64,000 nucleotides of DNA from Bacillus sp. NP157. GTDB taxonomy: Bacteria; Pseudomonadota; Gammaproteobacteria; Xanthomonadales; Rhodanobacteraceae. Location: positions 2,418,001 through 2,482,000 of the forward strand of contig CP076546.1 of the NCBI GenBank assembly GCA_018889975.1. Direction: 5' to 3'. The first letter of the stretch is position 1, and the number at the start of each line of letters is the position of its first letter. Positions 1 through 64,000 of this stretch are shown one piece after another. The notes below the pieces were generated by a model. The model searched no databases, was not told the DNA's origin, and saw nothing but the letters and a program-made list of their open reading frames with translations. The position numbers and the translations under genes are program-made.

Positions 1-185
1 AGCTCGCTGTCTTCGGTGACGAGGCCGGGGTTGGCGATCGCTTCGAAACGAAGCTTGTCGCAAGCATCCGAAGCGTTGGAGATGAGCTCGCGGAGGAAGA
101 TTTCCTTGTGCGAGTAGAGCGAATGCGTGACCAGGTGGAGCACCTGGGCCACTTCGGCTTCGAATTTGCGGGTTTCCTGGCTCAC
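1..185 (-). CDS. htpG: Hsp90 chaperone HtpG, N-terminal part (cut by window edge)
   Basis: Cytosolic ATP-dependent chaperone of the Hsp90 family. Only the first 61 codons are inside the window. The reading starts at a GTG at 185 and gives [16 protein letters not shown], then [20 protein letters not shown], which is the N-terminal GHKL ATPase helix with the conserved Asn of ELISNASD that binds Mg-ATP. AAGGA lies about 10 nt upstream of the GTG. The family identity is certain from this motif. The rest of the gene lies left of the window. Confidence 0.95.
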
Positions 186-204
186 GGTGCAGTTCCTTCT
201 CGGT

Positions 205-250
205 AGGTCAGACCCGGAATTATGGGCCCGCGCGCGAGAAATTAAACCCC
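205..250 (-). promoter_or_regulatory. Candidate htpG promoter, possibly sigma-32 type
   Basis: On the minus strand CCCATAAT (226-219) resembles the heat-shock -10 box CCCCATNT. A weak -35 (GTTTAAT, 247-241) lies 14 nt upstream. The site is about 35 nt from the htpG start. A heat-shock promoter is expected for htpG, but the -35 match is poor, so the sigma factor is inferred. Confidence 0.35.
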
Positions 251-294
251 GTGTCCGCACGCCCGGTCGCGGACAGCACCCTGTCCGCGGACAC
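251..294. promoter_or_regulatory. Cluster of TGTCCGC palindromes, operator-like
   Basis: A perfect 12-bp palindrome TGTCCGCGGACA lies at 282-293. Two more half-sites of the same motif, GTGTCCGC at 251-258 and GCGGACA at 269-275, are spaced just upstream. Several inverted half-sites in a 44-bp stretch between htpG and a small membrane ORF suggest binding by a dimeric regulator such as a TetR-type protein. The regulator is unknown. Confidence 0.4.
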
Positions 295-430
295 GATCAC
301 CGCCGGCGGACCGCACCCGGGAAACCGCTCAACGGCGCCATTCCTGGCGGCTCCACGCCGTTGGCACGGCCGATGCAACCTCTCAAGCGAAGGGCCTCAC
401 GGCCCACCCGCCAAACCAAGGAGCACCGCC

Positions 431-562
431 ATGAAAGTCGAAACCATCCTGCTGAAGACCCTGTTCGCCGCCGTCGTGTTCACCTGCGTGCTGACCATGG
501 GCGCGTTCGTCACCACCAGTGCGCCGCAGCTGCCCAGCACGGCGATCGCCGCAGCGCGTTGA
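431..562 (+). CDS. Small membrane peptide, 43 aa, function unknown
   Basis: The ATG at 431 follows AAGGAG (418-423) at good spacing. The peptide begins MKVETILLKTLFAAVVFTC and has one hydrophobic segment at about residues 7-29, then a short Ser/Thr/Pro-rich tail ending AIAAAR. It could be a single-pass inner-membrane peptide or carry a signal sequence with very little mature protein. It is expressed divergently from htpG, with the TGTCCGC palindromes in between. The in-frame reading can be extended upstream to 251, but the Shine-Dalgarno site supports the short form. I do not recognise a family. Confidence 0.6.
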   Translation: MKVETILLKTLFAAVVFTCVLTMGAFVTTSAPQLPSTAIAAAR

Positions 563-582
563 TCGGGTGACGCCGCAGCACT

Positions 583-605
583 TGTAGGAGCGCGCCTGCG
601 CGCGA
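583..605 (+). repeat. REP-like palindromic repeat, copy 1 (with second hairpin)
   Basis: Begins TGTAGGAGCGCGC and ends TGCGCGCGA, with self-complementary GCGCGC halves. It is followed by GGCGGCGAAGCCGCC (618-632), a second hairpin that recurs after the copy at 29399. Intergenic, between the small membrane ORF and the htpX stop. Confidence 0.8.
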
Positions 606-634
606 ACCTAACCCATGGCGGCGAAGCCGCCTCG

Positions 635-1525
635 TCAGCGCCCAGCCTGGAGGGCGGCGATGCGCTCTTCGATGGGCGGGTGGCTCATGAACAGGCGCTT
701 CATGCCCGTCGCCAGGTGACCCGCGATACCGAAGGCCTGGATCGTCTGCGGCAGCGACGTTTCGCCATGGTTCGCCGACAGGCGCTGCAACGCCGAAATC
801 ATCGATGCGCGGCCCGCCAGGTTGGCACCCGCCGCGTCAGCACGGAACTCGCGCCAGCGCGAGAACCACATCACGATCATCGAGGCGAACAGGCCGAACA
901 CGATCTGCAGCACCATCACCGTCACGAAGTAACCGATGCCACCCTCGCCTTCGCGCTCGCGGCCACCGCTCATCCAGCTATCGATCAGGCGACCCACCAC
1001 GCGCGCCAGCACGATCACCAGCGTATTCAACACACCCTGGATCAGGGTCAGCGTCACCATGTCGCCGTTCGCGACATGGCCGATCTCATGGCCCAGCACG
1101 GCCGAAACCTGCTCGCGATCCATCTGCTGGAGCAGCCCGGTGCTCACCGCCACCAGGGCGTTGTTGCGCGACATGCCGGTGGCGAACGCGTTCATTTCCG
1201 GCGCGTCGTAAACCGCAACCTCCGGCATGCCGATGCCGGCCTTTTCCGCATGGCGACGGACCGTCTCCAGCAGCCAGCGCTCGGATTCGTTGCGCGGCTC
1301 GGTGATGACCTTCGCGCCCGTGCTCATCTTCGCCATCCACTTGGAGATGGCCAGCGACACAAAGGCGCCGCCCATGCCGAACACGGAGGCGAATGCGATC
1401 AGGCCGCCCAGGCCCATGCCGCGCTGGGATGCCCATTGGTCGATGCCGAGCAAGCGGCAGACGATGGTCAGCAGCGCGATGACCGCGAGGTTGGTGACGA
1501 CGAACAAGGCAATGCGTTTGAACAT
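635..1525 (-). CDS. htpX: Membrane zinc metalloprotease HtpX
   Basis: Inner-membrane M48 metalloprotease that degrades misfolded membrane proteins. The 296-residue product is close to the E. coli length of 293. Two N-terminal membrane helices (about 4-24 and 38-60) precede the zinc site HEIGH at 146-150. A further hydrophobic hairpin and the downstream Glu of WREFRAD supply the third zinc ligand. I start at MFKRIALF because that is the family N-terminus and GAGAGA precedes it. The upstream extension is Arg-rich and unlike the family. Divergent from gluQ. Confidence 0.95.
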   Translation of the reverse strand: MFKRIALFVVTNLAVIALLTIVCRLLGIDQWASQRGMGLGGLIAFASVFGMGGAFVSLAISKWMAKMSTGAKVITEPRNESERWLLETVRRHAEKAGIGMPEVAVYDAPEMNAFATGMSRNNALVAVSTGLLQQMDREQVSAVLGHEIGHVANGDMVTLTLIQGVLNTLVIVLARVVGRLIDSWMSGGREREGEGGIGYFVTVMVLQIVFGLFASMIVMWFSRWREFRADAAGANLAGRASMISALQRLSANHGETSLPQTIQAFGIAGHLATGMKRLFMSHPPIEERIAALQAGR

Positions 1526-1719
1526 GGTGTCTCTCTCAAAGGACGGCTGGCGATGGCGCCGCCTGGGACAAGTTTTCGGGGCGAACGCTGAACGATTCAA
1601 TCCCCAAACCCGCCGGGGCCCGCCCTGCGCGGGCGCCACGGCATGGCAATCGCCTACACTGTGGCGCTCTGTTCATCCACGCCGTGAGAAACCTCTCAAC
1701 CCGTGCCTGCCGACACCGC

Positions 1720-2628
1720 ATGAGCTACCGCGGACGCTTCGCTCCCTCGCCGACCGGCGACCTGCACTTCGGCTCCCTCGTGGCCGCCGTCGGCAGCTGG
1801 CTGGTCGCTCGCCAGCACGGCGGCCGATGGCTGCTGCGGGTAGAAGACATCGACCCCCTGCGCGAGGTTCCCGGATCGGCCGGGGGCATCCTCGCCGCGC
1901 TGGACGCCTTCGGCCTGGCGGCGGACGAGCCCGTGCTGTTCCAGTCCACGCGCAACGATGCCTACCAGGCCGCTTTCGATGCGCTCCGCGCCGATGGGCA
2001 CGTGTTCCCCTGCTGGTGCAGTCGCGCCGACCTGGCCGGCCACGGCGGCCTGCATCGGGACGGCCATTGCGTGGCTTCCGCCGATCCCAGCCGCGCGCCG
2101 GCCTGGCGGCTCCGCGTGCCCGACCGGACGATCCACTGGGTGGACGACCTGCAGGGCCCGCAATCGGAAAACCTGCGCGAGGTGGCCGGCGACTTCGTCA
2201 TCCGCCGGGTCGAGGGCCTCTGGGCCTACCAGCTGGCCTGCGTGGTCGACGATGGCTACCAGGGCATCACCCACGTGGTTCGTGGCGCCGACCTGCTCGA
2301 CTCCACCGCGCGCCAGCTCTACCTGCAGGAACTGCTCGGCCTGCCCCACCCTGCGTACATGCACCTGCCGCTGGTCCTCGACGCCGAGGGCCGCAAGCTG
2401 TCGAAGTCGGACCGGGCGGTGCCGGTGGATCCCGCCGACCCGTTACCGGCCCTGCGCCAGGCGCTCGCGTGGCTGAACGCGCCCACGGCGGCGACCATGC
2501 CCTCGCCGCCCATGGCGACGGCCCCGGCCGAGGCGCCCACGCCCGCATCCGTCCTCGCCGCGGCGCTCGTCACTTTCGAGCCTGCGGCGCTTCGCCGCAG
2601 TAGTCTTACCGGCACTCCGACGCTATAA
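1720..2628 (+). CDS. gluQ: Glutamyl-Q tRNA(Asp) synthetase
   Basis: Cytosolic enzyme that attaches glutamate to queuosine at position 34 of tRNA-Asp. It is a truncated GluRS without an anticodon-binding domain. 302 residues. The HIGH-type signature is FAPSPTGDLHFGS near the N-terminus. The zinc-binding segment contains CWC at 98-100 and a further Cys at 117. The KMSKS-like loop is KLSKSD near residue 240. The ATG at 1720 is chosen; a GTG at 1684 would add 12 residues that do not look conserved. The queA gene for the queuosine precursor lies at 17.7 kb, so two queuosine-pathway steps fall in this window. Confidence 0.93.
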   Translation: MSYRGRFAPSPTGDLHFGSLVAAVGSWLVARQHGGRWLLRVEDIDPLREVPGSAGGILAALDAFGLAADEPVLFQSTRNDAYQAAFDALRADGHVFPCWCSRADLAGHGGLHRDGHCVASADPSRAPAWRLRVPDRTIHWVDDLQGPQSENLREVAGDFVIRRVEGLWAYQLACVVDDGYQGITHVVRGADLLDSTARQLYLQELLGLPHPAYMHLPLVLDAEGRKLSKSDRAVPVDPADPLPALRQALAWLNAPTAATMPSPPMATAPAEAPTPASVLAAALVTFEPAALRRSSLTGTPTL

Positions 2629-2673
2629 AACCAGATTGCCCGCGCGACGGGCCCCAACCGGATATTGGCGGTA

Positions 2674-3426
2674 ATGAAACACGGCACCACGCAGCGCACG
2701 GCCCTGGTCACTGGCGGCACCGGCGGCATCGGCACGGCGATCGTGCGCTACCTCGCCCAGCAGGGCCATAAGGTGGCTACCAATTATCGCGACGAGGCCC
2801 GCGCGGCCGCCTGGCGCGAAGACATGATCCGCGACGGCATCGACGTCGTGATGGTGCCCGGCGACGTCGCCGACCCGATCTCGGCCGCCGCCATGGTGCG
2901 CGGGGTGGAGGAACTGGCGGGCCCGGTGGAGATCCTGGTCAACAACGCCGGCATTACCCGCGATACCACCTTCCACAAGATGGATTACCAGCAGTGGACC
3001 GAGGTGGTGAACACCAACCTCAACGCCTGCTTCAACGTCACCCGGCCGGTGATCGAAGGCATGCGCTCCCGGCAGTGGGGGCGCATCGTGCAGATCAGCT
3101 CGATCAACGGCCAGAAGGGCCAGTACGGCCAGGCCAACTACGCGGCCGCCAAGGCCGGCGTGCACGGCTTCACGATTTCGCTGGCCCAGGAAAACGCGCG
3201 CTTCGGCATCACCGTGAACACGGTATCGCCGGGCTATGTCGGTACCGACCTGGTGATGGCGGTGCCTGAAGACATCCGCGCGAAGATCATCGCGCAGATT
3301 CCCGTGGGGCGCCTTGGGCGTCCGGACGAGATTGCGCATGCGGTGGCCTTCCTGACCTCGGAAGATTCCAGCTGGATCACCGGGTCGAACCTGGCGATCA
3401 ATGGTGGGCATTACATGGGGTGGTGA
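2674..3426 (+). CDS. phbB: Acetoacetyl-CoA reductase (SDR family)
   Basis: NADPH-dependent reduction of acetoacetyl-CoA to 3-hydroxybutyryl-CoA for polyhydroxybutyrate synthesis. 250 residues, the usual PhaB length. The nucleotide loop TGGTGGIG is at 13-20, NNAGITRD near 90, and the catalytic residues are Ser143, Tyr156 and Lys160 (YAAAK). The PhaB-type end NGGHYMGW separates it from FabG. The ATG at 2674 is used; a TTG three codons upstream is also possible. No PHB synthase is adjacent, so pathway membership rests on the family alone. Confidence 0.87.
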   Translation: MKHGTTQRTALVTGGTGGIGTAIVRYLAQQGHKVATNYRDEARAAAWREDMIRDGIDVVMVPGDVADPISAAAMVRGVEELAGPVEILVNNAGITRDTTFHKMDYQQWTEVVNTNLNACFNVTRPVIEGMRSRQWGRIVQISSINGQKGQYGQANYAAAKAGVHGFTISLAQENARFGITVNTVSPGYVGTDLVMAVPEDIRAKIIAQIPVGRLGRPDEIAHAVAFLTSEDSSWITGSNLAINGGHYMGW

Positions 3427-3529
3427 CGGCGATGGCGACGACGACGGCGCGGTGGTGGTGGCGCCTTGGTGACTGGGTGCTGTGGTGACACAGGGGCTTT
3501 GGTGACTGGAACGTCGTGGCTAACGGGTG

Positions 3530-3552
3530 TCGCGCGCGGGCGCGCTCCTACA
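3530..3552 (-). repeat. REP-like repeat, copy 2 (inverted)
   Basis: The complementary orientation of the 23-bp repeat, ending GCGCTCCTACA. It overlaps the last codons of the catalase-like gene by 5 bp, in the gap after phbB. The preceding 100 bp are GGTGAC-rich low-complexity sequence. Confidence 0.75.
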
Positions 3553-4654
3553 GGGGTAGGTCGTCGAGGCTGGTGGGTTCTTTCAGGTCGACCTTGTTGT
3601 GGTGGGCGCGGAATTTCGCCATCACCTTGTAGGCGAGTCGGCGTGCGCGCATGACCGAACCCAGCGGGCGATGCGCGGTGATGCCGTGCCATGGGCTGAA
3701 GGCGAGCCCGTCGTCGATCGCCACGCGGCGTGCTTCGTCCCACGCGACCTGCGGCGGTATCACCAGGCGGGCCACCTCGAGGTAGGGGCTCTTTTCTTCC
3801 GGCCACGCCACCGACGCGTCCTCGATCGGCATGGATTCCAGGTCGGTGCAGAACTGCACGCGAAGATCCCATTCGCCGCCCTGCGTGGCGAAGAACTCGA
3901 CCATCGCATCGCGCAGGCCGTTCGGCTTGCCATTGACGTTGAGGCTGGCGTCGGTGAGCGCGGTGAGGTTGGGCGAACGCGGTGCCACGCTGACCTTCAC
4001 CACGTACTCGCCGTAGCGCAGCGGTACCTGGCTGAAATAGGTATCGCCCAGCGGATTCGTTTCCGGCTGGCCACCCAGCGCGAGCAGCGTCGTGCTCTTG
4101 CCGCCGAAGGCTTCGATCACGCGTTCGGTGCCGCGCAGCACGGCTGACAGGGCTTTCTTCGCGCCCTCGGCACGATCGGTCGTGGCCGCCGTGAGCTTCA
4201 GCGAGGACAGGAATTTCTTCGCATCGGCCGCGCCAAAGGCGGGACCGTTGACCATCACGAAATCCTGGGTTGTCGCGCCTTCGCTGCCGGGCAGCCGATC
4301 GCCGTCCACGCCGATGATTTTCAGCGCCATGCCACGCGGTGTGGAGACGCTGTCGTCGAGGATATCGCCCGGCACGGTCGACAGGCGCACCACCACGGCA
4401 TGCGTGCCGGGCGTGGCGAAGATGCCCTGCGCCAGTTCGCGCGGGAGGTCGCCGGGGATGTGCAGCTCACCAGTCAGCAGCGCATGGCTCTTCGCATGCA
4501 CCGAGCGCATCGCATGCCCCGAATGTTCCAGCGTGGTCTGGTTGATCCCGGTCAGCGTCTCGATCAGTTGCTCGACGGTTTCGCTTTCCTCGGCGGTGAC
4601 GTGTTCCAGCGATTCGTCGAAGCGGATCGGCGCGGGGTTCAGCGAAAGGGGCAT
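3548..4654 (-). CDS. Catalase-family haem protein (y4iL-like, short form)
   Basis: 368 residues, shorter than classical clade catalases of about 480 or more. It keeps landmarks of the catalase core: HAKSHALLTGEL near 54 with the distal His, VVVRLST near 88, STPRGMALKIIGVDG with the FVMVNGPAF segment near 130, and a C-terminal PWHGITAHRPLGSVMRARR segment that matches the FDP..hrPLG..nr.R part of catalase-related proteins. No signal peptide. Likely peroxide detoxification or a peroxidase-like oxidation. It faces phbB tail to tail and stands alone. Confidence 0.75.
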   Translation of the reverse strand: MPLSLNPAPIRFDESLEHVTAEESETVEQLIETLTGINQTTLEHSGHAMRSVHAKSHALLTGELHIPGDLPRELAQGIFATPGTHAVVVRLSTVPGDILDDSVSTPRGMALKIIGVDGDRLPGSEGATTQDFVMVNGPAFGAADAKKFLSSLKLTAATTDRAEGAKKALSAVLRGTERVIEAFGGKSTTLLALGGQPETNPLGDTYFSQVPLRYGEYVVKVSVAPRSPNLTALTDASLNVNGKPNGLRDAMVEFFATQGGEWDLRVQFCTDLESMPIEDASVAWPEEKSPYLEVARLVIPPQVAWDEARRVAIDDGLAFSPWHGITAHRPLGSVMRARRLAYKVMAKFRAHHNKVDLKEPTSLDDLPL

Positions 4655-4736
4655 GGCACGGCTTCCAGACGATGTGTCCGGGGATCGTGGCGCCCCTCGC
4701 GTGAAGAGGTGGAAAACAGGGGGTGTTACATCCCTG

Positions 4737-6401
4737 CTACATCAGTTTGTAGCTGAAGGTCAGGTTCCAGCGGGTATCGCGGTTCTGGCTCTCCGGCGGC
4801 TTGTCGCCGGTCGGCCGGGCCAGGGCGAAGTCGATGGCGTAGTGCTTGCCGTCGGACGCGCGCACGCCCACCGCGGCCGAATCCAGCCGGTCGATCAGGG
4901 GCCGCGCGCCGTTCAGATAGACGCGCGCGGACTGGTAGACCACGTAGGGCGTCAGCGAGCTGATCCACTTCGTCGCCACGGTGAAGCCGCGGTTAACCTC
5001 GCCGGAGGCCGCCCAGCCGCTGTCACCCGCGGCATCGCCGGGATCGTAGGCGTAGGCGAAGCTCGGGCCGCCGAAGTTGATCTGCTCGGTGGAAGGCAAG
5101 GCATCGTGGCTGTACTGGCCGGTGGCGCGGAACACCGTTCCGAAGCCGTGCGGCCACGGATCGGCAAGCACGATGTTCGCGGTGTAGCGCGTGAAACGGA
5201 CGTCCGGCGTGGCCAGGCCCGTGACCGCCGCCACGTTGCTGACGGCGCGCGAATACGCACCGAGCGCATCGAAGCCATGGGCGATCGCGAAGGAAAACTG
5301 TCGCGTGCGCTTGCCGCTCACGCGCAGCCAGTTCAGTTCGACATTCAACACGCGCACGCTGGACTGCAAGGCAATCGCCGCGCCCGTGTCGACGTTGCGA
5401 TAGCGATCATCCTGACGGGACGCGTAGGCGCCGACGGTCAGGTTCATCCGCTCGCTGTTGGTCAGGCGCAGGGGATAGATGGCCGACAGGGCAAGCCGGT
5501 CCTGGCTGAGCTGGTGATCGAGGTAGGCGGGCAGCTGGTCGTCCGTGTCCGGCTGGCCCCAGTAGCGCGTCGCATCGACCCTGCCCTGCCAGCCATCGGA
5601 ACCGAACGGCTCCAGCCAGCTCGCCGTGTAGAAACGCTGGCCACCGCCGTTCGGGTACAGCGTCGACAGGCTGAGCTGCTCGCCCAGCGGCGTCGCGCCG
5701 TTCTCCAGCAGGCTGAGGACGCCCTGCGTACCCGGGTGATTGAAGTCGAGGCCGTAACTGACGTCGTAGCGCTGCCGCGTCACATCCAGGCCGAGCGTCG
5801 TCGCGCCGTCGGTGGTGGTCGGCGTGGGTACCGTCGCACTGACTTTCGCACCGGGCAACTGGCCCAGCAGCTGTGTGTAGCGCTCGAACGTGCGCTGGCG
5901 CAGTGGCCGTTCATTGACGATGCGTGCCGCGATCGCACGGATGCGGGGGTCGAGGTTTCCCGCATCGCCACGCACGTCCACGCTGGCGACGTACCCTTCG
6001 ACCGCCGTGACGCGAACGACGCCACTGGCGAAGTCCTGGTTGGGGATGAAGGCGAAGGACAGCGCGTAACCGTGCTGCTTGTACAGCTCCGTGACCTTGT
6101 TGGCGGCGGCAACGAGGTCGCCCACCGTGGTGTCCTTGCCGCGCAGTGGCGCGAACAGCGCCGCCACGTCGGCGAACGATACCGACTTCACGCCGACGAC
6201 GTCGAAGCGCGATGGCGTGACATGCGTCGCCAGCAGGGCTTGCAGCGCGGCGCTGGGGGCTTCGACGTTGACCTGCACCGGCGCCTGTTTCGGCGCGTCC
6301 GTACGTGGCAGGGTCTGCAAGGGGTTTGCCGGCGCGCGCACCTGCGCGGCGGCCTGGCTTACGACGGCGATGCCCAGCAGGCAGCCGAACCATCGGTTCA
6401 T
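4737..6401 (-). CDS. ShlB/FhaC/HecB (TpsB)-type outer-membrane transporter
   Basis: Omp85-superfamily transporter expected to carry a partner protein across the outer membrane. 554 residues: a signal peptide at about 1-20 ending in AAAQ, a Pro/Ala linker, a POTRA domain at about 50-130 (VGVKSVSFADVAALF, then YKQHGYALSFAFIPNQDF), and a beta-barrel from about 140 to the end with alternating hydrophobic strands and the VRL-type segment of TpsB proteins. The last strand ends FSYKLM, where most porin-like barrels end in Phe. It lies downstream of the Gly-rich lipoprotein gene with a 103-nt gap that holds two hairpins, so that lipoprotein is the obvious candidate client. No filamentous-haemagglutinin-type substrate is present. 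Confidence 0.83.
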   Translation of the reverse strand: MNRWFGCLLGIAVVSQAAAQVRAPANPLQTLPRTDAPKQAPVQVNVEAPSAALQALLATHVTPSRFDVVGVKSVSFADVAALFAPLRGKDTTVGDLVAAANKVTELYKQHGYALSFAFIPNQDFASGVVRVTAVEGYVASVDVRGDAGNLDPRIRAIAARIVNERPLRQRTFERYTQLLGQLPGAKVSATVPTPTTTDGATTLGLDVTRQRYDVSYGLDFNHPGTQGVLSLLENGATPLGEQLSLSTLYPNGGGQRFYTASWLEPFGSDGWQGRVDATRYWGQPDTDDQLPAYLDHQLSQDRLALSAIYPLRLTNSERMNLTVGAYASRQDDRYRNVDTGAAIALQSSVRVLNVELNWLRVSGKRTRQFSFAIAHGFDALGAYSRAVSNVAAVTGLATPDVRFTRYTANIVLADPWPHGFGTVFRATGQYSHDALPSTEQINFGGPSFAYAYDPGDAAGDSGWAASGEVNRGFTVATKWISSLTPYVVYQSARVYLNGARPLIDRLDSAAVGVRASDGKHYAIDFALARPTGDKPPESQNRDTRWNLTFSYKLM

Positions 6402-6429
6402 GGAAGTCCTTTGTTCTGGGGGCGAGCAT

Positions 6430-6495
6430 GGCGCCGGCGTTGCGCCGCCGGCGCCGTCCCTTCAAGACCCGCGAGGGGCGGTATTGCGCCGCCCC
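6430..6495. other. Two GC-rich hairpins between lipoprotein and TpsB genes
   Basis: A perfect 9-bp inverted repeat GGCGCCGGC (6430-6438) / GCCGGCGCC (6447-6455), and a perfect 7-bp one GGGGCGG (6475-6481) / CCGCCCC (6489-6495). Neither has a T tract, so they are mRNA-processing or stability hairpins rather than standard terminators. Confidence 0.5.
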
Positions 6496-6504
6496 CGCAT
6501 GGCC

Positions 6505-7971
6505 TTACCGCTGGGCCGTGTCGTGATGGAGGACACCTTTCACGCCACCGAGCAAGCCGCCCAACGGGTCCGAAGAACCTGTCGCGCTGGTGCCACCCGT
6601 GGTGTTCGACAGCGGCGTCGCGCTGGCCACGCCGTTCACCACGGTGTTGAGGGTGTTGGTCAGCGGCGCGAGCGGGCTGCTCGACGCCACGGCACTCACG
6701 CCGTTGCCGACCTGGGTCACCGTGGTTGCGAGTGCGCCGGTCACCGGCGACAGCGGCGCAAGCGCGCCGGTACCCACGTTGCCGACGACCGTGCCGACCG
6801 AGGCGACGGTCGCACCCGCGCCCGTCAGCGTGCTGCCCACCGGGTTCGCATCCGGGGCCTTGCCGACGCCCGTGGAGAGCGTGCTACCCAGCGTGTTCAG
6901 GGTGCCGCTGGTGGCGTCCAGGGTATTGCCGAGGGTTGTACCGAGGGCGCCCGCCGCACCCGGAGCCTGTGTGGACGAGACCGTCGAAGCAAGCGAACCC
7001 ACGCCAGCGCCGAGACCCGAGGTGATCGCGCCGGTGCCGGTGCCGACGGCCGCAACCAGGTTGGTCGAGGTTTCCGGGCTGGCCGCCGTGCCCAGCGATG
7101 CGGCCACCGGCGTGACCACGCCGCTCACCGCCTGGGTGAGGGCATTCGCCGTACCGGAGTTGAGCGCGCCGCCCAGCTGCGTGCCGAGTTGCTCGACACC
7201 CGTACCGGCCGACGAAACCACCGTGCCCACCGCACTGGTGATCGGCGTGATCGGGGTACCCGCACCGACCGAGGACACACCACCGCCGAGGTCGTTCACC
7301 GCCCCGCCCACTTGCGTCACCACGTTACCGAGCGAATCGGTGGTCGTGCCCAGGGGGTCGGTGATGTTGCCGGTCTGGCCGAGACCATTCGTCACGCCGT
7401 TACCGAGCGTGGTGACTGCGCCGCCGAGACCCTGCACGGTGCTACCTACCGCGTCGGTCAGGCCGTTGGTGCCACCGAGCACCGCCGTCACCGGCACCTG
7501 CGCGCCGACACCGGACACCGTGGTTCCCACCGACGCGATGATTCCGCCGAGCCCGGTCGCTACGGCGCCAACGGCGTTGCTCGCTGCGGTCGGAGTGCCG
7601 CCGATACCACCGCCGGAGCTGCCACCGCCGCTGCCGCCGCCCGTGCCGCCACCGGTGCCGCCACCGGTGCCACCGCCGTTACCGCCGCCGGTGCCGCCGC
7701 CGGAGCCACCGCCGGAGCCACCGCCATCGGAGCCACCGGTGCCGCCGGTGCCGCCGCCCGAGCCATCGCCGCCACCGGTTCCGCCCGAACCGCCACCGTC
7801 GCCACCGCCGCTCGTACCGCCAGCCCCGCCCGGGTTCACCACGCCACCCGAACTGCCGCCCGAGTGCGTTGACCCATGGCCACTGCACGCGCCCATCGAC
7901 AGGGCGGCAGCGAAGACCGCGCCAGCCAACAGCGTCCGGGTAAACACCTTTGCAACATGCTGCTCGTTCAT
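6505..7971 (-). CDS. Gly-rich putative lipoprotein, likely TpsB partner
   Basis: 488 residues. The N-terminus MNEQHVAKVFTRTLLAGAVF runs into a lipobox-like ALSMGAC with Cys at about 29. Next comes a run of about 95 residues made almost only of Gly, Ser, Thr and Asp (GGTGGG and GGGSGG blocks), then about 350 residues of Ala/Gly/Val/Thr-rich imperfect repeats built on motifs such as VGxVVxxxGxxV and LGxxLGxxLxxxxGTL. Databases often label such proteins as collagen-like, but there is no regular Gly-X-Y period. The repeated beta-prone units could form a surface or biofilm-associated filament. Start 7971 is chosen because GAGGGAG precedes it. The next gene codes for a TpsB transporter, which suggests export to the cell surface. 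Confidence 0.7.
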   Translation of the reverse strand: MNEQHVAKVFTRTLLAGAVFAAALSMGACSGHGSTHSGGSSGGVVNPGGAGGTSGGGDGGGSGGTGGGDGSGGGTGGTGGSDGGGSGGGSGGGTGGGNGGGTGGGTGGGTGGGSGGGSSGGGIGGTPTAASNAVGAVATGLGGIIASVGTTVSGVGAQVPVTAVLGGTNGLTDAVGSTVQGLGGAVTTLGNGVTNGLGQTGNITDPLGTTTDSLGNVVTQVGGAVNDLGGGVSSVGAGTPITPITSAVGTVVSSAGTGVEQLGTQLGGALNSGTANALTQAVSGVVTPVAASLGTAASPETSTNLVAAVGTGTGAITSGLGAGVGSLASTVSSTQAPGAAGALGTTLGNTLDATSGTLNTLGSTLSTGVGKAPDANPVGSTLTGAGATVASVGTVVGNVGTGALAPLSPVTGALATTVTQVGNGVSAVASSSPLAPLTNTLNTVVNGVASATPLSNTTGGTSATGSSDPLGGLLGGVKGVLHHDTAQR

Positions 7972-8113
7972 GACTCCCTCCTCAGGGTGCAAAGCTCCCC
8001 TGCCAGAGGGGGCGCACTTCCATCAGACGGCGATCACGAATAGGCCGTTACGCAAATTAGGCCGCTAGGTAAACATACGTAGAGCAAATTCGGCCAAGCG
8101 TCCACGGCATGCG

Positions 8114-8133
8114 AAAAGCAGGGAAAAACCCTG
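8114..8133 (-). terminator. Weak intrinsic terminator after the che cluster
   Basis: On the minus strand a 5-bp stem CAGGG/CCCTG (8133-8119) with a TTTTT loop is followed by CTTTT. It lies 15 nt beyond the stop of the last STAS gene. Confidence 0.45.
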
Positions 8134-8147
8134 TGCAGCCGCGCCGG

Positions 8148-8453
8148 TCAATGAACGGTAAAGACCTTGTCGAACCCGGCGATGCGCAGCGTATTACGCA
8201 GGTCCGCCGATGCATTCACGATGCGAATATCGGCGCGGTCGCCACCGGCGTGCTCCCGCAGCAACATCAACATGCCCAGCGCCGAGCTATCCATGGCCGA
8301 CACCTGCTCAAGGTCCAGCACATAGCTGCGTGCCTGCGCCACGTCACCCAGGCAGGCGTCATGGAATGCGCGGTGGATCGAAAAATCGAAACGCTCGCCC
8401 AGGTGCAGGGTAAGGCAACCCTGCTCGGCGTCGTGGTGGATCGTGATGGACAT
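8148..8453 (-). CDS. STAS-domain protein (anti-sigma-antagonist-like)
   Basis: 101 residues, a single STAS domain. The segment VSAMDSSALGMLMLL carries the DSSxLG phosphorylation site of SpoIIAA-like proteins, with Ser57 as the candidate residue. It is the last gene of the che cluster, 11 nt after the second receptor gene. Partner-switching control of output or receptor function is plausible, but no anti-sigma kinase is in the window. The other STAS protein, at the front of the cluster, lacks this serine pair. Confidence 0.85.
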   Translation of the reverse strand: MSITIHHDAEQGCLTLHLGERFDFSIHRAFHDACLGDVAQARSYVLDLEQVSAMDSSALGMLMLLREHAGGDRADIRIVNASADLRNTLRIAGFDKVFTVH

Positions 8454-8464
8454 ATGCGTTCCCC

Positions 8465-9649
8465 TCAGAACAGGTCGATGTCGCCAGCAGCCATCGACTG
8501 CTGCAGCGCCGGGCCACGCGAACGCAGGCGCGCGCGCTCACGCTGGTCGGCCAGGCGAGCGCGGACGCGCTGCGCACGGGCACCCAGTTCGGCGGCATCG
8601 GCCGGCGCGCAGGCCAGCTCCTCGATGTCGCGCGTGCAATCGGCCGTGATTTCCTGCAGCTCCACCAGGCGCGAACGGGTCTGGTGCAGCAGCTGGCTCA
8701 GGATGTCTTCGAACTGCAGCGAACGGATCGTGGTGGACACGTCGTTGCCCAGGCCACGGTTGATCGAGGCGGCTTCGTCGGCGGCCTTGCTCGTGCGCGC
8801 ATTGGTTTCGGTGATCGTCGACATCATCGTGTCGATGTCACCCTTGGCCTGCAGCGCCACGTTCATGTCCTGCGATGCCATGCGGCCGACCAGCTCGCGC
8901 AGCTGTTCCATCGCGGTGCGCGAACGCTCCACGTGGGTGCCGATCTTTTCGTTGAACTGGTTGCTGTGCTGGGCGAGGTTGCGGATCTCGCCCGCCACCA
9001 CGGCAAAGCCGCGGCCGGATTCACCCGCGCGCGCCGCCTCGATCGCTGCGTTCAGCGCCAGCAGGTTGGTCTCTTCAGCGATCGTGTTCACGTTCTTCAG
9101 CAGCGCGAACACGGCGTCCATTTCCTTCGCCATGCCATCGATGCGGTAGACGATGCGCAGGCTTTCGCGCGAGAGCTGCACGATCAGGCCGACGAAGTGC
9201 TCCAGCAGGCCCGCGGTGCGATCGGCGAAGTCCTGCACCGAGATGCCCTTTCCACCGCTCTCGATGATTTCGCTGAGCAGCTTCTGCTGCTTGCCGGTCT
9301 TCTGCGACAGGCCGTTGAAGCCGCCACCGAGTTCGGCCACGGCGTCGCGGACGAGGTCCAGCGCCTGGTGCAGTTCGCGGCTGGCATGGCCCAGCTCGTC
9401 GACGATGGCGCTGCGGACGTCTTCCATCGCGTCACGCACGGCCTGCGCATCGGCCTGGGCGCTGTTGGTTACGACCAGCTCGACCAGCGGCTCCTCGAAG
9501 CGCGGGCGCAGCGCGATCGCGATCCAGGTCGCCGTGAGCAGGGCCACGACCAGTGGGGCGACCCAACTGGCATGGAACACCAGCACGGCGACCAGCGCGA
9601 TGGCGCTGACCGCGAAGCCGGCGATGCGTTCGTTCTTCGGAATGACCAT
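8465..9649 (-). CDS. Methyl-accepting chemotaxis protein without periplasmic domain
   Basis: 394 residues. Two closely spaced membrane helices at about 10-28 and 30-47 leave no room for a periplasmic sensor. The rest is a cytoplasmic coiled coil with the conserved receptor tip [20 protein letters not shown] near residue 200, which binds CheA and CheW. There is no obvious HAMP domain. The input may come from the membrane, from a cytoplasmic ligand or from the neighbouring STAS protein. The C-terminus is GDIDLF, similar to the GEVELF end of CheD encoded nearby. It starts 18 nt after cheB. Confidence 0.88.
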
Positions 9650-9667
9650 GGGACGTCTCTTCTTCCT

Positions 9668-10798
9668 TCAGGTGCCGACGCGAGCCGCGGCGGCGGGAAT
9701 GGGGGTGTGGGCGAGCGCGAGGAGACGCGCGGCAATCTGGTCCAGCGGCAGCATCTCGGCAGCGGCACCGGCCTTCCAGGCCGCGCCAGGCATGCCCCAG
9801 ACCACGGAGCTCGCTTCGTCCTGCACGAGGGTGTGCGCGCCGGCGTCCTTCAGCTCGCCCAGTCCGCGCGCACCGTCGTCGCCCATGCCGGTCAGCAGGC
9901 AGGCCACGGTGGCGGCGCCGACGCTGGCGGCCATGGAGCGGAACAGCACGTCGACCGACGGCTTGTGCCGGTTCACCGGCGGGCCATCGTGCAGGCGGCA
10001 GACATGGCGTGCACCGTCCCACATCACCAGCAGGTGCTGGCCGCCGGGTGCGATGTACACGTGGCCGGCGTGGATCGGCTGGCCGTCGCGCGCCTCGGTC
10101 ACCTTCATCGCCGAACACGTGTCCATGCGCGCGGCGAAGGGGCCACTGAAGGCGGCGGGGATATGCTGGGTGATGACGATCGGCGGCGCCGTTGGCGGCA
10201 TCGCCTCGAGCACCACGCGGATCGCCTCGGTGCCGCCGGTGGAGGCGCCGATGGCGATGATCCGCTGCGCGCCACGGCTGCCCGGGGTCTGCGCACGCGG
10301 CAACACCGCGTCGGCCGACAGCCGCGGGGTGACTTCCAGCTTCGACAGCGACAGGTCGACCTTTTCGATCTTCGTCACGGTGGAACGCTCGCGCGGCTTC
10401 GCACCGGCGGCGAGGCGGACCTTCGCGCAGATCTCCGGCGCGTGGTCCATGAAGGTGTTGGCCAGGTCGGCCGCGGGCTTGGTGAAGAAATCCACCGCGC
10501 CCAGTTCCAGCGCGCGCAGGGTGACATCCGCGCCGCGCTCGCTGAGCGTGGAGACCATCACCACCGGCATCGGCCGCAGGCGCATCAGGTTCTCGAGGAA
10601 GGTCAGGCCGTCCATGCGCGGCATCTCGACGTCGAGCGTGAGCACGTCCGGGTTCAGCGCCTTGATCTTCTCGCGCGCTATCAGCGGATCCGGCGCGGTG
10701 CCCACCACCTCGATGCCCGGATCGGACTCGAGCATGGCGGTCAGCACCTTACGAACCAGGGCCGAGTCGTCGACGATGAGGACGCGTACTTTCTGCAT
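9668..10798 (-). CDS. cheB: Chemotaxis protein-glutamate methylesterase/deamidase CheB
   Basis: Removes methyl groups from receptor glutamates and deamidates glutamines. 376 residues. The N-terminal receiver domain starts [16 protein letters not shown] with phospho-acceptor Asp56 in [11 protein letters not shown]. The C-terminal esterase has the nucleophile in [14 protein letters not shown], then [17 protein letters not shown] and the late [10 protein letters not shown] loop. The order fits standard CheB. It follows cheD after an 87-nt gap. Confidence 0.97.
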
Positions 10799-10885
10799 GG
10801 GGACCAGGAACTCGGGTGGCGGGACATCCTTGTCGGCGAACCGACCGGACTGCGAACGGGTGGCGAAGCGGGCTGGCGACGGGCG

Positions 10886-11548
10886 TCAGAACAGCTCGAC
10901 CTCTCCCTTTATCGGATCGTTTTCCAATCGCTTGAGGTAACGCTTCTCGCGATCGGCCAGGTGGTTGTCGTGGGTGGAGCGCAACTGGCGCACGCGGACC
11001 TTGCCGCTCACCGGGAAAAACTGCACGTGGCGCGGGTAGATGTCGCCGACGTCGGCCGCGCACAGGCGCAGCTGTTCGGTCGCGATATAGCGCTGGACGA
11101 AGGCGATGTTGCGCTGGCCGATGTCGGTCATCGTCTGCAGCACGCGGCCACCGCCGAAGATTTTCACTTCCAGGTCTTCGCGCCGACCGCCCGCCTTCAT
11201 GATCGTATTGATCAGCTGCTCCATGGCGTCGTTGCCATAGCGCGCCGCGCGGCCCACCGTGGAACCCCAGCTATCGCGGTCGTTGTTCGCCGGCTCGGGA
11301 AGCATGAAGTGGTTCATCCCACCGATGCGGCGGCGCGTATCGCGCACGCAGGCCGACACGCACGAACCCAGCACCGTGGAGATCATCTCTTCCTGGATGC
11401 TGACGTAATACTCGCCCGGCAGGATCTTCACCGTGACCACTTCCTGGGCAGGATCCCAGAAGCGGCGGACGTGCTCGAAACCCGGCAGGACGCCCTTCGG
11501 GTCGAAACCGGCGAAGGTGCGCGGCTGCGCGACGAACGTGTCGCTCAT
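10886..11548 (-). CDS. cheD: Chemoreceptor glutamine deamidase CheD
   Basis: Deamidates receptor glutamines so that CheR can methylate them. 220 residues, longer than many CheD proteins (about 160) because of an N-terminal extension and a basic tail. The catalytic Cys is in STVLGSCVSACVRD and the catalytic His in GGMNHFMLPE. FGGG and the NIAFVQRYI segment follow as in the family. The C-terminus is GEVELF. Its ATG overlaps the cheR stop (ATGA, 11545-11548), so the two are probably translationally coupled. Confidence 0.96.
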   Translation of the reverse strand: MSDTFVAQPRTFAGFDPKGVLPGFEHVRRFWDPAQEVVTVKILPGEYYVSIQEEMISTVLGSCVSACVRDTRRRIGGMNHFMLPEPANNDRDSWGSTVGRAARYGNDAMEQLINTIMKAGGRREDLEVKIFGGGRVLQTMTDIGQRNIAFVQRYIATEQLRLCAADVGDIYPRHVQFFPVSGKVRVRQLRSTHDNHLADREKRYLKRLENDPIKGEVELF

Positions 11549-12423
11549 GAACGTTTCCGGTAGACCGTGCGGCCGATCAGGTCGAAGTCCTCGGACAGTC
11601 CGTACATGGACTCCGAATGACCGAGGAACAGGTAACCGCGGCTTTCCAGCATGCCGGCGTATCTAGCGAACAGGCGCTGCTTCGTCGGCTTGTCGAAATA
11701 GATGACGACGTTGCGGCAGAAGATGGCGTCGAACTTGCCCTGCATGGGCCAGTCGTGGAGCAGGTTGAGCGGCTGGATGGTGACCAGTTCGCGCAGGCGC
11801 GGATGCACCTGGACGTAGCCGTCGTAGGCGCCTTCGCCTCGCAGGAACCAGCGGCGACGGCGCGCATCGTCCACGCCGCCCAGCCGGTCGACCGGGTAGA
11901 CGCCCTTGCGCGCGGCCTCGAGGGCCTGCGGCGACAGGTCGGTGGCGAGAATCTTCGCGTCGATGTTGGCGCCGATGCGTTCGATCGCCTCGGCCAGCAC
12001 CATCGCGATGGCGTACGGCTCTTCGCCCGTGGAGCAACCGGCGGACCAGATGCGCAGGCGACCGCCGTGCTTTTTCTTCTCGTCCAGCCAGCGCGGCAAC
12101 AGCTCGTTGATGAGCATGTCGTAGTGGTGCATCTCGCGGAAGAACGAGGTGACGTTGGTGCTGATGCAGCTGGCCAGTTCGCCCAGCTCGGACTCGGGGT
12201 CGCGGTGCAGGAGCTCGCAATACGCCGGGAAGCCCGACAGGTTCAACGCGCGCAGGCGACGCAGCAGGCGCCCCTGCACGAGCTGGCGCTTGTGCTCGCC
12301 CAGCGAGATGCCGCAATGCTGCAGCACGAACTCACGCAGGAACGCGAACTCCTTCTCACCGAGGTTCGGCCCGGTCGCGCCCGCCAGCACGACGGCATCG
12401 CCGTTGTTGACGAGCGCATTCAC
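11545..12423 (-). CDS. cheR: Chemotaxis protein methyltransferase CheR
   Basis: SAM-dependent methylation of receptor glutamates. 292 residues. The N-terminal helical domain contains FLREFVLQHCGISLGEHKRQ. The SAM site is WSAGCSTGEEPYAIAMVL near 125, and FCRNVVIYFDKPTKQRL is the conserved late motif. It sits between a receptor with a CheR-docking tail and cheD, with 3 nt between the mcp stop and its own start. Confidence 0.97.
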   Translation of the reverse strand: MNALVNNGDAVVLAGATGPNLGEKEFAFLREFVLQHCGISLGEHKRQLVQGRLLRRLRALNLSGFPAYCELLHRDPESELGELASCISTNVTSFFREMHHYDMLINELLPRWLDEKKKHGGRLRIWSAGCSTGEEPYAIAMVLAEAIERIGANIDAKILATDLSPQALEAARKGVYPVDRLGGVDDARRRRWFLRGEGAYDGYVQVHPRLRELVTIQPLNLLHDWPMQGKFDAIFCRNVVIYFDKPTKQRLFARYAGMLESRGYLFLGHSESMYGLSEDFDLIGRTVYRKRS

Positions 12424-12426
12424 CGA

Positions 12427-14136
12427 TCAGAACTCCTTCCACACGCCTGCGTCGGCGGCCGATTCGGCCGGACGCTGGGTACGCTGCGCCGGCTGGCTGC
12501 GCACGGAGGCGAACACGGTTTCCATCTCGTCGCGGGTCGGGTCCTTGCGGGCCGCCTTGACGGTGCTGGCGGCCTGGCCGCTCACCTGGAAGAACGACAC
12601 CTGGCGGCTGAGTTCGCTGGCCTGCTCGTGCATGGCACGGGCGGCGGCGGCGGACTCTTCCACGAGGGCGGCGTTCTGCTGGGTCATTTCGTCCATCTGC
12701 AGCACGGCGTGGTTGACCTGGTCGATACCCGACGACTGCTCGGAGCTGGCAGCGGCGATCTCGGCCACGATATCCGTCACCTTCTTCACGCTTTCCACGA
12801 TTTCGGCCAGCGCCTTGCCCGACTGGTCGACCAGCTCGGAACCGGCCTTCACCTTGTTCGCGCTGTCGTTGATGAGCGCCTTGATTTCCTTCGCGGCATT
12901 CGCCGAACGACCGGCCAGGTTACGCACTTCGGTGGCGACCACGGCAAAGCCGCGGCCCTGCTCGCCGGCGCGCGCCGCTTCCACCGCGGCGTTCAGCGCC
13001 AGCAGGTTGGTCTGGAACGCGATCTCGTCGATCAGGCTGACGATGTCGGAAATCTTCTTCGAGGAGCTGTTGATCTCGCGCATGGCGACGACGGTCTGGG
13101 CGACCACTTCACCGCCCTTCTCCGCCTGTTCGCGTGCACCGCGGGCCAGCTGGTTGGCGTGGCTGGCGTTCTCGGCGTTCTGCTTCACGGTGGAGGTCAT
13201 CTCCTCCATCGACGAAGCGGTTTCTTCCAGGCTCGATGCCTGTTCCTGCGTGCGCTGCGAGAGGTCGTCGTTGCCGCGCGAGATCTGCTGCGCGGCGGTG
13301 CTGACCGAGCCGGAGCCGTGGCGCACTTCGGAAACGATCGCCGCGAGGCGCTCGTCCATCGCCTTGAAGGCCGACTGCAGCTGACCGAGTTCGTCGCTGC
13401 GGGTCACCTTGATGTCGTGGCCGAGCTTGCCTTCGGCAATCTGGTGGGCGACGGCGACGGTCTTGTTGAGCGTGGCGATGATTGAGCGAACGACCACCAC
13501 GGCGATGATCAGGCAGATGATCAGGCCCAGCGACAGCGAGGCGATCGACACGGCGCGGATCGTCTTGTACTGCGCGGTCTGCGCGGCGTAGATCGAGGCG
13601 GCCTCGTCACGCTTGGCCTGGATCAGCGAACGCAGCTTTTCCTGGCGATCCATCAGCAGCGGGCGCACCGACAGCTCGAGCACGTCGGTCGCGCCATCGT
13701 CGCCCTGCTTCAGGGCATCGACCATGTCGTTCTTGGCCTGGGCGTAGTCGTCGTTGGTCGCCTGCCACTTGTCGTACAGCTTCTTGATGTCGGCCGACAT
13801 CGGGATCTTCACGAAGTCAGCTTTCAGCTGGTTCATTTCAGCCTGGTACTTCTCGAACTCGGCCAGCTTCTGCTTGACCTGGTCGGCTTCCTTGACCTTG
13901 GTCGCCGCTTCGCCCAGCACCACGAAGGACATCAGTGCGTCGGTGTTGACGCGGCTCAGCATCTCCGAGGGAGCGACTTCTTCCTCATAGATCTTGCGCA
14001 TGCCTTCGTTCTGGAAGTACAGCGCGCCCAGGCCGATCGCGGCACCGCCCAGCAGCATCACCGTGAGCAGGCCGAGCACGCCGTACAGGCGACCGCGGAC
14101 CGTCAGGGCAGGAATCTTCAACTTCAACTTCTTCAT
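12427..14136 (-). CDS. Methyl-accepting chemotaxis protein with 4-helix-bundle sensor and WxxF tail
   Basis: 569 residues. A membrane helix at about 20-42, a periplasmic helical bundle at about 43-200 (4HB_MCP type, charged and Lys/Gln-rich), a second membrane helix near 200-222, a HAMP domain, then the signalling coiled coil with tip [20 protein letters not shown]. Methylation-type helices lie on both sides. The last five residues, VWKEF, match the W..F pentapeptide that tethers CheR and CheB in Tar-like receptors. It lies between cheW and cheR. Confidence 0.96.
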
Positions 14137-14169
14137 CTTGGTTCCAAGTCGAAAAATGCGATGGCGGGC

Positions 14170-14682
14170 TCAGGCGACCGCTTTGGCGTCAGGCGAAGCC
14201 AGCGCGGCTTCAAGCATCTGGGCATCGTGCGGCTGCAGCAGCCGGTCGACATCCAGCAGGAGGACCATGCGCTCGCCGGCCGAGGTCAGGCCCTTGAGGT
14301 ATTCGGTGTCGACGGTGGTGCCCATGTCGGGCACCGGGCGGATGCTGCCCGCCTCGACGTCGACCACGTCGGAGACGGCATCGACCACCACGCCGAACTG
14401 GCGGCCGGCGACCATGACGATCACGCAGACGGTGGTGGCGGTGTATTCCTCGCGGCTCAGGCCGAAGCGCAGGCGCAGGTCGAGCACGGGGACGATGGCG
14501 CCACGCAGGTTCAGCACGCCGAGCACGTAGGACGGTGCCTGGGGGATGCGGGTGACGGGGGTCCAGCCGCGGATTTCGCGAACGGCGAGGATATCGACGC
14601 CGTATTCCTCATGACCGAGGTTCACGGTGAGGTACTGCGCGGCTTCTTCGGCCACGACGGCGGTGCTGGCTGGCTGGTTCAT
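14170..14682 (-). CDS. cheW: Chemotaxis coupling protein CheW
   Basis: Couples receptors to CheA. 170 residues. Typical CheW signatures are LGHEEYGVDILAVREIRGW, TRIPQAPSYVLGVLNLRGAI and VPVLDLRLRFGL, then VVVDAVSDVVDVEAGSIRPV. It follows cheA after a 142-nt gap that carries a REP-like repeat, which may lower or separate downstream expression. Confidence 0.97.
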   Translation of the reverse strand: MNQPASTAVVAEEAAQYLTVNLGHEEYGVDILAVREIRGWTPVTRIPQAPSYVLGVLNLRGAIVPVLDLRLRFGLSREEYTATTVCVIVMVAGRQFGVVVDAVSDVVDVEAGSIRPVPDMGTTVDTEYLKGLTSAGERMVLLLDVDRLLQPHDAQMLEAALASPDAKAVA

Positions 14683-14784
14683 GTTGTTCCCACTACGGAT
14701 CGGACGGTGGTGCGATACCCCTCATGGGAGTATCGGCCGACCTGCAGGGACCTTGAGCCCGTTCTTGCGCAAAAACGGCGCCCC

Positions 14785-14807
14785 TGTAGGAGCGCGCCTG
14801 CGCGCGA
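14785..14807 (+). repeat. REP-like repeat, copy 3
   Basis: A full match to the 23-bp repeat, in the cheA-cheW gap. Confidence 0.8.
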
Positions 14808-14824
14808 CCCCAGGACCCGCTTCC

Positions 14825-16810
14825 TCAAGCCGCCCGACGCCGCCCCTGCAGCCGCACCAACCCGGCCACGTCCGCAATCAACGCCACCGACCCATTGGCC
14901 AGGATGGTCGCCCCGGAGATGCCCGCCACGCGGCGGTAGTTGGCTTCCAGCGACTTCACCACGGCCTGCTGCTGGCCGATCAGCTCGTCGACGAACAGCC
15001 CGATGCGGGTGCCCTCGCCTTCCACCACGATGACGATGCCGTCGCCGACGGCCAGGCGGGTGCCGCTGCAGCCGAACATGTCGTAGAGGCGGACGATCGG
15101 CAGCCAGTCGTCACGGAAGCGGAACAGCTCGCCGCCACCGACCACGCTGCGCACCGCGTCGGCCTTCACCTGCACCGATTCCACGATGGATACCAGCGGC
15201 ACGATGTAGGTCTCTTCGCCCACGGCGGCGGTGAGGCCGTCGATGATCGCGAGGGTGAGCGGCAGCGTGATGGTGAACGTGGTCCCGCGGCCGGCACGGC
15301 TGCTGATCGCCACGCTGCCACCGAGGTCCATCACGTTGCGGCGGACCACGTCCATGCCCACGCCACGACCGGAAAGGTCCGTCGTCGCGGCGGCGGTGGA
15401 GAAGCCCGCTTCGAAAATCAGTTCGGCGACCTGGTCGTCGCTCATGCCATCGCCCGAAGCGATGATGCCGCGCTGCACGGCCTTGGCCACGATCGCGTCG
15501 CGGTTGAGGCCGGCGCCGTCGTCGGCGACCTCGACCACGATGGAGCCGCCACGATGGAAGGCTTCCATGCGCAGCGTTCCGGTGTCGCCCTTGCCCGCGG
15601 CGGTGCGCTTCGCGGGCACTTCCAGGCCATGGTCGATGGCGTTGCGCACGAGATGGACCAGCGGATCGCCGATCTTCTCGAGCACGGTCTTGTCCAGTTC
15701 GGTGCCTTCGCCACGCAGGTCCAGCACCACTTTCTTTTCCAGCTTCTGGGCCAGGTCGCGGACCAGGCGCGGGAAGCGGTTGAACACCGTGCTGATCGGC
15801 AGCATGCGGATGCTCATCACGCTTTCCTGCAGCTCGCGCGTGTGCCGGCCGAGCTGGGCCAGGCCCTGGCGCAGCATTTCGAGCTGCGCGGCATCCTGCA
15901 CGCCGTCGTGGAACTGGCTGAGCATCGACTGGGTGATGACCAGTTCGCCGACGAGATTGATCAGGGTGTCGATCTTCTCGATGCCGACGCGGACCGAACT
16001 GGCCTCGCTGCCGGCACCGACGTCGCGCACCGCGCGCGGTGCAGCGGGTGCCGCCGGCGCAGCGGCCGTCACGGCCGGGGCGACGGGCGCCGGGGCCGCG
16101 ATGCGCGGGGTAATCGTGAGGTCGCAATCGCCGTCGACCCAGTCGAACACAGCGTCGACCGCGGTGCGCTTTGCTCCCGCATCGAGGCGCAGCGTGTACG
16201 CGAGATAGGACGACGACGGATCCATCGCGGCCAGCGGCGGCAGCGCCGACAGGTCGGCGGTGACGCTGAGCGGGCCCATCGAGCCGAGCTCGCGGAACAT
16301 GCGGGCCGGGTCGTTGCCGGTTTTCAGCAGGTAATCGAACGGACGGAAGGCGATGTCCCAGCCTTCGATCGTTTCGGCCGGGGCCGCGGCCTTGACCGCC
16401 GCCACGGGCGCCACCGGGGCGCCGGAGACCATCGCCGAAAGCTCGGCCAGCAGGGCCTGGCTCTCCGCCGTGGCGCCGGGCTGGCCGGCCATCTGCAGGG
16501 ACAGCATGTCGCGGATGATGTCGCCCGAGCGCAGCAAGAGCTCCACCACGGCCTTTTCCATCGGACGGCGGCCGCTACGGACCTCGTCCATCAGGTTTTC
16601 GGCGACGTGCGTGAACGCCGCGACATCGGCAAAGCCGAACGTGGCCGCACCGCCCTTGATCGAATGGGCGGCGCGGAACACGACGTTGATCAGCTCCGGG
16701 TCTTCGGCACCCTCGTCGAGCGCAAGCAGCGCCTGCTCCATGGCGTCGAGGCCATCGAGGCTCTCCTCGTGGAACGCCTTGTGGAATTGCGCCAGATCGA
16801 CTTTGGACAT
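14825..16810 (-). CDS. cheA: Chemotaxis histidine kinase CheA
   Basis: 661 residues. The HPt domain has phospho-His49 in FRAAHSIKGGAATFGF. A middle region (about 165-260, GWDIAFRPFDYLLKTGNDPA) takes the place of an E. coli-type P2 domain and is typical of the other CheA class. Then come an Ala-rich linker, the dimerisation domain (VRVGIEKIDTLINLVGELVI), the ATPase (VRNAIDHGLE, then DDGAGLNRD and GRGVGMDVV), and a C-terminal CheW-like domain (LTAAVGEETYIVPL). It phosphorylates CheY and CheB. Confidence 0.97.
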   Translation of the reverse strand: MSKVDLAQFHKAFHEESLDGLDAMEQALLALDEGAEDPELINVVFRAAHSIKGGAATFGFADVAAFTHVAENLMDEVRSGRRPMEKAVVELLLRSGDIIRDMLSLQMAGQPGATAESQALLAELSAMVSGAPVAPVAAVKAAAPAETIEGWDIAFRPFDYLLKTGNDPARMFRELGSMGPLSVTADLSALPPLAAMDPSSSYLAYTLRLDAGAKRTAVDAVFDWVDGDCDLTITPRIAAPAPVAPAVTAAAPAAPAAPRAVRDVGAGSEASSVRVGIEKIDTLINLVGELVITQSMLSQFHDGVQDAAQLEMLRQGLAQLGRHTRELQESVMSIRMLPISTVFNRFPRLVRDLAQKLEKKVVLDLRGEGTELDKTVLEKIGDPLVHLVRNAIDHGLEVPAKRTAAGKGDTGTLRMEAFHRGGSIVVEVADDGAGLNRDAIVAKAVQRGIIASGDGMSDDQVAELIFEAGFSTAAATTDLSGRGVGMDVVRRNVMDLGGSVAISSRAGRGTTFTITLPLTLAIIDGLTAAVGEETYIVPLVSIVESVQVKADAVRSVVGGGELFRFRDDWLPIVRLYDMFGCSGTRLAVGDGIVIVVEGEGTRIGLFVDELIGQQQAVVKSLEANYRRVAGISGATILANGSVALIADVAGLVRLQGRRRAA

Positions 16811-16848
16811 GGGTGGACCTTCGAGTTACCGGAACGTTCTTGGGTGGA

Positions 16849-17211
16849 TCAGCCGAGCACGCGGGCGACGGTCGCCAGCAGCTGGTCGGGGTCGAACGGC
16901 TTGACCAGCCAGCCGGTCGCGCCGGCAGCCTTGCCTTCCATCTTCTTGTTGACGTCGGACTCGGTGGTCAGCATGAGGATCGGCACGCCGCTGTAACCGG
17001 CCATCGTGCGCATCTCGCGCACCATCGAGATACCGTCCATCACCGGCATGTTCACGTCGGCCAGCACCAGGTCGAACTTGTGCACGCCAGCCTGGTCCAG
17101 CGCCGCGCGGCCGTTGTCGGCCTCTTCGACGTCGTGGCCCGCGCCGCGCAGGGTGAAAGCGACCATGCTGCGCATGGAAGCCGAGTCGTCTACCGCAAGA
17201 ATCTTTGCCAT
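16849..17211 (-). CDS. cheY: Chemotaxis response regulator CheY
   Basis: 120-residue stand-alone receiver. Acidic pair Asp8-Asp9, phospho-acceptor Asp52 (LVLADVNMPVMDG), Thr in MLTTESD and Lys in LVKPFDP. It is the expected partner of the adjacent cheA. No cheZ or cheC/X phosphatase is encoded nearby. Confidence 0.95.
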   Translation of the reverse strand: MAKILAVDDSASMRSMVAFTLRGAGHDVEEADNGRAALDQAGVHKFDLVLADVNMPVMDGISMVREMRTMAGYSGVPILMLTTESDVNKKMEGKAAGATGWLVKPFDPDQLLATVARVLG

Positions 17212-17221
17212 CGGTCTACCT

Positions 17222-17539
17222 TCAGTTCACGCCGGCCTGGGCCGGCAGTTCAATCAATGCATTGAGCCCCAACACCGTGACACCACGGCGAAGGCTATCG
17301 CTGGCACCCGTCCAGGCCACCGGCAGGCTGGCCGCGCGGGCATCGCGGCAGAACGCCGCGAGGACCTGCAGGGCCGCCGTGTCGACCTGCGCCACCGCGG
17401 CGCCGTCCAGCTGGACGGCGTTGCCGGCGTTGAGCGCCGCGAGCAGGGTATCGCGCAACAGCGGCGCCGCGCCGATACGCAGGTCCGCTTCCAGCGCCAG
17501 GGGCGCCGGGGTCGCGTCTAGGGAGGTTTTCTTCGCCAT
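17222..17539 (-). CDS. STAS-domain protein at the head of the che cluster
   Basis: 105 residues with one STAS domain (LEADLRIGAAPLLRDTLLAA, then VAQVDTAALQVLAAF). The phosphorylation loop reads DTAAL rather than DSSAL, so it resembles MlaB-like STAS proteins that act without Ser phosphorylation. It is 10 nt upstream of cheY and is the first gene of the cluster as read on the minus strand. Confidence 0.82.
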   Translation of the reverse strand: MAKKTSLDATPAPLALEADLRIGAAPLLRDTLLAALNAGNAVQLDGAAVAQVDTAALQVLAAFCRDARAASLPVAWTGASDSLRRGVTVLGLNALIELPAQAGVN

Positions 17540-17609
17540 CGTCTTACCGTGCCCGGGGGGTCGTTCGGATGGCTTATCGGCGCCGGTGGCGGAACCTTTA
17601 GGGATGCGG

Positions 17610-17672
17610 TCGCGCGCAGGCGCGCTCCTACAGGGGGGTGTGGGGGCCTTGTAGGAGCGCGCCTGCGCGCGA
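17610..17672. repeat. Pair of inverted REP-like repeats (copies 4 and 5)
   Basis: Copy 4 (17610-17632) is inverted and copy 5 (17650-17672) is direct, separated by 17 bp of G-rich sequence. The two could pair into a long hairpin between the first che gene and the queA stop, a BIME-like doublet. Confidence 0.8.
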
Positions 17673-17678
17673 TGGCCG

Positions 17679-18701
17679 CTACGGCAGGATCAGCATCGCG
17701 TCGCCGTAGCTGAAGAAGCGGTAGCGCTGCAGCACCGCGTAACGGTAGGCGTCGAGGATGGTTTCCTTGCCGGCCAGCGCCGAGACCAGCATGAGCAGGG
17801 TCGACTGCGGCAGGTGGAAATTGGTGACCAGCGCATCGACGCTGGTGATCTTGTAGCCCGGGAAAATGAAAATCTGCGTCTCGCCCGCGAATGGCCGCAG
17901 GACACCATCCACCGTCGCACTCTCCAGCGCCCGCACCACCGTGGTGCCGACCGCGACCACCCGGCCACCCGCGGCGCGGGTCGCACGGATCCGCTCCACC
18001 AGCGCGGCACCGACGTTCAGCCACTCCCGGTGCATCACGTGGTCGGTGACGTTCTCCGCACGCATCGGCTGGAACGTGCCCGCGCCCACGTGCAGCGTCA
18101 CGTAGCCGAACTCCACGCCCTTCGCGCGCAACTTCTCGAGCAATGCCTCGTCGAAATGCAGGCCTGCCGTCGGCGCGGCCACCGCGCCCGGTTCGCGCGC
18201 GAACACGGTCTGGTAACGCTCCATGTCCGAGGCATCGGCGCCACGCTCGATATACGGCGGCAACGGCATCTCGCCCAGGCGGCCAAGCAGGCGTTCCAGT
18301 GGCTCGTCGCTTTCGAAGCGCAGCTTGAAGAACTCGCCTTCGCGGCCCAGCACGGTGATCTGGCTGCCGTCGGCGAGCTCGATGATCCCGCCCTCCTTCG
18401 GCTTCTTGCTCACGCCCAGCTGGGCAAGCGCCTCGTGCGGCCCGGTGACCCGCTCGATCAGGATCTCGACGGCGCCGCCGCTGTCCTTGCGCCCGTAAAG
18501 GCGTGCCGGAAGCACCCGGGTATCGTTGAAGACCAGCAGGTCGCCCGGCTGGAGCATGTCCGGCAGGTCGTAGAACTTGCGATTCGACTTGGACCGAGCC
18601 GCCACGTCGAGCACCAGCAACCGGCTGCCCGAGCGCCGCTCGAGGGGCGCCTGGGCGATCAGGTCGGGCGGGAGATCGAAGTCGAAGTCGGATTTCTTCA
18701 C
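17679..18701 (-). CDS. queA: S-adenosylmethionine:tRNA ribosyltransferase-isomerase QueA
   Basis: Transfers and isomerises the ribosyl part of SAM onto 7-aminomethyl-deazaguanine in tRNA, the penultimate step of queuosine synthesis. 340 residues (E. coli 356). The start is a GTG at 18701, giving [17 protein letters not shown], the conserved N-terminus; no ATG is near. Other signatures are [30 protein letters not shown] and [16 protein letters not shown]. It lies 32 nt after the exported-protein gene. Confidence 0.95.
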
Positions 18702-18733
18702 GTAATGCAGCCGGTGGAACGGGGGGTCTGGGA

Positions 18734-21115
18734 TTATGGCGCAATCCGGCGGCGGCGGCGGCGAACCACGACCCAGCCAAGCCCGGCCACCAGGACCACG
18801 GCCACGCCGATCTCCAGCGGCAGCCAGTGGCGGACGAAATGCTTTACCGCCCGGACCTGCTGGGCCCGCTTGAGCACGCGGGCGCCGGCGAAGTCCGGTT
18901 CCTCGCAGCTCCAGCCGAAATCCGAGGCCCAGTCCAGGTAGGGACCCTGCTTCACGTAGCGGGCGTAATACGCGTTGACCCTGGCCTGGCGCTCGTTGAT
19001 CGGCTTGCCCGCCTCGCCGTCTCCCGCCTCGTCGTAGTCTGGCGGTCCTTCGAGCATCCAGTGGGTGGCCTGGCACAGCGTGGCCGCGAAGGCCTGCGAA
19101 CGTGGCGGCAGCAGATCGGCGGCCGAGACGGCCCGATCCGCGGCGAGATAACGGTAGTGCAGGCGGCGATCCGGCTGCGCGATGCTGTCCTTGAAGCGCT
19201 GGCGCTCGCCAGCGGTGACGTAGTCACCCTTGAGCTTCTCGGCCGACTGTCCGCTACCACCCTGGAACATGCCGCCATTGTCGAAGTAATCCGGACCCTG
19301 CTCGTAGCCGAGCAGCTCCATGCCGTCCTCGCGGGCGATCACCGCGGCCTGGTAACGCGCCTCGGCCTTGCCGATGTCGGTCCATGCGCTGTCGCCATCG
19401 TGCACGGCCTGCGCATACGCCTTCGCCTTTGCGACGAGATCGACGTCGCCGAAGCGCTTGTCGCCACTGGCCGGCAGGTAGGCGTAGGCCTCGTCGTAGC
19501 GCCCTGCCCGCATCAGGCGCCGCCCGAGCAGGTAACGCAGGTGGTCGTCGATCGTGGTGCCGGCGTAGGCCGCCTGGGCGTCGTTCGCCTTCGGCGCGGC
19601 CGAATAGGCTTTCGCATGTTCGTCGACGAAGGCCTTCAGCTCATCCACGGTCAGCACGCGCTCGGCGACGTAGGCCGCATCGTTGCCGTAGCCAACGCCC
19701 GACCCGCTGGTCTCCTCGAACGTGTTGCCATCGCCGCCGACCGCCTTCGACGCTTCATAAAAGCGTGTCAGCGCGTCGACGTAATCGCCGCGCGACAAAG
19801 CGAGCACGCCACGCTCGCCCATCAACCGGTGGATGCTGCCCGGTGCCAGCGTGGCCTTGGGATCGTCGGCGGCAGGGAACGCTTTCGCCGCCTCGGCATA
19901 CGCCGCGGTCGCCGCGTTGCTGTCGCCCTTGCGCAGGGCCAGCTTGGCGCGCACCCAGGCGGCGAGCGGGCCGTCGGCCTTGCCGGCAAGCTTTTCGGCA
20001 TCGTCGTAGCGGCCGGCCTCATAGGCCAGCGAGGCGAGCCGGTCGGCCGAGGCCACCTTGTCCGGCCCATGCGCCATGATCGCCTCGACCAGCGGGGCCA
20101 GCACAGGCGACACCTCGCCCTTGTAGTTCTGCGGCTCGATGCGCGCGAGCGCGTAGGCGACGAGCAGGCGCTGCGACACCGGGCCGTCGATGATCGACGC
20201 GGCCTGGCCATCGTTGGACAGTGCGGCCGAAGCGATCGCCTCGAGCGAGTCGACGGCCTGCCCGGAGCCGTGCCCCGCCTGTGCGGCATACAGCGCGATC
20301 GCATGCTTCAGGTCCGCAGGCGCGATATCGGCCACGCAATCGTCGTTGTGCGCGAAGTGACTCCAGGTGCACGGGGCCTTGCCGACGAACAGGCTGAGCC
20401 GGGCTTCTTCGCCGAAGCTGGCCACGCCCAGGCCCTGCGCATCGGATGCGCCGGCGAGCACGCGTGCGCGCACCTGCTGGAAGGCCTTCGCCGAGGCATC
20501 GCGCGCGGCGGCAAAGGCCGGCGTGCCCGCGGCTTTCGTCGCGCGCAGCAGTTGGGCTTCACCCAGCATGTAGGCGGCCCATGCACCGCGCGCCCTGGCC
20601 TGGTCCGGCGGCAGCGCCAGCACCTGCTCGAAACTCGCCTGGGCCGCGTCGAGTGCCGTGGCGTCGAACGTCGTGCAGGCGGGCCGTTCCGTGGCGTCGC
20701 CGTATTCGTTCTGTTCCGCGGGAGGGCATGCCGCGGTGGCCCGGTTGTAGTCCACCGCGCCGGCCACGTAACGACGCACATCGTCGGGCAGGCCGTCGCC
20801 TGCCGCGTAGGCCGCGACGCCATCCGCCGAGCCCATGAGCGACTTCACCCTGGCGGCCTGGTCGTCGGGAAGGTCGGCGCGTTGCGGCGCGTCGCCGTAG
20901 CGCGGCGTCTCGACGGCGACCATCGCGTCCGCGGCCGGCAGCAGGTGCTGCACTTCGAAGGTGAAGGTGTTCTGCGGGGCTTCCTTCAGCGTTGCGGCAC
21001 GGTCGTCCAGCATCTGCGTCGGGAAGTCCGGACCGCAGGCCCAGGCCACCGCGCCAAGGGTCGCCAGGACCAGGCCGGCAGCGAGTGCGTTTTGCTTCAT
21101 CTTCGAATGCTTCAT
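18734..21115 (-). CDS. Large exported helical-repeat protein with C-terminal anchor, unknown function
   Basis: 793 residues. A cleavable or lipoprotein-type signal at 1-28 ([16 protein letters not shown], then GPDFP). The body is alpha-helical and Ala-rich with TPR-like pairs such as [20 protein letters not shown] and [21 protein letters not shown] single membrane helix ([18 protein letters not shown]) lies at the extreme C-terminus, followed by an Arg-rich cytoplasmic end. It is therefore probably periplasmic and anchored. Its ATG overlaps the stop of the DUF3142 gene (TGATG), so the two are coupled and may act together. I know no biochemical function. Confidence 0.7.
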
Positions 21116-22311
21116 CAGGAAACCGGGCTTCCGGGCAGGGTTAACGTGGTGATGGTGCCAGCGCGACAACGCGCCCAGCCGACCGTACGGGTGGCATGGC
21201 CGGCGATGGGTCGCGCCTGCGTGGTCACGAGCGAGAGCATGCCGCCCTCCGTGGCGATGCGATAGCCATCGATGCCGTCGGCCAGCTCGCAGCCGCGTGG
21301 CAGGTCGATGCGTGCCGGCGCCTGCGCATCCGCGCTGGCCGGGTTCTCGAGCAGGATGTCGCTCGCGCCGGTTCCGGCGTCGCGCAGGTGCAGGCGCAGC
21401 GGTTCGCGGTCGAGGTGTTGGGTGACCACGCCGCGCCATGTCGCGAGGCTCCATGCGCGCGTGTCGTCCGCGGTCGGCAGGCGAAACCAGACGATGCCCG
21501 CGAGATGGGAAGGACGCTCGGACTGCAAGCCCTCGACGAAGGCCATGACCGTGTCCGGCGTGGCATACAGCTCCGACGCCCCCGCGCCACCTGCCAGCGC
21601 TGCCTGTTCGCTCTCCACCGCGAGCAGGGTGCCGTCCGCATTCCAGCTCACCCGCGAGGCATAAGTGGGCAAGGCGACACGGAACGGCTTGTGCGTGTGC
21701 CGCGCGTAGTCACGTATCCACGCCGCGGCCACCAAGGGATCGAACAGGCCCGCCTGCGGGGCCTGCACCGCGTGAACCTGCACCACCGATTCATCGGGAA
21801 TGGCAAGCAGGCCATCCAGCGCAGGCGAGCCGAGCCATGTCGGCAACGCCGTGATCGAAAGCGACGTGTTGCCCAGCACCACCTTCAGGTCGCGCAGGAA
21901 CGCGGTGTACGCAGGGAGGCGCGACGTGGGGCAGTCGTAGTCGATCTCGATGCCTGCTGCACCCGGCCAGCGCTGGAGCTGCAACGCGATGCGCTCGCGC
22001 AGCGTGGCCGCATCGAAGCTATCGAGGCGACCATCGATCCGCACGACCAGCACGACCGGCCGGCCTGCGGCGGCCAGTGCTTCTCGATCCGGGACGAATG
22101 CCTGGAAGCGGCCGTCGCGGGAGACCTGGGCAACCAAAATGCGCCATGCGTGGACGATATCGCGCGAGCCAGCCACCGACTCGCGAAGCGCCGGTGTCCA
22201 CTGGCGTTGCCAGATGTAGGCATCGTGGCTGAACGGCGCGGCCGGCCGCTGGCAACCGGCGAGTGCCACGGCGACGATACAGGCGATGACGATGTGCAGC
22301 GCGCGCGCCAA
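21115..22311 (-). CDS. DUF3142-type lipoprotein, unknown function
   Basis: 398 residues. Signal sequence ARALHIVIACIVAVALAGC with Cys at 20 as a clear lipobox. The fold resembles a TIM-barrel glycosidase: VVLVVRIDGRLDSFD, then GIEIDYDCPTSRLPAYTAFL with acidic residues where GH18-like enzymes have the catalytic DxxDxD region, and LSITALPTWL. This pattern is what I recall for DUF3142. The best start is a TTG at 22311, 14 nt after the response-regulator stop. No good Shine-Dalgarno is visible, so translation may depend on coupling. Confidence 0.72.
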   Translation of the reverse strand: MARALHIVIACIVAVALAGCQRPAAPFSHDAYIWQRQWTPALRESVAGSRDIVHAWRILVAQVSRDGRFQAFVPDREALAAAGRPVVLVVRIDGRLDSFDAATLRERIALQLQRWPGAAGIEIDYDCPTSRLPAYTAFLRDLKVVLGNTSLSITALPTWLGSPALDGLLAIPDESVVQVHAVQAPQAGLFDPLVAAAWIRDYARHTHKPFRVALPTYASRVSWNADGTLLAVESEQAALAGGAGASELYATPDTVMAFVEGLQSERPSHLAGIVWFRLPTADDTRAWSLATWRGVVTQHLDREPLRLHLRDAGTGASDILLENPASADAQAPARIDLPRGCELADGIDGYRIATEGGMLSLVTTQARPIAGHATRTVGWARCRAGTITTLTLPGSPVS

Positions 22312-22325
22312 TCGGATAACCCGGC

Positions 22326-22928
22326 TTAAAGCCAGCCTTTCTGCCTGGCCAGCCGATAGGCCTCGATCCGGTTCGCCGCCCCCAGCTTTCCGATCGCTTC
22401 TGAAAGGTAGTTCCTGACCGTGCCATGCGACAGGTTCAGCTGGGTGCCGATGTCGCTGGCCGATTGCCCTTCCCCCGCCAGGCGCAGCACCTGGCGCTCG
22501 CGATCGTTCAACGGATCGGCTTCCGACCAGGCCTCCAGCGCCAGCTGCGGATCGATGGCCCGGCCGCCGCGATGGACCAGGCGCAACGACTCGGCAAGGT
22601 TCTCCGCCGGCGCATCCTTGAGCAGGTAACCGCTTACCCCGGCATCCAGGGCGCGGCGCAGGAAGCCCGGACGGGCGAACGTCGTGACGATGACGACCTT
22701 GATCGGCAGCTCGTGGCGATGCACGCGCTGGGCGATCTCCAGGCCGGTGAGGCCGGGCATTTCGATATCCGTGACCAGCACGTCGGGCTTGAGCCGCTGC
22801 AGCTCGCGCCACGCGGATTCGCCGTCGGCGGCCGAGCCGAGCACCTCGATATCGGACTCCAGGCTGAGCAGGGCCGACAGGGCACCGCGGACCATGGCCT
22901 GGTCTTCCGCCAGCAGGACGCGGATCAT
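22326..22928 (-). CDS. NarL/DesR-type response regulator
   Basis: 200 residues. Receiver domain with phospho-acceptor Asp54 (VLVTDIEMPGLTG) and a C-terminal LuxR-type HTH (LNDRERQVLRLAGEGQSASD, then NLSHGTVRNYLSEAIGKLGA). The ATG overlaps the kinase stop (ATGA, 22925-22928). It is the only regulator in the operon and so probably serves both upstream kinases and may control the ABC operon itself. Confidence 0.95.
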   Translation of the reverse strand: MIRVLLAEDQAMVRGALSALLSLESDIEVLGSAADGESAWRELQRLKPDVLVTDIEMPGLTGLEIAQRVHRHELPIKVVIVTTFARPGFLRRALDAGVSGYLLKDAPAENLAESLRLVHRGGRAIDPQLALEAWSEADPLNDRERQVLRLAGEGQSASDIGTQLNLSHGTVRNYLSEAIGKLGAANRIEAYRLARQKGWL

Positions 22929-24061
22929 GCGGTGCGCTCCGCCAGTTGCGGGGCCACGGCCAGGGCGATCGCCAGTTGGGTGCCCTGCTTCGCCGGCGAG
23001 TCGATCGCGAGCCGGCCGCCGATCTGGCTGACGCGTTCGCGCATCCCCGACACGCCATTGCCATGCGCCGCGAGTCCGCCGCAGCCGTTGTCCGTAATCC
23101 GCATCGAGAAGTCCTGTCCGTTCCGGGTAATGATCACGCATGCCTCGGTGGCACGCGAATGACGATGGATATTGGTGACCGCTTCGCGCAGCACGAGGGA
23201 GAGTGCCGCTTCGGCCGGCGCCGGCAAGTCGAGCTGCCCGGGTGTTTCGATGCGCAGTGCGATGCCGGATGCCTCAAGCATAAGCCGCGCCGAAACCAGT
23301 TCACTGTTGAGGTCACCCGCGCGCATCCCGGTGACCGCGCTACGCACTTCGGCAAGCGTATGCCGGGCGACGCGCTCCACCTCTTCCATCTCCTGCTGCG
23401 CGCGCGGCGGATCGACGATCGCGAGGCGTCGTGCGAGTTCCGACTTCAGCGTGATCAGCGACAAGGTGTGGCCGAGCAGGTCGTGCAGGTCGCGACCGAT
23501 GCGCTCGCGCTCGGCCAACCGCGCCAGCCGACTCACCTCGCCCTGGCTGAGGCGCAACTGCGCATCGCGCCGTGCACCGCGCGCATACAGGTAATTACTG
23601 AAGCCTGCACCCAGGCCACCCGCGCCGACGATCAGCGCATGCAGCCAGAACACGTGGAACAGGAAGACCCACGCGGTCGCGACGAGGGTTGCGAAGAGCA
23701 CGCCCAGCAACCACACGGACGCACGCTGAGCATAGGCGAGCAAGGTGACGCCGATGACGACGTAGCCCAGCGCCAGCGGGTTGACCGGCCACAGCACGAA
23801 GCCGACGACCACGATCGCACCCGCATTGAACGGCAGGCGCGACAACGGCTGCACGTACACGCCGATGTAGCAGACGAGGTAGACGGCGATGGACAGCAGC
23901 GTGGGACCGAACCAGTCCCAATGGAATCCGTACAGGGCGAGCGGCGCCTGGATCACCGCGATCAGCCAGAACACCTGCAACCCGGCCTGCCAGCGTAGGT
24001 ACGTGGGTGAGCGCAGGCTGCCCAGCAGTGAATCCGCGTGGGCATGGGGCAAGCGCATCAC
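22925..24061 (-). CDS. DesK-type sensor histidine kinase (second of two)
   Basis: 378 residues. About four to five membrane helices (30-160), then a HisKA_3 dimerisation helix with phospho-His193 (ERERIGRDLHDLLGHTLSLI) and a HATPase_c domain (REAVTNIHRHSRA, then DNGCGG and GVSGMRERVSQIGG). Overlaps its neighbours by 4 nt at each end. It is clearly paralogous to the kinase upstream. Confidence 0.93.
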   Translation of the reverse strand: MMRLPHAHADSLLGSLRSPTYLRWQAGLQVFWLIAVIQAPLALYGFHWDWFGPTLLSIAVYLVCYIGVYVQPLSRLPFNAGAIVVVGFVLWPVNPLALGYVVIGVTLLAYAQRASVWLLGVLFATLVATAWVFLFHVFWLHALIVGAGGLGAGFSNYLYARGARRDAQLRLSQGEVSRLARLAERERIGRDLHDLLGHTLSLITLKSELARRLAIVDPPRAQQEMEEVERVARHTLAEVRSAVTGMRAGDLNSELVSARLMLEASGIALRIETPGQLDLPAPAEAALSLVLREAVTNIHRHSRATEACVIITRNGQDFSMRITDNGCGGLAAHGNGVSGMRERVSQIGGRLAIDSPAKQGTQLAIALAVAPQLAERTA

Positions 24062-25281
24062 GAGGCCAGCCGCTGGTCGCCGGGGAGGACCGGCGTGGCA
24101 GGAGGCGTACCGGCGAGGCGGCGATCGGCATCGGTGAGCGGCACCCGGATCATCACCCGCGTGCCCTTGCCTCGCTCGCTTTCCACGCTCAGCGTGCCGC
24201 CCAGGGCGCGCACGCGTTCACGCATGCCACAAAGGCCATTGCCTTCCGGGCCAGCCGTACCGCGTCCGTTATCGGCGATGCAGAGATTGAGATCGTGGCC
24301 GACCACCTGCACCTTCGCCTCGGCGAGGCTGGCCTGGGCGTGCCGATGGATGTTGGTGACCGCTTCGCGCAGCACCAGCGCGAGTTCGCTCTCGAGCCGC
24401 GGCGGCAGAACCGGCACGTCGCTGACGTAGTCGAAGTGGATGGCCGACGCGCCGAGCAACAGGCGCGCTGAGGCGAGCTCCGCGGAGATGCCCGTGGTAC
24501 GGATGCCGGTCACCGCCGAGCGCACTTCCGCCAACGCATGGCGTGCGACGCGCTCGGCTTCTTCGATCTCGCGACGCGCACTGTCGGTGTCGCGGTCCAG
24601 CAACCGTCGCGACAGTTCCAGCTTGAGCGTAATCAGCGACAGGGTGTGGCCAAGCAGGTCGTGCAGGTCGCGGCCGATGCGTTCGCGCTCGGCCGTCGCG
24701 GCGAGACGACGCACTTCGTCGTGCGAGAGCTTAAGCTCCCAGTCCTTCTGCCCGTTCATCCGGTACAGCAGGTTCGCCGTGCTGACGCTGAGGGCGACGA
24801 AGGTCATCACCAGCGCCACCGTCCACGGCCAGTGCATGACCGTCAGCGCCAGCGTGATGAACACCGACAGCACGACCAGGGTGCGCAGCATGCAGACGCG
24901 CACGGGTCCATGGAAACCCATGAACGAGCAGGCGAAGATCACGTAGCAGGCGCCGCCACTGGCGTTCATCCCCATCACGGCGTAGCCGAGCAACGCCATG
25001 GCGCCGCCGTACCACATGCTGTGGCGCACGGGCCGTGTGTAGGCCAGCGCATAGAGCGCGAGGAAGCTGGGGAAGGTGATGCTGGTGACCAGGACCCAGT
25101 GCGGCGGCAGGGTCGGCTGGAAGATCAGGTCACCGAACACCCAGAACGACCAGACCAGGTTGAACAGCGTGGTGAAGCGCAGCTTGCCCTGCGCCTTCAG
25201 GCGCGCCCACAGCGAGTCGGGAGCTGGCATGAACCACGACGCGACCATGGGCGTATCCGGAGCGGGAAGGTGTGCGGCCAT
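24058..25281 (-). CDS. DesK-type sensor histidine kinase (first of two)
   Basis: 407 residues. Five to six membrane helices (about 38-175), HisKA_3 motif with phospho-His207 (RERIGRDLHDLLGHTLSLIT), HATPase_c (REAVTNIHRHAQ, then DNGRGTAG and GLCGMRERVRALGG). Its H-box is nearly identical to the second kinase, while the membrane part differs, so the pair may sense different signals and share one regulator. It starts 6 nt after the permease stop. Confidence 0.93.
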   Translation of the reverse strand: MAAHLPAPDTPMVASWFMPAPDSLWARLKAQGKLRFTTLFNLVWSFWVFGDLIFQPTLPPHWVLVTSITFPSFLALYALAYTRPVRHSMWYGGAMALLGYAVMGMNASGGACYVIFACSFMGFHGPVRVCMLRTLVVLSVFITLALTVMHWPWTVALVMTFVALSVSTANLLYRMNGQKDWELKLSHDEVRRLAATAERERIGRDLHDLLGHTLSLITLKLELSRRLLDRDTDSARREIEEAERVARHALAEVRSAVTGIRTTGISAELASARLLLGASAIHFDYVSDVPVLPPRLESELALVLREAVTNIHRHAQASLAEAKVQVVGHDLNLCIADNGRGTAGPEGNGLCGMRERVRALGGTLSVESERGKGTRVMIRVPLTDADRRLAGTPPATPVLPGDQRLAS

Positions 25282-25287
25282 GCTACT

Positions 25288-26067
25288 TCAACCGTGGCGG
25301 CGCAGGCGACGCGTGGCGAGGGTGAGGAAGGCCGCCGTGAAGCCGGCCAGGACCAGGACATGCACCCACTCACCACCCTGCTGCAGGCCCACCGCGGAAA
25401 GGGCGAGCTGGTCCAGGTGGTAGGCCGGCCAGATCGGCCCGATCGCCTGCAGCACCTTCGGCATCATCGACAGCGGGAACCACAGGCCGGACAGAAAGGC
25501 CATCGGCAGGTAGACCAGGTTGACCAGGCCCGGCGCGCTCTGCCCCTTGGCCAGCGTGCCCAGCAACAGGCCGAGCGAGCAGAACGGCAGCACGCCCAGC
25601 ACTTCCGTGGCGAAGAAGCCGAGCATATTGCCCGCGCCCAGCTTCACGCCTGCGGCGAACACGGCGATGCACAGCATCAGCACCGAGACCACGGCGGCCA
25701 TTAGCATCGCCATGCACATCTTTCCCGCCAGGTAGGCACCCGGCGGCATCGGTAGTGCGCGCTTGAGGGTAAGCAGGCCATGCTCGCGATCGATCGCCAG
25801 CGACACGCCGAAGCCGAACAGGCCCGGGGCCATGACGCCGAACGTGCCGTACGAGGCAAGCAGGTAGCGCGGGGCATCGGCCGAATTGTGGGCCCCGAGC
25901 ACGATGCCGAACATGACGTAGAACACGGTCGGGAACAGCATGGTGGGTAGCAGGAAGCCCGGCAGGCGCAGGTAGCGAAGCACTTCGGTCCGCGCTTCCT
26001 CCAGGTAGGCGTGGGCTACGCGGGCGCCGGTCATCACCGGGGTGGCGGTGCTGTCGATGGTGTTCAT
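25288..26067 (-). CDS. ABC-2 type transporter permease
   Basis: 259 residues, six predicted membrane helices (for example LLPTMLFPTVFYVMFGIVLG, then MAAVVSVLMLCIAVFAAG, VLPFCSLGLLLGTLA and LVYLPMAFLSGLWFPLSMM). It forms an exporter with the ATPase upstream, whose stop overlaps its start (ATGA, 26064-26067). The substrate is unknown. Linkage to DesKR-like regulators is typical of membrane-stress or drug-type exporters. Confidence 0.92.
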   Translation of the reverse strand: MNTIDSTATPVMTGARVAHAYLEEARTEVLRYLRLPGFLLPTMLFPTVFYVMFGIVLGAHNSADAPRYLLASYGTFGVMAPGLFGFGVSLAIDREHGLLTLKRALPMPPGAYLAGKMCMAMLMAAVVSVLMLCIAVFAAGVKLGAGNMLGFFATEVLGVLPFCSLGLLLGTLAKGQSAPGLVNLVYLPMAFLSGLWFPLSMMPKVLQAIGPIWPAYHLDQLALSAVGLQQGGEWVHVLVLAGFTAAFLTLATRRLRRHG

Positions 26068-26984
26068 GCGGCCTCCTGCGCGGCGTCGGCCGCTTCGCTG
26101 TCGCGGGTGATTTCGGTGAAGGCCTCGGCGAGGCCGGCGCGCTGGACTTCCAGCTCGCGCAGGTCGGGGTCGAGCGCCAGCAGGCGCCGCACCACCGCCT
26201 CGGCTTGCGTGGTGGCGATGACCAGCCGTTCCTGTTGCGTCGCCACCGTCTCCACCTCGGGCCACGCGGCCACGGTGTCGACCGGCGTCGACGTGATGCA
26301 GCGGATGCGGCGTACGGCGACATGGGCCCGAAGCGCATCGACGGTGCCTTCCGACACCACCCTGCCCTTCGCGATCACGCAGACCCGGTCGGCCAGTGCC
26401 TCGGCTTCTTCGAGGTAATGCGTGGTCAGGACCACGGATGCACCGCGCGAGATCAGCCCGCGGATCGCCGACCACAGGGCCTGGCGCGCCGAGACGTCGA
26501 GGCCGGTGGTGGGTTCGTCCAGGAACAGCAGTTCCGGGTTGCCGGCCATCGCCATCGCGAACTGCACCCGGCGTTGCTGGCCGCCGGAGAGGGCGACGTA
26601 GCGGCGTTCGAGCAGGTCGGTGATGCCGGCGAGGGTCGCGCACTCGGCCACCGAGCGCGGCTGCGGGTAGTAGCTGGCGGTGAGCCGGATCAGCTCGCGC
26701 ACCTTGAGGGTGGGCGGCAGGTTAGCCGTTTGCAGCATCACGCCGATGCGGCGGCGGGCCTCGATGTCCTGGGGATCCCGGCCGAACAGGCTGACCTGGC
26801 CGCTGTCCGCCCGGTTCAGGCCGAGCAGCAGGCCGATGCTGGTGGTCTTGCCCGCGCCGTTCGGCCCGAGCAGGGCGAGCAGCTCGCCGCGGTGGATTTG
26901 CAGGTCGATGCCGTCGAGTGCCGTAACGGCGCCGTAACGCTTGTGGACGCCGTCGAGGCGGGCGATGCAGGTGTCGTTGTTCAT
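26064..26984 (-). CDS. ABC transporter ATP-binding protein
   Basis: 306 residues. Walker A LLGPNGAGKTTS, signature LSGGQQRRVQFAMAM, Walker B ELLFLDEPTTGLD and the switch His in VVLTTHYLEEAEAL. A C-terminal extension of about 70 residues is of the kind seen in drug-type exporters. The start at 26984 follows GGGAGG. It is the first gene of the operon ABC-ABC-HK-HK-RR-DUF3142-helical repeat protein. Confidence 0.94.
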   Translation of the reverse strand: MNNDTCIARLDGVHKRYGAVTALDGIDLQIHRGELLALLGPNGAGKTTSIGLLLGLNRADSGQVSLFGRDPQDIEARRRIGVMLQTANLPPTLKVRELIRLTASYYPQPRSVAECATLAGITDLLERRYVALSGGQQRRVQFAMAMAGNPELLFLDEPTTGLDVSARQALWSAIRGLISRGASVVLTTHYLEEAEALADRVCVIAKGRVVSEGTVDALRAHVAVRRIRCITSTPVDTVAAWPEVETVATQQERLVIATTQAEAVVRRLLALDPDLRELEVQRAGLAEAFTEITRDSEAADAAQEAA

Positions 26985-27057
26985 GGTGTCCTCCCTTGCG
27001 TCGCACCATATTCGGTCGCAACCCATTGGCGGCAGTCGCTTGCGTCATTGTGCGGAT

Positions 27058-27071
27058 GTGACAAGCGTCAC
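27058..27071. promoter_or_regulatory. Perfect inverted repeat GTGAC-N4-GTCAC, candidate operator
   Basis: Arms at 27058-27062 and 27067-27071. It lies 74 nt upstream of the ABC ATPase start and just upstream of a possible promoter for the aminotransferase on the other strand. It could bind the operon's own NarL-type regulator. Confidence 0.45.
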
Positions 27072-27078
27072 CCGGGGG

Positions 27079-27107
27079 TTACGGGGCAAAAAACCGCATG
27101 TTATGCT
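27079..27107 (+). promoter_or_regulatory. Candidate sigma-70 promoter for the aminotransferase gene
   Basis: TTACGG (27079-27084), a 17-bp spacer, then TATGCT (27102-27107). The transcript would begin near 27114 and run through the AT-rich palindromes and a degenerate REP copy before the ATG at 27222. Confidence 0.35.
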
Positions 27108-27116
27108 CGGCCAATA

Positions 27117-27150
27117 ATCCCTTTAAACATAACTAGTTAGGGATATATCC
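27117..27150. other. AT-rich island with nested palindromes
   Basis: Contains TAACTAGTTA (27130-27139) and GGATATATCC (27141-27150), both perfect palindromes, plus outer arms ATCCCT (27117-27122) and AGGGAT (27139-27144). Very AT-rich for this chromosome, in the divergent gap between two operons. Confidence 0.5.
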
Positions 27151-27156
27151 GAGACC

Positions 27157-27179
27157 TGTAGGGGCGCGTTCGCGCGCGA
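27157..27179 (+). repeat. Degenerate REP-like repeat, copy 6
   Basis: TGTAGGGGCGCG, then TTCGCGCGCGA: differs from the consensus at a few positions but keeps the palindromic core. Confidence 0.65.
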
Positions 27180-27221
27180 CACACCGGCACACCGCAACGT
27201 AAAGTTTGGCGAGGAAAGGTA

Positions 27222-28718
27222 ATGGACGTCATCGGCACCCTGCGCGAGATGCGCGACTTCGGCGGCAAGGCCCGCACCACCGGCCTGCCCGACGCCACCA
27301 TCGAGCGTTTCGCAGCCCACGACGCGGACCTGCGCCGCGCCATCGACGAAGCCATCGTCTATCACCAGGCGCTGCGTGCGGAGATGGGCGACTTCCTGCG
27401 CATGGATGAAGACGCGCAGATCCATCACCTGCAGTGCGGCCTGGTGAACTTCTACCCCGATGACGGCGTGAACCCCTACGTGCCCGCGGCGGCGCGCGGG
27501 CCTTGGGTGGTGACGCTGAAGGGCGCGGTGCTGCATGACGATGGCGGCTACGGCATGCTCGGCTTCGGCCACAACCCGCAGCACATCCTCGAGGCCATGT
27601 CGCGCCCGCAGGTCATGGCCAACGTGATGACCGCGAACGTCTCGCAGGTCCGCCTGTGCGCGGCCCTGCGCAAGGAGCTCGGCCACACCCGCGGCGGCAG
27701 CCCGTACTCGCACTTCCTGTGCCTCAACTCCGGCTCGGAGTCGGTGACCCTCGCCGGCCGCATCGCCGACGTCAACGCTCGCATCATGACCGACCCGGGT
27801 GCACGCCACGCCGGCCGCACGATCAAGCGCCTCGCGGTGAAGGGCGCCTTCCACGGCCGCACCGAACGCCCGGCGATCTACTCGGATTCGTCGCGCCGCA
27901 ACTACCAGCAGCACCTGGCCAGCTTCCGTAACGAAGACACGCTGATCACCGTGGAGCCGTACAACGTCGCCGCGCTGAAGGCCGCGTTCGCCGAGGCCGA
28001 GCGCAACGGCTGGTTCATCGAAGCGATGTTCCTCGAGCCGGTGATGGGCGAAGGCGACCCGGGCCGCGCCCTGACGCCGGAGTTCTACGCCGCCGCGCGC
28101 GAACTCACCCGCGAGCACGGCACCCTGCTGCTGGTCGACTCGATCCAGGCCGGCCTGCGTGCGCACGGCGTGCTGTCGATCATCGATTACCCGGGCTTCG
28201 AGAAGCTCGACGCACCGGACCTGGAGACCTTCTCCAAGGCGCTCAATGCCGGCCAGTACCCGCTGTCGGTGCTGGCCGTGTCCGAACGCGTCGCCGGCCT
28301 CTACCGCAAGGGCATCTACGGCAACACGATGACCGCCAACCCGCGCGCGCTGGACACCGCCATCGCGACGATGGCCGAGCTCACCGACGAGGTGCGCACC
28401 AACATCCGCGAGCGTGGCAAGGAATTCCTGCAGAAGCTCGAAGGCCTGAAGACCGAACTCGGCGGGCTGATCACCAAGGTCCAGGGCACCGGCCTGCTGT
28501 TCTCCTGCGAGCTCGCCCCGGAATTCAAGTGCTACGGCGAAGGCTCCACCGAGGAATACATGCGCGAGCGCGGCATCGGCGTGATCCACGGCGGCGCCAA
28601 CTCGCTGCGCTTCACCCCGCACTTCCGCGTCACCAGCGCCGAGGTCGACCTCATCATCGATGAAGTCCGCCAGGCCCTGAAGGAAGGCCCGCGCCGGGCG
28701 GAAGAAAAGGCCGCGTAA
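27222..28718 (+). CDS. Class III PLP-dependent aminotransferase
   Basis: 498 residues, fold type I. SHFLCLNSGSESVTLAGRIA corresponds to the PLP phosphate-binding turn, FHGRTERPA follows, EPVMGEGDPGR is the conserved segment near 270, LLLVDSIQAGLR carries the Asp that pairs with the pyridine nitrogen, and the Schiff-base lysine is Lys339 in ETFSKALNAGQYPLS. AGGAAAGG precedes the ATG. An N-terminal extension of about 60 residues is longer than in ornithine or GABA transaminases. The substrate cannot be told from sequence or context; the gene stands alone. Confidence 0.85.
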   Translation: MDVIGTLREMRDFGGKARTTGLPDATIERFAAHDADLRRAIDEAIVYHQALRAEMGDFLRMDEDAQIHHLQCGLVNFYPDDGVNPYVPAAARGPWVVTLKGAVLHDDGGYGMLGFGHNPQHILEAMSRPQVMANVMTANVSQVRLCAALRKELGHTRGGSPYSHFLCLNSGSESVTLAGRIADVNARIMTDPGARHAGRTIKRLAVKGAFHGRTERPAIYSDSSRRNYQQHLASFRNEDTLITVEPYNVAALKAAFAEAERNGWFIEAMFLEPVMGEGDPGRALTPEFYAAARELTREHGTLLLVDSIQAGLRAHGVLSIIDYPGFEKLDAPDLETFSKALNAGQYPLSVLAVSERVAGLYRKGIYGNTMTANPRALDTAIATMAELTDEVRTNIRERGKEFLQKLEGLKTELGGLITKVQGTGLLFSCELAPEFKCYGEGSTEEYMRERGIGVIHGGANSLRFTPHFRVTSAEVDLIIDEVRQALKEGPRRAEEKAA

Positions 28719-28742
28719 CCCCGCCGAACCCGCCCCGTTTTT

Positions 28743-28883
28743 TGTAGGAGCGCGCCTGCGCGCGATAGCTTTGCCTGCGCGCGATGGCTTTGCCTGCGCG
28801 CGATGGTCGTGCCCGCCCGCCATGGTTATGCCCGACCACGCAGGCATTCCGCGAGGCCGATCGCGCGCAGGCGCGCTCCTACA
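28743..28883. repeat. REP doublet (copies 7 and 8) with tandem partial repeats
   Basis: A direct copy (28743-28765) and an inverted copy (28861-28883) enclose partial repeats of CTTTGCCTGCGCGCGATGG at about 28770-28806 and more decayed GCCCGCC units. This BIME-like block follows the aminotransferase stop. Confidence 0.8.
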
Positions 28884-28910
28884 AGTGCATCGCCGTGGAT
28901 TGGCGTAGCT

Positions 28911-28928
28911 CTTACGAAAAAGCGTAAG
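28911..28928. promoter_or_regulatory. Inverted repeat upstream of psiF
   Basis: CTTACG (28911-28916), a six-base loop AAAAAG, then CGTAAG (28923-28928). It lies 42 nt before the psiF ATG and could be an operator or a leader hairpin. It does not match a PhoB box. Confidence 0.35.
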
Positions 28929-28970
28929 CTGGCCCGCGCCGGGTTGGCCGGCGTCACGTAGGGGTTCGCC

Positions 28971-29282
28971 ATGCGCGTGCAGTTTCGTGTCCTTGCCGTT
29001 TCCATCCTCTTCGTTTTCGCCGGTTCCGCCTTCGCGGCCCAGGCCAAGAAAGACCTGACACCGCAGCAACAGCGGATGTCCACCTGCAACACCCAGGCCA
29101 CCGGCAAAAAGGGTGACGAGCGCAAAGCCTTCATGTCCAGCTGCCTGAAAGGCGAGCAGCCGGCCGCCGCGCCCAAGATGACCCAGCAGGACAAGATGAA
29201 GAAGTGCAACGCCGATGCGTCCGCCAAGACGCTGAAGGGCGATGAGCGGAAGACGTTCATGAGTACGTGTCTTAAGGGTTGA
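28971..29282 (+). CDS. psiF: PsiF-family periplasmic protein
   Basis: 103 residues. Signal peptide at about 1-23 (LAVSILFVFAGSAFA, then AQA). Two PsiF repeats follow, each with paired cysteines: QQQRMSTCNTQATGKKGDER to SSCLKG, and QDKMKKCNADASAKTLKGDER to STCLKG. In E. coli psiF is phosphate-starvation induced; its biochemical role is unknown. No clear PhoB box is visible upstream here. The gene sits between two repeat clusters. Confidence 0.88.
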   Translation: MRVQFRVLAVSILFVFAGSAFAAQAKKDLTPQQQRMSTCNTQATGKKGDERKAFMSSCLKGEQPAAAPKMTQQDKMKKCNADASAKTLKGDERKTFMSTCLKG

Positions 29283-29289
29283 TGTTGTT

Positions 29290-29421
29290 GCGAGTTGGGT
29301 CGCGTGCGGGTTGGGTCGCGTGCGGGTTGGGTCGCGCGCAGGTTCGGTCGCGCGTATTCGGTCGCGCGCAGGCGCGCTCCTACAGACGGGGTGACGTTTG
29401 TGGGGGCGTGCCTGAGCGCGA
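29290..29421. repeat. Tandem 16-bp repeats with REP copies 9 and 10
   Basis: About five imperfect units of GGTTGGGTCGCGTGC run from about 29294 to 29365 and merge into an inverted REP copy (29362-29384). A degenerate direct copy (29399-29421) follows, then GGCGGCGCAGCCGCC, the same second hairpin seen after copy 1. Confidence 0.75.
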
Positions 29422-29496
29422 ATCCATGACACGGCGGCGCAGCCGCCACCCCGTCCGTGCGAAAATGCGGCATCGAAGCCAGCCACGCATGCGCCC

Positions 29497-30135
29497 ATGA
29501 AAATCGTCGAAGTCCGCCATCCCCTTATCCAGCACAAGCTCGGCCTGATGCGTGCCGCCGGGATCAGCACCAAGGAGTTCCGCGAGCTCGCCTCGGAAGT
29601 CGCCGCCCTGCTCACCTACGAAGCCACGGCCGACATGGAAACCGAGTGCAAGACGATCGAGGGCTGGGCCGGCCCGGTGGAAGTCACCCACATCAAGGGC
29701 AAGAAGGTCACCATCGTGCCGATCCTGCGCGCGGGCCTGGGCATGCTCAGCGGCGTGCTGGAAATGATCCCCGCGGCCAAGGTCAGCGTGGTCGGCCTCC
29801 AGCGTGACGAGGAAACCCTGCAGCCGGTGGCGTACTACGAGAAGCTCAGCGGCCGGCTGGACGAGCGCACCGCGATCATCGTCGACCCCATGCTGGCCAC
29901 GGCCGGCACCCTGGTCGCCACGGTGGACATGCTCAAGGCGGCCGGCGCGAAGCGGATCAAGGGCCTGTTCCTGGTGGCCGCGCCGGAGGGGCTGAAGCGG
30001 ATCGAGGCGGCCCACCCGGATATCGAGATCTACGTCGCCTCCATCGACGACCACCTGAACGAGCTGGGTTACATCCTGCCGGGGCTGGGCGATGCGGGGG
30101 ACAAGATCTTCGGGACCAAGCAGAAGGCGGATTAG
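29497..30135 (+). CDS. upp: Uracil phosphoribosyltransferase
   Basis: Pyrimidine salvage: uracil plus PRPP to UMP. 212 residues (E. coli 208). It starts [19 protein letters not shown], the conserved N-terminus. [19 protein letters not shown] and the PRPP loop [16 protein letters not shown] are diagnostic, and [17 protein letters not shown] is the usual C-terminus with the uracil-contacting segment. Monocistronic in appearance. Confidence 0.97.
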
Positions 30136-30270
30136 TCGGGCGGTGGATCACATTCGGCTGTCATATAGGTGCGGCAAAATCCTGCGACGGGCCTGACAGG
30201 GGGAGCGCGCCGCATGGGATTGCGGGCGTCTCGGGTCGCGTACAACTCAACGACTCGAGGGGAACATCGA

Positions 30271-33006
30271 ATGCGTTCGACCAGACAGCAGCGTGCCCTG
30301 TGGGCGGCGCTCGCCGGCCTCATGGCCGTTTCGTCGCTCCAGGCGGCGGATCTTTCCATCACCCAGTTCCGCGTACGCGGCCCCGCAGGCGGTAACGACG
30401 AATTCGTCGAGGTGCAGAACACCGGCACCGCCCCGCTGGACGTCACGGGCTACAAGCTCAACGCGTCGAACTCGGCTGGCACCACCGGCACCCGCTTTAC
30501 CTTCCCGGCAGGCATTACCGTGGCCCCGGGCTGCTACCTGCTGCTGGCCAATACCGCCGCGTCGGGTTACTCGGGCAGCGTGGCCTTCGACCAGAAGTAC
30601 ACCACCGGCGTGACCGACGACGGTGGCCTCGCCCTGCTCGACGCCTCCGGCACGGTGATCGACCAGGTCGGCCTCAGCGCCGGTTCCGCTTACAAGCTGG
30701 GCACGCCGCTGGCCAGCCTCGGCAGCAGCAACACCGACCAGGGCTATGGCCGCAAGACCAACGCGGCCAACCTGCCGCAGTCCTCCGGCGACAACGCCGC
30801 CGACTGGGTCAAGGTCGCTCCGACCACGCCGCACAACAGCGCGTCCGCCTGCGTTGCCCAGGGCCCGAGCCTGTCCATCGCCGACAGCTCGGCCAGCCTG
30901 CGCAACGCCACCGACGTGCCGATGCCGTTCACCGTCACGCTCAGCCAGGTCGGCACGGCCGACGTGACCGTGCATGCCGCCACCCAGGACGACACCGCGA
31001 CGGTCGCGGCCGGCGACTACGACGCCGTCGACCAGGACGTCACCATCCCGGCGGGCCAGACGACGGCCACCGTTACGGTGAACGTGCACGGCGCCAAGGC
31101 ATCCGGCCCGGACAAGGCCTTCAAGGTCAACCTGAGCAACGCCTCGGGCAACGTCGCCCTGGCCAAGGCCAGCGCGGTCGGCGCGATCCTCAACGAGATC
31201 CCCGTCGCCGCCGAGATCTGGCAGGTCACCGGCCACGACCAGGTCTCGCCGCTGCTCGGCAAGCGTGTCGCAACCAAGGCCAACATCGTCACGGCGGTCG
31301 GCCCGGCCGGCTTCACCATGCAGACGCCGGATAGCCGCGCGGACAACGACGCGCTCACCTCCAACGGTATCTACGTGTTCACCAGCACGGCGCCGACCGT
31401 GAAGGCCGGCGACCAGGTCGACGTGGAAGCCACCGTCGACAACTACTTCAGCCTGCCGGAACTGAAGAACGCCACCATCACCACGACCATGCACGGCGCA
31501 CGCCTACCGGCGGCGGTGACGTTCAACGACAAGGTGCCGTCGAACGATCCGAACGCGCTGTCCTGCGGCACGACCAACTTCCAGTGCTTCGTCGGCATGC
31601 GCGTCAGCATCGACAACGGCATGATCACCACCGGAAACCTGCGCTTCAGCAACGAGCCATTCGCCGAGGTGTACATCACCACCAACGGCCAGCGTTCGCT
31701 GCGCAAGCCGGGCGTGCGTTACACCGTGCCGGTGCCCGATGGCGTGAACCTGCCGAACTGGTCGGGTAACCCGGAAGTGCTGAAGATGAACACGGCCGAC
31801 TTCGGCGCCGTGCCGGTCAACACCCCGTACAACGCCGGCACCACGTTCAAGGCCGAAGGCGTGATCTCGTACGCGTTCGGTGCGTACACCTTCATCCCCA
31901 GCAAGATCACCATCAAGAAAGCCAACCCGCTGCCTCGCCCGGTCGACAACAAGCCGTTCTTCGCGGTGCGCGTGGGTGCGCTGAACACCGAGCGTTTCTG
32001 CGACACGGACTTCAACACGACCTTTACCTGCAGCGGCGGCAGCACCGAGCCGACGGCAGACGAAGTCAAGCTGAAGACCCAGCGCCTGTCGGCCTACATC
32101 GGCGGCGTGCTGAAGCTGCCGGACATCCTCTCGGTGGAAGAGGTCAAGAGCCTCGCCGTGCTGCAGGGCCTGGCCAAGCAGCTGGGTGACGACTACCCGG
32201 CGCAGTACGAAGCGTTCCTGCAGCCGGGCCATGACCCGAGCGGCATCAACGTGGGCTTCCTCGTGCGTACCGACCGCGTCCGCGTGGTGGACGTGCGCCA
32301 GCTCGACGCCGATGCCACCTGGGACGATGGCGGCTCGCAGTCGTTCCTGCATGACCACCCGCCGCTGCTGCTCACGGCCGACGTGCCGTCGATCATCGGC
32401 CGCATGCGCATCAACGTCATCTCGGTGCATCCGAAGGCGCGCCAGAACGTGGACAAGACCGGCACCACCGCCGATCGCGACCGCCAGAAGCGCTTCCTCC
32501 AGGCCCAGTCGCTGGCGAAGCAGGTGCAGGCGTTGCAGACCGACCGAAAGAACCTGCTCACGCCGGTGATGGTCGTCGGTGACTTCAACTCGTACCAGTT
32601 CAGCGATGGCTTCACCGACGTGGTCGGCCTGGTCTCGGGCAAGTACGACGACAGCCAGAACCTGCTGAAGCTCGGCAAGAACATCGTCAAGCCGGCGCTG
32701 TGGAATGCGGTGGATTCGGTGCCCTCGAACGATCGCTACTCGTTCCTGTTCACCGAAAACTTCGGCAACATCCAGGGCCAGGCCCCGCGCTCGGTGCCGA
32801 CCCACCAGGTGCTGGACCATGCACTGCTCAACACCGTGGCACGAGGCCTGTTCCTGCAGATGGAATACGGCCGCGGCAACCTCGACGCACCGGTGCAGAC
32901 GCTGGACGACTCGGCGAAGGAAACCGGCGTGAAGAAGGCGATCGGCTCGTCCGACCACGACGGCTTCGTCGTCGACCTGCTGACCCTCCCCTCGATCCTG
33001 TTCTAA
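30271..33006 (+). CDS. ExeM/NucH-family extracellular endonuclease
   Basis: Secreted DNase. 911 residues. Signal peptide at about 1-25 (ALAGLMAVSSLQAA), then a lamin-tail domain (about 26-160, LSITQFRVRGPAGGNDEFVE), a Calx-beta-like domain (about 225-330, DVTVHAATQDDTATVAAGDY), an OB-like region (GKRVATKANIVTAVGPAGFT), and an endonuclease/exonuclease/phosphatase domain at about 570-905 with MVVGDFNSYQFSDG and the catalytic His of GSSDHDGF. GAGGGG precedes the ATG at 30271. Likely roles are use of external DNA as nutrient or biofilm turnover. A single CTGTCAT half-site lies at 30158-30164. Confidence 0.9.
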   Translation: MRSTRQQRALWAALAGLMAVSSLQAADLSITQFRVRGPAGGNDEFVEVQNTGTAPLDVTGYKLNASNSAGTTGTRFTFPAGITVAPGCYLLLANTAASGYSGSVAFDQKYTTGVTDDGGLALLDASGTVIDQVGLSAGSAYKLGTPLASLGSSNTDQGYGRKTNAANLPQSSGDNAADWVKVAPTTPHNSASACVAQGPSLSIADSSASLRNATDVPMPFTVTLSQVGTADVTVHAATQDDTATVAAGDYDAVDQDVTIPAGQTTATVTVNVHGAKASGPDKAFKVNLSNASGNVALAKASAVGAILNEIPVAAEIWQVTGHDQVSPLLGKRVATKANIVTAVGPAGFTMQTPDSRADNDALTSNGIYVFTSTAPTVKAGDQVDVEATVDNYFSLPELKNATITTTMHGARLPAAVTFNDKVPSNDPNALSCGTTNFQCFVGMRVSIDNGMITTGNLRFSNEPFAEVYITTNGQRSLRKPGVRYTVPVPDGVNLPNWSGNPEVLKMNTADFGAVPVNTPYNAGTTFKAEGVISYAFGAYTFIPSKITIKKANPLPRPVDNKPFFAVRVGALNTERFCDTDFNTTFTCSGGSTEPTADEVKLKTQRLSAYIGGVLKLPDILSVEEVKSLAVLQGLAKQLGDDYPAQYEAFLQPGHDPSGINVGFLVRTDRVRVVDVRQLDADATWDDGGSQSFLHDHPPLLLTADVPSIIGRMRINVISVHPKARQNVDKTGTTADRDRQKRFLQAQSLAKQVQALQTDRKNLLTPVMVVGDFNSYQFSDGFTDVVGLVSGKYDDSQNLLKLGKNIVKPALWNAVDSVPSNDRYSFLFTENFGNIQGQAPRSVPTHQVLDHALLNTVARGLFLQMEYGRGNLDAPVQTLDDSAKETGVKKAIGSSDHDGFVVDLLTLPSILF

Positions 33007-33017
33007 CGCACCCCCCC

Positions 33018-33040
33018 TGTAGGAGCGCGCCTGCGCGCGA
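33018..33040 (+). repeat. REP-like repeat, copy 11, with partial inverted mate
   Basis: A full 23-bp copy right after the nuclease stop. A partial inverted copy (ATCGCGCGCAGCCGCAC) starts near 33059, so the doublet could fold as a hairpin. Confidence 0.8.
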
Positions 33041-33108
33041 TAGGCCTATCCAAGCCCATCGCGCGCAGCCGCACCCCAAGGCGTTTCTCTAAAGGGCGTC
33101 AAAGGGCG

Positions 33109-34104
<996 letters not shown>

Positions 34105-34131
34105 TTACCACCGCCGCCCCACCCGCCCCGC

Positions 34132-35514
34132 CTACAGCAACTTGCCGGGATTCATCACCCCATTCGGATCCAGCACCCGCTTGATCCCCCGCATCAGGCC
34201 AATCTCCGCCTCCGACCGTACGCTCCCCAGCCACGGCTTCTTCACCAGCCCGATCCCGTGCTCCGCCGAAATCGAGCCCTCGTGCCTTGCCAGCGTGTCC
34301 ACCAGCAAGCTGGTCACGTGCTCGCACTGCTCCACGAACACCGGGTAATCCAGCCCCTCGGGCTTCAGCACGTTGATATGCAGGTTGCCGTCGCCGATGT
34401 GCCCGAACCAGACCACCTCGAAATCCGGATAGCCCTCGGCCAGCAAGGCCTGCATCGCGGCCATGAACGCCGGCACGCGGGAAATGCGTACCGAAACGTC
34501 GTTCTTGTAGGGCTTGTGCCTCGCCAGGCTCTCGGTGATGCCCTCGCGCAAGCGCCACAGCGCCGCCGCCTGGGCGTCGGACGACGAGATCACCCCATCC
34601 ACCACCCAGCCGCTCGCCAGGCATTGCTCGAAAAACGCCAGCGCCGCCGCCTCGGCCTTCTCGTCGGCCGCGTCGAACTCGGTGACCACGTAGAACGGAT
34701 AGGTCTCGTCGAACGGCGCCTGCCCGCCGTGCGCGAGCACGTGGCCGAGCGCGAGGTCGGTGAAGAATTCAAAGGCTTCCAGCTGCAAGCGTTGGCGGGC
34801 CTCCGCGAAGACCTTCATCAGGTCATCCATCGCCGGCACCGCCAGCAGCATCACCTGCGACGGCGGCGGTGGCGAGGCCAGCAGCAGGGTCGCTTCCACG
34901 ACGATGCCGAGCGTGCCTTCCGAGCCGATGAACAAATGGCGCAGGTCGTAGCCCGACGCGTTCTTCACCAGGGACTTGTTGAGGTCGAGCAACTCGCCGC
35001 TGCCGGTGACCACCTTGAGGCCGGCGATCCACTGGCGCGTGTTGCCGTAACGGATCACCCGGATCCCGCCGGCATTGGTGGCGATGTTCCCGCCGATCTG
35101 GCACGACCCACGCGCAGCGAAGTCCACCGGGTAGATCAGCCCACGCTCGCGGGCAGCGTTGTGCACCGCCTCAAGGGCGATGCCGGGCTGCACGGTCAGC
35201 GTGCGATCCACCGGATCGAAATCCAGCACCCTGTTCATCCGGTCCAGGCTGACCACCAGCTCGCCATGGGCGGCCACGGCACCACCGGAAAGGCCGGTGC
35301 GGCCACCGGAGGGCACCACGGCCACGCCGGCCGCGTTGGCCCAGCGAACGATGCCCTGGACCTCGGCGATGTCGGCCGGATAGGCGATCGCGAGCGGCGC
35401 CGGCGTCCAGCGCCGGGTCCAGTCGCGGCCGTGATGTTCCAGGTCGCCGGGGTCGGTGGACAGCTTCAGGCCAGGCAACTGGCGGGCAAGGTCGGTCAGG
35501 CGCGGATCGCTCAT
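34132..35514 (-). CDS. FAD-linked oxidase, probable D-2-hydroxyglutarate dehydrogenase type
   Basis: 460 residues. The vanillyl-alcohol-oxidase-type FAD domain shows VVPSGGRTGLSGGAVA, CQIGGNIATNAGGIRVIRYG and GSEGTLGIV, with the C-terminal domain containing WFGHIGDGNLHINV and HGIGLVKK, which match D-lactate and D-2-hydroxyglutarate dehydrogenases. Divergent from serA across 124 nt. In Pseudomonas, SerA makes D-2-hydroxyglutarate from 2-oxoglutarate and such a flavoprotein reoxidises it, so this pairing supports D2HGDH over D-lactate or glycolate oxidase. Confidence 0.82.
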   Translation of the reverse strand: MSDPRLTDLARQLPGLKLSTDPGDLEHHGRDWTRRWTPAPLAIAYPADIAEVQGIVRWANAAGVAVVPSGGRTGLSGGAVAAHGELVVSLDRMNRVLDFDPVDRTLTVQPGIALEAVHNAARERGLIYPVDFAARGSCQIGGNIATNAGGIRVIRYGNTRQWIAGLKVVTGSGELLDLNKSLVKNASGYDLRHLFIGSEGTLGIVVEATLLLASPPPPSQVMLLAVPAMDDLMKVFAEARQRLQLEAFEFFTDLALGHVLAHGGQAPFDETYPFYVVTEFDAADEKAEAAALAFFEQCLASGWVVDGVISSSDAQAAALWRLREGITESLARHKPYKNDVSVRISRVPAFMAAMQALLAEGYPDFEVVWFGHIGDGNLHINVLKPEGLDYPVFVEQCEHVTSLLVDTLARHEGSISAEHGIGLVKKPWLGSVRSEAEIGLMRGIKRVLDPNGVMNPGKLL

Positions 35515-35638
35515 GGGGCTCTCACCAGGGTGTCCACCCGAGGGTGCCAGCGCGGCCGCCAGCCGTCCACTGCGCTGCAACATCCGGGCAGCGTTCTGGC
35601 ATAGTGGAGTTTCGATTCGCAAGCACACCGGGCTGGCC

Positions 35639-36874
35639 ATGAAGCGCACGTCGTACCCCAAAGAGGACATCAAGGTTCTGCTGCTGGAGGGCGTCAGCCG
35701 CAGCGCGCTGGATACCTTCCGCCAGGCCGGCTACACCCAGATCGAGTTCCACGAGAAGTCGTTGCCCGAGGACGAACTGCGCGAACGCATCGCCGACGCG
35801 CACATCGTGGGCATCCGCTCGCGGACCCACCTCAGCGCCGAGGTACTGGCCGAAGCCCGCCGCCTCATCGCCATCGGCTGCTTCTGCATCGGCACCAACC
35901 AGGTCGATTCGACCGAGGCCGAGCGGCTGGGCGTGCCGGTGTTCAACGCGCCCTATTCCAACACCCGCAGCGTCGCCGAACTGGTCATCGCCGAAACCAT
36001 CATGCTGATGCGGCGGATTCCGGAAAAGAATGCGCAGTGCCATCGGGGCGGCTGGTCGAAATCCGCCGCCGGTAGTTTCGAAGTGCGCGACAAGGTGCTG
36101 GGCATCGTCGGCTACGGCCACATCGGCACCCAGGTTGGCGTGCTCGCCGAATCGCTGGGCATGCGGGTGATCTTCCACGACATCGAAGCCAAGCTCTCGC
36201 TCGGCAACGCGAGGCCCGCCTCCAGCCTCGACGACCTGCTCGAGCGCGCCGACGTGGTGACGTTGCACGTGCCCGAGACCGCGCAGACCAAGCTGATGAT
36301 CGGCCCCGCCGAGATCGCGCGGATGAAGCCCGGCAGCATGCTGGTAAACGCGTCGCGTGGCACCGTCGTCGACATCGACGCACTGGCCGCCGCGCTGCGT
36401 TCCAGGCACCTTGCCGGCGCCGCCATCGACGTGTTCCCGGTCGAACCCAAGGGTAACGACGATCCGTTCGTGTCGCCGCTGGTCGGCATGGACAACGTGA
36501 TCCTCACGCCGCACGTCGGCGGCAGCACCGGCGAGGCACAGGAGAACATCGGCATCGAAGTGGCGTCCAAGCTGGTTCGCTACAGCGACAACGGCAGCAC
36601 GCTCTCGGCGATCAATTTCCCGGAAGTATCGCTGCCGGGCCACCCCACCAGCCGCCGCCTGCTGCACATCCACCGGAACATCCCGGGCGTGTTGTCGCGG
36701 GTCAACGACGTGTTTTCGCGCGCCGCGGTGAACATCGACGGCCAGTACCTGCAGACGTCGGGCCAGGTCGGTTACGTGGTGATCGACGTGAGCACCAGCG
36801 AAGAGCATGCCGCGGCGCTGCGCAACGAACTGGCCGCCATCGACGGTACGTTGCGCGCACGCGCGCTGTACTGA
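35639..36874 (+). CDS. serA: D-3-phosphoglycerate dehydrogenase
   Basis: First step of serine synthesis. 411 residues, the E. coli type (410). Rossmann motif VGYGHIGTQVGVLAESLGM, substrate and catalytic regions SRGTVVDIDALA and TPHVGGSTGEAQ, and a C-terminal ACT domain (HIHRNIPGVLSRVNDVF) for serine feedback. The start MKRTSYPKEDIKVLLLEG matches the family N-terminus. Divergent from the flavoprotein gene. Confidence 0.97.
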   Translation: MKRTSYPKEDIKVLLLEGVSRSALDTFRQAGYTQIEFHEKSLPEDELRERIADAHIVGIRSRTHLSAEVLAEARRLIAIGCFCIGTNQVDSTEAERLGVPVFNAPYSNTRSVAELVIAETIMLMRRIPEKNAQCHRGGWSKSAAGSFEVRDKVLGIVGYGHIGTQVGVLAESLGMRVIFHDIEAKLSLGNARPASSLDDLLERADVVTLHVPETAQTKLMIGPAEIARMKPGSMLVNASRGTVVDIDALAAALRSRHLAGAAIDVFPVEPKGNDDPFVSPLVGMDNVILTPHVGGSTGEAQENIGIEVASKLVRYSDNGSTLSAINFPEVSLPGHPTSRRLLHIHRNIPGVLSRVNDVFSRAAVNIDGQYLQTSGQVGYVVIDVSTSEEHAAALRNELAAIDGTLRARALY

Positions 36875-36916
36875 TCGCAGGAATTTGCACTTCATTTCAC
36901 ACGCGAAAGTGGCATA

Positions 36917-36937
36917 CCCTGTGAATCCATCACAGGG
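36917..36937 (+). promoter_or_regulatory. Perfect hairpin over the ribosome-binding site of protease 1
   Basis: CCCTGTGA (36917-36924), loop ATCCA, TCACAGGG (36930-36937): 8-bp perfect arms. The 3' arm contains the AGGG of the Shine-Dalgarno for the ATG at 36946, so pairing would hide the ribosome-binding site. It could also be a DNA operator. Confidence 0.55.
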
Positions 36938-36945
36938 AATCGAAC

Positions 36946-38907
36946 ATGGCCGTTCTGTTGAAGTGGACGATGGCGTTGGCCATCAGCACGGGCCTGGCCA
37001 CGGCGGCGCAGGCCGCCACGCTGGATGCGGCACGCCTTCCAAAGGTACGCGCGGCGACCTTTGAAGTCGTCGCCGCCAAGGCCGACGAAAGCAAGGTCGT
37101 CTACGACAAACCGCTGCCGGTCGACCAACTCTCGTACCAAGAGCGCACCGACCACTACCGCTCGCTCGGCACCGCCTTCGCCATCGGTGACGGACGCTTC
37201 GTCACGGCGTTCCATGTGTTCCTCGAAGGCATCGACTCGCTGCAGGGCCCGTTGATGCTGCGCGACGAGCAGGGCCACGTCTTCGCCATCGACAAGGTGC
37301 TGCGTTTCTCGCCGCAGGAAGATTTCGTGGAGTTCAGTCTCGCAAAGGCACCCGCGATCGTGCCGCTTGAGGCAGAGCGCTCGCCGGCCGTCAACGAAAC
37401 GGTATTCGCGGTCGGCAATGCACTGGGCACCGGCGTCGTGTTGCGCGATGGCCTGTACACCTCCGACACCCCCGAAGAGCTCGACGGCCGCTGGAAATGG
37501 ATGCGCTTCTCCGCACCGGCATCGCCCGGCAACAGCGGCGGCCCGCTCATCGACGACCAGGGCAAGGTGATCGGCGTGGTCCTGCGCAAGTCGGCGAACG
37601 AGAACCTCAACTACGCCCTGCCGATCTCGCGCGTGCTCGATGCTTCCGACCACGAGGCCAGCATCGACCTACCGCAGCACTTTAGCGTAGCGTTCGCCCG
37701 CGACACCCGCAGCAATCGCCTGCGCGACACCGTCGCCCTGCCGCTGGGCTACGCCGCGTTCAACCAGCGCCTGTCCACCCTGTTCAACAAAGCCAGTGCC
37801 GATGAAACGCGCGCCTGGCAGCACGACCACGCCGCGACGCTGTTCCCGCTCGGCAATGCGTCGCACGACCTGCTCGCGAAGGGCCCATGGACGCAGAGCC
37901 TGCCCGCGGTGACCAGGGAAGGCGACGACGGCACGTGGATCCGCACCGACCTGCGCCACGACCGCTCGCCCACCGCGAACAAGGGTTACATCGAGCAAGC
38001 CGGCATCGCCGACACGGTGCTCTGGCACATCCATTCCGAGGCCGACCAGCCGGGCCTGGGCCAGGGCGGCCGCCCGGTGATCGAGCAACTGCTCTCGCGC
38101 GGCAACATCACCCGCAGCGTCGGCCAGGAGAAGGTCCGCATCACCTCGCTGGGCGAGGCTATCGCCAGCGAACCGTTCACCGACCGGCTGGGGCGCAGCT
38201 GGCACGTGGACACCTTCGCCGTGCCCTTCATCGATGGGTGCATCGTGATCGCGACGACGCCGACGCCCGAGGGCGCGGTCGGCATGCTGCGCTTCGGTCG
38301 CGCCCGCGAGCGCATGCAGATCACCGACCAGCTGCGCCTGATGGCGGACATGGAAGACATCGCGTACCACGGCACGCTCGCCCAGTGGAAAGCCTTCACC
38401 AGCGCCGGTGCGCTGCCCACCGCGCTACGCGACACGTCGATCGGCAGCGACGGCAAGGTTGCGACACTGGCGACCGATGGCCTGCAGGCACGCTGGCCGG
38501 CGACTCTGGTGCCGCTCAATCCGCGCACCCAGGTCACCGTGGCGTCGTCGTGGACCGTCGAGAACGGCAACGCGGCCATCCACGCACGGCGGCTGGGCCT
38601 GTTGGAGGAGGACGCCCCCAACGCGACGGTGTACATCGACCGCTTAGAGCGCGCGGCCGAGGATTCGCCGCAGGAGGCACTCTCGCGCTGGGCCGACCTG
38701 ATGAAGCACGCGCACCCGCATGATGGCCAGCCGTACAACCACGACGACTGGCGCATCGTCAGCGAAGTCTACGATCCGGCACATCCGGACGCCGCACAGC
38801 ACGCGTACGTCATCAGCTATGCGCAGAAGGCCCAGCCGAGCGACGAGGACATGCGGGCGAGGCTGCACGAGGCACGCAGCGCCACGCGGTTGCCCGACGC
38901 GCCTTGA
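36946..38907 (+). CDS. Secreted trypsin-like serine protease, paralogue 1
   Basis: 653 residues. Signal peptide at about 1-24 (LAISTGLATAAQAATL). N-terminal chymotrypsin-fold domain at about 30-240 with His90 (FVTAFHVF), Asp126 (EDFVEFSL) and Ser197 (ASPGNSGGPLID). The remaining 400 residues have no domain I recognise, but the next gene shares them along the whole length. No PDZ domain, so it is not DegP-like. Periplasmic or extracellular. The substrate is unknown. Confidence 0.85.
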   Translation: MAVLLKWTMALAISTGLATAAQAATLDAARLPKVRAATFEVVAAKADESKVVYDKPLPVDQLSYQERTDHYRSLGTAFAIGDGRFVTAFHVFLEGIDSLQGPLMLRDEQGHVFAIDKVLRFSPQEDFVEFSLAKAPAIVPLEAERSPAVNETVFAVGNALGTGVVLRDGLYTSDTPEELDGRWKWMRFSAPASPGNSGGPLIDDQGKVIGVVLRKSANENLNYALPISRVLDASDHEASIDLPQHFSVAFARDTRSNRLRDTVALPLGYAAFNQRLSTLFNKASADETRAWQHDHAATLFPLGNASHDLLAKGPWTQSLPAVTREGDDGTWIRTDLRHDRSPTANKGYIEQAGIADTVLWHIHSEADQPGLGQGGRPVIEQLLSRGNITRSVGQEKVRITSLGEAIASEPFTDRLGRSWHVDTFAVPFIDGCIVIATTPTPEGAVGMLRFGRARERMQITDQLRLMADMEDIAYHGTLAQWKAFTSAGALPTALRDTSIGSDGKVATLATDGLQARWPATLVPLNPRTQVTVASSWTVENGNAAIHARRLGLLEEDAPNATVYIDRLERAAEDSPQEALSRWADLMKHAHPHDGQPYNHDDWRIVSEVYDPAHPDAAQHAYVISYAQKAQPSDEDMRARLHEARSATRLPDAP

Positions 38908-39002
38908 CCTGAGCATCGTCCTGCTTCAACCGGACCCCGCGCGCCCGCGTCCTGTACTGAGTCGGCCTCCGCCCCGCCATCCGGCATCTTCAATTCTCCC
39001 TG

Positions 39003-39034
39003 CCTGGTCGCGTACGCTGTAGCGACCAACCAGG
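39003..39034 (+). promoter_or_regulatory. Hairpin over the ribosome-binding site of protease 2
   Basis: TGGTCGC (39005-39011) pairs with GCGACCA (39022-39028), and CCTGG (39003-39007) can instead pair with CCAGG (39030-39034), which is part of the Shine-Dalgarno CAGGGG. Same position relative to the ATG as the hairpin of the first paralogue but a different sequence. Confidence 0.5.
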
Positions 39035-39044
39035 GGAAATGAAC

Positions 39045-41054
39045 ATGGCAGTTCTTGCGAAATGGACGATCGCGGCCGCGATCGGCCTGGCCTGCGCCGG
39101 CACCACGGCGGCGGCCGCCACCCTTGATGCGGCGCTGCTGCCGCGCGTCCGGGCCGCCACCTTCGAGGTGGTCTCGGCACGGGCCGACGACAGCAAGGTG
39201 GTGTACGAAAAGCCACTGCCGCTCGACCAGATGCCGTATCAGGAGCGCACCGACAAGTACGCGTCCATCGGCACCGCCTTCGCCATCGGCGACAACCGCT
39301 TCGTGACTGCCCTGCACGTGTTTGCCGACGGCATCGGCAGCCTGCGGGGCCCGCTTTCGCTACGCGACGAACAGGGCCACGTGTACGCCGTGGACAAGGT
39401 GCTGCGCTTCTCACCGCAGCAGGATTTCGTCGAGTTCAGCCTGGTCCAGCCACCCAGGGTGCAACCGCTCGAGGTAGAAGCGTCCCCGGGCACCAACGAG
39501 AGCGTGTTCGCCGTGGGCAATGCACTTGGCACGGGCGTCGTCCTGCGCGATGGCCTGTACACCTCCGACACGCCCGAGGAAGTGGATGGCCGCTGGAAGT
39601 GGATCCGCTTCTCGGCGCCGGCGTCGCCGGGCAACAGCGGCGGCCCGCTGATCGATGAGAAGGGCAAGGTCATCGGCGTCGTCCTGCGCAAGTCGCCCAG
39701 TGAAAACCTGAACTACGCGCTGCCCATCCATTACGTGCTGGATGCCTCGGACAAGGAAGCCGTGGTGGACCTGCCGCAGGATTTCGGCGTGGCCTACAGC
39801 ACGGAAACCCGCCACTCGCGCCTGCACGACAGCGTCGCGCTACCGCTGACCCAGGCGGCCTTCAACACCCGCCTCGCCACGATGGTCGATACCTCGCTGG
39901 CGAAGGAATCGCAGGCGTGGTTGAAGGAACGCGCCGCTACGCTTTATCCGCAGGGCGTCAAATCGCACGACCTGCTCACCCGCATTGCCTGGACGGGTAG
40001 CACCCCGGCGCTGATCAGCCAGGACAGCGCCGGCACCTGGGTTCGTCCGGCGGACGACAGTGCCGAGCGCTCGCCGCTGTCGAACAAGGGCTATATCGAC
40101 CACACCGCGCAGAACGACGTCGTGCTGTGGCATATCCACTCCGAGGCCGACGCACCGGCGATCACCGGTGGCCGCGCCGTCATGGACCCCTTCCTGACCC
40201 TGGGTTTCGTCACCCGTAAGGTGGGCCAGGAGCGGATCAAGGTCACCTCCCTCGGCGACCCCGCCTCGACGGAGACCTTTACTGACCGGCTGGGCCGCAC
40301 CTGGCACGCCGACGCGTTCAGCGTGCCCTTCCTCAATGCGTACCTGCTCATGGTGACCACGCCCGTCCCCGACGGCGCGGTGGGCATGCTGAAGGTGTCG
40401 ATGGCCAAGGATAAATTCGAGCACGCGTTGCAGATGCGGCTGATGACGGACATGGAAGACGTCGCCTACACCGGCACGCTCGCCCAGTGGCAGGCCTTCC
40501 TGGCCCATGGCGCACCCGCGTCCGTGCTGAAGAACGCCACGCTGGGCCACGATGGCCAGGGTGTGACACTGGCCATCGACGGCCTGCGCGCCCGCTGGCC
40601 CGCCAGCCTGGTGCCTGCCGGCACGCGCACCGACGTGGCGATGGCCAGCGGCTGGACGATGGAAGACGGCAAGGCCGAGCTGCATGTCGAACGCCTGGCG
40701 CTAAGCCAGGAGGATTCACCCAACGCGGTGGTTTACCTCGACAGGTACGAACGTCCCTTCGATGATTCGTCGCAAGCCGCCAACGATGTCTGGAACGACG
40801 TGGTGAAACACGCGCATCCCCGCGACGGCAAGCCGTATGAATCCGACGAGTGGCGCCTGATCACCCGTGTCTACGATCCGGCCCAGCCGCAGTCGGCGAG
40901 CCATGTGTATACGCTGGGCTACGGCCTGCGCGACAAGACCAGCGATGACGACATGAAGGCGCGACTGGCAGACGCGTCGCGTGGCACCGAGGTGCCGGGC
41001 GCGAAGGCGGCACCGGCAAACGCCACCGCCGCCGCAGCGCCGCCCAGCCCGTAA
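39045..41054 (+). CDS. Secreted trypsin-like serine protease, paralogue 2
   Basis: 669 residues, a tandem duplicate of the preceding gene. Signal peptide at about 1-25 (LACAGTTAAAATL). Catalytic triad His91, Asp127, Ser198. The shared unknown C-terminal region contains matching blocks, such as WHIHSEAD, FTDRLGR and VVKHAHPRDGKPY (MKHAHPHDGQPY in the first copy). It ends in an extra Ala/Pro tail. The second ATG (39045) is used: it aligns with the first paralogue and has the better spacing from AGGGG. The ATG at 39039 lies too close. Confidence 0.85.
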   Translation: MAVLAKWTIAAAIGLACAGTTAAAATLDAALLPRVRAATFEVVSARADDSKVVYEKPLPLDQMPYQERTDKYASIGTAFAIGDNRFVTALHVFADGIGSLRGPLSLRDEQGHVYAVDKVLRFSPQQDFVEFSLVQPPRVQPLEVEASPGTNESVFAVGNALGTGVVLRDGLYTSDTPEEVDGRWKWIRFSAPASPGNSGGPLIDEKGKVIGVVLRKSPSENLNYALPIHYVLDASDKEAVVDLPQDFGVAYSTETRHSRLHDSVALPLTQAAFNTRLATMVDTSLAKESQAWLKERAATLYPQGVKSHDLLTRIAWTGSTPALISQDSAGTWVRPADDSAERSPLSNKGYIDHTAQNDVVLWHIHSEADAPAITGGRAVMDPFLTLGFVTRKVGQERIKVTSLGDPASTETFTDRLGRTWHADAFSVPFLNAYLLMVTTPVPDGAVGMLKVSMAKDKFEHALQMRLMTDMEDVAYTGTLAQWQAFLAHGAPASVLKNATLGHDGQGVTLAIDGLRARWPASLVPAGTRTDVAMASGWTMEDGKAELHVERLALSQEDSPNAVVYLDRYERPFDDSSQAANDVWNDVVKHAHPRDGKPYESDEWRLITRVYDPAQPQSASHVYTLGYGLRDKTSDDDMKARLADASRGTEVPGAKAAPANATAAAAPPSP

Positions 41055-41074
41055 CCGCCGTCGTGTTACCCCGG

Positions 41075-41093
41075 GGGCGCCGCTCAGGCGCCC
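41075..41093. terminator. Hairpin between convergent genes, possible bidirectional terminator
   Basis: GGGCGCC (41075-41081), loop GCTCA, GGCGCCC (41087-41093), spanning the cyclase stop. No T tract on either side, so any termination would be weak or Rho-assisted. Confidence 0.35.
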
Positions 41094-42028
41094 TCGGCCA
41101 CCACGCGATGGCGGCCGCGTTCCTTCGCCATGTACAGACGCCGGTCGGCACGGCTGAGGAAGCCCAACACGTCGTCGTCATCCTTCGGCACCAGCGTGTT
41201 CACGCCGGCACTCAGGGTCAGGCGCTTGCCGGTGCCCGAGCCGGCGTGCGGGATCAGCGCCTTGTCGACGAGATCCAGGCAGCGCCAGGCCAGCGCCATG
41301 GCCGTGGCTTCGTCGGTGTTCGGCAACAGCAAGACGAACTCTTCGCCGCCGAAACGGCAAAGCAGGTCGTCGCTGCCACGGACGATGCCCGACAACGCAC
41401 TGGCCACCCGCTTCAGGCACTCGTCGCCTTCCAGGTGGCCGTAGCAATCGTTGTATTGCTTGAAGTAATCGATATCGAGCACGACCACGGACAACGACTG
41501 GCGCAGCGCCCGCGCGTCGCGCCAGCGCGCTTCCATCACCATGTCGAAACGGCGACGGTTGGCGACTCCGGTGAGGCCATCCTTGAACGAGAGTTCTTCG
41601 AGTTCGCGCTGCATGTCGAGCAGCTTTTCCTCGGTGCGCTTGCGCTCGCTGATATCGAACATGAAACCGATCAGCGCGTTCGGCGTGCCATCGTCGTTGC
41701 GCACCACGTGCACCACGTCGCGGATCCAGACGAACTCACCGTCCTTGCGCAGCGCGCGGTAGTCCGCTTCGTGGTCGATGCCCGCCTGCGACTGCGCGAC
41801 GCAGAAATTGAAGACCCACTCGCGGTCTTCCGGGTGCATGCGATCGGCCCAGTCCTGCACGGTCTGCCAGGATTGCGGCGACCAGCCGAGCAGTTCTTCG
41901 ATCTGCGGGCCGATGTAGGCAAAGCGCAGCGTGGCCCAGTCGATCTTCCAGGGAATGGCCCGGGTCGACTCCAGCAGGGTTCTGTAGACGCCGATGTCTT
42001 CGGCAAGGATGGCGTCGTCGATGCTCAT
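41084..42028 (-). CDS. PAS-GGDEF diguanylate cyclase
   Basis: 314 residues. A PAS_3-type sensor domain (about 10-125, WSPQSWQTVQDWADRMHPED), a short linker, then a GGDEF domain with FKDGLTGVANRRRFD, DIDYFKQYND and the active-site GGEEF. It should make c-di-GMP from GTP. The product-inhibition site reads RGSDDLLCRFGGEEF: one residue longer between Arg and GGEEF than the canonical RxxD spacing, so feedback inhibition may be weak. Cytosolic, with no membrane helix. One nt separates it from the next upstream gene. Confidence 0.93.
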   Translation of the reverse strand: MSIDDAILAEDIGVYRTLLESTRAIPWKIDWATLRFAYIGPQIEELLGWSPQSWQTVQDWADRMHPEDREWVFNFCVAQSQAGIDHEADYRALRKDGEFVWIRDVVHVVRNDDGTPNALIGFMFDISERKRTEEKLLDMQRELEELSFKDGLTGVANRRRFDMVMEARWRDARALRQSLSVVVLDIDYFKQYNDCYGHLEGDECLKRVASALSGIVRGSDDLLCRFGGEEFVLLLPNTDEATAMALAWRCLDLVDKALIPHAGSGTGKRLTLSAGVNTLVPKDDDDVLGFLSRADRRLYMAKERGRHRVVAEGA

Positions 42029-42029
42029 G

Positions 42030-42542
42030 TCAGTGATCCGGTGATTCCAGTACGTGTTCCGCCAATGCGACGCCTTCGAGCGGCAAACCGGCCAGCATCT
42101 CGAGGATCGCGAGGGTTTCCTCGGGAGCCTCGGCCAGCGCCTCGCAGCCATCCGCAATAGTGACGTAAATCCGGGGCGCACCGCCCTTTTCGCCACGAAC
42201 ATTTTCCATCAGCCACATGACACTCTCGGGCAGGCTGCGGCGCAGCGCGGCATGGTCATAGCGGCCGCGCATGCCCGCCGGGCTGAGGAACAGCTTCTGC
42301 ACGATGCTGGGGATCTCGCACCCACGCAGCACCGCCTGGCACGGCGCCGGGATAAAGAAGCCGGTGGCATCGACCAGCCCGATGTCCGCCACGGCATGAC
42401 CGCTGACCGAACACGCGCCCGCGGCGAGGTCTCCCAGCGAAAGGTCCAGGAAGAATGGATCGATCTGTTTATGCCGGGCCACCCGCGCCCGCGCCACGGC
42501 CAGCGCATCTCGCGCCAGCCGCCCTGCGTCCCCACCTGACAT
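42030..42542 (-). CDS. Conserved-looking hypothetical protein, about 170 aa
   Basis: Not recognised. Start at 42542 (MSGGDAGRLARDALAVARAR); an in-frame ATG at 42569 is equally possible. Soluble, with helical ends and a central stretch LVDATGFFIPAPCQAVLRGC. No signal peptide or metal-binding motif is clear. It ends one nt before the cyclase start, so it may be cotranscribed with it and act in c-di-GMP signalling. This is context only. Confidence 0.55.
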   Translation of the reverse strand: MSGGDAGRLARDALAVARARVARHKQIDPFFLDLSLGDLAAGACSVSGHAVADIGLVDATGFFIPAPCQAVLRGCEIPSIVQKLFLSPAGMRGRYDHAALRRSLPESVMWLMENVRGEKGGAPRIYVTIADGCEALAEAPEETLAILEMLAGLPLEGVALAEHVLESPDH

Positions 42543-42651
42543 CGCTAACCCCCACGGCCCCCCGGCCATGCCACTGAGTGTCTCACCATTATTTATCGGC
42601 TGGCGCGTGCCGGGCTTGAATGCCCGTCCTGTCGCGCAGGCGATGGCAGGG

Positions 42652-44070
42652 TCAGGCCCCGTCGCCCACGCACCAGGCCGTGGGTGGGCTGATCGCCTGG
42701 CTTTCGCTGGGGAGGACAGCACACGAGCGCGCGCGACCGCCCGGCGCGGTGAAGGCCTGCCAGAGCACGCTGCGGCCGTCGGCGAGGATCATCCAGGCTC
42801 GCTTATGCCCTTCCATGACAACGAAGGCATGGGCAAGCAGCGGTGAATCCGGCTGCACGTTCTTCAGTTTGCCCATCGCGTGCATCTGCTCGACGAACAA
42901 GGCGCGATCGGCGATTTCGTCGCCGTCGGAGGCGCCCGGTCGCTCGGTCGGCGTGTAGAACGCCCTGAAAACGCGGACCTCGCTCTTGCCGGCCGCTCGC
43001 TGCAGCGCGTCGCTGGCCGTCATCGTCGCCCAGCGCCGACCCACCTCGGCCATGTCGGCCGGGTCGATCCTGCCGCTGTGCAGGGGAATTCGCACGCCCA
43101 GCGCGAACTTGCCGGTGGTGTCCTTCGCCCGGAGATCGGCACGAAGGAAAGCATCGGGCGGGTTTGCAAAAGCGATGAGGTTGTCGAGGCGGAACGCCGT
43201 GCGAAGGTCGGCCACCGCTTCCGGCGCCTCGGCCTCGGCACGCAAGGCGCCAAGCTCCTCGCGGACGCCGCTGGCGATGTAACTGTCACCGCCCGGTGGT
43301 TTGGCCATGTCCATGAACCGGCTTCGGTTAGGCGAACCTTCCGGCAGGAGGTTGCCCACGGCGACCGGTAGCGCCGTGTCGAAGGTGGGCAGCTTGTCCG
43401 CATTTTCCCACGGTAGCAGCCACTGCATGCCCGAGGTCGAGCGATAGCTCACTCGGCGACCGTCGGCGAAGGTCGCCGACACGGTGACGAAGGGCTGGTC
43501 ATCGATGGCGAAGCCAGGGAAGCCGCGGCTCACGGCGGCGCGAAGTACCGCGGGGTTGCGAAACCCATCGCGCCACGCGCGGATGCGCTGGCGAAAATCG
43601 TCCGTGGTCGCGCGTGGCAAGAGCTCGGCTTCCTTGCCATCAAGCCATGCCTGCATCCGGCCGGCGTCGATGTTCACGGCCGCAAGGTCGACACTTTCCA
43701 GCAGGGGCGCACGTAGCGCCGTGGCGAGCGCTTCCACCCGTGCCACGGGCACCGGCGCATCGACGCGGGTCGTGACCTCGTGCTTATAGGAGATCCCAGC
43801 GGTGCCACGCATCCGGTAGCCATCGCCTTCCCGGGTCACGCGCCACGTGGCGGTGTCCGGCACGTCGATGCCCAGGCCCCTCCATTCGTCCCTGATCTCC
43901 AGGGACACCAGTGCCAGCGAGCCCGACGCCACAGGCGTGGCGGATGCCGACGGCGGCGCGGCGCGAGGCACGCCCGCGGCGGGCGGCGACTTGCCACACG
44001 CCGCGACCATCCCGGCGATGCACAGCACCAGGATGACGCGGCCAGCGAAGCGCTGGGAACGTGGAATCAG
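42652..44070 (-). CDS. Putative lipoprotein of unknown function with non-ATG start
   Basis: 472 residues if started at a CTG at 44070, which overlaps the upstream stop as CTGA (44067-44070). This gives a proper lipoprotein signal: IPRSQRFAGRVILVLCIAGM then VAAC with Cys at about 25. No ATG, GTG or TTG fits in frame without cutting the signal. The mature part starts with a Pro/Ala-rich linker and contains two alternating alpha/beta regions without known motifs. It probably sits in the outer or inner membrane facing the periplasm. A sequencing error near 44.07 kb is the other explanation. Confidence 0.62.
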   Translation of the reverse strand: MIPRSQRFAGRVILVLCIAGMVAACGKSPPAAGVPRAAPPSASATPVASGSLALVSLEIRDEWRGLGIDVPDTATWRVTREGDGYRMRGTAGISYKHEVTTRVDAPVPVARVEALATALRAPLLESVDLAAVNIDAGRMQAWLDGKEAELLPRATTDDFRQRIRAWRDGFRNPAVLRAAVSRGFPGFAIDDQPFVTVSATFADGRRVSYRSTSGMQWLLPWENADKLPTFDTALPVAVGNLLPEGSPNRSRFMDMAKPPGGDSYIASGVREELGALRAEAEAPEAVADLRTAFRLDNLIAFANPPDAFLRADLRAKDTTGKFALGVRIPLHSGRIDPADMAEVGRRWATMTASDALQRAAGKSEVRVFRAFYTPTERPGASDGDEIADRALFVEQMHAMGKLKNVQPDSPLLAHAFVVMEGHKRAWMILADGRSVLWQAFTAPGGRARSCAVLPSESQAISPPTAWCVGDGA

Positions 44071-44513
44071 GGCATTTCCGTAAACGCGGGCGGCTCCAGC
44101 GCGGCCCGTTCGAACTGCCGCAGGGCCATCGCGCCGCGCAGGGCATGCAGGAATGCCAGCCAGAGCAGGATGCCCACGATGACGCCGAACAGCGCGTTGG
44201 GCTGGGTGGTCCACTGCCAGATCTTCTCGAAAGTGAAAAGGATCAGGGAGATCCACGCCGCGACCAGCGAATGGCGATAAAGGAACACGCCGAGCACGGC
44301 GAAGATGGTGCCGTCGACCACCACCGAACCGGACGCACCGAGAGGCGCGGCATGGCCTGGACCGGAGAGGAGGATCCATGCACCGATGCCGATATTGACG
44401 ACCGCGACGAAGGCGGCGGCGATCACCCCGCCCTTCATGGCCTGCTGGGCGTCGGCGCGATTGCCGAACGTCGGCCACAAACGATTATCCGAAAAATCCG
44501 ACCTGCGAGACAT
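44067..44513 (-). CDS. Small integral membrane protein, unknown function
   Basis: 148 residues with about four membrane helices: VIAAAFVAVVNIGIGAWILL, VDGTIFAVLGVFLYRHSLV, AAWISLILFTFEKIWQW and ALFGVIVGILLWLAFLHALR. GAGGAG precedes the ATG at 44513. Its stop overlaps the presumed start of the lipoprotein gene, which suggests that the two are translated together. Confidence 0.7.
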   Translation of the reverse strand: MSRRSDFSDNRLWPTFGNRADAQQAMKGGVIAAAFVAVVNIGIGAWILLSGPGHAAPLGASGSVVVDGTIFAVLGVFLYRHSLVAAWISLILFTFEKIWQWTTQPNALFGVIVGILLWLAFLHALRGAMALRQFERAALEPPAFTEMP

Positions 44514-44760
44514 GCTCACTCCTCTTTCCCTGGTCCGGACGCATGCGACGACGCACGACCCTTGGCGTCGTTGGGTGGTTGGTCCGTTAGCCCCCTGTGC
44601 GCCCATGCAGGCGCCAGCGGGTCCGAGCTTAGATCGCCGGGGCATCGTCGCGCCACTACCCGCGCATGGGATGGTCGTCACACACCCGGCCGTGCTAAAG
44701 GAACCATGCTGACGCGGGCACCCGCGGCCCACCCTTCCCGGTGCAAGGAACCCTCGCCCC

Positions 44761-45951
44761 ATGAACCTCGTGCGTGCCCGCCTGATCTGTTTCGTAGCCT
44801 TCGGCCTTGCCCTGCTTTCCACCATCGCCTCCGCAACCGATGCGCCTGCCGGGGCGACGCCGCAGATGGGCTTCAACAACTGGAACTCTACGCACTGCCG
44901 CGACGAGTTCGACGAGGCGATGATCCGCGGGATCGCCGACAAGTTCGCCAGCCTCGGCCTGAAGGACGCGGGCTACACCTACGTCAACGTGGACGACTGC
45001 TGGGCCAACTGGCAGCGCGGCGCCGACGGCAGCCTGCAGCCGAATCCGAAGCGCTTCCCCAGCGGGATGAAGGCGCTCGCCGACTACATCCACTCACGCG
45101 GCCTGAAGTTCGGCGTCTACTCCAGCGCGGGCACCTCGACCTGCGAGCCACTGCAGGAAAATCGTGGCTTCCCGGGCGGCCTCGGCCACGAGAAGCAGGA
45201 CGCCGCCTCGCTCGCGGCCTGGGGCGTGGATTACCTCAAATACGATAACTGCCACAACGAGAAGGTCGACGCGAAGCAGCGTTATACCGCCATGGCCGAG
45301 GCCCTGCGCGCGACTGGGCGGCCGATCTTCTACAGCCTGTGCGAGTGGGGCGAGAACAAGCCCTGGCTGTGGGCGGCAAAGGCGCCGGTGATGGCCCAGT
45401 CCTGGCGGACCACCGGCGACATCACCGACACCTACGAGTCGATGCTGAAGATCTTCAGGCAGAACGTCGTGCTCGACGCCTACGCCAGCCCGGGCCACTG
45501 GAACGACCCGGACATGCTCGAGGTCGGCAACGGCGGCATGACCGACGTCGAGTACCGCAGCCATTTCAGCCTGTGGTCGATCATGGCGTCTCCCCTGCTG
45601 ATCGGCACCGACCTGCGCACGATCAAGCCGGCAGCCCTGCAGATCCTGCTCAACAAGGAAGTGATCGCTGTCGACCAAGACCCCCTCGGCATGCAGGGCA
45701 AGCAGGTCCGCGACGCCGGCGGCGTGCACGTCATCGTCAAACCGATGAAGGACGGCAGCAAGGCCGTGGTCGTGTTCAACGAGACGGGCAAGCCCGTGGA
45801 CGCGAGGGTAGCCACGAGCGAGATCGGGCTCGCCGCGGGCACGTACCACGTGCGTGACCTGTGGGCCCACGCACAGGTCGACGGCGATGGTTCGCTCACG
45901 GTCACCCTGCCCGCCCATGCGACGGCGATCTACCGGATCACCCGCCGCTGA
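44761..45951 (+). CDS. Secreted alpha-galactosidase (GH27)
   Basis: 396 residues. Signal peptide at about 1-25. TIM barrel with PQMGFNNWNSTHC at the start, nucleophile Asp162 in DYLKYDNC and acid/base Asp251 in WNDPDMLEVGN. DPLGMQGKQV then leads into the C-terminal beta domain. It hydrolyses terminal alpha-galactosides, as in melibiose, raffinose or plant galactomannan. No sugar transporter or regulator is adjacent. It could alternatively act on alpha-N-acetylgalactosamine, but the family default is galactose. Confidence 0.92.
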   Translation: MNLVRARLICFVAFGLALLSTIASATDAPAGATPQMGFNNWNSTHCRDEFDEAMIRGIADKFASLGLKDAGYTYVNVDDCWANWQRGADGSLQPNPKRFPSGMKALADYIHSRGLKFGVYSSAGTSTCEPLQENRGFPGGLGHEKQDAASLAAWGVDYLKYDNCHNEKVDAKQRYTAMAEALRATGRPIFYSLCEWGENKPWLWAAKAPVMAQSWRTTGDITDTYESMLKIFRQNVVLDAYASPGHWNDPDMLEVGNGGMTDVEYRSHFSLWSIMASPLLIGTDLRTIKPAALQILLNKEVIAVDQDPLGMQGKQVRDAGGVHVIVKPMKDGSKAVVVFNETGKPVDARVATSEIGLAAGTYHVRDLWAHAQVDGDGSLTVTLPAHATAIYRITRR

Positions 45952-45973
45952 GCGCGCGGGCGACCCGCGAGGC

Positions 45974-46003
45974 ATAAAAAAAGGCGCCCCATTGGGACGC
46001 CTT
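45974..46003 (-). terminator. Intrinsic terminator of tRNA-Pro
   Basis: On the minus strand AAGGCGTCCC, loop AAT, GGGGCGCCTT (one G-T pair), then TTTTT. It starts 11 nt after the tRNA 3' end and also faces the end of the alpha-galactosidase gene. Confidence 0.85.
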
Positions 46004-46013
46004 CTTCGAATAA

Positions 46014-46090
46014 TGGTCGGGGTGGCGAGATTCGAACTCGCGACCACTACACCCCCAGCGTAGTGCGCTACCAGGCTGCGCTACACCCCG
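46014..46090 (-). tRNA. tRNA-Pro, anticodon GGG
   Basis: 77 nt with encoded CCA. Acceptor stem CGGGGTG pairs with CACCCCG, the D arm contains AGCGCAGCCTGGTAGCGC, the anticodon loop is CTGGGGG (U33, anticodon GGG), and the T arm is GCGAGTTCGAATCTCGC. It closes the pheST-ihfA-merR block, its usual place in this group. Confidence 0.95.
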
Positions 46091-46137
46091 ACAAGCAAAC
46101 GATTGTAGCAGCTTCGCCCCGGCCTGCGGAAGCAGGA

Positions 46138-46494
46138 TCAGCGGCGCAGCAGCGTAAGCACTTCTTCCAGTTCCAGGCGGACCTGGCGCACGATCTGGTG
46201 CGACATGGTGGCTTCGATGCGGGCCTGGGGGCCCTCCAGCCGGGCGCGGGCGCCGGTGATGGTGAAGCCTTCGTCGTACAGCAGCGAGCGGATCTGGCGG
46301 ATCATGAGCACGTCGTGGCGCTGGTAGTAGCGGCGGTTGCCACGGCGCTTGACGGGCTTGAGGGCCGGGAATTCCTGCTCCCAGTAGCGAAGGACATGCG
46401 GCTTGACGCCGCAAAGCTCGCTCACTTCACCAATGGTGAAGTAGCGCTTCGCCGGGATAGCCGGAAGTTCGGTGTTATTCCCTGGATCCAGCAT
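46138..46494 (-). CDS. MerR-family transcriptional regulator
   Basis: 118 residues. The N-terminal MerR helix-turn-helix and wing is [20 protein letters not shown], then YWEQEFPAL and [13 protein letters not shown], followed by the dimerisation helix. No effector-binding cysteines or long C-terminal domain. Its first 20 nt overlap the end of ihfA in another frame. The conserved linkage to ihfA is common in gammaproteobacteria and betaproteobacteria. The target is unknown. Confidence 0.92.
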
Positions 46495-46774
46495 AGCCCT
46501 CGACTCTTACCTTGAGTTTCTGGCCAGGACGGAAGGTGACAACCCGCCGGGCCGAGATGGGGATTTCTTCGCCGGTCTTCGGATTACGACCGGGCCGCTG
46601 ATTCTTCTGTCGCAGGTCGAAGTTGCCGAAGCCCGACAATTTCACCTGCTCGCCTTTCTCGAGGGCCTCGCGCACGACCTCGAAATACGCGTCCACGAAT
46701 TCCTTGGCCTCACGCTTGTTGAGGCCCACGTCGAGGAAAAGCCGCTCGGCCATTTCCGCCTTGGTCAGCGCCAT
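46475..46774 (-). CDS. ihfA: Integration host factor subunit alpha
   Basis: DNA-bending HU/IHF-family subunit, 99 residues. [13 protein letters not shown] at the N-terminus, [20 protein letters not shown] with the DNA-intercalating Pro of the beta arm, then [13 protein letters not shown]. It starts one nt after the pheT stop, the standard pheT-ihfA arrangement. Confidence 0.97.
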
Positions 46775-46775
46775 C

Positions 46776-49157
46776 TTATCCTCGCAATCTCGCCTTGCAT
46801 GTCTGCTCCAATGCTTTCACCGCTTCTGCCACGCGAGCGTCGGCATCGTCGTCGGTAAGGGTGCGTGAAGCGTCCTGTAAAATCAAGCCCATAGCGAGAC
46901 TCTTTCGTCCTTCGTCGACTCCCTTGCCGACATACCGGTCGAACAGCCTCACCTCCTTGAGCACCTCGCCCAGCGCGGCGCGCACGGCGCCCTCCACGCT
47001 GGCCCAGGCCACGTCCTCGGGAAGATCCATGGCGATGTCGCGGCGAACGGCCGGGAACCGCGCCACGCGGGTGGCACTGGGCATCCGGCGGGCGAGGATC
47101 AGCTCCAGCGCCAGCTCCATCACGTGGACGTCCGGGCCGAGGTCCAGCGCTTTGGCCAGCGCCGGGTGCAGCGCACCCAGGAAGCCGGCCGGCTGGCCGT
47201 CGCGCAGCACGCGGGCGCCGCGGCCCGGATGCAGCCAGGCCGGAAGATCCTGTGCGTCGACCGACCAGCGCTGCGGCTCACCCGTGTGGGCGACCAGCGC
47301 GTCGAGGTCGCCCTTGAGGTCGAAGAAGTCGACCGCGCGGGAGGCATCGCCCCACTGCTCGGCACGGGCATTGCCCGACGCGACCAGGGCGACGCGGCCG
47401 ATTTCGTCCGGGGCACCGCCGGTGGCATGGAAGCTGCGCGCCACTTCGAACAGGCGCACGCGCTCCTGCTGGCGGGCGCGGTTGTGACGGAGGGCGTCGA
47501 CCAGGCCCGGGAGCAGCGAGGTGCGCATCACCGCCAGGTCGGCCGACAGCGGGTTGGCCAGCGGGACCCATGCATGGTCGAGCTGCCAGGTCTTGAGCAG
47601 GTCGGCATTGACGAAGGACAGGGTCACGGCCTCGAAGTAGCCACGGGCCGCGATCTGGTCGCGCAGGGCCATCTCCGGCAGGCGCGCCTCGGCCACCGGC
47701 TCCAGGGCGATCTTGCCGGCCGGGGTGGTGGTCGGGATGCGCTCGTAGCCGTGGATGCGGGCGACCTCTTCGATCAGGTCTTCCTCGCGCTCGATGTCGA
47801 AGCGACTGCTCGGCGGGGTGACCCGCCAGCCGTCGGCGACCTCTTCGACGCCCATGCCCAGCGCGGTGAAGATGCGGGTGACTTCGGCGGCGGCGACATC
47901 GATGCCGAGCACGCGGCGCAGGCGCGCATGGCGCAGCAGCACCGGCGCATGGTCACGCAGGTCGTCCAGGCGCTCGGCCACGGTGACCGGACCGGCCTGG
48001 CCACCGGCGATCTGGATCAGCAGCCCGGTGGCGCGTTCCAGCGCACGTGCCGGCAGGGCCGGGTCCACGCCGCGCTCGAAGCGATGCGATGCATCGGTGT
48101 GCATGCCGAGCTTGCGGGCACGGCCCATGATGGCGGCCGGCGCGAAGTGCGCCGCCTCCAGGAACACGTTGCGGGTGGCATCGGTCACGCGGGAATCGAA
48201 ACCGCCCATGACACCGGCCACCGCCAGGCCCTTGCCCTCGTCGGCGATGACGACGAAGGACGGATCGAGCTTTGCCTCGCTGCCATCGAGCAGTTTGAGC
48301 ACTTCGCCCTGGCCCGCGTGGCGAACGACGATGCTGCCGCTGAGCTGGTCGTTGTCGAACGCGTGCAGCGGCTGGCCCAGTTCCATCATCACGTAGTTGG
48401 TGACGTCGACGACCGGGCTGATCGGGCGCAGGCCGGCGCGGCGCAGGCGTTCGGCCATCCACAGCGGCGTCTTTGCGGTGGTGTCCACGCCTTCGATGAC
48501 GCGGCCGAGGTAGCGCGGCGCATCGGCACCGGCTTCCAGGCGCACCGCGCGCGTCGCGCTGCCGGTGACGGCCACGGCGCTGCCGCCGACGGCGCGCACA
48601 TGGCTACCGAACAGGGCCGCGACGTCATGGGCCAGGCCATGCAGGCCGAGCACGTCGGGACGGTTCGGGGTGATCTTCAGCTCAATGCTGGCGTCCGGCA
48701 GGCCGAGGTAGTCGGCAAGCGGGGTGCCGACGGGGGCATCGGCGGGCAGTTCGAGCAGGCCGGAGGCATCGGCATCGATGCCCAGCTCCTTCGCGGAGCA
48801 GAGCATGCCGAACGACTCGACGCCGCGCAGCTTCGCGGCCTTGATCTGGATGCCGCCGGGCAGGTTCGCACCCACCGTGGCCAGCGGCACGCGAATGCCG
48901 ACGCGGGCATTGGGCGCGCCACAGACGATCTGGACCAGCTCGCCCTGCCCTGCATCGACCTTGCACACCTGCAGGCGGTCGGCTTCGGGATGTTTGCTGG
49001 CTTCGACGATTTCAGCGACGACCACGCCGTCCAGGCCATCGCCCAGCGGCGTGACGTCCTCGACTTCCAGGCCGGACATCGTCAGCGCATGCACCAGGGC
49101 CGCGCGGTCCGCGTCGACGTCCACCAGTTCGCGCAGCCAGTTTTCGGAGAATTTCAT
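46776..49157 (-). CDS. pheT: Phenylalanyl-tRNA synthetase beta subunit
   Basis: 793 residues (E. coli 795). N-terminal tRNA-binding domain at about 39-150 ([21 protein letters not shown], then [11 protein letters not shown]), the B3/B4 editing domain, B5, and the C-terminal FDX-ACB domain ([19 protein letters not shown]). It forms an alpha2-beta2 enzyme with PheS. The gene follows pheS after 34 nt. Confidence 0.97.
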
Positions 49158-49191
49158 GTAGGCGACTCGTAAGCGTTGGGGTCGGCGAAGC

Positions 49192-50207
<1,016 letters not shown>

Positions 50208-50212
50208 TCCAC

Positions 50213-50248
50213 AAAAAAATGTGGGGAGAAGGCAAGCCTTCTCCCCAC
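50213..50248 (-). terminator. Strong intrinsic terminator/attenuator between rplT and pheS
   Basis: Stem GTGGGGAGAAGGC/GCCTTCTCCCCAC (50221-50248) with a tiny loop, followed by ATTTTTTT on the minus strand. It ends 28 nt before the pheS ATG, too close for a separate pheS promoter downstream, so pheST must be made by read-through. Confidence 0.85.
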
Positions 50249-50294
50249 GTCATCCATCTTCGCGCGATAGGACTACCGCGCGTGGTAAAGCGGA

Positions 50295-50654
50295 TTACGC
50301 AGCCAGACTGGCCTTGGCCTTCTCTGCGATCACGCCAAACGCCTTGATGTCGTGCACGGCGAGGTCGGCGAGGACCTTGCGGTCGACGGCGATCTCGGCC
50401 TTGGCCAGGCCATTGATCAGGCGGCTGTACGACAGGCCGAACTGGCGGGCTGCTGCGTTGATACGGACGATCCACAGGGCGCGGAACTGACGCTTGCGCT
50501 GCTTGCGGCCGATGTACGCGTACTGACCGGCCTTGATGACGGCCTGGTTAGCTACGCGGAAAACCTTGCGGCGGGCGTTGTAATAGCCCTTGGCACGGCC
50601 AATGATCTTCTTGTGACGACGACGGGCGGTAACACCGCGCTTAACACGAGCCAT
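50295..50654 (-). CDS. rplT: 50S ribosomal protein L20
   Basis: 119 residues, normal length. Very basic N-terminus [20 protein letters not shown], then [21 protein letters not shown]. An early-assembly 23S rRNA binder and, in E. coli, repressor of its own operon. 12 nt downstream of rpmI. Confidence 0.98.
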
Positions 50655-50666
50655 TTCTTGTCTCCC

Positions 50667-50864
50667 TTAGAGGTACGGCAACATCCGAGCTACACCCTTG
50701 GTGTCGCACGGCTTGACGTGGTTGGGAGCGCGCAGGCCGCGCTTACGCTTGGTCGACTTCTTGGTCAGGATGTGCGACTTGAAGGCGTGACCGGCCTTGA
50801 ACTTACCCGATGCGGTCTTGCGAAAACGCTTCGCAGCCGCCCGGTTGGTCTTGATCTTGGGCAT
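50667..50864 (-). CDS. rpmI: 50S ribosomal protein L35
   Basis: 65 residues, normal length: [20 protein letters not shown], then [20 protein letters not shown] precedes the ATG. It begins a transcript separate from infC, because an infC terminator and a promoter-like sequence lie upstream. Confidence 0.97.
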
Positions 50865-50976
50865 CGGAGTGCTCCCTTTTCAGGTTTCTGACTGATCCGG
50901 CGGCGGGCCCTGGGGACCTGCGCTTTCCTTCCTGCCGGGGACGGTTCACGGCCCATCCATACGGGCCGAGCCGGCG

Positions 50977-51005
50977 ATGATACACGGAAATCAGCCCCTT
51001 GTGTA
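50977..51005 (-). promoter_or_regulatory. Candidate rpmI-rplT-pheST promoter
   Basis: On the minus strand TACACA (51005-51000), a 17-bp spacer, then TATCAT (50982-50977). The -35 box overlaps the outer end of REP copy 12. The transcript would have a leader of about 105 nt, long enough for L20 autoregulation. Confidence 0.4.
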
Positions 51006-51130
51006 GGAGCGCGCCTGCGCGCGAATGGGCGTGCAGCACCCTACAAAGGCCATCCAGGGAAGGTGTAAGAGGCAAACGGAGGAACCATGGCCTGGGGCCA
51101 GCCTTATTCGCGCGCGGGCGCGCTCCTACA
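51002..51130. repeat. REP-like repeats, copies 12 and 13, facing pair
   Basis: A direct copy (51002-51024) and an inverted copy (51108-51130) lie in the 309-nt infC-rpmI gap. Apart from these, the promoter-like sequence and the infC terminator, I see nothing in this gap. Confidence 0.8.
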
Positions 51131-51142
51131 GAGCCCCGACGG

Positions 51143-51166
51143 AAAAAAGGCGCCCTGGGGCGCCTT
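51143..51166 (-). terminator. infC intrinsic terminator
   Basis: On the minus strand AGGCGCCC/GGGCGCCT (51165-51148) is followed by TTTTT. It lies just after the infC stop. Confidence 0.8.
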
Positions 51167-51173
51167 CTCCGGA

Positions 51174-51701
51174 TCAGATCTTCTTCTTCGGACCGATCAT
51201 CATGACCATCTGGCGGCCTTCAAGACGGGGGAAGGACTCCACCACGCCGTCTTCGCCGATGTCCACCTGGATCTTGCGGGCCAGGTTCTGGCCGAGGTCC
51301 TGGTGGGACATTTCACGGCCGCGGAAGCGGATCGTGACCTTGACCTTGTCGCCTTCCTCAAGGAACTCGCGCATCTTGCGCAGCTTGATGTCGTAATCGC
51401 CCGTATCCGTGACCGGACGGAACTTCACTTCCTTGATTTCGACCTGCTTCTGCTTCTTCTTGGCAGCCGAGGCCTTCTTCTGGGCTTCGAACTTAAACTT
51501 GCCGAAATCCATGATCTTGCAGACCGGCGGATCGCCGTTCGGCTGGATTTCGACGAGGTCGAGACCGTCCTCTTCAGCGCGGCGGATGGCGTCACGGGTG
51601 TCCATGATGCCCAGCTGCTCGCCTTCGGGACCCAGTACGCGCACTTTCGGCACGCGGATCTCGTTGTTCTTGCGATTGCCCTTGTTATCGGTCGTAGCGA
51701 T
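51174..51701 (-). CDS. infC: Translation initiation factor IF-3, ATC start codon
   Basis: 175 residues when started at ATC (51701), close to the E. coli 180. The start gives MATTDNKGNRKNNEIRVPKV and follows GGAGGA by 7 nt. No ATG fits; the first in-frame standard codon (GTG, 51653) would remove the N-terminal domain start. Rare AUU/AUC/AUA starts are the basis of infC autoregulation, since IF-3 itself rejects them. Domains: N-terminal (VLGPEGEQLGIMDTRDAI), linker (KKKQKQVEIKEVKFRP) and C-terminal (VTIRFRGREMSH). Confidence 0.93.
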   Translation of the reverse strand: MATTDNKGNRKNNEIRVPKVRVLGPEGEQLGIMDTRDAIRRAEEDGLDLVEIQPNGDPPVCKIMDFGKFKFEAQKKASAAKKKQKQVEIKEVKFRPVTDTGDYDIKLRKMREFLEEGDKVKVTIRFRGREMSHQDLGQNLARKIQVDIGEDGVVESFPRLEGRQMVMMIGPKKKI

Positions 51702-51745
51702 ACCGCTATCCTCCAGAAGAATGATCTAAGTACCGGACCCGCGGC

Positions 51746-53647
51746 CTAGCGGCGGGTCTCGGCTTCCAAACGTTCGGCGAACTGGGCAACGGTCATGCTG
51801 CCGAGGTCTTCGCCACCGCGGGTACGTACGGAGATGGTACCCGTTTCCTTCTCGCGATCACCGACCACGACCAGATACGGCACCCTCTGCAACGTGTGCT
51901 CGCGGATTTTATATCCGACTTTTTCGTTGCGCAAATCGGAGTTCACCCTGAAGCCTTGTCCGACAAGGGCTTGGGTCACGTCTTGGACGTAATCGGCCTG
52001 GGCGTCCGTAATGCTGAACACCGCTGCCTGAATGGGGGCGAGCCAGGTCGGAAGCAACCCGGCATGGTGCTCGATCAGGATGCCGATGAAGCGCTCCATG
52101 GAGCCGACGATGGCCCGGTGCAGCATCACGGGGTGCTGGCGCTGGCTGTTTTCGTCCACGTACTCGGCGCCGAGGCGCTCGGGCATCATGAAATCGACCT
52201 GCATGGTACCGACCTGCCAGGCGCGGCCGATCGAGTCCTTCATGTGGTACTCGATCTTCGGGCCGTAGAAGGCGCCCTCGCCCGGCAGTTCCTCCCACTC
52301 GACCCCAGCCGCCGACAGCGCCTTGCGCAGGGCGTCCTCGGCACGGTCCCAGACCTCGTCGGCGCCGATGCGCTTTTCCGGGCGCAGGGCGATCTTCATG
52401 GCGATGTCGTTGAAGCCGAAGTCGGCATACACCTGCATCGCCTGGGCGTGGAACGCGGCCACTTCGGCCTCGATCTGCGCCGGGGTGCAGAAGATGTGGC
52501 CATCGTCCTGGGTGAATGCGCGCACGCGCATGATGCCGTGCAGCGCGCCGGACGGCTCGTTGCGGTGGCAGCCGCCGAACTCGCCGTAACGGATCGGCAG
52601 GTCGCGGTAGCTATGCAGGTTGGTGTTGAAGATCTGGATGTGGCCGGGGCAGTTCATCGGCTTCAGCGCATAGGTGCGCTTCTCCGACTCGGTAAAGAAC
52701 ATGTTCTCGTGGTAGTTGTCCCAGTGGCCGGACTTCTTCCACAGGCTCACGTCCATGATCTGCGGGCCGCGCACTTCCTGGTAACCGCTGCGCTTGTAGA
52801 CGCCGCGCACGTACTGCTCCACGGCCTGCCAGATGGCCCAGCCCTTGGGATGCCAGAAAATCATGCCCGGCGCTTCTTCCTGCATGTGGAACAGGTCGAG
52901 CTGCTTGCCGATGCGGCGGTGGTCGCGCTTTTCGGCTTCTTCCAGCTGGTGCAGGTAAGCCTTCAGGTCCTTGTCGTTAAGCCACGACGTGCCGTAGACG
53001 CGGGTCAGCATCTCGTTGTTGGAATCGCCGCGCCAGTAGGCGCCGGCCACCTTCATCAACTTGAACGCACGCAGCTTGCCCGTGTTGGACACATGCGGGC
53101 CGCGGCACAGGTCGGTGAACTCACCCTGCGTGTAGAGCGACAGCTCTTCGTTCGCCGGGATGCCCTCGATGATCTGGGCCTTGTATTCCTCGCCCAGGCC
53201 ACGGAAGAAGGTGATCGCCTCGTCGCGGCTCTTCACCGAGCGCGTGACCGGGATCTGTTCCTTGACGATCTTCTCCATCTCGGCCTGGATCACGCCGAGG
53301 TCGTCGGGCGTAAACGGACGCTCGTAGGCGAAGTCGTAGAAGAAGCCGTTGTCGATCACCGGGCCGATCGTGACCTGCGCGCCGGGGAACAGGCGCTGCA
53401 CGGCCTGGCCCAGCAGGTGGGCCGTGGAGTGGCGCAGGATATCCAGCGCCTCGGGGCTCTTCTCGGTGATGATTTCGAGCTTTGCGTCGTGCTCGATCGG
53501 GAAGCTGGCATCGACCAGCTTGCCGTCGACCTTGCCGGCCAGTGTGGCCTTGGCCAGGCCGGCGCCAATGGAGGCGGCCACGTCCTGGACGGTGACGGGA
53601 TGCTCGAACGGGCGCTGGCTGCCGTCGGGTAGCGTGATCTGGATCAT
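51746..53647 (-). CDS. thrS: Threonyl-tRNA synthetase
   Basis: 633 residues (E. coli 642). TGS domain at about 1-60 ([18 protein letters not shown]), editing domain with [16 protein letters not shown], then the class II core with zinc ligands in [10 protein letters not shown], and the anticodon-binding domain ([19 protein letters not shown]). The start at 53647 matches the family; the upstream extension to 53752 reads through the terminator and is rejected. The Shine-Dalgarno is poor (GGAACCCCGCCTC before the ATG), consistent with control from the leader. Confidence 0.97.
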
Positions 53648-53664
53648 GAGGCGGGGTTCCGGAC

Positions 53665-53690
53665 AAACAAAAAGGGCGCCAGGCGCCCTT
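53665..53690 (-). terminator. Terminator/attenuator 17 nt before thrS
   Basis: On the minus strand AAGGGCGCC, T, GGCGCCCTT, followed by TTTGTTTG. The T tract ends 17 nt before the thrS ATG, so any transcript from the promoter at 53803-53831 must pass it. Confidence 0.82.
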
Positions 53691-53697
53691 CGGGTAT

Positions 53698-53788
53698 CAA
53701 CGAAGACGTGGCGTGGGATCAGGTAGGGAAGCGCGTAGTCCGCATGTCGCACACTCGGCCAACGTTACCGCGGGCCACCTTTTCGTTG
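53698..53788 (-). promoter_or_regulatory. thrS leader long-range stem with competing local hairpin
   Basis: Arms CAACGAAAAGGTGGC (53788-53774) and GCCACGTCTTCGTTG (53712-53698) pair at 13 of 15 positions and enclose the Thr-rich mini-ORF. The 5' arm can instead pair locally: CCAACG (53789-53784) with CGTTGG (53764-53759). The two folds exclude each other. The 3' arm ends 7 nt before the terminator stem. Confidence 0.65.
53719..53745 (-). CDS. Candidate thrS leader peptide, MRTTRFPT
   Basis: An ATG at 53745 opens an 8-codon [11 protein letters not shown], with stop TGA at 53721-53719. Three of its eight codons are threonine (ACT, ACG, ACC). It sits inside the long-range stem and 28 nt before the terminator. 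No strong Shine-Dalgarno precedes it (CCGAGTG), so its translation is uncertain. By analogy with pheM and thrL, ribosome stalling at Thr codons could select the fold. Confidence 0.45.
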
Positions 53789-53802
53789 GGGTTACTACGG
53801 GG

Positions 53803-53831
53803 AAACTAAGTCCTGGAGCCGTTTCTGTCAA
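53803..53831 (-). promoter_or_regulatory. thrS promoter
   Basis: On the minus strand a perfect TTGACA (53831-53826), a 17-bp spacer, then TAGTTT (53808-53803). Start of transcription is expected near 53796, giving a leader of about 149 nt. Confidence 0.65.
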
Positions 53832-53861
53832 ATACGGGATGGGACATCGGGGCCCGCAGGA

Positions 53862-55739
53862 TCAGCGCAGGCGGCCGAGCAGGCCGGAAGCCCGTCGGGT
53901 CTTTCGGCTCACCGCGTAGCCGACGATATCCGCCGCGGCCAGCAAGGTGAAATGCCGCCGGGCCCGGGTCACGCCGGTGTAGACCAGCTCGCGGGTCAGC
54001 ACGGGCGACGGCTCGGGTGGCAGCACCAGCGCCGTGTGCTCGAATTCCGAGCCCTGCGACTTGTGCACCGTCATCGCATAGACCGTTTCCACCGCCGTGA
54101 GCCGGCTGGGGGTAACGAAGCGCACGCGCTCGCCGCCACTGTCGTCCATCACCAGGAAGGCCACGCGGAGCATCGTGCCACCCTGCCCGTCGGGTACCGC
54201 GAGCGTCACGCCGATATCGCCATTCATCAGGCCAACGGCGTAGTCGTTGCGTACCACGATCACCGGACGGCCTTCATACCAGCCCGTGGTTGCTCCGATC
54301 AGGCCGCGCTCGAGCAAGCCGAGCCCGATCCGCTCGTTCTGCCCGTCCACCCCGACATCGCCGCGGCGCGTCGCGCACAGCAGCTGGAACCGTCCGTACG
54401 CCGCCAGCGCGCCGCGGCCCCACGCCATGACCGCGTCGTCGCCGGCTCCCGCCCCGGGCCGGTGCGCGGCGATCCACTCGAGATAGTGCCGATAGCCCGG
54501 CGCGGCACCACGGCCGTCGATCGCCAGCGTGGCGACCGCCGCAGGCGATGCCGCCGCACGGGCGACATCGTCGAAGCCACCCGCAAACACCGATGCCACC
54601 GCCGCGGCATCGCCGCGATTGATCGCCGCCGCCAGCGCGCCGATGCCGCTGTCGCTTCCGAAGCGACGACTGCGCCGAAGCATCGTGACGCGCTGGTCGA
54701 GGGCCCACGCCGTGGCGTCGTCGGTCCACGCGCCCACATCGACGTCGGTGACACCGCGCAACCAGGTTCGCGTGGCATCGTCGTAATGGCCCACCTCGGC
54801 ACGCGCGCACAGGTCACCCAGCACCGCGCCCGCCTCCACCGACGACAGCTGGTCCTTGTCGCCGAGCAGGACCAGGCGTGCATCGGCCGGCAGCGCATCC
54901 AGCGTGGCCGCCATCATTTCCAGGTCGATCATCGACGCTTCGTCGATCACCAGCACGTCGACGTGGAGCGGGTTGTCGGCGTCGTGGCGGAACGCACGAC
55001 TATCTGGACGGCTGCCCAGCAGCCGGTGCAGCGTGGTGACTTCCGCGGGGATGCCATCGCGCACGCCGGCGTCGACGTCGAGCTGCGCCACCTGCGCGGC
55101 GATCGATGCATTGAGCCGTGCCGCCGCCTTGCCGGTCGGCGCCGCGAGGCGGATGCGCAGGCGCGGCTGCCCCGCGTTCGCCGCCAGCGTCTGCAGCAGG
55201 CCGAGCAGACGCACCACCGTGGTGGTCTTGCCGGTGCCGGGACCGCCGGTGATGACGCTGAAGGCACTGCGCGCGGCGATGGCGCAGGCGATCTTCTGCC
55301 AGTCGATGCCGCCCTCTTCCCGCGGGAAAAGCCGGTCGAGCTCGACGCCAAGGCCGGCGGGTTCTGGCAGCGGTGCCAGCCTCGACACGATGGCGGCGGC
55401 GACGCGGGCTTCATCGCGCCAGAAGCGGCGCAGGTAAAGCAGGCTGCCATCGAGCACGAGCGGCGCCGCGGGATTCCCGTCCGGCGAGGCGACGAGCGAC
55501 GCGCCGCTCAACCATCCTGCCGCGTTCGCCAGCGCCGGATCGCGCTCGGCCAGCGTGGCGACATCGGTGCAGATGTGGCCCTCGGCCAGTTCGTTGCTGA
55601 CGAGGGCGGCCGACGCCAGCACGCGTGCGTCGGCGGCAGGATCCAGCGTGGCGAGGAAGCGCGCGAAGGCGCGATCCATCGGCCGGAGCCGACCGTCATT
55701 CGTCGCGCTGTCCAGCCAGGCATCCAGGTCGGCGATCAT
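53862..55739 (-). CDS. recD: Exodeoxyribonuclease V alpha subunit RecD
   Basis: 5'-3' helicase of RecBCD. 625 residues (E. coli 608). Walker A ITGGPGTGKTTTVVRLL near 165, motif II VLVIDEASMIDLEMM, motif III LLGDKDQLSSVEAGAV, and the C-terminal UvrD-like motif MTVHKSQGSEFEH then YTGVTRARRH. The ATG overlaps the recB stop (55736-55739). Last gene of recC-recB-recD. Confidence 0.96.
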   Translation of the reverse strand: MIADLDAWLDSATNDGRLRPMDRAFARFLATLDPAADARVLASAALVSNELAEGHICTDVATLAERDPALANAAGWLSGASLVASPDGNPAAPLVLDGSLLYLRRFWRDEARVAAAIVSRLAPLPEPAGLGVELDRLFPREEGGIDWQKIACAIAARSAFSVITGGPGTGKTTTVVRLLGLLQTLAANAGQPRLRIRLAAPTGKAAARLNASIAAQVAQLDVDAGVRDGIPAEVTTLHRLLGSRPDSRAFRHDADNPLHVDVLVIDEASMIDLEMMAATLDALPADARLVLLGDKDQLSSVEAGAVLGDLCARAEVGHYDDATRTWLRGVTDVDVGAWTDDATAWALDQRVTMLRRSRRFGSDSGIGALAAAINRGDAAAVASVFAGGFDDVARAAASPAAVATLAIDGRGAAPGYRHYLEWIAAHRPGAGAGDDAVMAWGRGALAAYGRFQLLCATRRGDVGVDGQNERIGLGLLERGLIGATTGWYEGRPVIVVRNDYAVGLMNGDIGVTLAVPDGQGGTMLRVAFLVMDDSGGERVRFVTPSRLTAVETVYAMTVHKSQGSEFEHTALVLPPEPSPVLTRELVYTGVTRARRHFTLLAAADIVGYAVSRKTRRASGLLGRLR

Positions 55740-58700
55740 GCGTCGGCTCCTTCGAACAATCGATCCATCGCGTCGATCATGGCCTTTGGCGGCCGCTCGA
55801 CATGCACGCCGTGGCCACGGCCATCAACGCCGCGCAGGTAGAGGTAGACAGCGCCGCCGACGTGGATGTCGTAGTCGTATGCCGGCCCCAGCCGCGAACG
55901 CAGCAGCCGGTGCAGGGCCAGCAGGTACAACGCGTATTGCAGTTCGTAGCGCGAATCGAGGATGGACGCGCGCATGGCTTCGGGCGTGTAGGCCTGCTCG
56001 TCCGTACCCAGCCAGTTCGACTTGTAGTCGGCGACGTACCAGCGGCCATCGTGCTCGATGATCAGGTCGATGAAGCCCTTGAGCATGCCGTTGAGTGTGT
56101 CGCTGGCCAGGGCCGGCCGCGGCGCGCCACCCAGGGTGTGCTCGCGAACGATGCGATCGAGCGCCTCCGCGTCGACGCGACGGGCTTCGAACAGGAATTC
56201 AAGCTCGGCGCGGTAGCGGCCTGGATCGTCGAAAGCAGCGAGCGCGACCGTCGCGCCGTCGGGCAAGGCCATCGGCGTGTGCAGGAGCACCAGCAACCAG
56301 TCGGTCAGCAGGTCGATCGATGCTTCCCAGCCGCGCCGTTCGCAGCGGCGGGCGACCGTGTCGCGCAGGCGCACGGGGTCGTTGGCGATGCTGGCGAAGC
56401 CTTCGTCGGCGATCCACTCGAGCAGGTCATGCAGGAAGGTGCCGGCATCGGCACCGCGATGGAAGGCGTGGATGCTGGCGGGGTCGGCGACGACGGCGAC
56501 GGGCTCGGTCACGTACTCGACGATCACGTCGTCGATGGCCGTCTCCGGCGCGGGCACGTCGATATCCGCCTCGGCGTAGCGCAGCCCGCTATAGCTCGCG
56601 ATACGCCACGGCTCGGCCCGCGCGAGCTTTGGATCGCGTGGCGGCAGCATGCGCTCGTCGCGCGGCGGAGCGATGTAGCGCTGGTCGTCGGGCGCCGGCA
56701 TGTAGGTGACGGCGACGGAGGACGCGTTGTTCGCCAGCGCCTGCAGCAACCCGGCGATCTCGCCGTTATCGATTTCCACGCCGCCCTTCAACAGGTGGCC
56801 GAACGCACTGCGGTGTACCTGGGGCTTCCTGATCCGTGAACTGTCGGCCACCGGCGCGATGCCAAGCCAGCACGCATGCCGCGCACGGGTCATCGCGACA
56901 TACAGCACGCGAAGGTCTTCCTGCAGGGATGCGCGTTCGGCGGCTTCCTTCGCCGCATCGACCGCCTCGCCGCCCTCACCGCCGCCCAGCTCCAGCGACA
57001 TGCCTTCGCCGTCGTGGTAGCGATAGCCCTGCCCGCCTCGTCCCTTCGTCGGCGCGGCGACGAAGGGCAGGAAGACGAGCGGGTATTCGAGACCCTTGGA
57101 CTTGTGGATGGTGATGACCTTGACCAGGTCGTCGTCGCTTTCCAGCCGCACGATCTGGTCGTCGCCATGATGGCTCGCCGTGTCGGCGATGCGCTCGGCA
57201 AGGTAACGGATAAGCGCCTGTTCGCCGTCCAGCGTGGCTGCTGCCTGCTGCAGCAACTCGGCAAGGTGCAGCACGTTGGTCAGCGCCCGCTCGCCGTGAT
57301 CCATCGCCAGCAACCGCGCCGGCAGGTCGAAGACATGCAGCAGCCGATGCAGCATCGCCAGGGTGCCGGCGTGTCGCCAGGTGTCGCGCAGGGCGAAGAA
57401 CTGCTGGCCGCGCGCTTCCCAGTGGCGTTCGTCGGTGTTGAGCCGCTCCAGCTCGGCGAAACCCAGGTGCAGGGTGCGCGTGGCCAGCGCGGCACGCATC
57501 GCCGTGTCGGACGATGGCTCCGCCACCGCACGCAGCCAGAACAGCACGTCGCCCGCCTCGACGCTCTCCCAGACCGAATCGCGATCGGACAGGAACACGC
57601 TGCGCACGCGGCGCGACGCCAGTGCCGCACGCACCTGGGTGGCTTCGGCATGGCTGCGGACCAGCACGGCGATGTCGGCCGGGCGAAGCGGCTGCATGGC
57701 TCCCGCGGGACCGACGAAGCCGGCCTCGCCGCGTGCCGCTTCATCCAGCAGGCGCACGATCTCGCTGGCACAGGCCGCGGCCATTTCGTTGCGGTAATGG
57801 CGCACGCCCACGGGCTGCTCATCGTCGAGCAACCAGAGATTCAGGGCGGGCTGTTCGGCGCCACCTCGCAAGAAGCGTTCCGCCCGACCACGCGCCAGCA
57901 CCGGTGCGAACGGCAAGCCGCGGTCGGCGAAATGGAACGCACCGGAGGCGTGGCCCTCGCCGTGGACGAACAACGCATTGACGGCGTCGACCATGCCCTG
58001 GGTCGAGCGGAAGTTGGTGTCGAGGCTGTAATGCGGGGCCGCGGCTTCCGCACGGGCGGCGAGGTAGGTGTGGATGTCGGCCCCGCGGAAAGCATAGATC
58101 GCCTGCTTCGGATCGCCGATCAGCAGCAGGCCCGTCTCCACTTCGCCGCCGTAGACCGCGCGAAAGATGCGGTACTGCAGGGGATCGGTATCCTGGAATT
58201 CGTCGATCAATGCCAGTGGATACTGCTTGCGGATGGTCGCCGCCAGGTCGGCGCCCGACGCGCTGGCCAGCGAACGGTCGAGCCGGAGCAGCAGGTCGTC
58301 GAAGCCCATCTGCGCGCGCCGGCGCTTCTGGCTGGCGAAGCGGTCGCGCACCCATGCCAGTGCGTCGGCAAGGACGACGTGGTGGATCGCGATGCGCGAC
58401 GCCTGCCACTCATGCCAGTGCTCCAGTGCGCCAAACGCGGGATGTTCCGGGCGTGCCCTGTTCTTGCTGGTGCCTTCGGCGAGCGTCGACGAGGCATATC
58501 GCCCGAGCTCGTTGCCACCGGGTTCACCGGTCTGCGCCCAGCGTCGCATGCCAACCAGCTCACGCGACACCCGGTCCGGCTTGTATTTCGTATTGCTCAG
58601 CGCTTTGGACGTCGCCGCCTCGAGCAGCAGCGCCTCGATGGCGTCGACGTCGCTACGCCAGGCCCGCGCCGCCGCGTCCAGGCGAGTCGCGGCCTCGTCC

Positions 58701-59389
58701 TCCCACGCACGCCGCGCGGCAAGCGTCGCGGCAAGGCCATCGCCCACGCCAAGCACTTCGCCGTCGATGCGCAGGGTGGCTTCACCACCGCCAAGCAGCG
58801 GCTTCAGCGACCGCAACAGGGCGTCGGGTGTCCGCCACTTTTCCTGCACGGCGGCGAGGGTCTGCTCGTCGAGCGGATAGAACGCCTGGCGCCAGTAGTC
58901 GCGCACGCATTCCGCCAGCAATTCGCTTTCGTCCGGCTCGAGCGTCTGCGCAAACGCATGGCCGCTGCCGAACGCGTGCTGGACCAGCATGCGCTGGCTC
59001 CAGCCATGGATGGTGAAGATGGCGGCTTCGTCCATCCACTGCGCGGCGAGCTCCAGGCGTCGCGCGCACGCGGCGTGCTGCCCGACGTCGTAGGCGGCGA
59101 TGAGTTCGGCCAGCAGGGGCTCGCCGGCGCTGCCGGCGCGGAATGCGAGGGCGGCTTCCACCAGGCGGGCACGGATGCGTTCGCGCAGTTCCTGCGTGGC
59201 GGCCTCGGTAAAGGTCACGACGAGGATCTGCGGTGGTAGCAGCGGCTGCGGCACCCCGTGCCCGAGCACCGCGCGCACATAGAGCGCGGCGATCGTCCAG
59301 GTCTTGCCGGTGCCGGCACTCGCCTCGATCAGGCGCACGCCTTCCAGCGGCAGGGACAGGGGGCGCAGCGGTTCGATGGCGAAGGTCAT
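55736..59389 (-). CDS. recB: Exodeoxyribonuclease V beta subunit RecB
   Basis: 3'-5' helicase and nuclease of RecBCD. 1217 residues (E. coli 1180). Walker A IEASAGTGKTWTIAALYVRA at the start, ALIDEFQDTDPLQYRIF (motif II), KSKGLEYPLVFLPF, LYVAMTRARHA (motif VI), and the C-terminal nuclease domain with GFIDLIIEHDGRWYVADYKS, whose Asp and Lys form the active site. The start at 59389 overlaps the recC stop by 4 nt (ATGA). Confidence 0.97.
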   Translation of the reverse strand: MTFAIEPLRPLSLPLEGVRLIEASAGTGKTWTIAALYVRAVLGHGVPQPLLPPQILVVTFTEAATQELRERIRARLVEAALAFRAGSAGEPLLAELIAAYDVGQHAACARRLELAAQWMDEAAIFTIHGWSQRMLVQHAFGSGHAFAQTLEPDESELLAECVRDYWRQAFYPLDEQTLAAVQEKWRTPDALLRSLKPLLGGGEATLRIDGEVLGVGDGLAATLAARRAWEDEAATRLDAAARAWRSDVDAIEALLLEAATSKALSNTKYKPDRVSRELVGMRRWAQTGEPGGNELGRYASSTLAEGTSKNRARPEHPAFGALEHWHEWQASRIAIHHVVLADALAWVRDRFASQKRRRAQMGFDDLLLRLDRSLASASGADLAATIRKQYPLALIDEFQDTDPLQYRIFRAVYGGEVETGLLLIGDPKQAIYAFRGADIHTYLAARAEAAAPHYSLDTNFRSTQGMVDAVNALFVHGEGHASGAFHFADRGLPFAPVLARGRAERFLRGGAEQPALNLWLLDDEQPVGVRHYRNEMAAACASEIVRLLDEAARGEAGFVGPAGAMQPLRPADIAVLVRSHAEATQVRAALASRRVRSVFLSDRDSVWESVEAGDVLFWLRAVAEPSSDTAMRAALATRTLHLGFAELERLNTDERHWEARGQQFFALRDTWRHAGTLAMLHRLLHVFDLPARLLAMDHGERALTNVLHLAELLQQAAATLDGEQALIRYLAERIADTASHHGDDQIVRLESDDDLVKVITIHKSKGLEYPLVFLPFVAAPTKGRGGQGYRYHDGEGMSLELGGGEGGEAVDAAKEAAERASLQEDLRVLYVAMTRARHACWLGIAPVADSSRIRKPQVHRSAFGHLLKGGVEIDNGEIAGLLQALANNASSVAVTYMPAPDDQRYIAPPRDERMLPPRDPKLARAEPWRIASYSGLRYAEADIDVPAPETAIDDVIVEYVTEPVAVVADPASIHAFHRGADAGTFLHDLLEWIADEGFASIANDPVRLRDTVARRCERRGWEASIDLLTDWLLVLLHTPMALPDGATVALAAFDDPGRYRAELEFLFEARRVDAEALDRIVREHTLGGAPRPALASDTLNGMLKGFIDLIIEHDGRWYVADYKSNWLGTDEQAYTPEAMRASILDSRYELQYALYLLALHRLLRSRLGPAYDYDIHVGGAVYLYLRGVDGRGHGVHVERPPKAMIDAMDRLFEGADA

Positions 59390-62300
59390 GCGTGTTCCAC
59401 CCCGAGCGCCGCGCACAAATCGATGTAGGGTCGCAGGTGATCGACGAAGCCCGCTTCGAGCATGGCGTCGAAGCTCGGCCACGCCCGCGCCAGGTAAGCG
59501 TCGTCGTCCACCTCGCCGCGGCCGTAGTCGTCGCCCGGGCCGTACGCTCGCCGGGCCCCGGCCTCTGGCTCACCCTTGTCGGTGCCGATCCACGCGATGG
59601 CGGTTTTCATGGCGACCGGCAACGGCCGTGACATGCCCTCGCGCCACGCGTCCACCAGCGCGGCGAGCGCCGCATGGGCCACGTCGCGCGGCATCGGCCG
59701 CATCACGATGCTGCCATCCGGCCCGATGTAGCGGGTCTCGATCGCATGGCCGGCGGCCTGTGCCACCAGGTGGTCGACCCACGGGGCGACGACGCGATGG
59801 GCCAGCGGCGAACCCCTGCTATCGAGGACGGCGGTGGGCGACACCAGCAGCGCGGCCAGGTCACCTGCGTCGTTGGCCCGCAGGCCTGCCAGCCAGTCTT
59901 CGATGACGACGCCGGCGCATTCGACGCGCACCTCGAACTTACCGGCCTCGATCGGCCAGTGGCGTCGCTCGGCGACGTAGCGTCCGTAGACCACTGCGGC
60001 AGCCTCCTCCAGCTCGCGGCGTACGGGTGCAGCGAAGCCACCCATCGGCAGCACGCCACTGCGTTGCAGCCGGGCCGTGGCTGCCGCGATCGCCAGTTGG
60101 GACGGCTGTTCCTCGCGCAGGGCCGCGCGGACCAGCACGTCGGTCATGCCGAAGCGGTCGAGGCCGTTCAGCGCGAAGGGCTCCAGCGCTTCGCTGGCCA
60201 CGTCGGGCATGGCGAAGCGCACGCCGAGGCGCGCGTGGAAAAATTCGCGCACGGGATGGCGCAGGAACTGACGCAACGTGGCGAGGGCAATCGGACGTTC
60301 GACTGTCCACGCAGGCAGGCTGTCGTTGCCCGACGCGGCTTCGCCACCGTGCACATGGCGCCATTCGTTGGCATAGGTGAACAGGCGGGGATCGCCTTCG
60401 TGGAAATACGCCGGGCTGAACGGCTGCAGCGGGTGCTCGACGGTGAGGCGCGGCAGTACGTCGTGCCCGGCCGCGTCGGTCCAACCCGCGGCCAGGTAAT
60501 CGCGCAGCTGGCCGACCAGTACCGACGGCGCGCGTTCGGCATTGTCGCGGGCGCTGCGGCCAACCCAGCCGATGTGCAGGGCATCGCGTGCCGACAACAG
60601 GGCTTCGAGGAACAGGTACCGATCGTCCTCGCGCCGCGAACGGTCGCCCGGGCGCCATGCGCCCGCACGCGCCATCAGGTCGAAATCCATCGCCGGCCTG
60701 GCGCGCGGGTACGCACCGTCGTTCATGCCGAGCAGGCAGACCAGGCGGAACGGAATGGCACGCATCGGCATGAGCGTGCCGAAGCTCACCGCGCCCGCGA
60801 GGAAACGCTTGGACAGGCCGCCGTCGTCGATCTGGCCGAGCCAGGCTTCGCGCACGACATCCAGCGGGACGGGTCCGTCGAAGCCGGCCTCCACGCAGGC
60901 GCGCTCCCACGCATCCAGCGCGTCGAGCAGGCGCTGCTCGCGCACACAGTCGTCGGGCTCGGTGGCCTTGAAGAAATCGCGCATGAGGCCGCGCAGGCGA
61001 ACGCCCCAGTCCGTCGCCGTGGCCGGCGTGGCCATGGCTCGCCAGTGTGCGCCGAGGCGTTCGACGAGGTCCGCCAGCGGCCCGACCAGCGCGGCGTCGA
61101 GTCCACCGACTTCGGCGTAAGGCTCGATCTCGCCCCACGCGTCGCCCTGCCCGACCGCGTAGCCGAGCAGCATGCGGCGCAGGCCGAACCACCAGGTGTT
61201 CTGGTCCAGGGCCGGAAGACCGAGCGAAGCACGCTGTTCCGCGTCCAGGCCCCAGCGGATGCCAGCGCCCTCGACCCAGCGATGCAGCAGCGGCAGGTCG
61301 TCCTCACGCAGCCCGAAGCGCTGGCGCAAGGCCGGCACGTCGAGCAGGTCGGCCATGTCGCCCGCGCCAAAGCGCGATTCGGTCATGCCGAGCAGGCGGT
61401 CGAGCGCCATCACGATAGGGACGCTGCCGCGCGATGCGCGATCGGCGATGCTGTAGGGCACGTAGCGGGGGTCGTCGCGCATGACCCGACCGAACACCGC
61501 ATCAATGTGCGGTGCATAGGTGTCGATGTCCGGCACCATCACGATCACGTCGCGCGGCAGGATCGGCTGGCCCGCGCGGGCGGATGCTTCGAACCGGGCG
61601 AGCAGCTGGTCGTGGAGGATCTCCACTTCGCGCTGCGGGCCGTGCGCCACGTGGAAGGCGATGGAATCGTCGTCCACGGCGATCGGCGTGCGTGTTGCCG
61701 GCACCGGCTCCAGTTCGAGGATCGCCGACTGCACGCTACCCAGCAGAGTGCCCGCGGCGGGGGGCTCGAAGAAATCGATGCGCTGGTCCCACGCGGTGAA
61801 ACGATGGCGATAGCTTTCCGGATGGTCGAATTCGTCGAGCAGGCGGATGTAGTCGCGCCCCTGCTTGCCCCACGCCGCGAGCAGCGGATTTGCGTAGAGG
61901 TGCAGGTCGCCCTCGTCGGGCGACAAAGGCATGCCTGGCTTAGCCTGCTGCCGGCGCCGCTCGGCGCGCAGCAGTTCGCGGTCGTCGACGATGTCGGCCC
62001 AGTAGTGCCGGCAGGGATTGAGCACGACCAGCACGATCTGCGACCAGCGCGACAGGGCCGACAGGGCCTCGAGCGTCTGTCGCGGCAACGACGACATGCC
62101 GAACACCACGATCCGGCGCGCCAGCGCACGCGGCCGTTCGCTGGCCGACGACGCGGCCTTGAGGAAACGCGCGTGGACAGCGGCGCGGTGGCCATCGGCA
62201 TCGGCGGGGCCCACGTCGTCCAGCAGGCGGCGCCACAGCGCCGCCTGCCAACGGTCGCCCTCCGCCATGGCCAGTTCACCGCCGCGCGCATCGCGCATCA

Positions 62301-62808
62301 CGTCGCGGCCGGCCGCCCAGTCGTCGAGCCAGTCGGCGCGGTAGACCTGGTAGCCGTCGTAGAGGTCCGCGAGCCGCTCTGCCAGTTGGTGGCATTTGCG
62401 TGCGTCCTCGCCATCGCCGAGGAAGGCGGCGAGCGGTTCGAACACCGGCTCGCGGGCGAGCGCGGGCAGCAGGCGCATCAGCCGCCAGACCAGGCGCGAC
62501 TTGTCGAAGGGCGATTCGGGCGGCACGGCATCGCGACCCAGCACCGCGCGATAGGCGTCCCACAGGAAACGGCCCGGCAGCTCCACGTTCACCGACGCCG
62601 CGATGCCGAGTCCGCCGTCGGCTTCGGCGCGCGCCAGTGCGAGGCGGAACCATTGGGCGATGCCATTGGACTGGACCAGCACGCGCTCGTCTTCCAGCGG
62701 GCGCAACGGCGCCTGGCGTAGCCATCCGACGAGGATGTCGCGCAGGTCTTCCAGGCGATTGCCGTGCAGGACCATGAGGCCCGGCGCAATGTCGTGCGTG
62801 TCGTTCAA
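59386..62808 (-). CDS. recC: Exodeoxyribonuclease V gamma subunit RecC
   Basis: Chi-recognition and scaffold subunit of RecBCD. 1140 residues (E. coli 1122). It begins MNDTHDIAPGLMVLHGNRLE, then the conserved VQSNGIAQWFRLAL segment. Other landmarks are VVFGMSSLPRQTLEAL, VMVPDIDTYAPHIDAVFG and ICLLGMNDGAYPR-like VCLLGMNDGAYPRAR. A TTG at 62808 is chosen because GGAG lies 7 nt upstream; the ATG at 62775 lacks a ribosome-binding site. First gene of the operon. Confidence 0.94.
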   Translation of the reverse strand: MNDTHDIAPGLMVLHGNRLEDLRDILVGWLRQAPLRPLEDERVLVQSNGIAQWFRLALARAEADGGLGIAASVNVELPGRFLWDAYRAVLGRDAVPPESPFDKSRLVWRLMRLLPALAREPVFEPLAAFLGDGEDARKCHQLAERLADLYDGYQVYRADWLDDWAAGRDVMRDARGGELAMAEGDRWQAALWRRLLDDVGPADADGHRAAVHARFLKAASSASERPRALARRIVVFGMSSLPRQTLEALSALSRWSQIVLVVLNPCRHYWADIVDDRELLRAERRRQQAKPGMPLSPDEGDLHLYANPLLAAWGKQGRDYIRLLDEFDHPESYRHRFTAWDQRIDFFEPPAAGTLLGSVQSAILELEPVPATRTPIAVDDDSIAFHVAHGPQREVEILHDQLLARFEASARAGQPILPRDVIVMVPDIDTYAPHIDAVFGRVMRDDPRYVPYSIADRASRGSVPIVMALDRLLGMTESRFGAGDMADLLDVPALRQRFGLREDDLPLLHRWVEGAGIRWGLDAEQRASLGLPALDQNTWWFGLRRMLLGYAVGQGDAWGEIEPYAEVGGLDAALVGPLADLVERLGAHWRAMATPATATDWGVRLRGLMRDFFKATEPDDCVREQRLLDALDAWERACVEAGFDGPVPLDVVREAWLGQIDDGGLSKRFLAGAVSFGTLMPMRAIPFRLVCLLGMNDGAYPRARPAMDFDLMARAGAWRPGDRSRREDDRYLFLEALLSARDALHIGWVGRSARDNAERAPSVLVGQLRDYLAAGWTDAAGHDVLPRLTVEHPLQPFSPAYFHEGDPRLFTYANEWRHVHGGEAASGNDSLPAWTVERPIALATLRQFLRHPVREFFHARLGVRFAMPDVASEALEPFALNGLDRFGMTDVLVRAALREEQPSQLAIAAATARLQRSGVLPMGGFAAPVRRELEEAAAVVYGRYVAERRHWPIEAGKFEVRVECAGVVIEDWLAGLRANDAGDLAALLVSPTAVLDSRGSPLAHRVVAPWVDHLVAQAAGHAIETRYIGPDGSIVMRPMPRDVAHAALAALVDAWREGMSRPLPVAMKTAIAWIGTDKGEPEAGARRAYGPGDDYGRGEVDDDAYLARAWPSFDAMLEAGFVDHLRPYIDLCAALGVEHA

Positions 62809-62878
62809 GCGGCCACTCCGGCGGCAGGCTGACTGGGCCGGGCGATGATGACCGATACCGGTCTCACCCGGCGAGACC

Positions 62879-63301
62879 TCAGAACGGCTTGGCGACCACG
62901 AGGTAGACGATGGCGAGCAACACGAGCACCGGCAGTTCGTTGCCGATGCGAAGCGCCTTTGCCGATGGCAGTGGGCCGCCCGCCATGCTGCGCTTGAGCG
63001 CCCTGCCCGACCAGATGAAGTACGCAAGCATGAGCACGACGAGCGCGAGCTTTGCATGCAACCAGGCGCCGGCGATGCCGAAATAAAGCCAGAGCACCAG
63101 GCCGAACAGGAACGCCATGCCGAACATCATGTGGCCGAAGCGATAGAGGCGGCGGCCCATGAGCTCCAGCCGCGCCTTGACCGCGGCCGGCTCAGCCTCG
63201 GCCTCCTTGATGTTGACCAGGATGCGCGGCAGGTAGAACACCGTCGCCATCCACGCGATGACGAAGACGATGTGCAGGGACTTGGTCAGCAGGTAAGCCA
63301 T
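62879..63301 (-). CDS. hemJ: HemJ/CopD-family membrane protein, likely protoporphyrinogen oxidase
   Basis: 140 residues, four membrane helices. His10 in TKSLHIVFVIAWMATVFYLP, Lys84 in AWLHAKLALV and the C-terminal RIGNELPVLVLLAIVYLVV then AKPF match HemJ, which oxidises protoporphyrinogen IX to protoporphyrin IX in haem synthesis and needs the conserved His and Lys. Often annotated only as CopD family. 70 nt upstream of recC on the same strand. Confidence 0.75.
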   Translation of the reverse strand: MAYLLTKSLHIVFVIAWMATVFYLPRILVNIKEAEAEPAAVKARLELMGRRLYRFGHMMFGMAFLFGLVLWLYFGIAGAWLHAKLALVVLMLAYFIWSGRALKRSMAGGPLPSAKALRIGNELPVLVLLAIVYLVVAKPF

Positions 63302-63369
63302 CGGTGGCGCTCCCTATGAAAGACCAGAGTGTATCCCGGTCGAGCGACAGCGCGGCGCGGCAGGACGCC

Positions 63370-63765
63370 TCACGCCAGGCGCATGACCTGGGAAAGCGCT
63401 TGTGCACCCGCGAACCCCAGCGTGCTACCCAGGGCGGCCAGCGCCGTGATCATGCCCCAGAGCCGATGGCGATAACGGATGAGATCCTGGACATCACCCT
63501 CGACGACGCGCAGGCGACGATCGATATCCTTGACGTTGCAGCGGACGACGTTGACCGACTGCTCTACGCCGCCCACGCGCTCCTCCAGCCGTTCCACGCG
63601 CGTGTCGATCCGCTCGAGACGATGATCGATCCGCTGGAAGCTTTCGTTGCAACGGCGAACGTGGTCGTCGAAACGGCCGAGGAACGCATCGAAGCGGGCA
63701 TCGGAACGCGCCATGCGCTCTTGCATGGCGCTCCAGTCGGTGGCTGACAGGGTCCAGTCGGTCAT
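63370..63765 (-). CDS. Coiled-coil protein with C-terminal membrane anchor
   Basis: 131 residues. An N-terminal charged helix, a long coiled coil with regular hydrophobic heptads (HRLERIDTRVERLEERVGGV, then DIDRRLRVVEGDVQDLI), and one C-terminal membrane segment (LWGMITALAALGSTLGFAG). Function unknown. It resembles small phage-type or haemolysin-XhlA-like coiled-coil proteins in shape only. The start at 63765 is the ATG nearest the coiled coil; upstream in-frame ATGs exist. Confidence 0.55.
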   Translation of the reverse strand: MTDWTLSATDWSAMQERMARSDARFDAFLGRFDDHVRRCNESFQRIDHRLERIDTRVERLEERVGGVEQSVNVVRCNVKDIDRRLRVVEGDVQDLIRYRHRLWGMITALAALGSTLGFAGAQALSQVMRLA

Positions 63766-63890
63766 CGGAACGGCATCCAGTGGGAAGGAACCCAAAGAAT
63801 CTCTTGTCAGGTCGACGCCGACCATCCTCCGCCGCTCAACAGAATGCGTAGGGAAACGCCGACAGGCGAACGCCTGGCCGGGATCATCCC

Positions 63891-64000
63891 TTAGAAGCGA
63901 TCGGTCGTCGGCAGGTAACGCCACTGGCCAGGCTCAAGCCGCGACATGGGGACGCGACCGACCCGGATCCGCTTGATGCCGAGCACCTCCAGGCCCACGG
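63891..64000 (-). CDS. RsuA/RluF-family rRNA pseudouridine synthase, C-terminal end (cut by window edge)
   Basis: Only the last 36 codons are present: VGLEVLGIKRIRVGRVPMSR, then LEPGQWRYLPTTDRF. The pattern V..L.R.RIG...L..L..GQWR.L is the C-terminal signature of RsuA, RluB, RluE and RluF enzymes. Which rRNA site it modifies cannot be said from this fragment. The rest lies right of the window. Confidence 0.8.
   Translation of the reverse strand, partial: VGLEVLGIKRIRVGRVPMSRLEPGQWRYLPTTDRF

Follow-up and report, generated by a model that had tools for sequence, protein, structure and literature searches.

A putative leader-peptide attenuator upstream of the threonyl-tRNA synthetase gene thrS in a Luteibacter-type bacterium and its relatives

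Results

Layout of the thrS leader

The window, that is, the whole stretch of 64,000 nucleotides of DNA that was analysed, carries thrS on its minus strand, and the region studied here is the leader of this gene (53648-53831, minus strand). All coordinates refer to the window, and the features of the locus are given below with the evidence for each in brackets.

53826..53831, minus strand: -35 hexamer TTGACA of the presumed thrS promoter (sequence; TTGACN recurs among relatives)
53803..53808, minus strand: presumed -10 element TAGTTT, 17-nt spacer (weak, 3/6 match to TATAAT)
53774..53788, minus strand: segment 1, a 5' arm, CAACGAAAAGGTGGC, that can pair with 53712-53698 (sequence, folding, covariation within the genus)
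53776..53780, minus strand: AGGTG, putative Shine-Dalgarno-like element 5' of hairpin P1 (anti-Shine-Dalgarno complementarity among relatives)
53757..53776, minus strand: hairpin P1, a GGCC..GGCC stem with a further 3-bp stem inside, just 5' of the leader start region (compensatory changes)
53746..53752, minus strand: GTGCGAC, near-invariant, abutting the leader ATG on its 5' side (counts among 177 leaders)
53719..53745, minus strand: leader peptide ORF MRTTRFPT, 8 codons, stop TGA (conservation, frame test)
53734..53739, minus strand: putative regulatory Thr codons 3 and 4, ACT ACG (conservation among 176 leaders)
53701..53713, minus strand: segment 2, putative antiterminator 5' arm, CGCCACGTCTTCG, starting 6 nt past the leader stop (fold of the window)
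53677..53692, minus strand: segment 3, putative antiterminator 3' arm, overlapping the 5' arm, the loop and the first 3' bases of the terminator (fold, covariation)
53671..53691, minus strand: intrinsic terminator hairpin, GAAGGGCGC CTG GCGCCCTTT (terminator scan)
53665..53673, minus strand: terminator T tract (sequence)
51746..53647, minus strand: thrS, threonyl-tRNA synthetase (ThrRS), 633 aa, the regulated gene, ATG at 53647 (protein search)

A preliminary description of this sequence had named a TTGACA with a 17-nt spacer, a leader of about 149 nt, an ORF of eight codons including three for Thr, and an intrinsic terminator whose T tract ends 17 nt before the thrS ATG. All of these are present as claimed, the -10 element being the weak one, and a strict sigma-70 promoter scan of the leader region found no promoter. 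Across 177 distinct leaders, TTGACN lies 45 to 130 nt 5' of the leader ATG in 113, compared with 3 for the same letters reversed. The mini-ORF reads ATG CGG ACT ACG CGC TTC CCT ACC TGA (53745-53719, minus strand), its ATG being 98 nt and its stop 71 nt from the thrS start. The terminator (53691-53671) is the sole one detected in the region 53300-54200, shuffled sequences yielding a mean of 0.5, and the 149-nt leader folds only moderately better than its shuffles (z -1.8; 9/200).

Two observations concern gene starts at this locus. A GTG at 53752 is in the thrS frame through the entire leader and terminator (53752-53648, minus strand), generating a 668-aa ORF, and this in-frame GTG is a trap for automatic start-codon calling. 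In addition, a likely infC ORF lies 3' of thrS (51174-51745, minus strand) and is listed from a GTG, with 159 aa. Elsewhere infC is longer than 159 aa and is known for its rare start codon, and a rare upstream start codon is possible for the infC of the window.

Conservation of the mini-ORF and of its Thr codons

Relatives were collected by a search with the ThrRS protein only, which is free of leader-based selection bias. The best 80 of 569 named loci (L001-L080) have a ThrRS 77-95% identical to that of the window and are mostly named Luteibacter, Dyella, Rhodanobacter, Frateuria, Arenimonas, Lysobacter and relatives. Since the closest named loci among these best 80 of 569 are Luteibacter (L001-L004, 91-95% identity), the genus of the window is taken as Luteibacter. 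The motif (G/A)TG(C/T)GACATG followed by a short ORF was found in 75 of these 80 loci, which had been chosen by the ThrRS protein alone. Outside the 75, the leader of L007 is cut by a contig end and yet encodes MATTRFQR before a terminator, L047, L069 and L071 belong to a second leader type, and no clear leader is seen in L034. Together with L082-L202, a biased addition found via the leader's own DNA or a covariance model, the protein-search loci give 177 distinct leaders; counts over 176 leave out the window's own leader (L081).

Codon 3 specifies Thr in 176/176 leaders of relatives and codon 4 in 158/176, with all four Thr codons represented; at least two Thr fall within the first six codons in 167/176, and the ORF is exactly eight codons long in 149/176. 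The first in-frame stop occurs 15-30 nt past the A of the leader ATG in 175/177 leaders, compared with 3/177 in frame +2, while frame +1 (0/177) is poorly informative, being mostly closed immediately by the ATG-A overlap. Codon 3 is ACT in 168/176 leaders, ACT accounting for 3 of the 191 Thr codons in six genes of the window, and this nearly constant choice makes a nucleotide-level role of codon 3 possible. The motif preceding the leader ATG is GTGCGAC in 157/177 and GTGTGAC in 20/177, an invariance that is partly by construction, as leaders were picked via (G/A)TG(C/T)GACATG.

By a lax criterion, a terminator-like hairpin is present in 171 of the 177 distinct leaders and lacking in 6. The ORF position, the Thr codons and the terminator are kept in two families, so that the conservation in close relatives on which the preliminary description had made its proposal depend is found.

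Some loci depart from this layout or have additional elements. In six members of genus g58 (L150-L155) the leader ORF, MSTT(T/P)AH., and the core are kept, with a T tract that is poor or missing 0-70 nt past the stop; control in this genus may have moved to another mechanism. The T tract is also poor or missing in some leaders outside g58. A tRNA-Val(GAC) gene lies 5' of thrS in 26/177 leaders (for example L042, L054 and L058), and also in L047, L069, L205, L206, L208, L209 and many loci of the class; given the little room for a separate promoter in several Lysobacter-like loci, the tRNA and the thrS leader may be co-transcribed there. Finally, runs of short palindromic repeats (GGCCATCCATGGCCGGAC-like) are found between terminator and thrS in four Dyella relatives (L014, L019, L025 and L029).

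Covariation of the post-stop segment with the terminator

A pairing that the preliminary description had not named, between 53713-53701 and 53692-53677 (13 bp), forms the putative antiterminator of the window. Covariation was assayed on 60 dissimilar representatives, drawn from 160 of the 177 leaders, by pairing in silico the first 24 nt past the leader stop with the terminator of the same species and with those of other species. The post-stop segment pairs better with its own terminator (-16.2 versus -14.3 kcal/mol, z -6.4, 0/5000 permutations), with the control pairings S1xT and ORFxT at chance and S1xORF and ORFxS2 worse than chance in the same representatives. Permutation within families, with a family split assigned by hand, gave z -5.8 and 0/5000. 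The signal is strong in the 35 representatives outside the window's family, which belong to the sister family (0/5000), and weak in the 25 of the window's own family (z -1.5, 347/5000), where the test has less power, both partners being more alike between species. Related sequences inflate permutation tests of this kind, and the permutations correct for relatedness only partly. The pairing can also be read directly from the sequences, as CCCAAG/CTTGGG in L058, CCCGAG/CTCGGG in L073 and CCAGGC/GCCTGG in L042.

We then considered growing transcripts of the window, assuming a ribosome edge 16 nt from the P-site codon. With codon 3 or 4 in the A-site, the most stable fold is the antiterminator (-14.9 kcal/mol) until the terminator is one base short of completion, and with the leader stop codon in the A-site the best fold is the terminator (-14.1). 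The completed terminator is preferred in both ribosome states (-15.3), its mean pair probability being 0.70-0.71 with the ribosome stalled versus 0.95 with the ribosome at the stop. The switch in the window would thus be kinetic, or incomplete, and we infer a kinetic rather than an equilibrium mechanism. Among the 60 representatives, 24 show a full switch at equilibrium, compared with 7.65 when the post-stop segment is shuffled (sd 2.3, maximum 12, 20 runs), and the remaining 36 fail to do so, among them the congener L001 (0.91 and 0.94).

In the window, all ribosome states tested leave the complete terminator as the favoured equilibrium fold. This would also suit a different explanation, by which the mini-ORF does no more than raise thrS translation through re-initiation and the hairpin terminates transcription partially and constitutively. 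Re-initiation at leader ORFs has been put forward as a general phenomenon (PMC4833913), and in the window the leader stop lies 71 nt before the thrS ATG. Among relatives, however, leader ATG and thrS are anywhere from 91 to 635 nt apart (median 142), and re-initiation gives no reason to expect Thr codons or covariation between post-stop segment and terminator. We therefore regard this explanation as very unlikely.

The long arms and the local hairpin

The preliminary description had pointed to two long arms pairing at 13 of 15 positions, and this is confirmed: arms 53788-53774 and 53712-53698 form 13/15 Watson-Crick pairs, and arms as good arose once when the 149-nt leader was dinucleotide-shuffled 200 times. 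It had also proposed aligning relatives to look for compensatory changes in these arms and for retention of the Thr codons. The Thr codons are retained; the arms co-vary within the genus (14/5000 in 15 Luteibacter-type leaders), but not across both families. Specifically, all 44 leaders of the CACGYCT subset gave 2/5000, the other 29 leaders of that subset showed no covariation (680/5000), and the 1:2 pairing as a trait of both families was rejected (1109/5000 in 60 representatives). The most fitting interpretation of the long arms is a putative 1:2 anti-antiterminator belonging to the genus. The 6-bp local hairpin said to compete for the same 5' arm, which we tested as CAACG/CGTTG, is present in the window but in 0/15 other leaders of the genus, and is therefore unlikely to be functional.

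Hairpin P1 and ribosome loading

In an alignment of 72 sequences, from which L070 and L075 were left out as lacking P1, all 6 of 6 P1 pairs of the RNAalifold structure show two-sided change with the pair kept, and one P1 pair is broken or gapped in 9 of the 72. The 16-nt stretch 5' of P1 has an anti-Shine-Dalgarno complementarity of at least 5 nt in 150/176 leaders, compared with 1/176 for a neighbouring 12-nt stretch. A second, weak Shine-Dalgarno-like GAG lies at -11, nearer the leader start, in 149/177 leaders and may serve as an alternative ribosome site.

The two leaders without P1 read GAGGTGCGACATG (L070) and AGGTGCGACATG (L075), with AGGTG at a normal distance from the start. The same holds for four of the five f12 leaders, which read GAGGTGGCACATG, while the fifth (L333) reads GGAGTGTGGGACATG and favours the nearer GAG. 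AGGTG at a normal distance where P1 is absent suggests that P1 bridges the Shine-Dalgarno element and the start codon; the probable role of P1 is to place the upstream AGGTG close to the start codon or to influence how the ribosome loads. A hairpin between Shine-Dalgarno element and start is found in T4 gene 38/25, and the order of elements in the thrS leader (AGGTG, hairpin, start codon) is alike. Unlike the T4 sites, the thrS leader has the second GAG nearer the start, and the function of its hairpin is a putative one.

A second hairpin type (type B), consisting of GGAG or GAG, a hairpin, ACGATCACC and ATG ACG CG, occurs in f3, f4 and two f1 genera, its arms being mostly GTTC/GAAC, GTCC/GGAC or GCCC/GGGC. 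Matches to the type-B pattern in L327, L331 and L332 look unrelated, having no hairpin or terminator, and were rejected. In 13 of 21 other leaders, from several families (L209, L211, L216, L217, L221, L337, L339, L340, L345-L348 and L350), a -10-like TANNNT ends 6-8 nt before the leader ATG, compared with 0-5/21 at six places upstream; leader peptides with this arrangement are predicted to have leaderless starts.

Distribution of Thr leaders across the order

A covariance model of the core matches 149 of the 299 genomes of the order that were sampled, once per genome, all in families f1 and f2 save one 86%-complete f4 genome. In a sample of the class it matches 3/274 genomes, all of the same order. 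No second copy of the core was found with the strict filters applied in both searches: each matching genome gave one model match, and the window's own genome gave one pattern match.

For loci without the core, we scored Thr repeats (TT or TxT) in the ORF preceding the terminator. The first set consisted of the first 20 order genomes listed, 19 of them readable (the partial L222 was left out). Thr was repeated in 13/19, followed by Ala with 5, and both a terminator-like hairpin and a candidate ORF were present in 17/19. A fresh set of 24 hand-picked genomes, two of which (G190 and G244) gave no match, provided 22 loci that had not been used to form the idea. Thr was repeated in 13/22 and the next residue, Gly, in 5; four of these loci, each with Thr, come from genera already present in the first set, and without them the count is 9/18. 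Including the core, Thr leaders occur in 10 of the 12 families of the order and were not found in f6 (1 genome) and f10 (5 genomes). The idea that all members of the order carry a Thr leader was rejected: none was found in L204, L210, L212, L338, L343, L344, L349 and L351-L354, and the ORFs of L203, L206, L219 and L347, with one or two Thr each, failed the repeat test. Outside the order, where 80 of 114 genomes of the class were used, one for each of 80 gammaproteobacterial families, Thr was repeated in 2/80; a terminator-like hairpin is present in 54/80 and a candidate ORF in 22/80.

These counts bear on the possibility that common descent of a GC-rich leader accounts, by accident, for the Thr-Thr codons and the hairpins. 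Members of the genus are indeed closely related, and relatedness inflates the permutation tests. Against such an accident, Thr codons also precede a terminator in further leaders of the order whose sequences seem unrelated, the same test reveals no Thr excess in the 80 other families, and the fresh loci (Thr in 13/22) weaken it further. It appears extremely unlikely.

Search for an operator of the E. coli type

The leader could instead be a protein- or tRNA-binding operator, of the type bound by ThrRS in E. coli or a T-box, in which the small ORF would be incidental. E. coli thrS is controlled by ThrRS acting on a tRNA-like leader, and in the leaders studied here P1 and GTGYGAC are conserved beyond the apparent need of a plain ribosome site. 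A strict anticodon-loop pattern was nevertheless found in 0/177 leaders and in 0/19 further loci of the order, versus 22/80 in other families, the latter being a low estimate because even E. coli K-12 escapes this pattern. A looser loop test, which does find the E. coli K-12 hairpin GTGATCT-TTCGTGT-GGGTCAC, was positive in 30/80 elsewhere as well as in E. coli; the 32/177 obtained here is at background, judged by the control triplets CTG (31) and TCG (37), of which TCG overlaps CGT. In addition, an operator leaves the in-frame stops and the synonymous Thr codons unexplained. Rfam 15 gave no family match up to E 5 on 53600-53900, and a T-box, suggested by the likeness of AGGTGGCCCGCG to T-box sequence, was rejected on this ground. 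Altogether, we consider an operator unlikely.

Discussion

The data support the reading that the thrS leader is a ribosome-mediated transcription attenuator sensing the supply of charged tRNA-Thr, to which we assign a probability of roughly 0.85. The attenuation proposed in the preliminary description gains support from the conserved ORF, Thr codons and terminator, and from an antiterminator (2:3 pairing) whose covariation, as computed, is present in the sister family and weak in the window's own. Translation of the ORF, stalling and the direction of the response would be those of the class to which such leaders belong.

In the mechanism that we propose, transcription would begin about 150 nt 5' of thrS and a ribosome would load on the mini-ORF. 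When Thr-tRNA is scarce, the ribosome would stall at codons 3-4 and leave the post-stop segment free; this segment (53713-53701) could then pair with the 5' arm and loop of the terminator (53692-53677) in the growing transcript, and such pairing would delay or prevent the terminator, so that thrS would be transcribed. When Thr-tRNA is plentiful, the ribosome would reach the stop and mask the start of segment 2, allowing the terminator to form. If the ORF were left untranslated, segment 1, which includes AGGTG, could pair with segment 2, and termination would be the default, at least in this genus.

A broader picture, which is tentative and which we regard as rather doubtful, would be that most families of the order control thrS by Thr leader-peptide attenuation, versus an E. 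coli-style ThrRS operator in other Gammaproteobacteria, with several modes of ribosome loading (leaderless, plain Shine-Dalgarno and two hairpin-bridged forms). In the window, the location of the Shine-Dalgarno element within segment 1 would make ribosome loading and the termination decision a single RNA switch. Most families of the order do seem to regulate thrS with a translated sensor, and this allows two feedback designs for one essential gene to be compared as they occur in nature. The hairpin between AGGTG and the start, absent in L070 and L075, is a testable case for structured ribosome sites. Moreover, as the leader has no Rfam match and the core occurs in 149/299 sampled genomes of the order, a model of the core would help annotation.

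The claim in the preliminary description that no precedent was known for thrS was slightly overstated: a thrL leader peptide before thrS, MKRVRPFLETTPGFVPAR, with two Thr, has been predicted in Streptomyces lividans (PMC8079986). The two systems share a Thr-containing leader ORF before thrS. The S. lividans case differs in belonging to an actinobacterium and in being leaderless, and its authors report no clear Rho-independent terminator (PMC8079986). In the available portion of a terminator survey of 302 species, E. coli ThrRS is named only as self-regulating, and thrS is not mentioned in the main text (PMC2965389).

In the literature searched, whose coverage takes in few subscription journals, no thrS attenuator was described for this group. 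The survey of synthetase attenuators by Lopatovskaya et al. (2010) may contain such a prediction. Leader-peptide control of synthetase genes is already established for pheST.

The textbook case for thrS is that of E. coli, where the synthetase represses its own translation via a tRNA mimic. The gene is the same and the purpose presumably so; the strict operator pattern was found in 0/177 and 0/19 loci here, and control would be transcriptional. The leader-peptide attenuators of E. coli, pheST (pheM), trp and thrABC, are the nearest in design. Unlike these, the leader described here precedes thrS, has an ORF of eight codons with two to three Thr and a hairpin between AGGTG and the start, and matches no Rfam family. 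Like them, it combines a short ORF carrying cognate codons with what would be termination by default and with an antiterminator exclusive with the terminator, an exclusivity that holds for the group and for the growing transcripts of the window, and not at equilibrium once the terminator is complete.
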